Source: Paracoccaceae bacterium (GTDB lineage: Bacteria > Pseudomonadota > Alphaproteobacteria > Rhodobacterales > Rhodobacteraceae). Taken from it: a stretch of 39,054 bases of DNA. Below the pieces are notes generated by a model. The model saw only the letters and a list, made by a program, of their open reading frames with translations. It did no database searches and had not been told where the DNA came from. A program made the translations under genes and the position numbers. Shown in pieces: positions 1-39,054 of the stretch. The stretch lies in contig SKYA01000076.1 in assembly GCA_007128135.1 (NCBI GenBank), positions 1 to 39,054 of the forward strand, written 5' to 3'. The first letter of the stretch is position 1. The number at the start of each line of letters is the position of its first letter.

Positions 1-34
1 GGGCAGGGCGGCGGGCCCGGCATGGTCGGACTGA

Positions 35-262
35 CTATTGCTCAGGCGGAGCATCCGGGTCAGGCTGGCTGACCCCGCGGAACAGCCGCTTGAGGGGCAA
101 CGCCCAGAGAAAGCCCAGAACGACATAGATCACGAGTTCCAGCAGAAAGGGCGGGCGGTCGAACAGGTCGATCACATTCACCGCCACCACGATATAGAGC
201 GGCAATGCCACCACGAGCGCGAACAGCGCCCAGCGTCTGCGGGCTTTCCATGACATGGCCAT
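35..262 (-). CDS. DUF2842 family small membrane protein
   Basis: This 75-residue protein has no known function. It shows a basic N-terminus (SWKARRRW), then two hydrophobic segments at about residues 7-27 and 37-55, giving a predicted two-pass inner-membrane protein with a short charged C-terminal tail. Length and the WALPLKRLFRG-like end fit the alphaproteobacterial DUF2842 family. The ATG at 262-260 overlaps the purA stop codon (TGATG), so it is probably translated by coupling to purA; a second ATG two codons later is also possible. The open frame continues upstream of this ATG inside purA but has no support there. The family assignment is from recognition of the pattern, not a search. Confidence 0.8.
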   Translation of the reverse strand: MAMSWKARRRWALFALVVALPLYIVVAVNVIDLFDRPPFLLELVIYVVLGFLWALPLKRLFRGVSQPDPDAPPEQ

Positions 263-1554
263 CAGTCTGCAAACGGGTCCTTGACCAGAATGGTATCGTC
301 GCGTTCGGGTGAGGTGGAAAGTAGGGCGACCGGACAATCGATCAACTCCTCCACGCGACGCACATACTTGATGGCATTGGCTGGCAGCTCCGCCCAGGAC
401 CGCGCGCCCTCGGTGCTCTCGTGCCAGCCCGGCATCTCCTCATAGACAGGTTCGCAGCGTGCCTGCGCGTCCGAGGCCGTAGGCAGGTAATCCAGCACCT
501 CGCCATCCAGCCTGTAGCCCACGCAGACCTTCAGCACCTCAAAGCCGTCCAGCACATCGAGCTTGGTCAGCGCAATGCCATTGACACCCGAGGTCGCGCA
601 GGTCTGGCGCACAAGACAGGCATCGAACCAGCCGCAGCGGCGCTTGCGCCCCGTGGTCGTGCCGAATTCATGCCCTCGCTCGCCCAGCCGCTCGCCATCG
701 GCATCTTGCAATTCGGTCGGAAAAGGCCCCTCGCCCACACGCGTCGTGTAGGCCTTCACGATCCCGAGGACATAATCGATCGCGCCGGGGCCGATACCCA
801 CCCCGGTCGCGGCCTGCCCGGCAATCACGTTCGAGGAAGTCACGAAGGGGTAGGTTCCGAAATCGACATCCAGCAATGCCCCCTGCGCGCCTTCGAACAG
901 GATACGTTTTCCGGCCTTGCGCTTGTCATTGAGCACTTTCCAGACAGGTGCCGCGAACCGCAGGATCTCGGGCGCGATGCGGCGCAATTCCGCCAGCAGC
1001 GCGTCACGGTTGATCGGCTCCAGCCCCAGCCCGGCGCGCAGCGCGTTGTGATGGACAAGCGCTCGGTCCACGCGGGTCTGCAGGGTCGCCTCATCCGCCA
1101 GATCGGCCACGCGGATCACACGGCGGCCAACCTTGTCCTCGTAGGCCGGACCGATCCCGCGCCCGGTGGTGCCGATCCTGGCCACCGTCGTCTGGCCCTC
1201 GCGCGCGCGGTCCAGTTCGCCATGAAAGGGCAGGATCAGCGGCGTGTTCTCGGCAATCATCAGCGTCTCGGGCGTGATCTCGATGCCCTGCGCGCGGATC
1301 GTCTCGATCTCGCGTAACAGATGCCAGGGGTCGAGCACCACGCCATTGCCGATGACCGACAGCTTGCCACCCCGCACCACACCCGAGGGCAGGGCGTGCA
1401 ACTTGTAGACCGTGCCATCCACCACTAGCGTATGACCGGCATTATGCCCTCCCTGAAAGCGGGCCACCACATCGGCGCGCTCTGACAGCCAGTCGACGAT
1501 CTTGCCTTTCCCCTCGTCCCCCCATTGGGCACCGACGACAACGACATTGGCCAT
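262..1554 (-). CDS. purA: adenylosuccinate synthetase
   Basis: This enzyme makes adenylosuccinate from IMP, aspartate and GTP, the first committed step of AMP synthesis in the cytosol. The protein has 430 residues, the normal family length. It starts with the signature GDEGKGK at residues 12-18, where D13 is the catalytic aspartate, then HNAGHT at 37-42 with catalytic H41, and a TKLD guanine-recognition motif in the C-terminal third. The ATG at 1554 is preferred: AGAGGAG lies 8 bases upstream, whereas the in-frame TTG at 1560 sits closer to that site. The DUF2842 gene follows with a one-base overlap. The gene is divergent from secG across about 150 bases. Confidence 0.97.
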
Positions 1555-1710
1555 GCGCAAGGCTCCTCTGATGCAGCAAACCGACGCCCGTCATAGCTTG
1601 TCGCCGCGACAGGGAAAACCCGAAACTCTGCGGGCAGCACCTGCAAGAGGGGTTGCGGGCAAGGCGGCCAGCGCCTAAGTAGGCCGCACCATGAATAACG
1701 GGTTGTCCTG

Positions 1711-2073
1711 ATGCAGAATGTCGTGCTGATTGTCCATCTCCTGCTGGCTTTGTCGCTGATCGGCGTCGTCCTGGTGCAGCGGTCCGAGGGTGGCGGTCTT
1801 GGCATCGGCGGGGGCGATGGCGCCCCGGGCGCGGGCCGTCCGCCCCTGACGGCCATGGCAAAACTGACATGGGCTCTGGCGATTGCCTTTATCGCAACCT
1901 CGCTGACGCTGACCATCATAGCCGCACAGCAATCCGCGACAACGTCGGTTCTGGACCGGCTCGGGGTGCCGACAGCCCCCAGCGCGCCCGCTGTGCCGCA
2001 GCTTCCGGCAGGCGACAGCCTGCTGCCGCCGCCCGCAGCGGACGACTCGCTGGCGCCGCCCCCGGCAGACTGA
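1711..2073 (+). CDS. secG: preprotein translocase subunit SecG
   Basis: SecG is the small accessory subunit of the SecYEG protein-export channel in the inner membrane. The 120-residue protein has a first membrane helix at about residues 3-22, the family motif VLVQRSEGGGLG at 20-31, a glycine-rich cytoplasmic loop, and a second helix at about 52-72. The last 40 residues form an Ala/Pro-rich tail, typical of alphaproteobacterial SecG. The start ATG overlaps the stop of a six-codon open frame (1691-1711, TGATG), and no strong ribosome-binding site is visible before it. secG followed by pyrG is a common arrangement in this class. Confidence 0.93.
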   Translation: MQNVVLIVHLLLALSLIGVVLVQRSEGGGLGIGGGDGAPGAGRPPLTAMAKLTWALAIAFIATSLTLTIIAAQQSATTSVLDRLGVPTAPSAPAVPQLPAGDSLLPPPAADDSLAPPPAD

Positions 2074-2224
2074 GATCTGCCACAATCTATAGTCAGGCGC
2101 AGCTTTTTCGCGCCATCATCTTGCGGTTTGAGGCGAAGTCGGGTAAGTCTCGACTCCCGTGGTGGTCGTGTTCTGCGACGCGTGCCAGACCAGTCATTTC
2201 AGCTATCACGGGGGTCGTGTGACC

Positions 2225-3868
2225 ATGGCACGCTATGTCTTCATCACGGGTGGTGTGGTCTCGAGCCTTGGCAAGGGGCTGGCCTCGGCCGCTCTGGGGG
2301 CGTTGTTGCAGGCGCGCGGCTTTACCGTAAGGCTACGCAAGCTTGACCCCTATCTGAATGTCGATCCCGGCACCATGTCGCCCTTCGAGCATGGCGAGGT
2401 CTTTGTCACCGATGATGGTGCCGAGACCGATCTGGACCTGGGCCATTACGAGCGTTTCACAGGAGTCGCGGCGCGCAGGACTGATTCGGTCTCATCGGGG
2501 CGGATCTATTCCAACGTGCTCGAGAAGGAACGCCGTGGCGACTATCTGGGCAAGACCATTCAGGTGATTCCGCATGTCACCAACGAGATCAAGGAGTTCC
2601 TCGCCATCGGAGCGGATGAGGTCGATTTCATGCTCTGCGAGATCGGCGGCACCGTGGGCGATATCGAGGGACTGCCGTTTTTCGAGGCCATCCGCCAGTT
2701 CAGCCATGAACATCCACGCGGTCAGTGCATCTTCATGCACCTCACGCTGCTGCCCTATCTGGCCGCATCCGGCGAGTTGAAGACCAAGCCGACACAGCAC
2801 TCGGTCAAGGAATTGCAGTCGATCGGGATTGCCCCCGATGTGCTGGTCTGTCGCTCGGAACAGCCCATCCCCGAAAAGGAACGCCAGAAAATTGCGCTGT
2901 TCTGCAATGTCAGGCCTGAAGCGGTAATCCCGGCCTATGATCTGAAATCGATCTATGAGGCGCCCCTGGCGTATCATGAGGCCGGGCTCGATCAGGCCGT
3001 GCTCGACGCTTTCGGCATCACGCCCGCCCCGCGCCCCAATCTGGCGCGCTGGGAAGACGTGATGGACCGGTTGAAAAACCCCGAAGGCGAGGTGCGCATC
3101 GCCATCGTGGGCAAATATGTCCAGCTTGAGGACGCCTACAAATCCATCAAGGAAGCACTCGTGCATGGCGGCATCGCCAATCGCGTCAAGGTGCAGGTCG
3201 AATGGATCGATGCCAGCGTCTTCGACAGTGCCGATCCCGGCCCCGCGCTGGAGGATTTCCACGCGATTCTCGTACCCGGCGGCTTTGGCGAACGCGGAAC
3301 CGAAGGCAAGATCAGGGCGGCGACCTATGCGCGGGAAAAGAAGATCCCCTATTTCGGTATCTGCCTGGGCATGCAGATGGCCGTGATCGAGGCGGCGCGC
3401 AATCTGGCCGGCATTGCCGATGCGGGATCCGAGGAGTTCGACCATGAGGCAGGAAAGAAGCGTTTCACGCCGGTCGTCTATCACCTCAAGGAATGGGTGC
3501 AGGGGAACCACAAGGTCGAACGCAAGCCCGGCGACGACAAGGGCGGGACGATGCGCCTCGGGGCCTACAGTGCAGCACTCAAGGAGGGCTCGCGCGTGGC
3601 ACGGATTTACGGCACCACCCGGATCGAGGAACGCCACCGCCACCGCTACGAGGTGGACACGCGCTTTCGCGAGGCGCTCGAAGGCAAGGGTCTGACCTTT
3701 TCCGGCATGTCGCCCGATGGCAAGCTGCCCGAGATCGTCGAGCATGAGGATCACCCCTGGTTCATCGGCGTGCAGTTCCACCCGGAACTGAAATCCAAGC
3801 CTTTCGATCCGCATCCGCTCTTTGCCGATTTCGTGCGCGCTGCGGTCGAGGTCTCGCGACTGGTCTGA
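2225..3868 (+). CDS. pyrG: CTP synthase
   Basis: CTP synthase aminates UTP to CTP with glutamine and ATP, the last step of pyrimidine nucleotide synthesis. The protein has 547 residues, as expected. The N-terminal synthase domain begins [19 protein letters not shown], with the nucleotide-binding loop at about 13-20. The C-terminal class I glutamine amidotransferase domain has its nucleophile in GICLGMQ (C380) and the other triad members in the FHPE motif (H519, E521). The ATG at 2225 was chosen because homologues begin [10 protein letters not shown] and a G-rich stretch lies just upstream. The open frame extends further upstream without homology. A small hairpin (3869-3883) follows the stop but lacks a T-run. 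Confidence 0.97.
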
Positions 3869-3940
3869 CCTGTCGCGGACAGGCTGGCCCATGTCGCGCG
3901 GGGGCGTGCAGGCACGCACGGCCCTTGCAACCCTGTCGGC

Positions 3941-4621
3941 ATGGAACAGCAGACCCCGCCCGCGCTCTTGTCCGACCGGCCCGCTTGGGGCTATCTGCTG
4001 CGCGATTTTCTCGAGATGTACCGCGTCATCCCGGCAGGCGGCAGTGCCAGGATACGCGCCCACCAGCGGCTTGTGCGCGAGCGTATCGCCTCGGTGCTGC
4101 GCACCAATCCGGCCCTGCGCGAGACCGACCCGGCCCGCAAGCCCGTGGCCGCCCATCTGCAACGCGCGCTCGATCAGGGGCGCGGCACCTGCATGTCGCG
4201 GGTGATCCGCAGCATCGACGGGCTCGCGGCGCAACTGTGCTGGCAATATGGCTACGAGAAGGTGCCACGCGGGCTGGATCAGAAATACGCCTACGTCGAA
4301 CTGCTCGGCCCGACAGGGCCCGTGCCCAGCGACCAAATCATCCTCGGGCTGGTGCTGTTCGCGCCATCCTGCGTCTACCCCACCCATGCGCATGACGGTA
4401 TCACCGAATCCTATATCTGCCTGTCAGGCGCGATGTCGCAGAACGACCAGGGCGTCTATGTGCCCGGCTCGATGATCTTCAATCCTCCCGGACAAATGCA
4501 CCGGATCACCGTGGCTGACAGTGAACCCTCGCTGCTCGCCTATGCCTGGACCGGATCCGCCGAGAAACTGGTATCACAGAAGATGGTGTTCAGCCGAAAA
4601 CCCCGCAACGCCACCCGATAA
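3941..4621 (+). CDS. dddL: DMSP lyase, DddL-type cupin
   Basis: DddL cleaves dimethylsulfoniopropionate (DMSP) to dimethyl sulfide and acrylate. The 226-residue protein has a helical N-terminal half and a single C-terminal cupin. The metal-site motif is visible as H149-x-H151 followed by E156 and Y158 (within THAHDGITESYICLSG), with the third histidine at H187 in PPGQMHRI. Length, the TESY pattern and the LLAYAWTG segment near 199-205 match DddL as I remember it rather than DddQ or DddW, which are less similar outside the cupin core. It stands alone after pyrG with a weak ribosome-binding site and no adjacent transporter or acrylate genes. acuI and a dmdA-like gene lie 34 kb away. Substrate is inferred from family resemblance. 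Confidence 0.78.
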   Translation: MEQQTPPALLSDRPAWGYLLRDFLEMYRVIPAGGSARIRAHQRLVRERIASVLRTNPALRETDPARKPVAAHLQRALDQGRGTCMSRVIRSIDGLAAQLCWQYGYEKVPRGLDQKYAYVELLGPTGPVPSDQIILGLVLFAPSCVYPTHAHDGITESYICLSGAMSQNDQGVYVPGSMIFNPPGQMHRITVADSEPSLLAYAWTGSAEKLVSQKMVFSRKPRNATR

Positions 4622-4680
4622 GGGCTGGCTATGCCGTGGTTTTCGCGCATAGTGCCGCAAGTCCAGACAGGGAGCCCCCC

Positions 4681-5145
4681 ATGAGCAACACAATCGAAGC
4701 CCGTCTTGCCGAACTTGGCCTGAGCCTGCCCGACGCGCCGGCGCCAGCGGCGAATTATGTTCCCTTTGTCCAGAGCGGTGCGCTCGTGTTCATCTCGGGC
4801 CAGATCAGCGCCGGCCCCGAGGGGCTGATCTGCGGCACGCTGGGCGATGATCTGGAGGTCGAGGCCGGGATCGCAGCTGCGCGCGCCTGCGGGCTGGCAC
4901 TGATCGCGCAGCTTCGCGCGGCCTGCGAGGGCGACCTGACACGCCTGCGCAGGGTGGTCAAGCTGACCGGATTCGTGAACTGCGCCCCCGATTTCACGGA
5001 CCAGCCCAAGGTCGTGAACGGCTGTTCGGACCTTATGGTCGCCGTTTTCGGCGAGGCCGGTCGCCATGCGCGCGCGGCAGTCGGCGCTCCGTCACTGCCC
5101 CTTGGCGTGGCCGTCGAGATCGAGGGAATATTCGAGATCGGCTGA
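4681..5145 (+). CDS. RidA family protein (YjgF-like, 154 residues)
   Basis: Members of the RidA/YjgF superfamily include deaminases that hydrolyse reactive 2-aminoacrylate enamines, but this longer subgroup of about 150 residues is mostly uncharacterised. The sequence shows the typical core: FISGQISAGPEG at about 37-48, a long helix at about 62-85, the strand RVVKLTGFVN, and the end SLPLGVAVEIEGIFEI. The usual C-terminal arginine of the RidA active site is not evident, so deaminase activity is uncertain. The ATG at 4681 has a purine-rich stretch upstream (GGGAG) and gives the expected N-terminus; an upstream in-frame alternative start has no homology. It ends before a palindrome shared with the convergent tetR gene. 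Confidence 0.85.
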   Translation: MSNTIEARLAELGLSLPDAPAPAANYVPFVQSGALVFISGQISAGPEGLICGTLGDDLEVEAGIAAARACGLALIAQLRAACEGDLTRLRRVVKLTGFVNCAPDFTDQPKVVNGCSDLMVAVFGEAGRHARAAVGAPSLPLGVAVEIEGIFEIG

Positions 5146-5166
5146 TCAGGGCGCCGAGCTGTGAAT

Positions 5167-5187
5167 GGTGGGTGCACAGCACCCACC
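5167..5187. repeat. REP-like palindrome between convergent genes
   Basis: A perfect 9-base inverted repeat (GGTGGGTGC / GCACCCACC) surrounds a 3-base loop ACA, followed by CTACGG. It lies in the 62-base gap between the convergent RidA and TetR genes. There is no T-run on either side, so a classical intrinsic terminator is unlikely. I recall similar GGTGGGTGC-type palindromes scattered through Rhodobacterales intergenic regions. It may limit read-through or stabilise transcript ends. Confidence 0.65.
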
Positions 5188-5207
5188 CTACGGACAACGT
5201 TTTCCTT

Positions 5208-5837
5208 TCAGTCTCTCGCCTGCGCCCCGTAGCGCGCAAGGAACATGTCGACCGCCCCATCGACGACGCGGGCGATCTCGGCGTCGGAGAAGCGGGTCTG
5301 CATGCCGCACAGGATGCGGTCACAGATGGTGGTCTGACAGAGCTGCAAGAACTGGTCCGCTGCCAGATCGTAATCCTCGATCACCAACTGCCCGCGGGCC
5401 TGCGCCGTGCGAAAATACGCGCCCAGACGCGCGCGCCCAAGCTCGGGGCCGGTCTCGTAGAACAACTGCCCGATCTCGGGGAAACGGGGCGATTCTGAGA
5501 CGCAGATGCGATACATCGCCAACGCGAAATCCGACATCAGGTAAGCCACCATGCGCTGCGCCGCCTCGCGCAGGACAAGTTCGGGCGGAGTGTCGCTGCT
5601 GCCGAGTTCCACGGCCGCGTCCGCCAGACGCAGGATCTCGGCGCGATAGACCTCGGTGAACAAATGCCTCTTGTCGGGGAAATAGCTGTAGAGCGTGGCC
5701 TTGGACACGCCGCTCACACGCGCGATCTCATCGACGCTGGCGCGCTCGTATCCCATCTCGACAAAGACTTCGCGCGCCCCCGCGAGCACCTGGTCGAACT
5801 TGCGGCCCTGCCGGATTGCACTTGCGGTTGCGGTCAT
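5208..5837 (-). CDS. TetR/AcrR family transcriptional regulator
   Basis: This 209-residue one-component repressor has an N-terminal TetR helix-turn-helix at about residues 14-60; the recognition region reads SVDEIARVSGVSKATLYSYFPDK. The all-helical C-terminal ligand domain resembles the AefR-like type (about 85-200). The ATG at 5837 has an ideal AGAGGAG site 5 bases upstream. It is divergent from the AEC transporter gene with 97 bases between them, the usual arrangement for a TetR protein controlling its neighbour. The ligand is unknown. The frame is open 26 codons further upstream but that stretch covers the divergent promoter region. Confidence 0.93.
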   Translation of the reverse strand: MTATASAIRQGRKFDQVLAGAREVFVEMGYERASVDEIARVSGVSKATLYSYFPDKRHLFTEVYRAEILRLADAAVELGSSDTPPELVLREAAQRMVAYLMSDFALAMYRICVSESPRFPEIGQLFYETGPELGRARLGAYFRTAQARGQLVIEDYDLAADQFLQLCQTTICDRILCGMQTRFSDAEIARVVDGAVDMFLARYGAQARD

Positions 5838-5934
5838 GTTGTCTCCTCTTGCCCTCAAGATAGTGCCTTGCATCCCCCGGGAAAAGCACGCCTGACTGGT
5901 GGTGCCCCGACTCACCTGTTAACACGTTCAGAAC

Positions 5935-6864
5935 ATGATCGAGATTTTTCTCAAGACGCTGCCGTTCTTCGGTCTGATCGGGCTTGGCTTCGGTGCCGGC
6001 CGCTCGGGATTCTTTCCGCCCGAAGCCACGGCCTACCTGACGAAATTCGTCTTCTACTTCGCGCTCTCGGCCATGCTGTTCGGCTTTGCCGCCAATCTCA
6101 GCCTGTCGGACGTGTTCGACCTGCGCGCCGCCGCCGCCTATCTCTGGGCCTGCGCAGTGCTCTACATCCTTGTCATGGGCGTGGCCTTCCTGCGTCGCGC
6201 CAGGCTGGTCGAGGCCCTGATCGAGGCGCAATGCAGCATCATCGGCAATACCGGGTTTCTGGGCGTGCCGATGCTGGTCGTGCTGCTGGGGGCGTATTCC
6301 GTGCCGACCGTGCTGCTGGTGCTGACCATAGACATGATCGTGTTCTCGACCCTCTTCGTGATGCTCATCACGCTCGCCCGGGATGGCCGGGTGGATGCCA
6401 CGCTGCCGCGCAAGCTTGCGGTGGCGGTGCTGAAGAACCCGATGGTTGTGGCGATGGCACTGGGGCTGATCTGGTCCGCCACGGGCTGGACCGTGCCCGC
6501 CATTGCCAACCAGTTCCTGACCCTGCTGGGTGCAGCGGCCACCCCCTGTGCCCTGTTTGCCATCGGCGCGTCGCTGGCTGACAAGAAGGTCGAGCGACTG
6601 AGAATCGTAAGCTGGCTGACTTTTGGCAAGCTGGTGCTGCATCCAGCGCTGGTCGCGCTGTCGGCGCTCGCGCTGTTCGGGGTGAATCCGCAGGTCGCGG
6701 GCGTGCTGATTGCCGCCGCAGCCCTTCCGGTTGCCGGCAATGTCTTCATCCTCGCGCAGCATTACAACACTGGCCCCGCACGTGTCTCAGCGGCAATTCT
6801 TGTCTCGACCCTTGTCAGCATCGCGACAGTCCCGGTGGTGATTGCATGGGTGACGGGGTTCTGA
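5935..6864 (+). CDS. AEC family transporter (auxin efflux carrier family)
   Basis: This 309-residue polytopic inner-membrane protein has about ten hydrophobic segments. The AEC fold is supported by the two half-repeats, IIGNTGFLGVPM near residues 101-112 and the PVAGNVFILAQHY region near 263-275. Bacterial AEC proteins include malonate and other carboxylate permeases, so the substrate is probably a small organic anion, but nothing here fixes it. The start ATG has only a weak ribosome-binding site. The divergent TetR gene suggests inducible control. The gap holds a TGTTAACA palindrome at about 5918-5925 that could be part of an operator, which is an inference from position only. Confidence 0.9.
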   Translation: MIEIFLKTLPFFGLIGLGFGAGRSGFFPPEATAYLTKFVFYFALSAMLFGFAANLSLSDVFDLRAAAAYLWACAVLYILVMGVAFLRRARLVEALIEAQCSIIGNTGFLGVPMLVVLLGAYSVPTVLLVLTIDMIVFSTLFVMLITLARDGRVDATLPRKLAVAVLKNPMVVAMALGLIWSATGWTVPAIANQFLTLLGAAATPCALFAIGASLADKKVERLRIVSWLTFGKLVLHPALVALSALALFGVNPQVAGVLIAAAALPVAGNVFILAQHYNTGPARVSAAILVSTLVSIATVPVVIAWVTGF

Positions 6865-6902
6865 CACGCTTGCAGACGGCGGACACACAGGAGGTAACGA
6901 CA

Positions 6903-7511
6903 ATGAACCCTGTTCAGGCAGTGGTCTTCGACATCGGCAATGTACTGCTGGGCTGGCAGCCCGAGCAGTTCTTCGACCGCGTCATCGGCCCGGAACGTCG
7001 CGCCGCCCTGTTTGCCGAGGTGGACCTGCACGGCATGAACCTGGCCGTGGACAGGGGCGCGTCGCTGCGCGAGAGCATCGCCGCGATGCGCGCAGCCCAT
7101 CCGGGATGGGCATCCGAGATCCAGATCTGGCAGGACCGCTGGAGCGAGATGCTGAGCCCCGTGCTGACCGAGAGCGTCGCGCTGATGCGCACCCTGCGCT
7201 CTGCCGGCCTGCCGGTCTATGCGCTGTCGAATTTCGGGGCCGAGACATTCGAGATCGCGCGCGCGGAGCATGCGTTTCTCGACGAGTTCGATCTGCGCTT
7301 CATTTCGGGCCAGCTCGGGGTCATGAAACCCGAGCCCGAGATTTACGCCATCGTCGAGGCAGCAACCTCATTTCCGCCCGACGCGCTGTTCTTCACCGAT
7401 GACAACGCCGCCAATATTGCACAGGCTGCACGGCGCGGCTGGCAGACGCATTTTTTTACAGGTGCCGCCGGGTTGAGGGACGCCTTGAATCTGCATGGAC
7501 TAAAGGTCTGA
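6903..7511 (+). CDS. HAD-family phosphatase (YihX-like)
   Basis: This is a 202-residue cytosolic HAD-superfamily hydrolase. All four motifs are visible: motif I FDIGNV with nucleophile D10, where glycine replaces the second aspartate as in the YihX-type group; motif II S109; motif III K142 in GVMKPEPEIY; and motif IV the acidic pair D166-D167 in FFTDDNAAN. The glycine replacement and DIGNV resemble sugar-phosphate phosphatases such as alpha-glucose-1-phosphatase, but the substrate cannot be read from sequence. The ATG at 6903 has an AGGAGG site 7 bases upstream. The ornithine cyclodeaminase-family gene begins 4 bases after the stop, suggesting a shared transcript. Confidence 0.93.
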   Translation: MNPVQAVVFDIGNVLLGWQPEQFFDRVIGPERRAALFAEVDLHGMNLAVDRGASLRESIAAMRAAHPGWASEIQIWQDRWSEMLSPVLTESVALMRTLRSAGLPVYALSNFGAETFEIARAEHAFLDEFDLRFISGQLGVMKPEPEIYAIVEAATSFPPDALFFTDDNAANIAQAARRGWQTHFFTGAAGLRDALNLHGLKV

Positions 7512-7515
7512 GAGA

Positions 7516-8430
7516 ATGCCCGTGCCTTTCATTACAGACGAGATCGAATCCCGCCTGGACTGGCTGGAATTGATTGACGCGCTCGAAAAGGGACATCGCG
7601 GACCACGGGCGGAAATATCCGACAGTTTCCTCTATCGCGGGGCCGATACGCTGCTGTCGCGTGCGGCATGGATTGACGGCATGGGAGCATTGGTCAAGAC
7701 CGCCACGATATTTCCGGGCAATCCCGAAAACGGGCAGGCTTCGGTCAATGGCGGTGTTTCGCTGTTCTCGGACAAGGATGGACTGCTCGAGGCGCTGATC
7801 GATTTCCACCTCGTGACCAGATGGAAAACCGCCGGCGACAGCCTGCTTGCGGCAAGCAGGCTGGCCCGCCCCGACAGTCGCAACATCACGCTTGTTGGCG
7901 CCGGAACCGTCGCGCGGAGCATGCATTCTGCCTATCGCGCGCTGTTTCCCGAAGCGCGCTTCACCATCTGGAATCGCAGCGAACCCGCCGCAGAAGCATT
8001 CGCGCGCGACCTGCCCGGCGTCCGGATCGCACAGGATCTGGAAAGTGCCGTAAGCACGGCCGATATCATCTGTACCGCCACCATGAGCACCGAGCCGCTC
8101 GTGAGGGGCGCGTGGCTGCGCCCCGGCCAGCACCTGGACCTGATCGGCGCCTTTCGACCCGATATGCGCGAAGTCGATGACGACGCAATCAGGCGCGCGC
8201 AGATTTTCGTTGATAGCCGCGAGACCACAATCGACCATATTGGAGAGTTGAAAATCCCGATTTCTCGCGGTGTCATCCTTCCTGACGATATATCTGCAGA
8301 CTTCTATGATATTGAATCGGGATTTTTCTGCAGGCGCGAACCAGAGGCCATCACAATTTCCAAGAATGGCGGCGGCGCGCATCTGGATTTGATGACGAGC
8401 CGGTATATTTATGAAAAATGGCTGACCTGA
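7516..8430 (+). CDS. ornithine cyclodeaminase/mu-crystallin family protein
   Basis: The 304-residue protein belongs to a family covering ornithine cyclodeaminase, alanine and other amino- or imino-acid dehydrogenases. A substrate-binding N-terminal half contains LVKTATIFPGN (K61), followed by the NAD(P)-binding Rossmann motif TLVGAGTVARS at about 125-135. The segments HLDLIGAFRPDMREVDDD and ETTIDHIGELKIPI are family hallmarks. True ornithine cyclodeaminases are usually longer (about 350) and this copy does not show enough to name a substrate. It follows the HAD gene by 4 bases. Base composition becomes AT-richer from about 8220 into the gap after it. Confidence 0.87.
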   Translation: MPVPFITDEIESRLDWLELIDALEKGHRGPRAEISDSFLYRGADTLLSRAAWIDGMGALVKTATIFPGNPENGQASVNGGVSLFSDKDGLLEALIDFHLVTRWKTAGDSLLAASRLARPDSRNITLVGAGTVARSMHSAYRALFPEARFTIWNRSEPAAEAFARDLPGVRIAQDLESAVSTADIICTATMSTEPLVRGAWLRPGQHLDLIGAFRPDMREVDDDAIRRAQIFVDSRETTIDHIGELKIPISRGVILPDDISADFYDIESGFFCRREPEAITISKNGGGAHLDLMTSRYIYEKWLT

Positions 8431-8503
8431 AAAATCTTTTCTCTTGAAATCCTGCCTGATTTGGAATTGAAGATAGTCTGTTAATGAAAAGAACGAGGAA
8501 AAC

Positions 8504-8815
8504 ATGTTCGACCTGAACACCATGTCCCTGCCGGAACTGAAGAAACTCCAGAAGGACGTCGCCAAGGCAATCGACAGTTTCGAGGAACGTCAGCGCAAGG
8601 CTGTTCTGGCCGAACTGGACGCGCTTGCACGAGAGCGCGGGTTCACCATCGAGCAGGTCGTCGGCGTGGCACCCGCGACAGGCCGCAAGCCGGTTGCGCC
8701 GAAATATGCCAATCCGGCCGACAGTTCGCAGACCTGGACCGGGCGCGGACGCAAGCCGAAATGGGTGATCGAGGCTCTGGAGAGCGGGAAAACGCTCGAA
8801 GATATGGCGATTTGA
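8504..8815 (+). CDS. hvrA: H-NS family nucleoid protein (HvrA-like)
   Basis: This 103-residue protein resembles the Rhodobacter regulator HvrA of the H-NS family. It has a coiled-coil N-terminal oligomerisation part (about residues 5-45, LPELKKLQKDVAKAIDSFEERQ) and the C-terminal DNA-binding motif at about 68-90, YANPADSSQTWTGRGRKPKW, whose TGRGRKPKW loop inserts into the minor groove of AT-rich DNA. In Rhodobacter capsulatus HvrA modulates light- and redox-dependent photosynthesis and nitrogen-fixation genes; whether it does so here is unknown, as no photosynthesis genes are in the window. The upstream 70 bases are AT-rich, a possible self-binding region. AGGA lies 4 bases before the ATG. 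Confidence 0.9.
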   Translation: MFDLNTMSLPELKKLQKDVAKAIDSFEERQRKAVLAELDALARERGFTIEQVVGVAPATGRKPVAPKYANPADSSQTWTGRGRKPKWVIEALESGKTLEDMAI

Positions 8816-9693
8816 CAGCAGCGCCTGCAGGTCCGCTTGCCTTCGGGCTGGCGTTCTACCGGGTGATGCAGACACGCAATATCGGTCTGCTTTCGGCCGG
8901 GGTCGCCTTTTTCACCCTGCTCGCCATCTTTCCCGGACTGGCGGCCCTGATCTCGGTTCTCGGTGTCTTCGCCGACCCCGGGATGATCCAGGATCAGCTT
9001 GGCCTGATCGAGGATCTGGTGCCGCCTGCGGCGTTCACATTGCTCAGCAATCAGGTCACACGTCTGGTCTGGGCCAACGAGGGTGTTCTGGGATGGGCCA
9101 GTGTCCTGTCTCTGCTGTTCGCGCTGTTTCTGGCGCGGCGCGGTGTCGATGCCATGCTGACCGGGATCAATGCCATCCACGGCACGCCGCGCCGCAAGGG
9201 CGTGGCGCATGCCCTGCGGGTTCTGGGCATGACGCTGGGCATGGTGCTGGCCGGAGTTGTGGCTCTGCTGTCAATGCTGATCCTGCCCGTGGTGCTGGCC
9301 TTCTTCCCGATCGAGGGCGCGCGCGGATTGCTGATCGAACTGGGCCGCTGGACACTCTCGCTCGGGTTGGTCGCGATGTGGATATGGCTGTTCTACCGTA
9401 TCGGCCCCAATCGCCCGATGGGCAGCAAGCCGTGTCTGCGCCCGGGGCTGGTTCTGGCAATGGTGCTCTGGGTCGGCGCCTCGGCCGGGTTCACGATATA
9501 TCTGCAGAATTTCGGAAACTACAACGAGGTTTACGGCTCGATCGGTGCTGTAGTGGTGCTGCTGATGTGGTTCTACATATCGGCCTATGCCGTGCTGCTT
9601 GGCGGTGTGCTGAACGCCACGCTTGAGGGTCAGGACACGCCCCGCCCGCTCAACGCCATGTCGGATGAAACCGACCCGCCGGAGACAGCGTGA
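8812..9693 (+). CDS. YihY/BrkB family inner-membrane protein
   Basis: This is a polytopic membrane protein of about 293 residues with six predicted helices and no established biochemical function; family members were once annotated as ribonuclease BN. The conserved entry segment GLLSAGVAFFTLLAIFPGL and the region NFGNYNEVYGSIGAVVVLLMW are diagnostic. The start is uncertain. I use the TTG at 8812 that overlaps the hvrA stop (TTGA); the alternative is an ATG at 8761 inside hvrA, which adds 17 hydrophilic residues. Neither has a good ribosome-binding site. The 3' end overlaps the end of the convergent map gene by 44 bases. Confidence 0.9.
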   Translation: MTAAPAGPLAFGLAFYRVMQTRNIGLLSAGVAFFTLLAIFPGLAALISVLGVFADPGMIQDQLGLIEDLVPPAAFTLLSNQVTRLVWANEGVLGWASVLSLLFALFLARRGVDAMLTGINAIHGTPRRKGVAHALRVLGMTLGMVLAGVVALLSMLILPVVLAFFPIEGARGLLIELGRWTLSLGLVAMWIWLFYRIGPNRPMGSKPCLRPGLVLAMVLWVGASAGFTIYLQNFGNYNEVYGSIGAVVVLLMWFYISAYAVLLGGVLNATLEGQDTPRPLNAMSDETDPPETA

Positions 9694-10486
9694 ATATCTC
9701 GAACCCGCTCGCCGTTACCCCGATCGAATGCTCGAACTGCGCCGAGAGCGACTTGTCGCGGGTCACGGCGGTCCAGTCATCGGCCAGCACCTTGGTCTCT
9801 GGCCGGCCCAGATTGACCATCGGCTCGATGGTGAAGAACATCCCCTCCTCCAGCCGCGGCCCCTGCCCCGCCCGCCCGTAGTGCAGCACATTGGGTGGCG
9901 CATGGAACACCCGCCCCAGACCATGCCCGCAGAAATCCCGCACCACTGACATGCGCTGGCTTTCGACATAGGACTGGATCGCATGGCCGATATCGCCGAA
10001 GGTATTGCCCGGCCGCACGGCCTCGATTCCCAGCATCAGCGCGTCATAGGTGACCTGGATCAGCCGCTCGGATTTGCGCGGCAAATCGCCCGCCACGAAC
10101 ATGCGCGATGTGTCGCCATACCAGCCATCGACAATCACCGTGACATCAATGTTGAGAATGTCGCCGGTCTTGAGCAGCTTGTCACCCGGGATACCATGGC
10201 AGACCACATGATTGACCGAGATGCAGCTGGCATGCTGATAGCCCCGATACCCGATCGTCGCCGAGGTCGCCCCAGCCTGCGCGACCTTCCCGGTGATGAT
10301 ACGGTCGATCTCGCCGGTTGTCTGGCCGGGAAAGACATGGTCGGCGATGTCATCGAGTATCGTCGCGGCCAGACGTCCTGCCTTGTGCATGCCTGCAAAA
10401 TCCGCCGGGCTGTGGATGCGAATCCCCTCGCGCGTAACCCGCCCGTCATGTGTCTCGTCCACGGTAAAACTCCGCTTTTCTTGCAT
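9650..10486 (-). CDS. map: methionine aminopeptidase, type I
   Basis: This metalloprotease removes the initiator methionine from nascent proteins. The 278-residue sequence has the five metal ligands D114, D125, H188, E221 and E252 in their standard contexts (NIDVTVIVDGWYGDTS, CGHGLGR, FTIEPMV, FEHSIGVT), plus H97 in CHGIPG. The ATG at 10486 gives a 30-residue N-terminal extension before the pita-bread domain, similar to other alphaproteobacterial type I enzymes; no strong ribosome-binding site is visible. The reading frame stays open far upstream across the kinase gene on the other strand, which is a composition effect. The end overlaps yihY. Confidence 0.95.
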   Translation of the reverse strand: MQEKRSFTVDETHDGRVTREGIRIHSPADFAGMHKAGRLAATILDDIADHVFPGQTTGEIDRIITGKVAQAGATSATIGYRGYQHASCISVNHVVCHGIPGDKLLKTGDILNIDVTVIVDGWYGDTSRMFVAGDLPRKSERLIQVTYDALMLGIEAVRPGNTFGDIGHAIQSYVESQRMSVVRDFCGHGLGRVFHAPPNVLHYGRAGQGPRLEEGMFFTIEPMVNLGRPETKVLADDWTAVTRDKSLSAQFEHSIGVTASGFEIFTLSPAGRFHPTWR

Positions 10487-10609
10487 CGAGCGGCAAAATA
10501 GAATGAGACGCGGAAGAAAACCAGTCCGGGTTGGGGCTTTTGCATCGGGCAAGGCGTCGCAAGTGACCCGTTGTTGCAGCAGGACGGCGCCAGCGCCGCG
10601 CCACCAGGG

Positions 10610-13510
10610 ATGGATCGGACAGGAGTGATGGAAGATGCAACGCAAGTCAGCGCCGACCTGCACGCCCCTCTTCAGGAGGCAGACCTGGTCGCGGCTTATG
10701 CGGAGGCTCAGGTTGCCCTGCAACATGCCATCGGCTTCGACACCGCCCCCGATATCCTGTCCGCACTCGCCAGCATAGGTCAGGCAACGCGTGCCGACAG
10801 GGCCTATCTGTTTCGAATCCGCGAAATGGTCTATGTCGAGAATACGCATGAATGGTGCCGCGAGGGCATCATGCCGATGCAGGCCGAGTTGCAGCAGATT
10901 CCCTTTTCCGTCGGCGATGCGTTCTGGTCGGGCTTCCGCAGGAACGGCTGTTTCCTGCTCGAGGATATCGAGGCGCTGGCATTCGGCTCTGACCTGCGCC
11001 AGGTCCTGCGCGATCAGGACATCCGCTCGCTGATCGCGGCACCGCTGTGGCGTGATGGCGAGATGCATGGTTTCATCGGCCTCGATTATGTGCGCGGCAA
11101 GCATCACTTCTCGCAAACCGAGATCGCGCTTCTCAAGGGCTTTGCCGCATCGCTGGACCTTGCGCTGCATGGCCACGAGCGCGAGCTTCAGCGCAGGCGG
11201 ATGCAGGCGGAAGTGCAATCGGCGCATGACCGGATTGGCGCCATGGTCACCGCATTGCCGGAATTGCTGATCGAGACAGACGCCAGGGGTGTGGTAACAG
11301 GCTTTCACCAGAGCGCTCCGATGACATTCGCGCTTGCCCCGGAAGAGGTGATCGGCCAGCCGCTCGAAGCCTTCCTGCCCGCGCATGTCGTCGGGATGTG
11401 CCGCAAGGCGATGGTCGAGGCCCGCCAGAGCGGCTGGTCCGACATGTATGACTACACGCTTCAGATCGATGGCGTCGCCAAGCGTTTCGTGTTGCATGTG
11501 ACCTCCAGCGGCAATGCGCGCGACGGACGCCAGCACGGCTTTCTGTTCGTGGTGCGCGACATTACCGAAAGTTTCATGCAGGACACCCGCATTCGCCAGC
11601 TCGGGCGCGTGGCCGAATTGTCGACGAACCTCATCATGCTCACCGATGCGGACCGCAACGTCACCTGGATGAACCCTGCGGCCGTCTCGCGCACCGGCAT
11701 TGCGCTGGAAGATGCGATCGGCCAGCTTCCCAGCACGGTCCTGCGCTACAGTTCGGACGACGGCGGTGTGCAGCTCAGGGCATTCTGTGCGCTGCTGGAC
11801 CAGGGTCAGGACATCGAGCAGGAAGTGCGCGCCATCGATCATCGCGGCCTTCCCTATTGGCTCAACCTTAATGTCCAGCCTCTGCGTGACCCGGCAGGCG
11901 AAACCAGGGGCTTCATGGTGGTCGGCAGCGATGTGACCTTGCACAAGCTGGCCGAAGTGCGCGCCCTGCGCGACCGGCAAAGCGCGATGGACGCCTCGCG
12001 CGATGCCATCGCGATTGTCCAGCCCGATGGCCAGTTGACATATCTCAACCCGCTGTTCCGGCAATTGCTGGGCATACCGCTTGATGTCGCCGCCGAAACG
12101 CTGGTGTGGCATGATATTCGGCCGGAATCCTTCACGCCGGAACTTCAGACCATCCTGCCCGAACTCTATTCCGCCGGGCACTGGGCCGGCGAGGTGACGC
12201 TGCTGGTGCCCGAGGGCGCGGACCGGGTCTTCGACGTGTCCATGTCGGTGCAGGATGACGGCAGCTTTCTGGCCATCGCCCGCGAAGTGACCGACCGCAA
12301 GGCCGCCGAAATGCAGCAGGCGCTGCTGCGCGAGAAACTGCAGGTCGCCCAGAGCCGCCAGCTTGTCGCCCAGCTTGCGGGGGGGCTCGCGCATGATGTC
12401 GCCAATGTGCTGGCCGTGATTACCCAGTCGCTGGAAATGCTCAAACCCGTCGTGGCACCTCCAGCCTCCGAGAGCCTGAACAGGATCGAGTCCGCCGCCG
12501 AACAGGCCAGGGCACTGGTGGGCAACCTGTCAAGGCTGGGCCAGCGCAGTTCCTCGCGCAACGCCATTGCACTCGATCAGAGCATCCGGCAGGCGACCGA
12601 TCTGGTCCGCCCGAGCCTTGGGCCGGAAATCGCCCTGCACCTCGACCTGCCCGCCGCACCGCTCGAGGTGATGGGCGAGCAGACGGCGGTCATGCAGGTC
12701 ATGCTCAATCTGATGCTCAATGCCCGCGATGCCCTCGCCGGGACAGACGGTACCGGCAGCGCGGGCCATATCCGCGTCAGGCTGCGCCGGACCAGGGCCG
12801 CAGATCTCGCCGCCCCGCTTGATCTGGGGGTCGTGATTGACGGACAACCCTACGGGCTTGTCGAAATCGCCGATAGCGGCAAGGGGATCCCCCCCGGAAT
12901 CCGCCGCCAGATGCTCGAGCCGTATTTCACCACCAAGGGCGCAGGGGGAGCAGGGCTTGGCCTGTCCATCGTGACCGATATCCTGCAGATACACGAAGGG
13001 GCGCTGCGCGTGCTCTCCACACCCGGCGAGGACACGGTGTTTCAGGTCTTCTGGCCCCTGCTGAGATCCTCCTACGAGCCCGCGACCGAACCCCTGCGCG
13101 ACATGCAGATCCTGCTGGTGGACAATGATGACACCATGCTTGCGGGATTGTCCGAAGCCCTGTCACAGGCCGGGGCCGACCCCGTCAGCTGCATTGACCC
13201 GCGCGAGGCGCTCGGGGCCGTCAGGGCTGATCCGGCTTGCTGGGACGCCGTCGTTACCGACCATGACATGGGGTCGATGTCGGGCAGCAAGCTGGCCACG
13301 GAGCTTCACAAGCTGAACCCGGACCTGCCAATTTTCATGGTAACGGGCGCAAACAAGTTGCCATGCGCAACCAATCCTGCGATCACTATGGTATTGAGAA
13401 AACCTGTTTCCGCCTCTGTTCTTGTCAATGTTCTCCTGAAATCGAAGCAGCGCCACATGCACCGCGCCGGGGAGACGACGCATGACACTGCGCCTGTTGA
13501 TAGCGGATGA
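10610..13510 (+). CDS. hybrid sensor histidine kinase (GAF-PAS3-HisKA-HATPase-REC)
   Basis: The protein has about 966 residues and no membrane segment, so it is a cytoplasmic sensor. Domains in order: GAF-like (about 30-190), three PAS domains (about 205-320, 325-450, 455-570), a dimerisation domain with phospho-accepting H595 in GGLAHDVANVLAVI, an ATPase domain with the N box NLMLNARDAL, G1 IADSGKGIP, the F box EPYFTTK and G2 GAGLGLSI, then a receiver (about 830-950) with likely phospho-acceptor D884 in VVTDHDMGS and lysine in LRKPVS. The H-box type resembles NtrB-like kinases. Starts at 10571 (TTG), 10610 and 10628 (ATG) are all possible; AGGAG lies very close to the last. The response regulator gene overlaps the 3' end by 29 bases. 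The signal is unknown. Confidence 0.92.
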   Translation: MDRTGVMEDATQVSADLHAPLQEADLVAAYAEAQVALQHAIGFDTAPDILSALASIGQATRADRAYLFRIREMVYVENTHEWCREGIMPMQAELQQIPFSVGDAFWSGFRRNGCFLLEDIEALAFGSDLRQVLRDQDIRSLIAAPLWRDGEMHGFIGLDYVRGKHHFSQTEIALLKGFAASLDLALHGHERELQRRRMQAEVQSAHDRIGAMVTALPELLIETDARGVVTGFHQSAPMTFALAPEEVIGQPLEAFLPAHVVGMCRKAMVEARQSGWSDMYDYTLQIDGVAKRFVLHVTSSGNARDGRQHGFLFVVRDITESFMQDTRIRQLGRVAELSTNLIMLTDADRNVTWMNPAAVSRTGIALEDAIGQLPSTVLRYSSDDGGVQLRAFCALLDQGQDIEQEVRAIDHRGLPYWLNLNVQPLRDPAGETRGFMVVGSDVTLHKLAEVRALRDRQSAMDASRDAIAIVQPDGQLTYLNPLFRQLLGIPLDVAAETLVWHDIRPESFTPELQTILPELYSAGHWAGEVTLLVPEGADRVFDVSMSVQDDGSFLAIAREVTDRKAAEMQQALLREKLQVAQSRQLVAQLAGGLAHDVANVLAVITQSLEMLKPVVAPPASESLNRIESAAEQARALVGNLSRLGQRSSSRNAIALDQSIRQATDLVRPSLGPEIALHLDLPAAPLEVMGEQTAVMQVMLNLMLNARDALAGTDGTGSAGHIRVRLRRTRAADLAAPLDLGVVIDGQPYGLVEIADSGKGIPPGIRRQMLEPYFTTKGAGGAGLGLSIVTDILQIHEGALRVLSTPGEDTVFQVFWPLLRSSYEPATEPLRDMQILLVDNDDTMLAGLSEALSQAGADPVSCIDPREALGAVRADPACWDAVVTDHDMGSMSGSKLATELHKLNPDLPIFMVTGANKLPCATNPAITMVLRKPVSASVLVNVLLKSKQRHMHRAGETTHDTAPVDSG

Positions 13511-14126
13511 TCACAAGCTGCTCCGCGACACGCTGAGCAGCTTTCTCAGCCAGCAGGACGACATCCAGATCGTCTCGGTCGGTGATGTCGAGGAGGCACG
13601 CGCCGCCATCGCGCGCGAGGCCCCGTTCGATCTGGTGCTTCTCGATTACGGGATGCCCGGAATGGAGGCTCTCGACGGCCTACGCCGAATCCTCGCGCTG
13701 GAACCCGCGCCACCCGTGGCGCTGATCTCGGGCATGGCCCCGCGCGAGGTGGTCGAGCAGGCACTGGCGCTGGGAGTACGTGGCTTCCTGCACAAGACCA
13801 TGCCGGCCACCTCGCTGCTCAACGCCATCCGCTTCATGGTGCTGGGCGAGCGTTTCGTGCCAGTGGATTTCCTTGTTGGCACGGAAACGACGACGAACCA
13901 GAAAGCCTTGCCCAGGGGCGGTCTGCAGAGACCGCCGGGGTTGTCTGCGCGCGAGTTCGATGTGCTGCAGGCGCTGTGTGCGGGCAAGACCAACAAGGAA
14001 ATCGCCCGTGATCTCGGGCTTGGCGAGCCGACCGTCAAGCTTCATGTCAAGACACTTTACCGCCGCCTCGGGGCCAGTAACAGAACCCAGGCCGCCATGA
14101 TCGCGCGGACGCGCAACCTGTGCTGA
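13482..14126 (+). CDS. LuxR/NarL-type response regulator
   Basis: This 214-residue protein is the likely output partner of the overlapping hybrid kinase. The receiver domain (1-120) has the acidic pocket ADD (D9, D10), the phospho-acceptor D55 in DLVLLDYGMPG, and a conserved lysine in FLHKTMP. The LuxR-type helix-turn-helix (about 147-205) reads LSAREFDVLQALCAGKTNKEIARDL and then a typical recognition helix in PTVKLHVKTLYRRLG. The ATG lies 29 bases before the kinase stop, so the two are translated from one message. Because the kinase carries its own receiver, phosphate flow may branch between the two receivers. The target genes cannot be seen. Confidence 0.95.
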   Translation: MTLRLLIADDHKLLRDTLSSFLSQQDDIQIVSVGDVEEARAAIAREAPFDLVLLDYGMPGMEALDGLRRILALEPAPPVALISGMAPREVVEQALALGVRGFLHKTMPATSLLNAIRFMVLGERFVPVDFLVGTETTTNQKALPRGGLQRPPGLSAREFDVLQALCAGKTNKEIARDLGLGEPTVKLHVKTLYRRLGASNRTQAAMIARTRNLC

Positions 14127-14258
14127 CGGGCCCCGGGCAGGCAAAAACGCATCACTCGCAGCGCCTTGTGCTTCATGCCGCTGGTTTCGCGACAAAAGCT
14201 CTGCTAGCCTCGACTCATAAGCTGCGGAAAACGCGGCAGGGCAGTGACAGAGGCAGAG

Positions 14259-15290
14259 ATGGCACAGGCGACCCCGCTCGGCGGCGTTTTCGCGCTGGAC
14301 TGGAACAATACCGAAACCGACGATGTGCAGGGTCTCGCGCCGCAATGGCTGCGCGTCGGGGCCTCGTGGCGATGGGACGGCGTGCCGGTCCGGCTTGATG
14401 GCCGACCCGGCGTCATCCCGCTTGGCATCGGGCGCGAGCAGAGCGAGCTTCACGCCCGCGCGCGCCAGATCGCCGAGCGGCTGAGTGGCACCATCCGTCC
14501 CCTGCCCCGCCCTGACGCCCGTCGGGACGCACCGCCCGACGGCTTTGTGCTTACCGACGGCTTCCATGTCTATCTTGCACGCATCGTCACGATCCGGCGC
14601 GGGCAGTTCGTCGTGTTCGAAGGCGCCCTGCCCCCCTATGGTCAGACCTGCTGGATAACATCGGTGAATCTTGGCGCACCCGACGCCAGGCCGGCGGATG
14701 ACAGCGTGATCTGCTTTGCCTCCGATGCCCTGATCTCGACCCCTCGCGGGCCGGTTCCCATTGCCCGGCTCTGCGCCGGGGATCAGGTCCTGACACAGGA
14801 TAACGGCCCCCAGCCCGTGATGTGGGTCGGACAAAGCACGCTTTCGGGGATGGCGCTGCGCCACCATCCGCATCTTCGCCCGATCCGCCTGCGCCGCGGA
14901 TCCCTCATCGACGGCCTGCCCGAGGAGGATCTCTGCGTTTCGCCCGCGCATCGCGTTCTGGTGCGCGGCGTACAGGCGCGCGCCCTGTTCGGCTGCGATG
15001 AGGTCCTCGCGCGGGCGGGCGATCTGGTCGATTACCATACCATTTCCCCTGATACGGCGCTGCATGGCGTGACCTATGTGCATCTGCTGTTCGAGGCGCA
15101 TCAGATCATCTTTGCCAATGGCCTGCCCACCGAAAGCTTCCACCCCGCACTTGCCCCCGAGGCCACCTTGCGCCAGCACCGGCACGCGCTACGGCAACTC
15201 TCGGATCGTCTGCTCCATGCCCCCGATAGCTATGGCCCGACCGTCCGGCGCTGCCTGAATGCCGGCGAGGCCGCCCTGCTGGCCGCCTGA
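14259..15290 (+). CDS. Hint-domain (intein/hedgehog-fold) protein
   Basis: The 343-residue protein has an N-terminal region of about 150 residues without a recognised domain and a C-terminal Hint domain (Hint_2 type, about 149-297). The self-splicing fold is marked by C152 at the start (VICFASDALISTPRGPVPI), a block-B-like SPAHRVLV with H231, and the terminal block HLLFEAHQIIFANGLPTESF. Such domains can cleave the chain at the cysteine; here residues 1-151 would be released, which is an inference. These proteins are frequent in Rhodobacterales and their role is unknown. The ATG at 14259 is preferred over a GTG at 14244 because AGAGGCAGAG lies between them. No signal peptide is seen. Confidence 0.85.
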   Translation: MAQATPLGGVFALDWNNTETDDVQGLAPQWLRVGASWRWDGVPVRLDGRPGVIPLGIGREQSELHARARQIAERLSGTIRPLPRPDARRDAPPDGFVLTDGFHVYLARIVTIRRGQFVVFEGALPPYGQTCWITSVNLGAPDARPADDSVICFASDALISTPRGPVPIARLCAGDQVLTQDNGPQPVMWVGQSTLSGMALRHHPHLRPIRLRRGSLIDGLPEEDLCVSPAHRVLVRGVQARALFGCDEVLARAGDLVDYHTISPDTALHGVTYVHLLFEAHQIIFANGLPTESFHPALAPEATLRQHRHALRQLSDRLLHAPDSYGPTVRRCLNAGEAALLAA

Positions 15291-15307
15291 CCGGGCCCGA
15301 CTTGGGC

Positions 15308-15335
15308 TTGACTCGGGCTCCGCGCCGCGTATAAG
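15308..15335 (+). promoter_or_regulatory. sigma-70-type promoter of rpsD
   Basis: The -35 element TTGACT (15308-15313) and the -10 element TATAAG (15330-15335) are separated by 16 bases, close to the housekeeping consensus and well placed 140 bases before the rpsD start. Transcription would begin near 15341-15343. This is the clearest promoter in the window. The assignment rests on sequence alone. Confidence 0.7.
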
Positions 15336-15343
15336 GCCGCCAT

Positions 15344-15367
15344 CCCGAGGCGCTGCCTCGGGTGTTT
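15344..15367 (+). promoter_or_regulatory. 5' leader hairpin of rpsD transcript
   Basis: A perfect 8-base stem (CCCGAGGC / GCCTCGGG) with loop GCT is followed by TGTTTT. It looks like an intrinsic terminator for the upstream Hint gene. However, the predicted rpsD promoter lies just before it, so the hairpin would form the very 5' end of the rpsD message. It may be a terminator for the upstream gene, a leader element (attenuation or S4 feedback), or a 5'-end stabilising structure. Confidence 0.6.
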
Positions 15368-15475
15368 TCATTGGTGTTGGAGGCCCTCGCAAGAGGCACC
15401 CTGTCGCCCGGCCAAAACCGGGAGAGGACAACGCCCTTCACAACGCGCATCCGCGCAACACGAAGGAGATCAGCC

Positions 15476-16096
15476 GTGACCAAACGCACGTCTGCCAAGT
15501 ACAAGATCGACCGCCGCATGGGCGAAAACATCTGGGGCCGCCCGAAAAGCCCAGTGAACAAGCGTGACTACGGCCCCGGCCAGCACGGCCAGCGCCGCAA
15601 GGGCAAGCTGTCGGATTTCGGCACCCAACTGCGCGCCAAGCAGAAACTCAAGGGTCATTATGGCGATCTGACCGAAAAGCAGTTTCGTCGCATCTATGCC
15701 GAGGCCGAGCGGATCAAGGGCGACACGGGTGAAAACCTGATCGGCCTGCTCGAGCGCCGCCTCGATGCCGTGGTCTATCGCGCGAAATTCGTGCCCACCG
15801 TCTTCGCTGCCCGGCAGTTCGTGAACCACGGCCATGTCACCGTGAACGGCGCGCGCGTCAACATTCCCAGCTACCGCGTGCGCGAGGGCGATGTGATTGC
15901 GGTACGCGACAAGTCCAGGCAACTGGCGATCGTGCTTGAGGCCGTCGGCCTCGCCGAGCGTGACGTCCCGGACTATCTGGACGTCGATCACTCCAAGATG
16001 ACCGCCACCTTCGTGCGCACACCCAGTCTTGGCGATGTACCCTATGCAGTGCAGATGGAACCGAACCTGGTGGTCGAATTCTACGCGAAGAACTGA
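15476..16096 (+). CDS. rpsD: 30S ribosomal protein S4
   Basis: S4 is a primary 16S rRNA-binding protein that starts assembly of the small subunit. The 206-residue protein begins at GTG (15476) with the strong site GAAGGAG 7 bases upstream and shows the family start [20 protein letters not shown]. The S4 RNA-binding domain is at about 97-160 ([36 protein letters not shown]). It ends in VVEFYAKN, as expected. The gene is monocistronic, with its own promoter upstream and an intrinsic terminator directly after it. The frame is open 38 codons upstream of the GTG but without homology. Confidence 0.97.
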
Positions 16097-16122
16097 TCTT
16101 CGCGACCCTGACCAGAACAGGG

Positions 16123-16147
16123 GCCCTGCCGCGAGGCAGGGCTTTTT
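16123..16147 (+). terminator. rho-independent terminator of rpsD
   Basis: A perfect 8-base GC-rich stem (GCCCTGCC / GGCAGGGC) with the stable tetraloop GCGA is followed by TTTTT, 27 bases after the rpsD stop. This is a textbook intrinsic terminator. Confidence 0.9.
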
Positions 16148-16194
16148 CATATTCGCCAGCCTGTCTGCGGTGCCGAAGCGGAACCCGCCCCTGC

Positions 16195-16248
16195 CTGCCT
16201 GCCCTGCGGGCGGTCAGCCCTCCCGCCTGCCGCCCGCAGGGCAGGCAG
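16195..16248. repeat. 19-base perfect inverted repeat
   Basis: Arms 16195-16213 and 16230-16248 are exact reverse complements (CTGCCTGCCCTGCGGGCGG and its complement) around a 16-base spacer. It lies between convergent rpsD and the DUF4175 gene. Without a T-run it is not a classical terminator, but it would form a strong hairpin at the end of the minus-strand operon message. Confidence 0.75.
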
Positions 16249-16270
16249 AGGTCAGAGGTCAGAGGTCAGA
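16246..16270. repeat. heptamer tandem repeat at gene end
   Basis: Three and a half copies of CAGAGGT run from the palindrome arm into the 3' end of the DUF4175 gene; the gene's stop codon (16268-16266 on minus) lies inside the array. Seven is not a multiple of three, so copy-number change would shift the extreme C-terminus or the stop. Confidence 0.7.
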
Positions 16271-18788
16271 ACCGCTCCAGTAGCCGGCGCAGATAGTCGA
16301 GTTCGGCCTCGGGGCGGTCCAGTTCGGCCGAGCGGCGGCGCAACTCGTCCAGCAGATCCTGCGCCCGGCGATACACGTCCTCGCCCTGCAGCAGACTCTC
16401 TTCGGTGCCGACCTCGCCCCCCTGGTTGCGCGCACGGCCCAGCGGATCCTGTGCCTGCCCGTCCCCTGTCTCGCGCCCGGCCTGGTCGCCCTGCTGCTCG
16501 CGCAGGTCCTGTGCCTGCGCCTCGTTCATCGCGCGCAGCCCCTCGCGCATGGCTTCCATCGCCTCGGCCTGACGGCTGAGCGCCTCGCTGGCATCCCCGC
16601 CCTCCAGTGCCTCGGCGGCCTCTTCCATCGCGCGCTGCGCGCGCTCCAGCGCCTCGAGCGCGGCGTCGCCCTCGGGTGTTCCTTCACCGGGCAGAGGGGC
16701 CAGCTGCTGTTCGCGCAACTGATCGGCCAGCCCGCGCTGGCGCTCCGCCAGATCGCGCTGGCCCTCGCCCTCGCCATCCTGCGCGTCCCCGTCCTCGTCA
16801 CCGGCCTGTGGCTGACCGTCGCGGAACTGCTGCTGCAGGTCATTGAACGTGTCATCCGACAATTCGCGCTGCTCGCGCATGGTCTCTCCCAGACCCTCCA
16901 TGGCCTCGTCACCGGGCACCCCCTCGCCGCCCTGTCCCTCGGCCATCTGGAGGTTCTCGAGCAGCGCCTCGAGCTGCGCCAGAAGCTCTGCCGCCTCGTC
17001 CATGCGGCCCTCTTCCATGAGTTCCTGAATCCGGTCGAGAAGCTGCTGGATCTGGTCCTGCGTGATTTCCATGCGCTCGCCATCGGGCGGCGCATCACCA
17101 CGCTCGCGCGGCTGCTCGGCAAGCTGGCGCATGTAGTCGCGCATCGCCTCGCGCAACTCGTCCATCAGTTCGGCAATCTCGGAAGGGTCGGCGCCATTGC
17201 GCACGGCCTCGTCCAGCCGCTCCTGCGCGCGACGCAGCCGCTCGCGCGCATCGGCCAGTTCGCCCTCTTCCAGCAGCACCGCCAGATCCCACATCAGCTC
17301 TGCAAGATCATCGCGCATCGTGCCATCCAGACCGCCCGTGTCGAGGCTTGCCAGCAGCAGGTCGCGCGCATCCGCAAAGCGCGTGCGCGCCTCATTCGAG
17401 CGGAAGGCATCATCGGGCCGGTGCGAGATGGCCCGCATCAGTTGAGCGACACGCGGCGCATTCTCGCGAGTCCACAGCAGGTCGCGGCGCAACTCGATCA
17501 CGGCTGCGGCCATCGGGTCGAAAAAGCGCCTCCCCGGCAGGATCACCGGCACAGTCTCGCTCGCGCCTTCCTGCCCGCGCGCATCCTCGACCGCAAACGC
17601 AATCTTCACCGGAAGGTTGGCCCAAGGATGCTGCGAGAAATCCTCGACAAAGGCATCCTCGATCTCGCTGCGCGAGCCCGAGGCCGGCATCGGCAATGGC
17701 AAGGTCAGTGCCTCGCGCGGCTCGGGATCGGGGGCAAGACCGTAGCGGCGCCCGACTGCATCGAGATCAAGCGCAACCACCACCTCGCCACCTACGACAC
17801 CATAATCATCCCGCGCCGAGAAGTCCTGCCGCATCAGCCCGCCGCGCTCGCGTTCGGCCACGCCGCGCAGGGTAACGCTGGGCGGCTGGTCGATCAGCGC
17901 AACCACTTCCCAGTCGCGCCCGGCGGGGCCGCGGATACTCAGCCGGCCGGAGCGCTCGATCTCGAAATCCTGCGCCATATCGGTCGGATCGGTCCCTTCT
18001 CGCAGCGACAGGCTTTCCTGCACCGACATGATGCCCTGCTGGCCATAGAACCGCACGGTAACGCGACTGCCCTGCGGCAGGTGCAGGCCGGGGCGATCCA
18101 CCTCGTTCAGATACAGGGTCGGGCGGCCGGTATAGGGAGGCGGCTGCACCCAGGCTTCCCAGGAGGGGCCCAACGCCACCGCTTCCGCGCGCGAGGGGAT
18201 CTGCGCGATCTCGGTAATCTCGGTCACGCGCGAGGGGGAACCGAAGACAAGCGCGGCGACGAATCCGGTCAGTGCGATGTAACGCAGACCGAAGCGGTCG
18301 AACCGGGCAAGCCGCAGATCACCCGGCACAGGTCGCGCCGTGCTCAGCCGCGCCTGCATCCGCGCCAGATGCGCCGTCCAGACCCGGCGCGACGCCGGGT
18401 CTGCCACGCCGATCGCCTGCGCGTCGGCCAGCGTCGAGAGCGGGCGGCCCGGCATCGAGCCGTCAAGCCGGGCTGCGGCCTCTGCGCGCGTGGGCAGGCG
18501 CAGCCGCCAGATACCCGCGCCGAACGCGACAACAAGCGCCAGCACCAGCCCCAGCGCGCCCCACATGGCCCAGAGCGGCGGCAAGGCATCCTGCGCACCG
18601 AAGCCCAAAGCCGTCATCCCGAACAGCGTCAGCGTGCTGAACGGCCAGAACGCGCGTGACAGACGCTCTGCCCAGAGCCCCGCGAGCGTGGCCCGCAGGG
18701 CGCGGGTCAGGGCAGGGCTGGGGTCTTGGCGATTTCGTCTGAACATCTGTGGAAGCGACCTCTTCGCATGTCTGTCCGGGTCATCCAT
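16266..18788 (-). CDS. DUF4175 (TIGR02302) family membrane protein
   Basis: This 840-residue protein has no known function. The N-terminal part carries hydrophobic segments at about 50-65, 70-95 and 170-185, so it is anchored in the inner membrane. A beta-rich middle follows (about 190-430). The C-terminal half, from about 440, is highly acidic, Glu/Gln/Ala-rich and predicted coiled coil (for example DQIQQLLDRIQELMEEGRM), ending LDYLRRLLERF. This layout matches the alphaproteobacterial DUF4175 family. The start at 18788 has no ribosome-binding site; the ATG at 18746 (MFRRNRQDPSP) with AAGAGG about 12 bases upstream is an alternative. It is the last gene of the argH-lysA run, 9 bases after its neighbour. 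Confidence 0.88.
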   Translation of the reverse strand: MDDPDRHAKRSLPQMFRRNRQDPSPALTRALRATLAGLWAERLSRAFWPFSTLTLFGMTALGFGAQDALPPLWAMWGALGLVLALVVAFGAGIWRLRLPTRAEAAARLDGSMPGRPLSTLADAQAIGVADPASRRVWTAHLARMQARLSTARPVPGDLRLARFDRFGLRYIALTGFVAALVFGSPSRVTEITEIAQIPSRAEAVALGPSWEAWVQPPPYTGRPTLYLNEVDRPGLHLPQGSRVTVRFYGQQGIMSVQESLSLREGTDPTDMAQDFEIERSGRLSIRGPAGRDWEVVALIDQPPSVTLRGVAERERGGLMRQDFSARDDYGVVGGEVVVALDLDAVGRRYGLAPDPEPREALTLPLPMPASGSRSEIEDAFVEDFSQHPWANLPVKIAFAVEDARGQEGASETVPVILPGRRFFDPMAAAVIELRRDLLWTRENAPRVAQLMRAISHRPDDAFRSNEARTRFADARDLLLASLDTGGLDGTMRDDLAELMWDLAVLLEEGELADARERLRRAQERLDEAVRNGADPSEIAELMDELREAMRDYMRQLAEQPRERGDAPPDGERMEITQDQIQQLLDRIQELMEEGRMDEAAELLAQLEALLENLQMAEGQGGEGVPGDEAMEGLGETMREQRELSDDTFNDLQQQFRDGQPQAGDEDGDAQDGEGEGQRDLAERQRGLADQLREQQLAPLPGEGTPEGDAALEALERAQRAMEEAAEALEGGDASEALSRQAEAMEAMREGLRAMNEAQAQDLREQQGDQAGRETGDGQAQDPLGRARNQGGEVGTEESLLQGEDVYRRAQDLLDELRRRSAELDRPEAELDYLRRLLERF

Positions 18789-18797
18789 CCGGCCCGG

Positions 18798-19346
18798 TCA
18801 TGCCGGAAACGCAGTGCATCTTTGGCTGACCTCTTCGTGAAGTATCGCGCGATCGAAATGTTTCAATTCCGGATCGTCGAGACCCTGGGCACCACACAGA
18901 ACAATGCAGATCCAGTCATCATGTGCATTCAGCGTCGCGCGCGCGGCATGGGTGCGGGCAAAGCAGGCGGCGCGCAGTGGATAGGATGCAGCCTGGCCGA
19001 AACCGACAGCCTCGCCGATAAGCTTGAATTCGAGATGGACCGCCAGAACCCGGCCTGAGGTCTTTCTCGGAAAGAAGATCGCATCCGATTCGAGTCCCTT
19101 GCTGCCAGGCACACGGCAGGTGCATCTGCTGTCTTTCCCGCACCAGTAATTCGCCCAGAACGGCTGCCTTGTCTGCCTTTTCGCCCATCTGACCGCGCGC
19201 TGTTCGTCAATCAGGACATCGTCACCAGTGTAGTCCGGCGCCGTCCGCGTCCCTGACACAACCCAGTCGCGAAACGCGCCATCGCCAAAGACCGCCGCAG
19301 CGAAGGCATCGAGATAGGGATGCGCCTTGCCCGAATAAGCAACCAT
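18798..19346 (-). CDS. hypothetical protein with PD-(D/E)XK nuclease-like motif
   Basis: I do not recognise a named family for this 182-residue protein. It shows a possible PD-(D/E)XK nuclease arrangement: D88 in ESDAIFF, E106-x-K108 in the hydrophobic strand AVHLEFKLI, and Q118 in GQAASYPLRA. Cysteines at 69, 75 and 77 (WCGKDSRCTC) could bind metal. Alpha/beta strands such as WICIVLCGAQ fit the fold. The gene sits 22 bases after lysA and 9 bases before the DUF4175 gene on the same strand, so it is probably co-transcribed. A housekeeping setting with no methylase or toxin partner argues against a restriction system. The nuclease call is tentative; that the gene is real is more certain. Confidence 0.65.
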   Translation of the reverse strand: MVAYSGKAHPYLDAFAAAVFGDGAFRDWVVSGTRTAPDYTGDDVLIDEQRAVRWAKRQTRQPFWANYWCGKDSRCTCRVPGSKGLESDAIFFPRKTSGRVLAVHLEFKLIGEAVGFGQAASYPLRAACFARTHAARATLNAHDDWICIVLCGAQGLDDPELKHFDRAILHEEVSQRCTAFPA

Positions 19347-19368
19347 CAGAACCGCGCGAGGTGACGTG

Positions 19369-20634
19369 TCATAACCATGATGGAAGTCTATCGCGGTTTA
19401 TGATCTCGTCAAAGCTCGGGCGCGGGCGAATGACAGCATATTGATCCTGATGGACCAGAACCTCGGGGATGAGCGGGCGGGTGTTGTATTCCGAGGACAT
19501 GACCGCGCCATAGGCCCCGGCCGAACGAAAGGCGACCAGATCGCCCGCCGCAAGCGGCGGCATGAGGCGCTGTTTCGCAAACGTGTCGCCCGATTCGCAG
19601 ACAGGCCCCACGATATCGACCGGATACCGCTCGATGCCCGCACAAGGCTCGACCACCGGAACGATATCGTGATGCGCGCCATACATCGCGGGGCGGATGA
19701 GGTCGTTCATCGCCGCATCGAGTATCAGGAAATCCCGCCCCTCGCCCTGCTTGAGATAGATCACCTGCGCCACCAGAATGCCCGCATTGCCTGCGATCAG
19801 CCGCCCCGGCTCGATCTCGATCTCGACATCGAGATCGCCCAGAACACGCCGGATCATGGCGCCATAGTCCAGCGGCAGGGGTGGAGTCTCGTTGGAACTG
19901 GTATAGGGAATACCCAGCCCGCCCCCCAGATCAAGCCGTCGGATGGCATGGCCATCGGCGCGCAGCGCGCGGGTGAGTTCGGCAATCTTGCCGAAGGCCG
20001 CCTCGAAAGGCGCCAGATCGGTCAGCTGGCTGCCGATATGCACATCGACGCCCACGACCTCGAGTCCGGGCAGGCGGGCGGCCTCGGCATAGAGGGCGCG
20101 CGCGCGGGCAATCGGCACGCCGAACTTGTCTTCCTTGCGGCCGGTGGCGATCTTTTCATGGGTTTTGGCATCCACATCGGGATTGACGCGCAGCGTGACC
20201 GGCGCGCGCTTGCCCATCGCCGCCGCGACCTCGGACAGCGCGTGCAGTTCGGAATCCGACTCGACATTGAACTGGCGGATGCCATGCGTCAGCGCGAAGG
20301 CCATCTCCTCGTGCGTCTTGCCCACGCCGGAAAAGACGATCTTCTCGCCGGGCACGCCCGCAGCCAGCGCGCGGCGATACTCGCCGCCCGAAACCACATC
20401 CATGCCCGCGCCCAGCCCTGCCAGCGTGCGCAGGATAGCCTGATTGGACAGCGACTTGACCGAATAGCAGACCAGATGATCCAGCCCGTTCAGGGCCTCC
20501 TCGAACAGCCGGTAATGGCGGGTGAGCGTGGCCGTGGAATAGCAGTAGAACGGCGTGCCGACCTCGGCCGCGATTTCGATCAGGGGCACGTCTTCGGCGT
20601 GCAGCAGGCCATCACGGTAGAGGAAATGGTCCAT
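19369..20634 (-). CDS. lysA: diaminopimelate decarboxylase
   Basis: LysA decarboxylates meso-diaminopimelate to lysine, the final step of lysine synthesis, using pyridoxal phosphate. The 421-residue protein is full length. K60 in CYSVKSLSN binds the cofactor, HIGSQ lies at 199-203, the phosphate-binding GGGLG at 237-241, EPGR at 275-278, and the substrate-site CESGD with C346 at 346-350. The ATG at 20634 starts the usual MDHFLYRDG sequence. It follows the DUF2834 gene after 79 bases that contain a REP-like element, and precedes the nuclease-like gene by 22 bases. Confidence 0.97.
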   Translation of the reverse strand: MDHFLYRDGLLHAEDVPLIEIAAEVGTPFYCYSTATLTRHYRLFEEALNGLDHLVCYSVKSLSNQAILRTLAGLGAGMDVVSGGEYRRALAAGVPGEKIVFSGVGKTHEEMAFALTHGIRQFNVESDSELHALSEVAAAMGKRAPVTLRVNPDVDAKTHEKIATGRKEDKFGVPIARARALYAEAARLPGLEVVGVDVHIGSQLTDLAPFEAAFGKIAELTRALRADGHAIRRLDLGGGLGIPYTSSNETPPLPLDYGAMIRRVLGDLDVEIEIEPGRLIAGNAGILVAQVIYLKQGEGRDFLILDAAMNDLIRPAMYGAHHDIVPVVEPCAGIERYPVDIVGPVCESGDTFAKQRLMPPLAAGDLVAFRSAGAYGAVMSSEYNTRPLIPEVLVHQDQYAVIRPRPSFDEIINRDRLPSWL

Positions 20635-20680
20635 CAGGGGCGCTTTCGGTCAGGCGGCGGGCCGGGGTGCAGCGGCGGGT

Positions 20681-20712
20681 GCCTCCGGCGGGAGTATTTG
20701 TGGCAAGATGAA
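20681..20712. repeat. REP-like intergenic element (GAGTATTTG type)
   Basis: The segment GCCTCCGGCGGGAGTATTTG continues with TGGCAAGATGAA. From memory this is a very common interspersed element in Rhodobacterales genomes, typically next to gene ends: a small GC hairpin followed by GAGTATTT and AAGATGAA. It sits between the DUF2834 gene and lysA inside an operon-like run. A second, partial relative is at 32800-32833. Confidence 0.65.
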
Positions 20713-20713
20713 A

Positions 20714-21037
20714 TCAGCTGGTTTGCGAGGGACTTGAACGCAGGAAGAGATAGAGCGGCAGCCCGCAGGACACCCCGATTCCGAAAGTGGCCGGAATTGC
20801 GATCAGGCCAAGCAGACTGCGGCGCTGCCAGGATTCAGCTAGGATGAAGACCGTCAGCGCGACAGCGGCAATCGTCAGGTCCCAGACCAGACCGGATGTG
20901 GCCGCGTTGACATGCCAGGCATCCACCATCGCCATCAGCGACCATTCATTCTGCACGAACCAGGTGATGAACCAGTACATCGGGTGGACAGACCCCCAGA
21001 TGGCAAGCGCGAGATACAGAATGCGCAGCGGTGTCAT
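20714..21037 (-). CDS. DUF2834 family membrane protein
   Basis: This 107-residue protein has three predicted membrane helices (about 3-22, 45-66 and 75-97) and the family pattern in SVHPMYWFITWFVQNEW and NAATSGLVWDLTIAAV. Function is unknown. The ATG at 21037 overlaps the stop of the small lipoprotein gene (ATGA), so the two are translationally coupled. The open frame reaches upstream through the lipoprotein gene in another register but without meaningful sequence. Confidence 0.88.
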   Translation of the reverse strand: MTPLRILYLALAIWGSVHPMYWFITWFVQNEWSLMAMVDAWHVNAATSGLVWDLTIAAVALTVFILAESWQRRSLLGLIAIPATFGIGVSCGLPLYLFLRSSPSQTS

Positions 21038-21171
21038 AGCGTCTTCGACACTCCCATGGTGAGTTCCCCTGTCACCGACAGGCCGGGCGTTGTCTCGCCG
21101 GAATAGCGTGGCGGGCCATCGGCACCGCAGGCGCCAAGCAGCAGGGCGCAGGCGACAATCGCGTATCTCAT
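21034..21171 (-). CDS. small lipoprotein (45 residues)
   Basis: This short gene encodes 45 residues. It has a lipoprotein signal peptide: MRY, a hydrophobic stretch to residue 14, and the lipobox LGAC with lipid-accepting C15. The mature part is about 30 residues and contains [17 protein letters not shown]. Its ATG overlaps the argH stop and its stop overlaps the DUF2834 start, both as ATGA. Two 4-base overlaps plus a correct lipobox make a real gene very likely despite its size. Residue +2 is glycine, which does not signal inner-membrane retention in the E. coli rule, so outer-membrane sorting is possible. Function is unknown. Confidence 0.82.
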
Positions 21172-22559
21172 CCCAGAACCTCTCTCCAATGCGCGGCGCG
21201 CGCGCGGACATTTGCCGGGGCCGTGCCGCCGTAACTGGTGCGGCTGGCGACCGAATTCTGCACTCCAAGCACAGAATAGACCGCGTCGGTGATTTGGCCA
21301 TGGATTTTCTGCATCTCGGACAAGGTCAGGTCGGGCAGGTCGCAGCCCTTGTCCTCGGCCAGTTTCACCAGCGCGCCGGTGACGTGATGCGCCTCGCGGA
21401 ATGGCAGGCCAAGTTCGCGCACCAGCCAGTCGGCAAGGTCCGTTGCGGTGGAAAAGCCCGCCGCGGCCGCGGCTTCGAGGGCGGCGCGATTGGCGGTCAG
21501 GTCACGCACCATGCCTTCCATTGCGGCAAGCCCCAGCATCAGGGTATCGGCGGCATCAAAGGCCTGTTCCTTGTCCTCCTGCATGTCCTTGGAATAGGTC
21601 AGCGGCAGCCCCTTCATCACGGTAAAGAGCGCGACGGTCGCCCCCAGGATGCGCCCCATCTTCGCGCGCAGGAGTTCGGCTGCATCGGGGTTGCGTTTCT
21701 GCGGCATGATGGAAGAACCGGTCGAGAAGCGGTCCGACATGCGCACGAAGCGGAACTGCGCCGAGGACCAGATCACCAGTTCCTCGGCGAAGCGCGACAG
21801 ATGGGTGGCGCAGATCGCGCTCGCAGCCAGGAATTCCAGAGCGAAATCGCGATCCGAGACCGCATCGAGCGAATTGGCCGCAGGCCGGTCGAAGCCGAGT
21901 GCGGCGGCGGTCATGTCGCGGTCGATCGGGAAGGACGTGCCTGCCAGTGCCGCCGCCCCGAGCGGGCATTCGTTCATCCGGCGCCGCGCATCCTCGAACC
22001 GGCCCCTGTCGCGGGCGAACATCTCGACATAGGCGAGCATGTGATGGCCCCATGTGACCGGTTGTGCTGTCTGCAGATGCGTGAAGCCGGGCATGACCCA
22101 GTCCGCCCCGGCCTCGGCCTGCGTGACGAAGGCGCGCATCAGCGCGTCCAGGCCGGCGATCGCCGCGTCGCATTGCTCGCGCACCCAGAGCCGGAAATCG
22201 ACCGCCACCTGGTCATTGCGCGACCGCGCCGTGTGCAGCCGTCCGGCCGGGGTGCCGATGATCTCGCGCAGGCGCGCCTCGACATTCATGTGAATATCCT
22301 CGAGCGCAGTCGAGAAGACGAATTCGCCGCGCGTGATCTCGGCCAGCACCTGCGACAGCCCGGCATCGATCGCTGCCGCGTCCTCGTGCGAGATGATCCC
22401 GCATGCCGCCAGCATCGCCGCATGGGCGCGTGAGCCCCTGATGTCCTGCGGCGCCAGGCGCCGGTCGAAGTCGATCGAGGCATTGATTGCCTCCATGATC
22501 GCATCGGGGCCCGCGCTGAACCGCCCGCCCCACATGGTATTCGCGGATGTCTCGCTCAT
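21168..22559 (-). CDS. argH: argininosuccinate lyase
   Basis: ArgH splits argininosuccinate into arginine and fumarate, the last step of arginine synthesis. The 463-residue protein carries the superfamily signature [12 protein letters not shown] at 281-292 (the catalytic serine loop), THLQTAQP at 160-167 and HTARSRNDQ at 109-117. The ATG at 22559 has GAGAGG 9 bases upstream; an ATG six codons earlier is less likely. It heads the minus-strand run argH, lipoprotein, DUF2834, lysA, nuclease-like, DUF4175. It is divergent from the EAL gene across about 180 bases. Confidence 0.97.
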
Positions 22560-22740
22560 GTCACGGGCCTCTCGCATTGTCTGGACACGGCGCGGCTATA
22601 CGCCTGACGCGACCCGAAGGCAATCTGTCCGGCCCTTCCGGACAGTGCCGAAATAAGCCTCGCATTTTAGCAAAGCCAGTCTTCTTAACCCTGGGTTAAG
22701 CCCGTCAGGGACAAGCTGCTGCAAACAGACGGAGCCTGTC

Positions 22741-23586
22741 ATGCCGCACATTACCTCCTCCAGCCGATACCCCGAGGATATCCTCTTTTCCTCGCCGCTG
22801 TCGGTCGCAGCGGAAGAACAGCGGCGCAACGCGCTGACCCTGGTGCGGGACGCGCTCGAACAGCGTCGCTGCATCCTTGCCTTTCAACCTGTGGTTCAGG
22901 CCCGGATGCCCAAGCGCGCCGCCTTCTACGAAGGGCTGATCCGTATCATCGACCATACCGGCAGGGTGATCCCGGCTGTCGATTTCATGGACGCGGTCGA
23001 GACCAATGAACTCGGGCGCCGGATCGACTGCATGGCCCTGGAAATGGGGCTCTCCACGCTTGCCAGGGAACCCTCGATCCGGGTTTCGATCAACATGTCG
23101 GCGCGGTCCATAGGCTATCCCGAATGGCTGGCCACGCTGGAACGCGGCCTGCGCAACGCCCCCGATATCGGCGAGCGGCTGATTCTCGAGATCACGGAAT
23201 CCTCGGCCATGCTCATGCCGGATCTGGTGACGGTATTCATGCAGGACATGCAAGAGCGCGGCATCTGCTTCGCGCTCGATGATTTCGGCGCGGGCTACAC
23301 GGCCTTCCGCTATCTCAAGGAATTCTATTTCGACATCGTCAAGATCGACGGCGCCTTCATAAACGGAATTGCCCACAACCCCGACAACCAGATCCTCACC
23401 CAGGCGCTGGTCTCGATTGCGCGGCATTTCGACATGTTCACAGTCGCGGAATCGGTCGAATCGGCAGAGGACGCGCGGCTGCTGGTGGAAATGGGCGTGG
23501 ACTGCCTGCAGGGCTATTTCTTTGGCGCGCCCGCCACGCAGGAACCGTGGAAAGTGTCGCATCTCAAGACACGCATCACAGGCTGA
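22741..23586 (+). CDS. EAL-domain cyclic-di-GMP phosphodiesterase
   Basis: The 281-residue protein is almost entirely an EAL domain (about 40-275), which linearises the second messenger cyclic-di-GMP. The signature reads EGL (64-66) instead of EAL. The metal and substrate residues appear to be in place: E64, N118 in SINMS, E150 in LEITES, D180-D181 in LDDFGAGYT, K201 in VKIDG, E237 and E240 in AESVES, and Q257 in LQGYFFG. It is therefore probably active. There is no sensor or GGDEF domain and no membrane segment. The ATG follows a purine-rich GACGGAG stretch. Nested GC hairpins (23603-23643) follow the gene. Confidence 0.92.
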   Translation: MPHITSSSRYPEDILFSSPLSVAAEEQRRNALTLVRDALEQRRCILAFQPVVQARMPKRAAFYEGLIRIIDHTGRVIPAVDFMDAVETNELGRRIDCMALEMGLSTLAREPSIRVSINMSARSIGYPEWLATLERGLRNAPDIGERLILEITESSAMLMPDLVTVFMQDMQERGICFALDDFGAGYTAFRYLKEFYFDIVKIDGAFINGIAHNPDNQILTQALVSIARHFDMFTVAESVESAEDARLLVEMGVDCLQGYFFGAPATQEPWKVSHLKTRITG

Positions 23587-23602
23587 GCCCAGGTTCGCGC
23601 AG

Positions 23603-23643
23603 GGGCGGCGCGAGCCCGCGCGCGGCTCAGGGCCTTGCCGCCC
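23603..23643. other. nested hairpin after the EAL gene
   Basis: Outer arms GGGCGGC (23603-23609) and GCCGCCC (23637-23643) enclose an inner pair GAGCC (23612-23616) and GGCTC (23624-23628). It starts 17 bases after the EAL stop. No T-run follows, so it may be a 3'-end stabiliser or a Rho-linked end rather than an intrinsic terminator. The rest of the 238-base gap to the stress-protein gene shows nothing else I can support. Confidence 0.4.
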
Positions 23644-23824
23644 GGCGCATGGAGGGAACACGCCTCTGCGACACGCGGCACCCTGCCCCGCTCGATGCCT
23701 CCCCGAGCATGGCGGGAAATAGGGGTTGATTCCTTACCGGTTGCCGTGTCCATTTGCTGGGACAGGGCCTGCCGGGCTTCTTGGCTGTGGCTGTTGCCTT
23801 GTTCCGATGCGAAAGGAGCCCAGC

Positions 23825-24250
23825 ATGGCCCGGAAAATCCTGATGCCCATTGATCTCAACAGTCCCGCGTCATGGGTCAAGCCCCTCGCAGAAGCGCAGC
23901 AGATGCTGGCGCAGGGCGGCGAGTTGCATGTCGCCAGCGTGTTGCCGGATTTCGGCATGTCCATGGTCGGCGCATTCTTCAAGGCCGGATTCGAGCAGAC
24001 CGCCCTGCACAATTTCGGCGAGGCGTTGCGCAACTGGGTCCGCCAGAACGTTCCCGGTGCCATCGAGGTGCACCCGCATGTGCTGCATGGCAACATCTAT
24101 GACGAGATCCTGCGGGCGGCCGACAAGCTTGATGTCGATGTCATCATCATGGCTGCCCACCGCCCCGAGGCGAAGGATTACCTGCTGGGGCCGAATGCCG
24201 CGCGCGTCGTGCGTCACGCAAAGCAATCGGTCTATGTGGTGCGCGACTGA
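23825..24250 (+). CDS. universal stress protein (UspA family)
   Basis: This 141-residue single-domain Usp protein has the family core: RKILMPIDLNSPASW at the start, a helix, the strand ELHVASVLPDFG, and the C-terminal part DVDVIIMAAHRPEAKDYLLGPNAARVVRHAKQSVYVVRD. The G-x(9)-G-(S/T) ATP motif is replaced (LLGPNAARVVRHAK), so nucleotide binding cannot be asserted. The ATG at 23825 has AAAGGAG 6 bases upstream; an upstream in-frame ATG lacks homology. It stands alone. Confidence 0.92.
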   Translation: MARKILMPIDLNSPASWVKPLAEAQQMLAQGGELHVASVLPDFGMSMVGAFFKAGFEQTALHNFGEALRNWVRQNVPGAIEVHPHVLHGNIYDEILRAADKLDVDVIIMAAHRPEAKDYLLGPNAARVVRHAKQSVYVVRD

Positions 24251-24411
24251 ACCAGCGGGTACGGTTCCGCAAGCCTCCTGAACCGACTGCTGCCGGCGCG
24301 GGCCTCACGCGATCCCCGGCGGGTCTGCGGCCCACCAGCGCGCATCAGCGGGCACCATCGCATCGGGTCACGCCCGAGGCGCGCGCCGGGTGCAGCCGTT
24401 GCCGGACATGC

Positions 24412-24594
24412 TCAGGCGGTCTTGCCCCGCGCTATCCGCGCAAAGGCTGCAAGCCGCTTCCCGGCGCGGTCGCGCGCCTGCGCCAGCAGCTTGCGCGACG
24501 CATCCTGCTGCCCCTCTGCCCTGGCAATTCGGGAAAAACGCTCAAGCCGCGAATTGTGGTCAATGCGCGGCTGGTCGATCAGATGTCTGGACAT
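24412..24594 (-). CDS. small basic hypothetical protein (60 residues)
   Basis: I do not recognise this protein. Its 60 residues are Arg/Ala-rich and predicted helical (MSRHLIDQPRIDHNSRLERF, then repeated R-x-A patterns to RGKTA). The case for a gene is the excellent ribosome-binding site GGAGGGAG 6 bases before the ATG at 24594 and alphaproteobacterial codon use. In-frame starts further upstream (to 24654) have no such site. It lies alone on the minus strand between the stress-protein gene and leuB. It could be nucleic-acid binding given its charge, which is a guess. Confidence 0.6.
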   Translation of the reverse strand: MSRHLIDQPRIDHNSRLERFSRIARAEGQQDASRKLLAQARDRAGKRLAAFARIARGKTA

Positions 24595-24732
24595 TTGGAC
24601 TCCCTCCATGTGAACAGGCACTGCAACCATATCACGACTTGCGCCCGACACCAAAGCCGCGCAGGCGGGCCCCGGCTTGACGGCCCGACAAGCACGGTCT
24701 AGCGAAAGCGCACCCTGACAAGAGGACCTCCC

Positions 24733-25836
24733 ATGACCAACCCTTCCCTGCTTATCCTGCCCGGAGACGGTATCGGCCCCGAAGTGATGGCCGAGGTGCG
24801 CAAGATCATCGACTGGTTCGGCGCAAAGCGGGGCCTTGCCTTCGACGTGAGCGAGGACCTAGTCGGCGGCGCGGCCTATGATGCGCATGGCACACCGCTG
24901 CATGACGACACCATGGCGCGCGCGCAAGAGGTCGATGCAGTGCTGCTGGGCGCGGTTGGCGGGCCGAAATACGACGCGCTGGATTTCAGCGTCAAACCCG
25001 AGCGCGGATTGCTTCGGCTGCGCAAGGAAATGGACCTTTTCTCCAACCTGCGCCCGGCACAATGCTTTGACGCGCTGGCCGATTTCTCGTCGCTGAAGAA
25101 AGAGGTGGTCGCTGGGCTGGACATCATGATCGTGCGCGAACTGACCTCGGGCGTCTATTTCGGCGAGCCGCGCGGCATCTTCAGGGAAGGCAATGAGCGC
25201 GTCGGCATCAACACCCAGCGCTATACCGAGTCCGAAATCGCCCGCGTGGCGCGCTCGGCCTTTGATCTGGCCATGAAACGGGGCAAGAAGCTCTGTTCCA
25301 TGGAAAAAGCCAATGTCATGGAATCGGGCATCCTGTGGCGTGAGGTCGTGACCGAAGTGGGTCGCGAATACCCCGAGGTCGAACTCAGCCACATGTATGC
25401 CGATGCAGGCGCCATGCAGCTGACACGCTGGCCCAAGCAATTCGATGTGATCGTGACGGACAACCTGTTCGGCGACCTGCTGTCCGATCTGGCCGCCATG
25501 CTGACCGGTTCGCTTGGCATGCTGCCTTCGGCCAGCCTTGGCGCGCCGATGGCCAATGGCCGACCCAAGGCGCTGTATGAACCTGTGCATGGCTCCGCGC
25601 CCGATATTGCCGGACATGGCAAGGCCAACCCGATCGCCTGTATCCTGAGCTTCGCCATGGCACTGCGCTACAGTTTCGACCTTGGAGAAGAGGCCGTCCG
25701 TCTGGAAACCGCCATCGAGCGGGTGCTGGCAGACGGGCTGCGCACGGCCGATCTGATGGGCCCGGAGGGCGGCAGCCCGGTTTCGACCTCGGGAATGGGT
25801 GATGCCATCCTGGCGGCACTGGATGACAGCCTTTGA
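24733..25836 (+). CDS. leuB: 3-isopropylmalate dehydrogenase
   Basis: LeuB oxidises and decarboxylates 3-isopropylmalate with NAD+ in leucine synthesis. The 367-residue protein has [11 protein letters not shown] at 9-19, [17 protein letters not shown] (substrate arginines) at about 94-110, [13 protein letters not shown], the metal-site region [13 protein letters not shown], the family signature [14 protein letters not shown] and the NAD-site [19 protein letters not shown] lies about 8 bases before the ATG. leuC and leuD are not adjacent. A strong terminator follows. Confidence 0.97.
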
Positions 25837-25863
25837 AAAACGCTTTCATCATATGAAAAAATC

Positions 25864-25887
25864 AGGGCGGGATGACCCGCCCTTTTT
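25864..25887. terminator. rho-independent terminator after leuB
   Basis: Stem GGGCGGG / CCCGCCC with loop ATGA is followed by TTTTT. The flanks CATATGAAAAA (25852-25862) and TTTTTCATATG (25883-25893) are also reverse complements, so the structure extends into a longer stem with one bulge and carries T-runs on both strands; it could work in both directions. Confidence 0.88.
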
Positions 25888-26019
25888 CATATGAAAATGA
25901 AATCGTTTTTTGTATGACGAAAAATTCAGCGGAAAATTTTTGATTGTATACCATTGTGCACTGTTTACCTCGGTGAAGTTTTTGCCTATGGTGCGCGCAA
26001 CATCAGAGGGGCTCAGCAC

Positions 26020-28227
26020 ATGACTGACAAGACTGTTCCAGACATCATCTACACCAAGGTTGACGAAGCGCCCGAGCTTGCCTCGGCCTCACTTCTGCCG
26101 ATCGTCCAGTCCTTTGCCGCGGCCGCCGGCATCAGCGTCGGCACGCGCGACATTTCGCTTGCGGGCCGGATCATCTCGGCCTTTCCCGAGCACCTGACCG
26201 AAGACCAGCGCATCAGCGACGATCTGGCGGCGCTGGGCGAACTGGTGAAGACACCTCAGGCCAATGTCATCAAGCTGCCCAACATCTCGGCCTCGGTGCC
26301 GCAGCTTGTGGCTGCCATCCGCGAATTGCAGGGGCAGGGATACGCTCTGCCCGATTACCCCGAAACCCCGCAGACCGATGCCGAGAAGCAGGCGCGCGCA
26401 CGTTATGACGCGATCAAGGGGTCTGCCGTGAACCCCGTGCTGCGCGAGGGCAATTCCGACCGGCGCGCAGCCACTGCCGTGAAACGCTTTGCGCAGGCCA
26501 ACCCGCATTCGATGGGGGTCTGGACACCCGACAGCAAGACCGGGGTTTCCTCGATGCAGGGGTCCGATTTCTTCTCGAACGAGAAATCCGCCACGCTGGC
26601 AGACGCCACCGGGGCAAAGATCGTGCTGGCAGGCGCGGACGGGTCGGAAACCGTGCTGAAGGACGGGCTGTCCTATCCGGCCGGCACAGTGGTGGATGCC
26701 ACCTTCATGTCTGCCCGCGCGCTGAGTGACTTCCTGGAGGCCGAAATCGAGCGCACACGGGAACAGGGCACGCTGTTCTCGCTGCACATGAAGGCGACGA
26801 TGATGAAGGTCTCGGACCCGATCATCTTCGGCCATGCCGTGCGCGCCTGGCTCAAGCCCGTCTTCGAGAAATTCGGTGACGAGATGAAGGCGCTGGGCGT
26901 GAATCCCAATTCGGGGTTGGGCGACCTTCTGGAGCGGGTCAGGGACAAGCCCGAGATCATGGACGAGATCGAAGCCGTGACTGCCGCGCGGCCACCGATG
27001 TACATGGTGGACAGCGATCGTGGCATCACCAACCTGCATGTGCCCTCGGATGTCATCATCGACGCCTCGATGCCCGCGCTCATTCGCGGTGGCGGCAAGG
27101 GCTGGGGGCCGGATGGCAAGGAACATGACACGAATTGCGTCATCCCCGACAATTCCTATGCGCCGGTCTATGACGAGACGATCCGCTTCTTCAAGGAAAA
27201 CGGCGCGCTCGACCCAGCAACGGCGGGCACGGTCCAGAATATCGGTCTGATGGCGCAGAAGGCCGAGGAATATGGCAGCCACCCGACCACCTTCGAGATC
27301 CCCCATGCCGGCACGGTCCGCATGGTGCTTGAGGATGGCACGGTGATCCACCAGCACAAGGTGGAAGCCGGTGACATCTGGCGCTCGGCCTCGACGCGCA
27401 AGGCCCCGATCCAGGACTGGGTGCAACTCGCCATCGACCGGCAGGCCGCGACCGGCTACCGCGCCATCTTCTGGCTGGATGCGAGCCGCGCCCATGACGC
27501 CGAACTGATCGCCTATGTGAAGCCGATTCTGGAAGCCCGCGGCGTGGCCGACCGCTTCGAGATCATGGCCCCGCGCGAAGCCACCCGCGCCAGCCTCGAG
27601 ACGATCACCAGTGGCGAGAACACCATCGCCATCACGGGCAATGTGCTGCGCGACTACCTGACCGACCTGTTCCCGATCCTGGAACTGGCGACCAGCGCCA
27701 AGATGCTGTCCATCGTCAAGCTGATGCAGGGCGGCGGGTTGTTCGAGACCGGAGCCGGTGGCTCGGCGCCGAAACATGTCCAGCAGTTCCTGGAGGCAAA
27801 CCACCTGCGCTGGGACAGCCTGGGCGAGTTCTGCGCCCTGGGCGAAAGTTTCCGCTTTCTGGCGGATACGCAGGGTAATGCGAAAGCCCGTGTGCTGGGG
27901 GATGCCGTCGATGTCGCCACCCAGGGCATTCTGGACAATGGCCATTCGCCCGGGCGCAAGGTGGGCCAGCCCGACAACCGCGACAGCCATTACTGGTTCG
28001 CGCGCTACTGGGCCGAGGCGCTGGCCGCACAGAACGACGATGCCGGACTGGCCGCGCATTTCGCCCCCATCGCTACGGCGCTGGCCGATGGCGAGGCGCA
28101 GATCATCGCCGAATTGCACGAGGGGCGCGGCCAGAAGCTGGACACGGGCGGGTATTACCACATGGACCCGGCAAAGACAGCACAGGCCATGCGCCCGTCG
28201 GCCACGCTGAACGCGGTCATTGGCTGA
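26020..28227 (+). CDS. icd: NADP-dependent isocitrate dehydrogenase, monomeric type
   Basis: This enzyme converts isocitrate to 2-oxoglutarate and CO2, producing NADPH. The 735-residue length and sequence match the monomeric (IDH-II) class, not the usual 400-residue dimeric enzyme. Characteristic segments include [28 protein letters not shown] near residues 140-150, [30 protein letters not shown] and [13 protein letters not shown]. The ATG at 26020 gives [10 protein letters not shown], the expected start; upstream in-frame codons are unsupported. The 130 bases before it are AT-rich, with GTATAC and GTGCAC palindromes, and probably hold the promoter. The lhgO gene overlaps the 3' end by 8 bases. 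Confidence 0.96.
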
Positions 28228-29428
28228 ACGACACGACCCCGCGCCGGTCCTTGACGCGGCGATCATCGGCGCGGGAATTGTCGGTGCGGCGGTGGCGGCG
28301 GAGCTTGCCCGCCGCCATCCGGGCTGGCGTCTGCTGGTGCTGGAAAAGGAAAGCGCCCCGGCCCGGCACCAGACCGGGCGCAACAGCGGCGTGATTCATT
28401 CCGGCGTCTATTACACGCCCGGCAGCCTGAAGGCGCAGCTTTGCCGCGCCGGGCTGGAGCAGACCTATGCTTATTGCCGCGCGAAGGGCATCCCGGTCGA
28501 GCAGCGCGGCAAGCTGCTGGTCGCAACGGATGCGCAGGATCTGGCCCGGCTGGATGCGCTGGAGGCGCGGGCGGCCGCGAATGAGGTGACCGCCGAGCGG
28601 CTCGACCGCGCCGGGTTGCAGGCGCATGAGCCGCATGTCGCGGGGCTGGGCGCGCTGCGCATCCCGGCGACGGGGATTGTCGATTATGTGGGCATGACCC
28701 GTGCGCTGCTGGCCGAGGTCGAAACTGCGGGGGGCGAGTTGCGCTTTAGCACGGCGCTGACGGCGCTGGAGCCGCGCGGGGGCGTGTGGCATCTGCGCTG
28801 GCCCGGTGGCGGGGCAACAAGCGCGCGGGTGGTGCTGTGCGGCGGGTTGCAGTCGGACCGGCTGGCGCGCATGGCGGGGCTTTCGAGCGACCTGCGTATC
28901 CTGCCGTTCCGGGGCGATTATTACACGCTGCCTGCCGCGCGCGCGGGCATCGTGCATCACATGATCTATCCGGTCCCTGACCCGGCGCTGCCCTTTCTGG
29001 GTGTGCATCTGACCCCGATGATCGACGGGCGCATCACGCTTGGCCCCAATGCCGTGCTGTCACTGGCGCGCGAGGGCTATGGCAAGGCCTCGGTCAATCT
29101 GCACGATGCGCGCGAGGCGCTGAGCTATCCCGGCCTGTGGCGGGTGCTGGCGCGGTATCCGCGCGCGGTGGCGGGCGAACTGGCGAGCGCGCTCTCGCGG
29201 CGGCGCTATCTGCGGCTGGTGCAGCGCTATTGCCCGTCGCTGACACTGGCCGACCTGACGCAGCACCATGCGGGCAACCGCGCGCAGCTGATGCGCCGCG
29301 ACGGCATGCTGGTCGATGATTTCCTGATCCTCTCGGCCCCCGGCCTGACGGCTGTGCTCAATGCGCCCTCGCCCGCTGCGACCAGCGCGCTGCCGATTGC
29401 GGCGCATATCTGCGACCGGGTGGACTGA
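28220..29428 (+). CDS. lhgO: L-2-hydroxyglutarate oxidase/dehydrogenase family protein
   Basis: This 402-residue FAD enzyme of the DAAO superfamily would oxidise L-2-hydroxyglutarate back to 2-oxoglutarate. The dinucleotide-binding motif is GAGIVG at 17-22, followed by VLEKE at 40-44 and the LhgO-typical [21 protein letters not shown] at about 52-72. The C-terminal part has the flavin-contact segment [19 protein letters not shown]. The only plausible start is TTG at 28220, which overlaps the icd stop by 8 bases; no ATG occurs near the N-terminus and no strong ribosome-binding site is seen, so expression probably depends on coupling to icd. GC content is higher than in icd. Confidence 0.87.
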
Positions 29429-29438
29429 GCGCGCGGGC

Positions 29439-30320
29439 TCAGGCGCGCGCTTCGTCCAGCAGGCCGCGCAGATAGGCGCCATAGCCGGTCTTGTCATAGA
29501 TCCGCGCGCGCTGGTTCAGGTCATCCGGCGTGATCCAGCGGTTGCGGAAGGCGATTTCCTCGGGGCAACCGACTTGTGTGCCCTGCCGGTCCTGCAGGGT
29601 GCGCACGAAATTGCCCGCGTCCAGCAGGCTGGCATGGGTGCCGGTATCCAGCCAGGCATAGCCGCGCCCCATCAGTTCGACATGCAGCGCGCCGTCGCGG
29701 CGGTAGCTTTCCAAGAGATCGGCGATTTCCAGTTCGCCACGCTCCGAGGGCTGCACCGCGCGCGCACGCTCGGGGGCGCTGCTGTCCAGGAAATAGAGCC
29801 CGGTGACAGCATAGTTCGAGGGCGGCTGCGCCGGTTTCTCGACAATCTCGCGCACCTCGCCCGCGGCCGAGAAGGCGACGACGCCGTAGCGTTCGGGGTC
29901 GCGCACGCGGTAGCCGAAGACAGTGCCGCCCGTGCGGCTGTCGGCAGTGGCCATGATTTCTGGCAGGCCGTGGCCGAAGAAGATGTTGTCGCCCAGCACC
30001 ATGGCCGAGGACGCGCCGTTGAGGAAGGAATCGGCAAGCAGATAGGCCTGCGCCAGCCCTTCGGGGCGGGCCTGCACGATCCATTCCAGCGCCAGCCCCC
30101 ATTGCCGCCCATCCCCCAGCAGGCGCTGGAACTGGGCCTGATCCTCGGGCGTGGTGATGACGGCGATCTCGCGGATCCCTGCCAGCATCAGCACCGAGAG
30201 CGGGTAGTAGATCATCGGCTTGTCATAGACCGGCATGAGCTGTTTCGACACGCCCTGCGTGATCGGCCACAGCCGCGAGCCGGTGCCGCCCGCCAGAATG
30301 ATGCCCTTGCGCCGGGTCAT
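29439..30320 (-). CDS. rfbA: glucose-1-phosphate thymidylyltransferase
   Basis: RfbA (RmlA) joins glucose-1-phosphate and dTTP to dTDP-glucose, the first step of dTDP-L-rhamnose synthesis. The 293-residue protein begins [19 protein letters not shown] with the nucleotide-binding motif at 10-19, then QLMPVYDKPMIYYPLS, a metal-site aspartate in LGDNIFFGHG, EKPAQPPSNYAVTGLYF and AWLDTGTH. Its ATG overlaps the rfbD stop (ATGA). It is the last gene of the nucleotide-sugar operon and ends 10 bases from the convergent lhgO. Confidence 0.96.
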   Translation of the reverse strand: MTRRKGIILAGGTGSRLWPITQGVSKQLMPVYDKPMIYYPLSVLMLAGIREIAVITTPEDQAQFQRLLGDGRQWGLALEWIVQARPEGLAQAYLLADSFLNGASSAMVLGDNIFFGHGLPEIMATADSRTGGTVFGYRVRDPERYGVVAFSAAGEVREIVEKPAQPPSNYAVTGLYFLDSSAPERARAVQPSERGELEIADLLESYRRDGALHVELMGRGYAWLDTGTHASLLDAGNFVRTLQDRQGTQVGCPEEIAFRNRWITPDDLNQRARIYDKTGYGAYLRGLLDEARA

Positions 30321-31165
30321 GGCTGTCCTTTCAGATCGGTGATGGTCTGCGTCAGCGCCGCGCGCCAATCGGGCTGCGCCAGCCCAACCTGTTGAAGTGT
30401 GCGACAGTCCAGCCGCGAATTGAGCGGGCGGCGCGCGGGGGTGGGGTAGTCGGCGCTGGGGATGTCCTCGATGGTGCAGGCAAGCCCGGCCCCGGCCATG
30501 ATGGCGCGGGCAAAACCGGCCCAGCTTGTGGCGGGGGTGCCTGCGAAATGATAGGTGCCCGATGCCTCGGGCGCGCGCTGCAGCAGGTCGGCCAGATGCA
30601 GGCAGGCCCCGGCAATGGCGCGCGCAGGCGTCGGCCCGCCGATCTGGTCGGCCACAACCCGCAGGCTGTCGCGTTCGGCCCCGAGCCGCAGCATGGTGCG
30701 CAGGAAATTGTTGCCATGGGCCGAAAACACCCATGAGGTGCGCAGGATCGTGTGGACAGCGCCGGTCTGGCGCACGCCCTGCTCGCCCGCCAGCTTCGAG
30801 CGCCCATAGGCCCCGAGCGGGGCCGTGGGGTGATCGGGGGCAAATGGTGTGTCGCCTGCGCCGTCAAAGACGTAATCGGTCGAGATATGGACCAGCGGAA
30901 TGCCCAGCGCGGCGCAGGCCCCGGCCATGGCCGCGGGGGCGCCCGCGTTGATGCGCATGGCCAGCGCCTCCTGCTCTTCGGCGCGGTCAACCGCGGTATA
31001 GGCGGCGGCATTGATGACAGCGCGCGGGGCAAGCGCGCGGATGGTGGCGGCACAGGCGGCAGGGTCGGACAAGTCAGCCTGATCGCGGTCGAGAAAGCTG
31101 GCCTCCGGGGCCAGCCGCGCCAGTTCGCGCGCGACCTGCCCTGTCTTGCCGAAAACAAGGATCAT
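30317..31165 (-). CDS. rfbD: dTDP-4-dehydrorhamnose reductase
   Basis: RfbD (RmlD) performs the last step, reducing dTDP-4-keto-L-rhamnose to dTDP-L-rhamnose with NAD(P)H. The 282-residue short-chain dehydrogenase shows FGKTGQVA at 5-12, [10 protein letters not shown] at 93-102 and the catalytic Y120-x3-K124 in [10 protein letters not shown]. The ATG at 31165 overlaps the rfbB stop (ATGA), and its own stop overlaps the rfbA start in the same way. An in-frame upstream extension lies inside rfbB and is not used. Confidence 0.95.
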
Positions 31166-32205
31166 GGCGCGACCCCCAGCCGCTGGCCCACGCCCTTGCG
31201 TGCCAGCAGGGGGCGCCACCAGTCCTCGTTCTCCAGATACCATGCCACAGTGCGCCGCAGCCCCTCCTCGACCGTGACCGAGGGCCGCCAGCCCAGTTCG
31301 TCACGGATGCGGGCGGGGTCAATCGCATAGCGCGCATCATGGCCGGGGCGATCAGTGACAAAGGTGATCTGATCGGCATAGGACCCGCTGGCTTTGGGCC
31401 GCTGTAGGTCGAGGATCGCGCAGAGCGTGCGCACCAGTTCCAGATTGCTGCGCTCGTTCTCGCCACCGATGGTATAGCTGCGCCCCAATGCACCCTTTTT
31501 CAGCACCAAAAGCAGGGCATCGGCGTGATCCTCGACATAGAGCCAGTCACGGACATTCGAGCCGTCGCCATAGATCGGCAGCGGCTTACCTGCCAGCGCA
31601 TTGAGGATGATGACCGGGATCAGCTTTTCGGGGAAGTGGTAGGGGCCGTAATTGTTGGAGCAATTCGTCATCACCACTGGCAGGCCATAGGTATGGTGCC
31701 AGGCCGAGACCAGGTGATCGCTGGCCGCCTTGCTGGCCGAATAGGGCGAGCGCGGGTCATAGGGCGTGGTTTCGCAGAACCGTCCTGTCGGGCCGAGCGA
31801 GCCGAAGACCTCGTCAGTGCTGATATGGTGGAAGCGGAACGCCTGGGGGCGGCCCCGGTCTTGCCAGTAGGCGCGCGCGGCCTCGAGCATCTCGTAGGTG
31901 CCGTTGATATTGGTCGAGATGAAATCTCCCGGCCCGTCGATCGAGCGATCGACATGGCTCTCGGCGGCAAGGTGCATCACGGCATCGGGTCGATGAGTGG
32001 CAAAGATGCGCGTCAGCGCCGCACGGTCGCGGATATCGGCATGCTCGAAGGCATAAAGCGGGCTGTCTGCCACGCACGAGAGGTTGTCTAGGCAGGCAGC
32101 ATAGGTCAGCGCGTCGAGATTGACCACCTGATGACCGCGCGCAACCGCCAGTCGGACCACTGCCGAGCCGATGAAGCCGGCACCGCCTGTAACCAGCAAT
32201 TTCAT
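31162..32205 (-). CDS. rfbB: dTDP-glucose 4,6-dehydratase
   Basis: RfbB (RmlB) converts dTDP-glucose to dTDP-4-keto-6-deoxyglucose using bound NAD+. The 347-residue protein has the Rossmann motif GGAGFIG at 7-13, the catalytic T130-D131-E132 in ISTDEVFG, and Y155-x3-K159 in [12 protein letters not shown]. The ATG at 32205 lies 9 bases after the rfbC stop. It is followed by rfbD with a 4-base overlap. Confidence 0.97.
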
Positions 32206-32214
32206 GTCACCTGC

Positions 32215-32769
32215 CTATGGGTCGTAATGAAAGGGCGAGTCGAAATCGTCAAACGGGGTGGCCTGTGCATCTTTGTCCGAAAGCAGGGGCGTGCGGGTTG
32301 GCCAGTCGATCGGCAGGCTGTTCCACAGTACGGCACCATCGCATTCGGGGGCGTAGAAATCGGTGCATTTGTAAGTGATTTCCGTATCGGGCAAAAGTGT
32401 GACGAAGCCGTGCAGAAAGCCGGGCGGCACCCAGAGCTGCCGGCCATTGGCCTCGGTCAGTTCCACGCTGACCCATGCGCCGTAATGCGGCGAGCCGCGC
32501 CGTGCATCGACCGCGACATCCAGCAGCGCCCCGCGCGCGCAGCGCACCAGCTTGCCCTGCGCATGGGGCGGGCGCTGGTAATGCAGCCCCCGCAGCGTTC
32601 CGGCCTGCGCCGACATGGAATGATTGTCCTGCACGAATTCCGGCAGGCAAACCCCCGCCTGTTCCAGCGTGCGCGTGTTCCAGCTTTCGCTGAACCATCC
32701 ACGGGCATCGCCGAAGCGTCGGGGGGTCAGGACGAGCACCCCGGGGAGCTTGGTCGGTGTGATCTCCAT
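32215..32769 (-). CDS. rfbC: dTDP-4-dehydrorhamnose 3,5-epimerase
   Basis: RfbC (RmlC) epimerises C3 and C5 of the keto-sugar. The 184-residue cupin protein contains the catalytic base H63 in LRGLHYQRPP, the strand GKLVRCARGALLDVAVD, and the second-half motif WVPPGFLHGFVTL followed by ITYKCTDFY. Length and order match the family. It precedes rfbB by 9 bases, and a hairpin element (32800-32833) separates it from manC upstream. Confidence 0.96.
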   Translation of the reverse strand: MEITPTKLPGVLVLTPRRFGDARGWFSESWNTRTLEQAGVCLPEFVQDNHSMSAQAGTLRGLHYQRPPHAQGKLVRCARGALLDVAVDARRGSPHYGAWVSVELTEANGRQLWVPPGFLHGFVTLLPDTEITYKCTDFYAPECDGAVLWNSLPIDWPTRTPLLSDKDAQATPFDDFDSPFHYDP

Positions 32770-32799
32770 GCAGGCTCGCTGTCATTGCTTCGGGACATC

Positions 32800-32833
32800 G
32801 CGCGCCCGTGGCGGGCGCGCTGCGCGAGTATGT
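32800..32833. repeat. hairpin with GAGTAT tail between manC and rfbC
   Basis: A perfect 9-base stem (GCGCGCCCG / CGGGCGCGC, loop TGG) is followed by TGCGCGAGTATGT on the plus strand. The GC hairpin plus GAGTAT layout resembles the element at 20681-20712. It lies in the 113-base manC-rfbC gap, so it would fold in the operon message and could lower or adjust expression of the downstream rfb genes. Confidence 0.55.
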
Positions 32834-32882
32834 CGGCTCTGCCACCGGGGCTCAAGGTCGAATATGGGTGCGCCCTGGCGGT

Positions 32883-34331
32883 CTAGCCCTTTGCCCCCTG
32901 CCCGCGGGCATAGACATCATCGTAGCGGATGATGTCATCTTCGCCCAGATAAGCGCCGGTCTGCACCTCGATCAGCACCATAGGCAGCTTGCCGGGGTTT
33001 TCCAGCCGGTGCCTGGCGCCAAGCGGAATATAGACGGACTGGTTTTCGCTGAGCAGTTGCACTGTCTGGTCGATGGTGACACGCGCCGTGCCCTCGACCA
33101 CAATCCAGTGTTCCGCCCGGTGGTGATGGCATTGCAGGCTGAGCGCGGCGCCGGGGTTCACGACGATACGCTTGACCTGGAAGCGCGCGCCAACCACGAG
33201 GCTTTCATACCAGCCCCAGGGCCGATAGTCGCGCGGCAATGTCTCGGCCTGGGGGGCGCCCGCGTCCCGAAGCGCCGTGACAGCGAGTTTCACATCCTGC
33301 GCGCGGTCCTTGTGGGCGACCAGAACCGCATCGGGCATGGCCACGGCGATGATGTTCTCCAGCCCGATCCCGACCAGGTGCTGATCGGCGGATTCGGCGC
33401 GCAGCATGGTGTTCCTGCAGTCGATGGCCGTCGCCGGGCCGGTCGTGACCATGCCCGTTTCATCGGGTCCGCTCTCGCGCCAGACCGCATCCCAGCCGCC
33501 CAGGTCGGACCAGACCCCGGCATAGGGGAGCACGCTGAGATTGCGCGCGCGCTCCATCACGGCATAATCGATCGAGATATCCTCGATGGCGTGCCAGGAC
33601 TCTGGCGCCAGCCTCTTGAAGCCCAGATCCTGCGTGCTGCCCTGCAACGCAGCCTCGGCCCCGGCGAGGATCGCGGGCGCGTGTTCGCGGAAAGCGGCGA
33701 GAATGGCGGTTGTCGAGAACAGGAAGATACCGGCATTCCACAGATGCCTGCCCCCGGCAAGCAGTTCGGCGGCTGTCTCTGCGTCGGGCTTCTCGACAAA
33801 GGCGCGCAGGGGCAGGGTCAGGGGCGGGAAATCCGGCTCGGGCGGTTGCGCCAGTTCGAGCCAGCCATAGCCTGTTTCCGCCCGGTCGGGGCGGATGCCG
33901 AATGTCACCAGATCCCCTGCCAGGGCCGACGGCGCCCCGGCGTGAACCGCGGCGCGAAAGCGGTCGGCATCGGGGATGACATGATCGGAGGGAGAGACCA
34001 GCATCAGCGCACCGGGCGCACGCGCCTCGAGCGCGAGGGCGGATGCGCAGATTGCCGGGGCAGTGTTGCGCGCGCCCGGTTCGATCAGGATCGCGGCGGG
34101 CGCAATTTCCAGCGCGGCGAGTTGCTCGATCACGATGAAGCGGAAATCTGCGCCGGTGATGACCATCGGCGGGGCGAATCCCGGCCCCGACAGCCGCCGC
34201 GCAGAGGCCTGAAACAGGCTGTCCGTACCCGTGATATGGGCGAATTGCTTGGGGTGGGATTTGCGCGACAGCGGCCAGAGCCGCGTGCCCGAACCACCAC
34301 ATAGAAGCAGCGGGTGAATGTCTTGCGTCAT
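32883..34331 (-). CDS. manC: mannose-1-phosphate guanylyltransferase / mannose-6-phosphate isomerase
   Basis: This 482-residue bifunctional type II enzyme supplies GDP-mannose. The N-terminal nucleotidyltransferase domain (about 1-290) begins LLLCGGSGTRLWPLSRKSHPKQF with the motif at 11-20, and includes FVEKPDAETA and WNAGIFLFS. The C-terminal cupin isomerase domain (about 340-475) has RPWGWYESL, the metal-site strand QCHHHRAEHWIVVEGTARV and YIPLGARHRLENPG. It is the first gene of the minus-strand sugar-nucleotide run. The ribosome-binding site before the ATG is weak. Confidence 0.95.
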   Translation of the reverse strand: MTQDIHPLLLCGGSGTRLWPLSRKSHPKQFAHITGTDSLFQASARRLSGPGFAPPMVITGADFRFIVIEQLAALEIAPAAILIEPGARNTAPAICASALALEARAPGALMLVSPSDHVIPDADRFRAAVHAGAPSALAGDLVTFGIRPDRAETGYGWLELAQPPEPDFPPLTLPLRAFVEKPDAETAAELLAGGRHLWNAGIFLFSTTAILAAFREHAPAILAGAEAALQGSTQDLGFKRLAPESWHAIEDISIDYAVMERARNLSVLPYAGVWSDLGGWDAVWRESGPDETGMVTTGPATAIDCRNTMLRAESADQHLVGIGLENIIAVAMPDAVLVAHKDRAQDVKLAVTALRDAGAPQAETLPRDYRPWGWYESLVVGARFQVKRIVVNPGAALSLQCHHHRAEHWIVVEGTARVTIDQTVQLLSENQSVYIPLGARHRLENPGKLPMVLIEVQTGAYLGEDDIIRYDDVYARGQGAKG

Positions 34332-34733
34332 ATGAGAATACCCGTGGATCCCTGCCTGCTATCGTGCCGAAGCACGGCTCCGGTGTCACGCGCGTTGAAG
34401 CGAAGGGGCTTCGCAGGCGGACGATGCGGCCCGGGGCACGGTTTCGGCACTGTCTTCAATCTTGTTCCGGCGTGATGGTGCCGCCTTTCCTGTGCTGCCG
34501 CGCCTGACTCTTCCTACACTCTTCGGTTGTCACTGGGCAAGTCATCTGCCCCGCCCGGAATGTCGCATGACTTTTCGCACGACCGGACAACGGCGGGGCC
34601 GCCCGTTCCGGCGGCACCCGCCCGTCGCCATGGCCCGGGTTCTGAACAGCGCGCTTGTGATCCCGAAAGGATGGCTTTATCCCGGTGGTGCTGCATCTGG
34701 GTGCAGTGCGGGGTGAATTTTCGGGGTGAGTTG
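34332..34733. other. 402-base divergent intergenic region, manC/galU
   Basis: No gene is supported here; an 84-codon open frame at 34462-34716 has no ribosome-binding site or family features. On the minus strand, 34376-34363 reads CGTGC-TTCG-GCACG, a stem with the very stable cUUCGg loop, about 32 bases before manC. On the plus strand a small stem (CTGCA / TGCAG, 34691-34706) lies shortly before galU. Both promoters must lie here, but I see no convincing consensus pair. Confidence 0.5.
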
Positions 34734-35621
34734 ATGAAACGGGTTACAAAGGCAGTTTTTCCGGTCGCTGGTCTGGGCACACGCTTTCTGCCCGCAACCA
34801 AGGCAATGCCGAAGGAACTGCTGCCCATCATCGACAAGCCCATCGTGCAATATGCCGTGGAAGAGGCCGTGGCCGCCGGCATCACCGAACTTGTCTTTGT
34901 CACCGGGCGCAACAAGCGCGCCGTGGGCGACCATTTCGACGCCAATCTGGAACTGGAGGCGCAGCTGGTCGCCAAGGGCAAGACCGACCTGCGGGACATG
35001 GTGCGCAACATCGTGCCCGAAGGGGTGTCCTGCATCTTCGTACGACAGCCAGAGCCACTGGGCCTGGGCGATGCCGTGCTCTGCGCCGCCCCCGCGGTCG
35101 GGGACAGTCCCTTCGCCGTACTCCTGGCCGATGACCTGATGACGGGCAAGATCCTTCCCACGGCCGCGCTGATCGAGACATTCCTGCGAAGCCCGACGAA
35201 CCTGCTTTCGGTGTCGGAGGTCGCGCTTGAGGACGTGTCGAAATACGGCATCCTGCGCGCCGGCCCGGTGGATGCCGATGGCGTGATGTCTGTCGCGGGG
35301 ATTGTCGAGAAACCGGCAGCGCAGGACGCCCCCTCGCGGCTGGCCTCTTTCGGGCGGTATGTGTTCACGCCAGAGATCTTCGGTGTGTTGCGCGGGCTCG
35401 CCCCCGGTGCCGGGGGCGAGATCCAGCTTGCGGATGCCATCGACCAGCTTGCCCGGCAGGGCAAGGTCGCGGCCATCATGAACCCGTCAAAGAGATATGA
35501 TTGCGGGTCGAAATTCGGCTATCTGACCGCGATCGTCGATCACGCGCTGTCTGACCCGGACTACCGGGTGGAGTTCATCGCGCTGCTGCGTGACCGTATG
35601 GACCGGCTCGGAACGACCTGA
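34734..35621 (+). CDS. galU: UTP-glucose-1-phosphate uridylyltransferase
   Basis: GalU makes UDP-glucose, a donor for surface polysaccharides and a precursor of UDP-galactose and UDP-glucuronate. The 295-residue protein starts MKRVTKAVFPVAGLGTRFLP with the nucleotide-binding motif GLGTRFLPATK at 13-23, then PKELLPIIDKPIVQYAVEEA, the FVTGRNKRAVGDHFD segment, an aspartate pair in LLADDLM and VEKPAAQDAPS. The ATG at 34734 has GGGGTGAG just upstream. It is divergent from manC and so extends the nucleotide-sugar cluster. Confidence 0.96.
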   Translation: MKRVTKAVFPVAGLGTRFLPATKAMPKELLPIIDKPIVQYAVEEAVAAGITELVFVTGRNKRAVGDHFDANLELEAQLVAKGKTDLRDMVRNIVPEGVSCIFVRQPEPLGLGDAVLCAAPAVGDSPFAVLLADDLMTGKILPTAALIETFLRSPTNLLSVSEVALEDVSKYGILRAGPVDADGVMSVAGIVEKPAAQDAPSRLASFGRYVFTPEIFGVLRGLAPGAGGEIQLADAIDQLARQGKVAAIMNPSKRYDCGSKFGYLTAIVDHALSDPDYRVEFIALLRDRMDRLGTT

Positions 35622-35741
35622 GGCAATGCGCCTGCATCCATCCGGCGGCCAGCCGCCTATGGCGTGGGGGCTGCAAGCCGAGCCCGTTTGCCCTGACAGT
35701 CGGGAAATGGTCGCATCCGAAGGTTCGCCGGGCGGCGCTGT

Positions 35742-36497
35742 CTAGCCGGTCGCCCCGGGGCGCGAGGTTGGCCGCGCACTGCGGCGCGCGCGGATTTCGC
35801 CACCAAGGTCCAAGGTATAGCTGGCAAGGGCATCCATGGCGGCATTGGCGGCGGTCAGGTCGCCTTCGGCCAATGCGGTCGCAAGCGCCTGATGCAGGTC
35901 CGTGATCTGCGCGCGCGATCTTGCGGTGAAGGTGATCATGTTCATCAGCGGCTGCATGGCCTCGACCGCGCCGGCCATGTGCCATGACAGGACCGGATTG
36001 CCGGTCGCATCGACAAGAGCGCGGTGAAAGGCGACATCCGAGGCACAGAATTCCTCGTCTGTCAGCCCGTCGGTGCCCTGCCGTGCAATCTCGGCGCGCA
36101 TGCTGGCAAGATGCGCGGGCGTGCGCCGGGCGCAGGCCAGCGGCAGGCAGGCGCGTTCCAGCGCAAACCGCGCCTCGACGGCGGTCTCGAAATCGACCGT
36201 GTTCATGGACAGCAGCAGCGTTGCCGTCGTGACCATATGCTCCTGCGCCTGCTCGAAGCTCGGCCGGGTGACGAAGGCGCCGCCCGTCGCGCCGCGCTGG
36301 GTGCGGATCAGGTTCTGCGCGGCCAGCCGTTTCAGTGCCTCGCGCACCGTGGGGCGTGAGACATTGAACCTTGTCGCGAGATCGGCCTCGGAGGGAAGCC
36401 GCCCGTCAACGGGCAGGTCGCCCGAGATGATGGCATCGCGGATGTTCTCCGCAATCTGCTGGGAGTAGTCGCGCGCGCTGTCGAGATCGGTTTTCAC
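35742..36497 (-). CDS. GntR-family regulator, FadR/FCD subfamily (candidate DmdR)
   Basis: The 251-residue repressor has an N-terminal winged helix (about 10-75; LPSEADLATRFNVSRPTVREALKRL, broken here for length, then a GATGGAFV wing) and a C-terminal all-helical FCD ligand domain (about 95-225, with FHRALVDATGNPV and a later histidine in DLHQALATALAEGD). I prefer the GTG at 36497, which has AGGG 8 bases upstream; a TTG at 36524 would place the start inside an operator copy. It is divergent from the DUF2182-DUF1326-dmdA-acuI genes. In roseobacters a GntR gene sits beside dmdA, so it likely controls DMSP demethylation. The ligand is unknown. Confidence 0.9.
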   Translation of the reverse strand: MKTDLDSARDYSQQIAENIRDAIISGDLPVDGRLPSEADLATRFNVSRPTVREALKRLAAQNLIRTQRGATGGAFVTRPSFEQAQEHMVTTATLLLSMNTVDFETAVEARFALERACLPLACARRTPAHLASMRAEIARQGTDGLTDEEFCASDVAFHRALVDATGNPVLSWHMAGAVEAMQPLMNMITFTARSRAQITDLHQALATALAEGDLTAANAAMDALASYTLDLGGEIRARRSARPTSRPGATG

Positions 36498-36511
36498 CTT
36501 GCTGCCCTGCA

Positions 36512-36526
36512 ATATGTCAGACAATT
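36512..36526. promoter_or_regulatory. second operator copy for the GntR regulator
   Basis: ATATGTCAGACAATT repeats the first 12 bases of the palindrome at 36554-36568, 42 bases away (four helical turns). It lies just upstream of the GTG start of the regulator gene, overlapping the alternative TTG start, and is well placed for autoregulation. Confidence 0.5.
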
Positions 36527-36553
36527 AACAATTGCCGGATCCTGATTGGTCTG

Positions 36554-36568
36554 ATATGTCAGACATAT
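36554..36568. promoter_or_regulatory. palindromic operator candidate
   Basis: ATATGTC-A-GACATAT is a perfect 7-base inverted repeat with a one-base centre in the divergent gap between the GntR gene and the DUF2182 gene. The GT-x3-AC core agrees with FadR/FCD-type operators. It is the strongest palindrome in the gap and lies 41 bases before the DUF2182 start. Confidence 0.65.
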
Positions 36569-36608
36569 ACGACCCTCCCTGCCCCGCCAAGCCCAAAGGT
36601 CGCCCCAC

Positions 36609-37385
36609 GTGCAGTTTGCCCCGCGCCTTCGCAGAATGACCGCGCCACACTGGCTGGGGCTGTATGCGGCGATCCTGCTGGCCTGGGCGTTATTATACGC
36701 GATGCAATTGCCGCCCGATCTGGTGGCGGCGGCCAGCCTCTATGGCTCCGGGTTCTGGGAAGCGCTGTGCCGGGTGGAGCCGGGGCTGGCAAGCGCGCCG
36801 AATATCTTTCTGATGTGGGCGCTGATGTCGGCGGCGATGATGGCGCCCACGGCGCTGCCTGCCTTTGCGACATGGGACGATCTGGTGCAGACCGGCCCCG
36901 CGGCGGGATTCGGGCTGCTGGCGGGCGGGTATCTGCTGGTCTGGCTGGGTTTCGCCGCGCTGGCCACGGGCGCGCAGCTTGCGCTGGCGGGCGCCGGGAT
37001 GCTGAACCCGCTGGGCGAGAGCGCAAGCCTCTGGCTGAGTGCCGCATTGCTGGCGGGCGCCGGGGCGTATCAGTTCTCGGCCCTGAAAAACGCCTGCCTG
37101 TCGAAATGCCGCCGCCCGCTGACATTCTTCATGCAACACTGGCAGGATGGGCCGTGGCGCATGGGGTTGCGGCTGGGCGCGGCCTGTCTGGGCTGCTGCT
37201 GGACGCTGATGATGCTGGCCTTTGTCGGTGGCACCATGAACCTGATGTGGATGGGCGGCGCAATGGTGCTGATGATGCTTGAAAAACTGCCGGGCATTGG
37301 CGCGGTGGTGACGAGACCCCTGGGCTATGGGCTGTTGGGGCTGAGCGCGGTTGTCGTGATTTCGGGACTGGGAGGATGGATATGA
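36609..37385 (+). CDS. DUF2182 cysteine-rich polytopic membrane protein
   Basis: This 258-residue inner-membrane protein has about six to seven hydrophobic helices. It belongs to DUF2182 (COG5486, predicted metal-binding membrane protein). Diagnostic features are MWALMSAAMMAPTALP near 73-88, the loop YQFSALKNACLSKCRRPLTFF with a C-x3-C motif near 152-172, and GAACLGCCWTLMMLAFVGGTMNLMW, containing a C-x2-CC cluster. The start is GTG at 36609 with AAAGG 9 bases upstream; an ATG at 36636 is possible. Its stop overlaps the DUF1326 start (ATGA). It is the first gene behind the putative operator and opposite the GntR gene. Function is unknown. Confidence 0.88.
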   Translation: MQFAPRLRRMTAPHWLGLYAAILLAWALLYAMQLPPDLVAAASLYGSGFWEALCRVEPGLASAPNIFLMWALMSAAMMAPTALPAFATWDDLVQTGPAAGFGLLAGGYLLVWLGFAALATGAQLALAGAGMLNPLGESASLWLSAALLAGAGAYQFSALKNACLSKCRRPLTFFMQHWQDGPWRMGLRLGAACLGCCWTLMMLAFVGGTMNLMWMGGAMVLMMLEKLPGIGAVVTRPLGYGLLGLSAVVVISGLGGWI

Positions 37386-38029
37386 GCGAGACACTGGACA
37401 AACCCGCTGTGGGAACAGTGCCCTGGGCGATCAAGGGCGAGTTGATCCTGAACTGCAACTGCACGGTGTTCTGCCCGTGTGTGGTCTCTCTGGGCAAGCA
37501 TGCCCCGACCGAGGGTTATTGCCAGGCATGGGCCGGCGTGCGGATCGACAGCGGGCATTACGGCGCGGACGACCTGTCGGGGCTGAATGTCGGGCTGCTG
37601 CTGGAAATCCCCGGCCTGATGGCGCGCGGCAACTGGCAGGCTGCGGCCTTCATCGACGAGCGCGCCTCGGAGGGCGCCTATGAGGGGCTTGTACATATCT
37701 TCTCGGGGGCGGCGCGGGGCACGACGGGGCTGTTCGGGATGCTGGTCAGCGAGTTTCTGGGCGCCGAGCGCGCGCCGGTGTCCTATGAAGCCGACGGCAA
37801 GACGCGCCGCCTGATGGTGGGCAAGAAGATTCAGGGCGAGGTCGTCCCGGTGCAGGGCGCGGACCCTGACCGCGACATTGTCGTCACGAATACCGAATAC
37901 TGGATGGGGCCGGATATTACCGTGGCCACCGCCACCAGGGGCCGTGTGCGTGCCTTTGGCCGGGTGTGGGATTTCGACGGGCGCAGCGCCGAGATCTGCC
38001 AGATCGACTGGAAAGGACCGGGTCGGTGA
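37382..38029 (+). CDS. DUF1326 domain protein with CxC/CPC cysteines
   Basis: The 215-residue protein has no signal peptide or membrane segment and is probably cytosolic. A cysteine-rich N-terminal site stands out: C25-x-C27 and C31-P-C33 in LILNCNCTVFCPCVV, then C47 in TEGYCQAW. This suggests thiol chemistry or metal binding and is the hallmark of DUF1326, whose function is unknown. DUF1326 and DUF2182 genes are often adjacent, as here. The ATG at 37382 has GGAGGA 6 bases upstream and overlaps the DUF2182 stop; an ATG two codons earlier is less likely. Its stop overlaps the dmdA-like GTG start (GTGA), linking all three in translation. Confidence 0.88.
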   Translation: MSETLDKPAVGTVPWAIKGELILNCNCTVFCPCVVSLGKHAPTEGYCQAWAGVRIDSGHYGADDLSGLNVGLLLEIPGLMARGNWQAAAFIDERASEGAYEGLVHIFSGAARGTTGLFGMLVSEFLGAERAPVSYEADGKTRRLMVGKKIQGEVVPVQGADPDRDIVVTNTEYWMGPDITVATATRGRVRAFGRVWDFDGRSAEICQIDWKGPGR

Positions 38030-38961
38030 GCCTGCCGCTGATGGCCCCTTCGCGGCGGTTGCGACGCACGCCCTTTTCCGAGGGGGTCGAGGCCGCAGGC
38101 GTCAAGGCCTATACGGTCTATAACCACATGCTTCTGCCGACCGTGTTTCGCTCGGTCGAGGAGGATTATCACCACCTGAAAGCCGCCGTGCAGGTCTGGG
38201 ACGTGGCCTGCGAGCGGCAGGTGGAACTCCGCGGGCCGGATGCCGGGCGGCTGGTGCAGATGCTGACCCCGCGCGACCTGCGCGGCATGCTGGCGGGCCA
38301 GTGCTGTTATGTGCCGATTGTCGATGAAACCGGCGGCATGCTGAATGACCCCGTGGCCGTGAAACTGGCCGAGGATCGCTGGTGGATTTCCATCGCTGAC
38401 AGCGACCTTCTGTATTGGGTCAAGGGGCTGGCCTATGGCTACCGGCTGGATGTGCTGGTCGATGAGCCGGATGTCTCGCCGCTGGCGGTGCAGGGGCCAA
38501 AGGCCGATGTGCTGATGGCGCGTGTCTTTGGCGATGCGGTGACGCGGCTGCGCTTCTTCCGTTTCGGGCACTTCGACTTTCAGGGCCGCGACATGGTGAT
38601 CGCACGCTCGGGCTATTCCAAGCAGGGCGGGTTTGAAATATACGTCAACGGCACGGATATGGGCATGCCGCTCTGGACTACGCTTATGGAGGCGGGGCGC
38701 GATCTGGATGTGCATGCCGGCTGCCCCAACCTGATTGAGCGCGTGGAGTCAGGGCTGCTGAGCTATGGCAACGACATGAGCGACGACAACACGCCCCATG
38801 AATGCGGTCTGGGCCGGTTCTGCAACACTCAGAGTGCGATCGGCTGCATCGGGCGCGATGCGCTGTTGCGCGTGGCCAGGGAAGGGCCGGTACAGCAGAT
38901 CATGCCGCTTGCGATTGACGGGCCACGCGCGGCACAGGTTCAGGCAGCATTCTGGAACTAG
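38026..38961 (+). CDS. dmdA: DMSP demethylase DmdA-like (GcvT family), C-terminally short
   Basis: DmdA transfers a methyl group from DMSP to tetrahydrofolate, leaving methylmercaptopropionate. The 311-residue protein follows the roseobacter DmdA pattern closely: RRTPFSEGVEAAGVKAYTVY (14-32), VQVWDVACERQVELRGPDA, DETGGMLNDPVAVKLAED, SPLAVQGPKAD, RSGYSKQGGFEIYV with the conserved E204, and NLIERVESGLLSYGNDM. DmdA is normally about 360 residues. Here the chain ends shortly after VAREGPVQQI with PRAAQVQAAFWN, which looks like the normal C-terminal end joined after a missing stretch of about 50 residues. It starts at GTG overlapping DUF1326, with AAAGGA upstream. Activity is doubtful. acuI follows after 16 bases. 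Confidence 0.8.
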   Translation: MSLPLMAPSRRLRRTPFSEGVEAAGVKAYTVYNHMLLPTVFRSVEEDYHHLKAAVQVWDVACERQVELRGPDAGRLVQMLTPRDLRGMLAGQCCYVPIVDETGGMLNDPVAVKLAEDRWWISIADSDLLYWVKGLAYGYRLDVLVDEPDVSPLAVQGPKADVLMARVFGDAVTRLRFFRFGHFDFQGRDMVIARSGYSKQGGFEIYVNGTDMGMPLWTTLMEAGRDLDVHAGCPNLIERVESGLLSYGNDMSDDNTPHECGLGRFCNTQSAIGCIGRDALLRVAREGPVQQIMPLAIDGPRAAQVQAAFWN

Positions 38962-38977
38962 GACAAGGGAGAGGACT

Positions 38978-39054
38978 ATGAGCTTCAACGCACTTCTGGT
39001 CACGAAGGATGACGAGGGCAAGACCCATGCTGCCGTCACGCAGATCAGCGATGA
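38978..39054 (+). CDS. acuI: acrylyl-CoA reductase AcuI (5' part, runs off the window)
   Basis: Only the first 25 codons are present: MSFNALLVTKDDEGKTHAAV and then TQISD. This matches the N-terminus of AcuI, a zinc-free MDR-family reductase that converts toxic acrylyl-CoA to propionyl-CoA. A strong site GGGAGAGG lies 3-10 bases before the ATG. In Ruegeria pomeroyi acuI is co-transcribed with dmdA, and the order here is the same. Its product also serves the acrylate made by DddL, whose gene is at the other end of the window. Confidence 0.85.
   Translation, partial: MSFNALLVTKDDEGKTHAAVTQISD

Follow-up and report, generated by a model that had tools for sequence, protein, structure and literature searches.

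The stretch of DNA analysed here, the window, is a whole contig of 39,054 nucleotides, and its end falls inside acuI, the fourth gene of an operon (Table 1). Across positions 35742-39054 a gntR gene, an operator motif, dmdA and acuI follow one another as they do in relatives, and genes for a DUF2182 and a DUF1326 protein stand between operator and dmdA. All three complete operon genes are real by their profile matches: the two DUF proteins belong to PF09948 (residues 67-247 of the DUF2182 protein) and PF07040, and the third gene is, as a sequence-only reading had proposed, a DMSP-demethylase homologue scoring above the NF009133 equivalog cut-off. That reading had placed the operon at 36609-38961. 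The genes are indeed there, but the operon is longer, and the start of its acuI fragment aligns with the acuI starts of the related loci L203, L204, L206, L207 and L211.

Table 1. Features of the dmdA-acuI operon and its upstream region (positions in the window)
Feature	Position	Strand	Basis or remark
GntR/FCD-type regulator gene, divergent	35742..36524	-	PF00392 66.5 bits, PF07729 74 bits
Operator copy 1, TGTCAGACA, 5' end of regulator gene	36515..36523	.	Motif search and relatives
Operator copy 2, TGTCAGACA within TATGTCAGACATA, between regulator and DUF2182 genes	36557..36565	.	Motif search and relatives
DUF2182 (PpoB2-family) membrane protein, 258 aa	36609..37385	+	PF09948 190.9 bits, cut-off 28.7
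DUF1326 protein, 217 aa, or 215 from ATG at 37382	37376..38029	+	PF07040 171.9 bits, cut-off 25
dmdA, GTG start, 311 aa	38026..38961	+	NF009133 579.6 bits, cut-off 410
Deletion junction in dmdA, single remaining GACGGGCC	38917..38924	+	L203 and L204 have two copies, 177 bp apart
acuI (acryloyl-CoA reductase), 5' end, cut by contig end	38978..39054	+	Alignment with acuI of relatives

The DUF2182 and DUF1326 genes overlap in an ATGA (37382-37385), and the DUF1326 gene and dmdA in a GTGA (38026-38029). Two ATGs stand in the DUF1326 frame, at 37376 and at 37382, and GGGAGGA precedes the latter. The DmdA product covers positions 4-309 of the 369 in NF009133, short of the C-terminal part of a full-length protein of about 369 aa. 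When the DNA was aligned with five sister genes, encoding 370-373 aa, a 177-bp in-frame deletion near the C-terminus, with a loss of 59 aa, was seen in the window gene and in none of the sisters. The suggestion that the short protein acts on another methylated compound is rejected in view of this deletion; it is an ordinary DmdA with an internal deletion, and a putative demethylase.

The regulator gene starts at a TTG or further in. At least two copies of TGTCAGACA occurred in 8 of 100 shuffles of the window, so that the copy number here could in itself be chance; the operator claimed ahead of the three genes is judged real because its motif is conserved in relatives. Among 111 regions, TGTCNGACA stands in front of DUF2182 at 64 of the 74 loci with a gntR gene in the stretch, compared with a mean of 0.34 and a maximum of 2 in 50 single-base shuffles of a fixed 300-bp region around the assumed start. 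In the 37 regions with no gntR gene in the stretch the motif is absent before DUF2182 in every case, which counts against the main reading given below. Of 79 type A loci (defined below) beside dmdA, 65 have a divergent gntR gene upstream (59 + 6 of 59 + 11 + 6 + 3). Position and motif together suggest that the GntR protein controls the operon.

Linkage of the pair to dmdA was assessed in 248 Rhodobacteraceae genomes from 247 genera, the survey that the sequence-only reading had called for. Gene maps came from our own open reading frame and HMM calls at a 50-bit threshold, at which paralogues may carry a label; the contigs on which they were made in some cases break off within a locus. True dmdA is present in 106 genomes, with 116 genes over the cut-off. 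Random neighbourhoods in relatives, which that reading had named as grounds for giving it up, are not what was found: in 81 of the 106 genomes (81 of the 116 genes) dmdA has DUF1326 no more than 5 kb away, in all 81 cases upstream in the same orientation and itself preceded by DUF2182. The typical layout is a divergent gntR gene, operator, DUF2182, DUF1326, optionally dinB or dmdB, dmdA and acuI.

Pairs in this order were called type A and those in reversed gene order type B, by order and distance, with 5 of 144 DUF1326 places unclassified. Two dmdA loci, L159 (called B) and L164 (unclassified), have DUF2182 upstream of DUF1326 as usual by their Pfam places, and L075 (score 173), called A, resembles type B. 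Locus counts leave out the DUF1326 places G122:C122, G180:C150 and G122:C167, on small contigs. On this basis 88 of the 114 genomes that have a type A pair also have dmdA, compared with 18 of the remaining 134 (Fisher p 3.6e-25, a guide only, the genomes being related).

The acuI gene is downstream at 71 of the 80 type A loci with dmdA. At the 32 without dmdA it is downstream in 24 (among them the doubtful type A call L075) and, in L090 and L103, divergent from the pair with gntR between, so that 26 of 32 adjoin acuI. It is the position of acuI that is informative; as a presence marker it was dropped, because TIGR02823 matches 225 of the 248 genomes. No dmdA exceeds the cut-off in 26 of the type A genomes, one of which (G014) carries a dmdA-like gene in its place; the list of type A genomes with no adjacent dmdA was compiled by hand and includes the unclassified L093. 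Conversely, 18 of the 106 dmdA genomes have no type A pair, and the pair is therefore dispensable for carrying dmdA. Of 35 pair-less dmdA genes, 20 were read, and three of these retain gntR, operator, dmdA and acuI. Outside Rhodobacteraceae the pair was present at 2 of 26 dmdA loci read; L335, from another family, has the same layout including gntR and motif, and L336, from a third, has it with neither.

The DUF2182-DUF1326 pair thus regularly forms the first genes of an operon-like cluster with dmdA, acuI or both, directly behind the GntR motif. It keeps its place by acuI at loci that lack dmdA, and some dmdA genes have no pair. The proposed coupling to DMSP metabolism therefore stands, far beyond chance, as membership of a DMSP operon but not as a tie to demethylation as such. 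The overlapping junctions seen in the window fare less well as a general rule. An A or G before the TGA stop of DUF2182, which would allow ATGA or GTGA, occurs in 16 cases among no more than 112 type A junctions, and general translational coupling of DUF2182 to DUF1326 is rejected; the corresponding figures are 40 of 50 for DUF1326-dinB and 12 of 37 for DUF1326-dmdA. A dinB-family gene is downstream at 52 of the 112 type A loci. Genes such as at5 and photolyase often follow too, and gene order in the Rhodobacteraceae is partly inherited. A link of type A to cupin-type DMSP lyases (PF16867) was considered too weak: among dmdA genomes they occur in 42 of 88 with type A and 9 of 18 without (p 1.0), and among genomes without dmdA in 14 of 26 versus 37 of 116 (p 0.043), in a lyase search that left out DddP, DddD and DddY.

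In the sulfur cycle of the oceans the breakdown of DMSP is a major step, and the operon used for it by many marine-type bacteria also disarms acrylate, a toxic by-product. The model operon for this breakdown has been treated as dmdA-acuI, and in Ruegeria pomeroyi DSS-3, as here, dmdA is followed by acuI of the DMSP/acrylate pathway, with acrylate inducing the operon (PMC3338564). There a 350-bp fragment whose end falls inside dmdA holds the promoter, so that, going by that fragment as described, no pair lies between promoter and dmdA, unlike the 81 of 106 Rhodobacteraceae dmdA genomes with two further genes ahead of dmdA, in most cases with the same regulator and motif in front of them. The AcuR-regulated operon is likewise acrylate-induced and contains acuI, but it has a TetR-type regulator, AcuR, and a lyase gene, and DUF2182-DUF1326 goes unmentioned in the sections of PMC3338564 used here.

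Both families had been described as of unknown function. This holds for DUF1326, but DUF2182 is PpoB2 (PF09948, COG5486), and the transmembrane PpoB2 of Marinomonas mediterranea is reported, in the portion of PMC2855505 drawn on here, to transfer copper to the tyrosinase PpoB1. No paper under the names DUF1326 or DUF2182 was found in a search of the open-access literature. The cysteine clusters noted from the sequence are as claimed and belong to strongly conserved sets of soft-metal residues in both proteins. Across 60 aligned DUF2182 sequences M69xxxM73xxxM77M78, C163xxxC167 and C193xxC196C197W..M201 are invariant, and the same residues reach a conservation of at least 0.99 in each pair type in an alignment of locus sequences (110 rows of type A, 27 of type B), with the M. 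mediterranea PpoB2 itself outside it (its numbering is four higher: M73, M77, M81, M82, C167, C171, C197, C200, C201, M205). In DUF1326, C27xC29xxxC33PC35 (CxCx3CxC) and C49 are invariant across 53 aligned sequences, and no signal peptide was apparent on inspection by eye.

The DUF2182 protein has a basic N-terminus (mean K+R 2.3) and a basic C163-C167 stretch (K+R 3.6, although D+E is also 2.6), while residues 33-62 are acidic (K+R 1.5, D+E 3.3). By the positive-inside rule, N-terminus and C163-C167 would lie inside and 33-62 outside. Fold searches gave no convincing match for either protein: the DUF2182 model (pLDDT 88) matched no solved fold, nor did a sequence search find it a relative of solved structure, and DUF1326 had three hits to solved structures by sequence (E 0.19-0.22). 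Its model (pLDDT 64) has a weak fold match to acetoacetate decarboxylase (E 1.2e-3, TM 0.36), which makes an enzymatic role possible.

The published role of PpoB2 makes a copper link plausible, and the pair probably handles a soft metal, most likely Cu(I). That it forms a Cu(I)-handling module of a membrane and a cytosolic part, within an acrylate- and DMSP-responsive operon, has a chance that we put at a little short of even. The CxCx3CxC of DUF1326 could instead be a zinc or iron-sulfur site. The PpoB2 analogy also lacks a client, because no copper enzyme is seen in the operon; no tyrosinase was seen in the gene clusters that recur across loci, and where PpoB2 of M. mediterranea is paired with a tyrosinase, the partner here is DUF1326 and the operon dmdA-acuI. 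Type B pairs share these cysteines and show no constant association with either dmdA or acuI, from which the metal chemistry appears wider than a role in DMSP metabolism.

Methanethiol and dimethyl sulfide are soft copper ligands. In the proposed mechanism, arrival of DMSP or acrylate would cause GntR to release the operator, and the pair would be made together with DmdA and AcuI. In DUF2182, placed in the inner membrane, Cu(I) might pass along a methionine ladder near the periplasmic side, a cysteine pair in mid-membrane and another at the cytosolic face, and be exchanged, in one direction or the other, with the CxCx3CxC site of DUF1326 in the cytosol. In this way the pair would hold copper while acryloyl-CoA uses up thiols and methanethiol or dimethyl sulfide forms. 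That the pair exists to protect against acrylate or thiol stress is offered tentatively. It is more doubtful still that a dedicated transmembrane Cu(I) relay, with a Met-Met-Cys-Cys path in the membrane protein and five cysteines in its cytosolic partner, shields the copper balance of DMSP- and acrylate-degrading bacteria from thiol-reactive acryloyl-CoA and soft sulfur ligands, with type B serving other pathways; if true, copper availability would be tied to the marine organosulfur cycle. Should the pair handle copper, it would connect DMSP degradation with copper biology, and no such link through a pair of this kind was found in the open-access literature searched. A comparable case is the mtoX-SCO1/senC-mauG cluster, which likewise sets copper handling beside DMSP sulfur metabolism but whose chaperone belongs to another family and whose regulator in R. 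pomeroyi is of the IclR type (PMC5739008). For DUF1326 and PpoB2 there are now an operator motif, a probable inducer and a set of partner genes in environmental strains that can be cultured, and the function of these two little-studied genes is directly testable in a DMSP/acrylate operon of marine-type bacteria. Among such strains, Ruegeria (Silicibacter) lacuscaerulensis ITI-1157 (L271) has the pair together with gntR and dmdA, and Yoonia vestfoldensis SKA53 (L242) has it with no dmdA in the stretch covered.

Among the alternatives to copper handling, a module acting on thiols or electrophiles with no metal involved is unlikely but fares best. The five cysteines invariant in DUF1326 would capture acrylate or acryloyl-CoA, or else bring damaged thiols back to the reduced state, and would be renewed by DUF2182, conceivably by thiol-disulfide exchange through the membrane. 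Persistence of the pair with acuI where dmdA is absent fits this, as does the frequent downstream DinB-family gene, which has weak mycothiol-S-transferase similarity (the one protein scanned gave PF05163 78.2 bits, and PF04978 25.2, where the cut-off is 27). It leaves unexplained, however, the invariant MxxxMxxxMM of DUF2182 and the copper role published for the PpoB2 family (PMC2855505).

Alternatively, the pair might be a passenger with an unrelated house-keeping role, carried along by inherited gene order, as the origin of most cases in one family and the recurrent at5, photolyase and other followers would allow. This is a rather poor prospect given that the pair comes first behind the operator motif, lies divergent from acuI across gntR in L090 and L103, and recurs in two other families. 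Adjacency to dmdA, moreover, changes at least 18 times over 112 loci (80 with, 28 without, 4 unscored) on a quick DUF1326 tree, possibly too high a count for a tree of a short protein.

Improbable, too, is PpoB2-like delivery of copper to a specific enzyme, with the methanethiol oxidase MtoX (SBP56) of the demethylation route as client. MtoX is copper-dependent and in many genomes has its own adjacent SCO1/SenC gene (PMC5739008). SBP56 occurs in 60 of 114 type A genomes versus 22 of 134 others, and within 15 kb of DUF1326 in two genomes, G043 and G240. Over the 248 genomes, though, this association is mostly explained by dmdA, and copper supply to MtoX is not supported: among dmdA genomes SBP56 is in 53 of 88 with the pair and 9 of 18 without (p 0.44). 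Among genomes without dmdA the figures are 7 of 26 versus 13 of 116 (p 0.057), which leans towards delivery. SBP56 is unmatched in 54 of 114 type A genomes, including that of the window (no match, 95.4% complete).

The original proposal, that the pair handles methanethiol from demethylation or a metal bound to it, keeps its plausible copper element through PpoB2, and agrees with the strong co-occurrence with dmdA and with dmdB among the next three recognised genes at 9 of 112 type A loci. It has little chance as a whole, in view of the 26 type A genomes without dmdA over the cut-off and of the dmdA and acuI fusions of R. pomeroyi, which are reported to be induced by acrylate and not by MMPA (PMC3338564).

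In the Rhodobacteraceae, sampled with one genome per genus (248 genomes, 247 genera), the DUF2182–DUF1326 pair is strongly linked to dmdA. The NCBIfam DMSP demethylase profile NF009133 finds genes above its cut-off in 106 of the 248 genomes, and PF07040 (DUF1326) and PF09948 (DUF2182, or PpoB2) match in 126 and 131, respectively. The sequence-only reading had proposed a genome survey of the pair beside dmdA, and the association was borne out: DUF1326 lies within 5 kb of 81 of the 116 above-cut-off dmdA genes (in 81 genomes), always upstream and on the same strand, with none within 5 kb of the remaining 35. Gene maps put DUF2182 before DUF1326 in 79 of the 81 loci, and the Pfam places do so for the remaining L159 and L164. 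The DUF1326–dmdA gap falls into three groups, of 45-329 bp (35 genes), 545-818 bp (39) and 1501-1702 bp (7); on gene maps, what lies in between is mostly a DinB-family gene in the middle group and a dmdB-like acyl-CoA ligase gene in the long group.

The locus at the window end is summarized in the table. Both of the gene overlaps that had been claimed occur in the window sequence (ATGA at 37382, GTGA at 38026), and the supposed DMSP-demethylase homologue scores 579.6 bits against NF009133, its match covering the profile only up to position 309 of 369. In five close relatives (L203, L204, L206, L207, L211) the dmdA at the same place encodes 370-373 aa; compared with these, the window gene has an in-frame gap of 177 bp. 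Two copies of GACGGGCC flank the missing stretch in L203 and L204 and a single copy remains in the window, so the window protein is a DmdA shortened near its C-terminus by 59 aa through a deletion of the slipped-repeat type; the deletion may be an assembly fault. A second GcvT-family gene of the window genome (G000:C73:4052-5128 (+)) reaches 370 bits, under the NF009133 cut-off of 410. The window itself encodes a cupin-type DMSP lyase (3941-4621 (+); PF16867, 132.7 bits, cut-off 27) about 32 kb from the gntR gene of the dmdA operon, so that this genome can probably produce its own acrylate from DMSP.

Features of the dmdA locus at the end of the window
Feature	Position	Strand	Remark
GntR/FCD regulator gene	35742-36524	-	divergent
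Candidate operator motif TGTCAGACA			two copies
PpoB2/DUF2182 gene	36609-37385
DUF1326 gene	37376-38029
dmdA	38026-38961
acuI (acryloyl-CoA reductase)	38978-39054		first 77 bases only; contig stops there

The window and 140 further stretches that we read account for 144 of the 147 listed PF07040 places; genes were mapped on them with locus-derived profiles. This gave 112 loci of type A (DUF2182 then DUF1326), 27 of type B (the reverse) and five unclassified, although the type B call of L159 is a map error and L075, called A, resembles B. Of the type A loci, 80 include dmdA, with acuI downstream in 71 and dinB in 40, and 32 (L075 counted) do not; 26 of the latter still have acuI, downstream in 24 and divergent in two, and some of the others run into a contig end. 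Since acuI is retained beside type A pairs without dmdA, what type A loci share is the acuI cluster, not dmdA alone. A quick DUF1326 tree requires at least 18 switches between pairs with and without a neighbouring dmdA. None of the 27 mapped type B loci has dmdA except L159, and an acuI-like gene occurs near a few type-B-like loci (L075, L084, L091, L102, L105) in no fixed arrangement.

Several other arrangements were seen. A DinB-family gene lies downstream of DUF1326 in 52 of the 112 type A loci (e.g. L157:7058-7579 (+)) and is the next recognised gene in 50, at 40 of which an ATGA or GTGA junction is possible; its product is weakly similar to mycothiol-S-transferase and may be a thiol transferase in the acrylate response. 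One type A locus, L226, has DUF2182 interrupted by a single in-frame stop codon. Locus L337 has DUF2182 without DUF1326 immediately ahead of acuI, after which come usp, bcct, at5 and phr, and its genome (G219) is absent from the PF07040 matches of the family sample. In type B loci L064, L111, L114 and L115 the neighbours are genes for a TetR-like regulator (cluster c31, named by eye) and an alpha/beta-hydrolase-like protein (c29, likewise), which may represent a second functional context for the pair.

The candidate GntR site accompanies its regulator closely. The motif TGTCNGACA is found ahead of DUF2182 in 64 of 74 regions with gntR in the stretch (50 single-base shuffles gave a mean of 0.34 and a maximum of 2) and in none of the 37 without. 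Of the 35 dmdA loci that have no pair next to them, 20 were read, including two in genomes with a pair elsewhere. In three (L311, L312, L321) the pair is cleanly absent from an otherwise complete set of gntR, motif, dmdA and acuI; L320 keeps the gntR-dmdA-acuI order without the motif; five (L315, L316, L318, L329, L330) have the motif within 2.1 kb ahead of dmdA, with gntR or acuI missing; the others of the 20 show no such motif close ahead of dmdA. For R. pomeroyi, PMC3338564 describes dmdA and acuI fusions whose expression rises about tenfold with DMSP and fourteenfold with acrylate, MMPA giving no induction. We infer that acrylate is sensed by the GntR of the window operon.

DUF2182 has 12 invariant residues among 60 aligned sequences (M69, M73, M77, M78, C163, C167, C193, C196, C197, M201, M215, M222), all shared by type B except M215 and M222, there mostly I and V. 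DUF1326 has five among 53 (C27, C29, C33, C35, C49), each conserved in type B at a frequency of at least 0.96. For DUF2182 the structure model is of high confidence (pLDDT 88, pTM 0.82), and structure searches by sequence and fold gave it no convincing solved counterpart; for DUF1326 the model is of poor to fair quality (pLDDT 64, pTM 0.69) and weakly suggests an acetoacetate decarboxylase fold. Loop charges would place the DUF2182 N-terminus and C163-C167 stretch in the cytosol, where DUF1326 should also lie, no signal peptide being evident. The methionine ladder sits at the start of modelled helix 63-94, which on this topology would begin on the periplasmic side. MxxxM is the motif of CTR-type copper transporters, which helps the suggestion that the DUF2182 residues may form a copper path. 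Also helpful is the transfer of copper by PpoB2, as described in PMC2855505.

Our favoured, still tentative, reading is that the pair gives copper protection under stress from acrylate and sulfur ligands. A thiol module without a metal seems rather unlikely, and a mere passenger of the operon somewhat more so; a role in methanethiol handling is improbable. A methanethiol oxidase of the SBP56 (MtoX) family as copper client of the pair was tested over the family genomes and is not supported. Two SBP56 loci may be mentioned. In L339 (genome G066) the gene starts 73 bp past a pair-less dmdA on the same strand, coupling demethylation directly to methanethiol oxidation. The small contig L332 (G160) carries a GntR gene, the operator-like TGTCTGACA, a DUF2182 fragment and part of an SBP56 gene, with ferredoxin-like and enoyl-CoA-hydratase-like genes named from protein starts only.

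The component families are known and their combination is new, within a known operon. The pair-dmdA-acuI linkage did not turn up in searches of open-access papers, nor in passages of PMC3338564, PMC4334477, PMC5395565 and PMC5739008, and may be noted in subscription papers.

Across 357 genomes of the class, dmdA exceeds the cut-off in 31, 27 of them outside the family. Loci were read for 26 of these, and the pair is directly upstream of dmdA in two; the stretches first read extend 1.5 kb beyond dmdA, so more distant pairs would escape. The order is gntR, motif, DUF2182, DUF1326, dmdA, dmdB, acuI in G579 (L335) and DUF2182, DUF1326, dmdA, dmdB in G438 (L336). Identities to the window proteins are, respectively, 77% and 73% for DUF1326, 73% and 58% for the dmdA product, and 55% and 42% for DUF2182. 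In L295 (G280), likewise outside the family, dmdA is immediately preceded by two frames with weak similarity to DUF1326 (21 and 34 bits), which may be a third case, diverged or broken. Among the best 80 of 582 DUF1326 relatives, the nearest are Natronohydrobacter, Roseinatronobacter, Rhabdonatronobacter and further Rhodobacteraceae; Roseovarius, Jannaschia, Yoonia vestfoldensis SKA53 and Silicibacter lacuscaerulensis ITI-1157 are also included, and a few records labelled otherwise, e.g. Nocardioides and Sphingomonadales, are taken to be misnamed.
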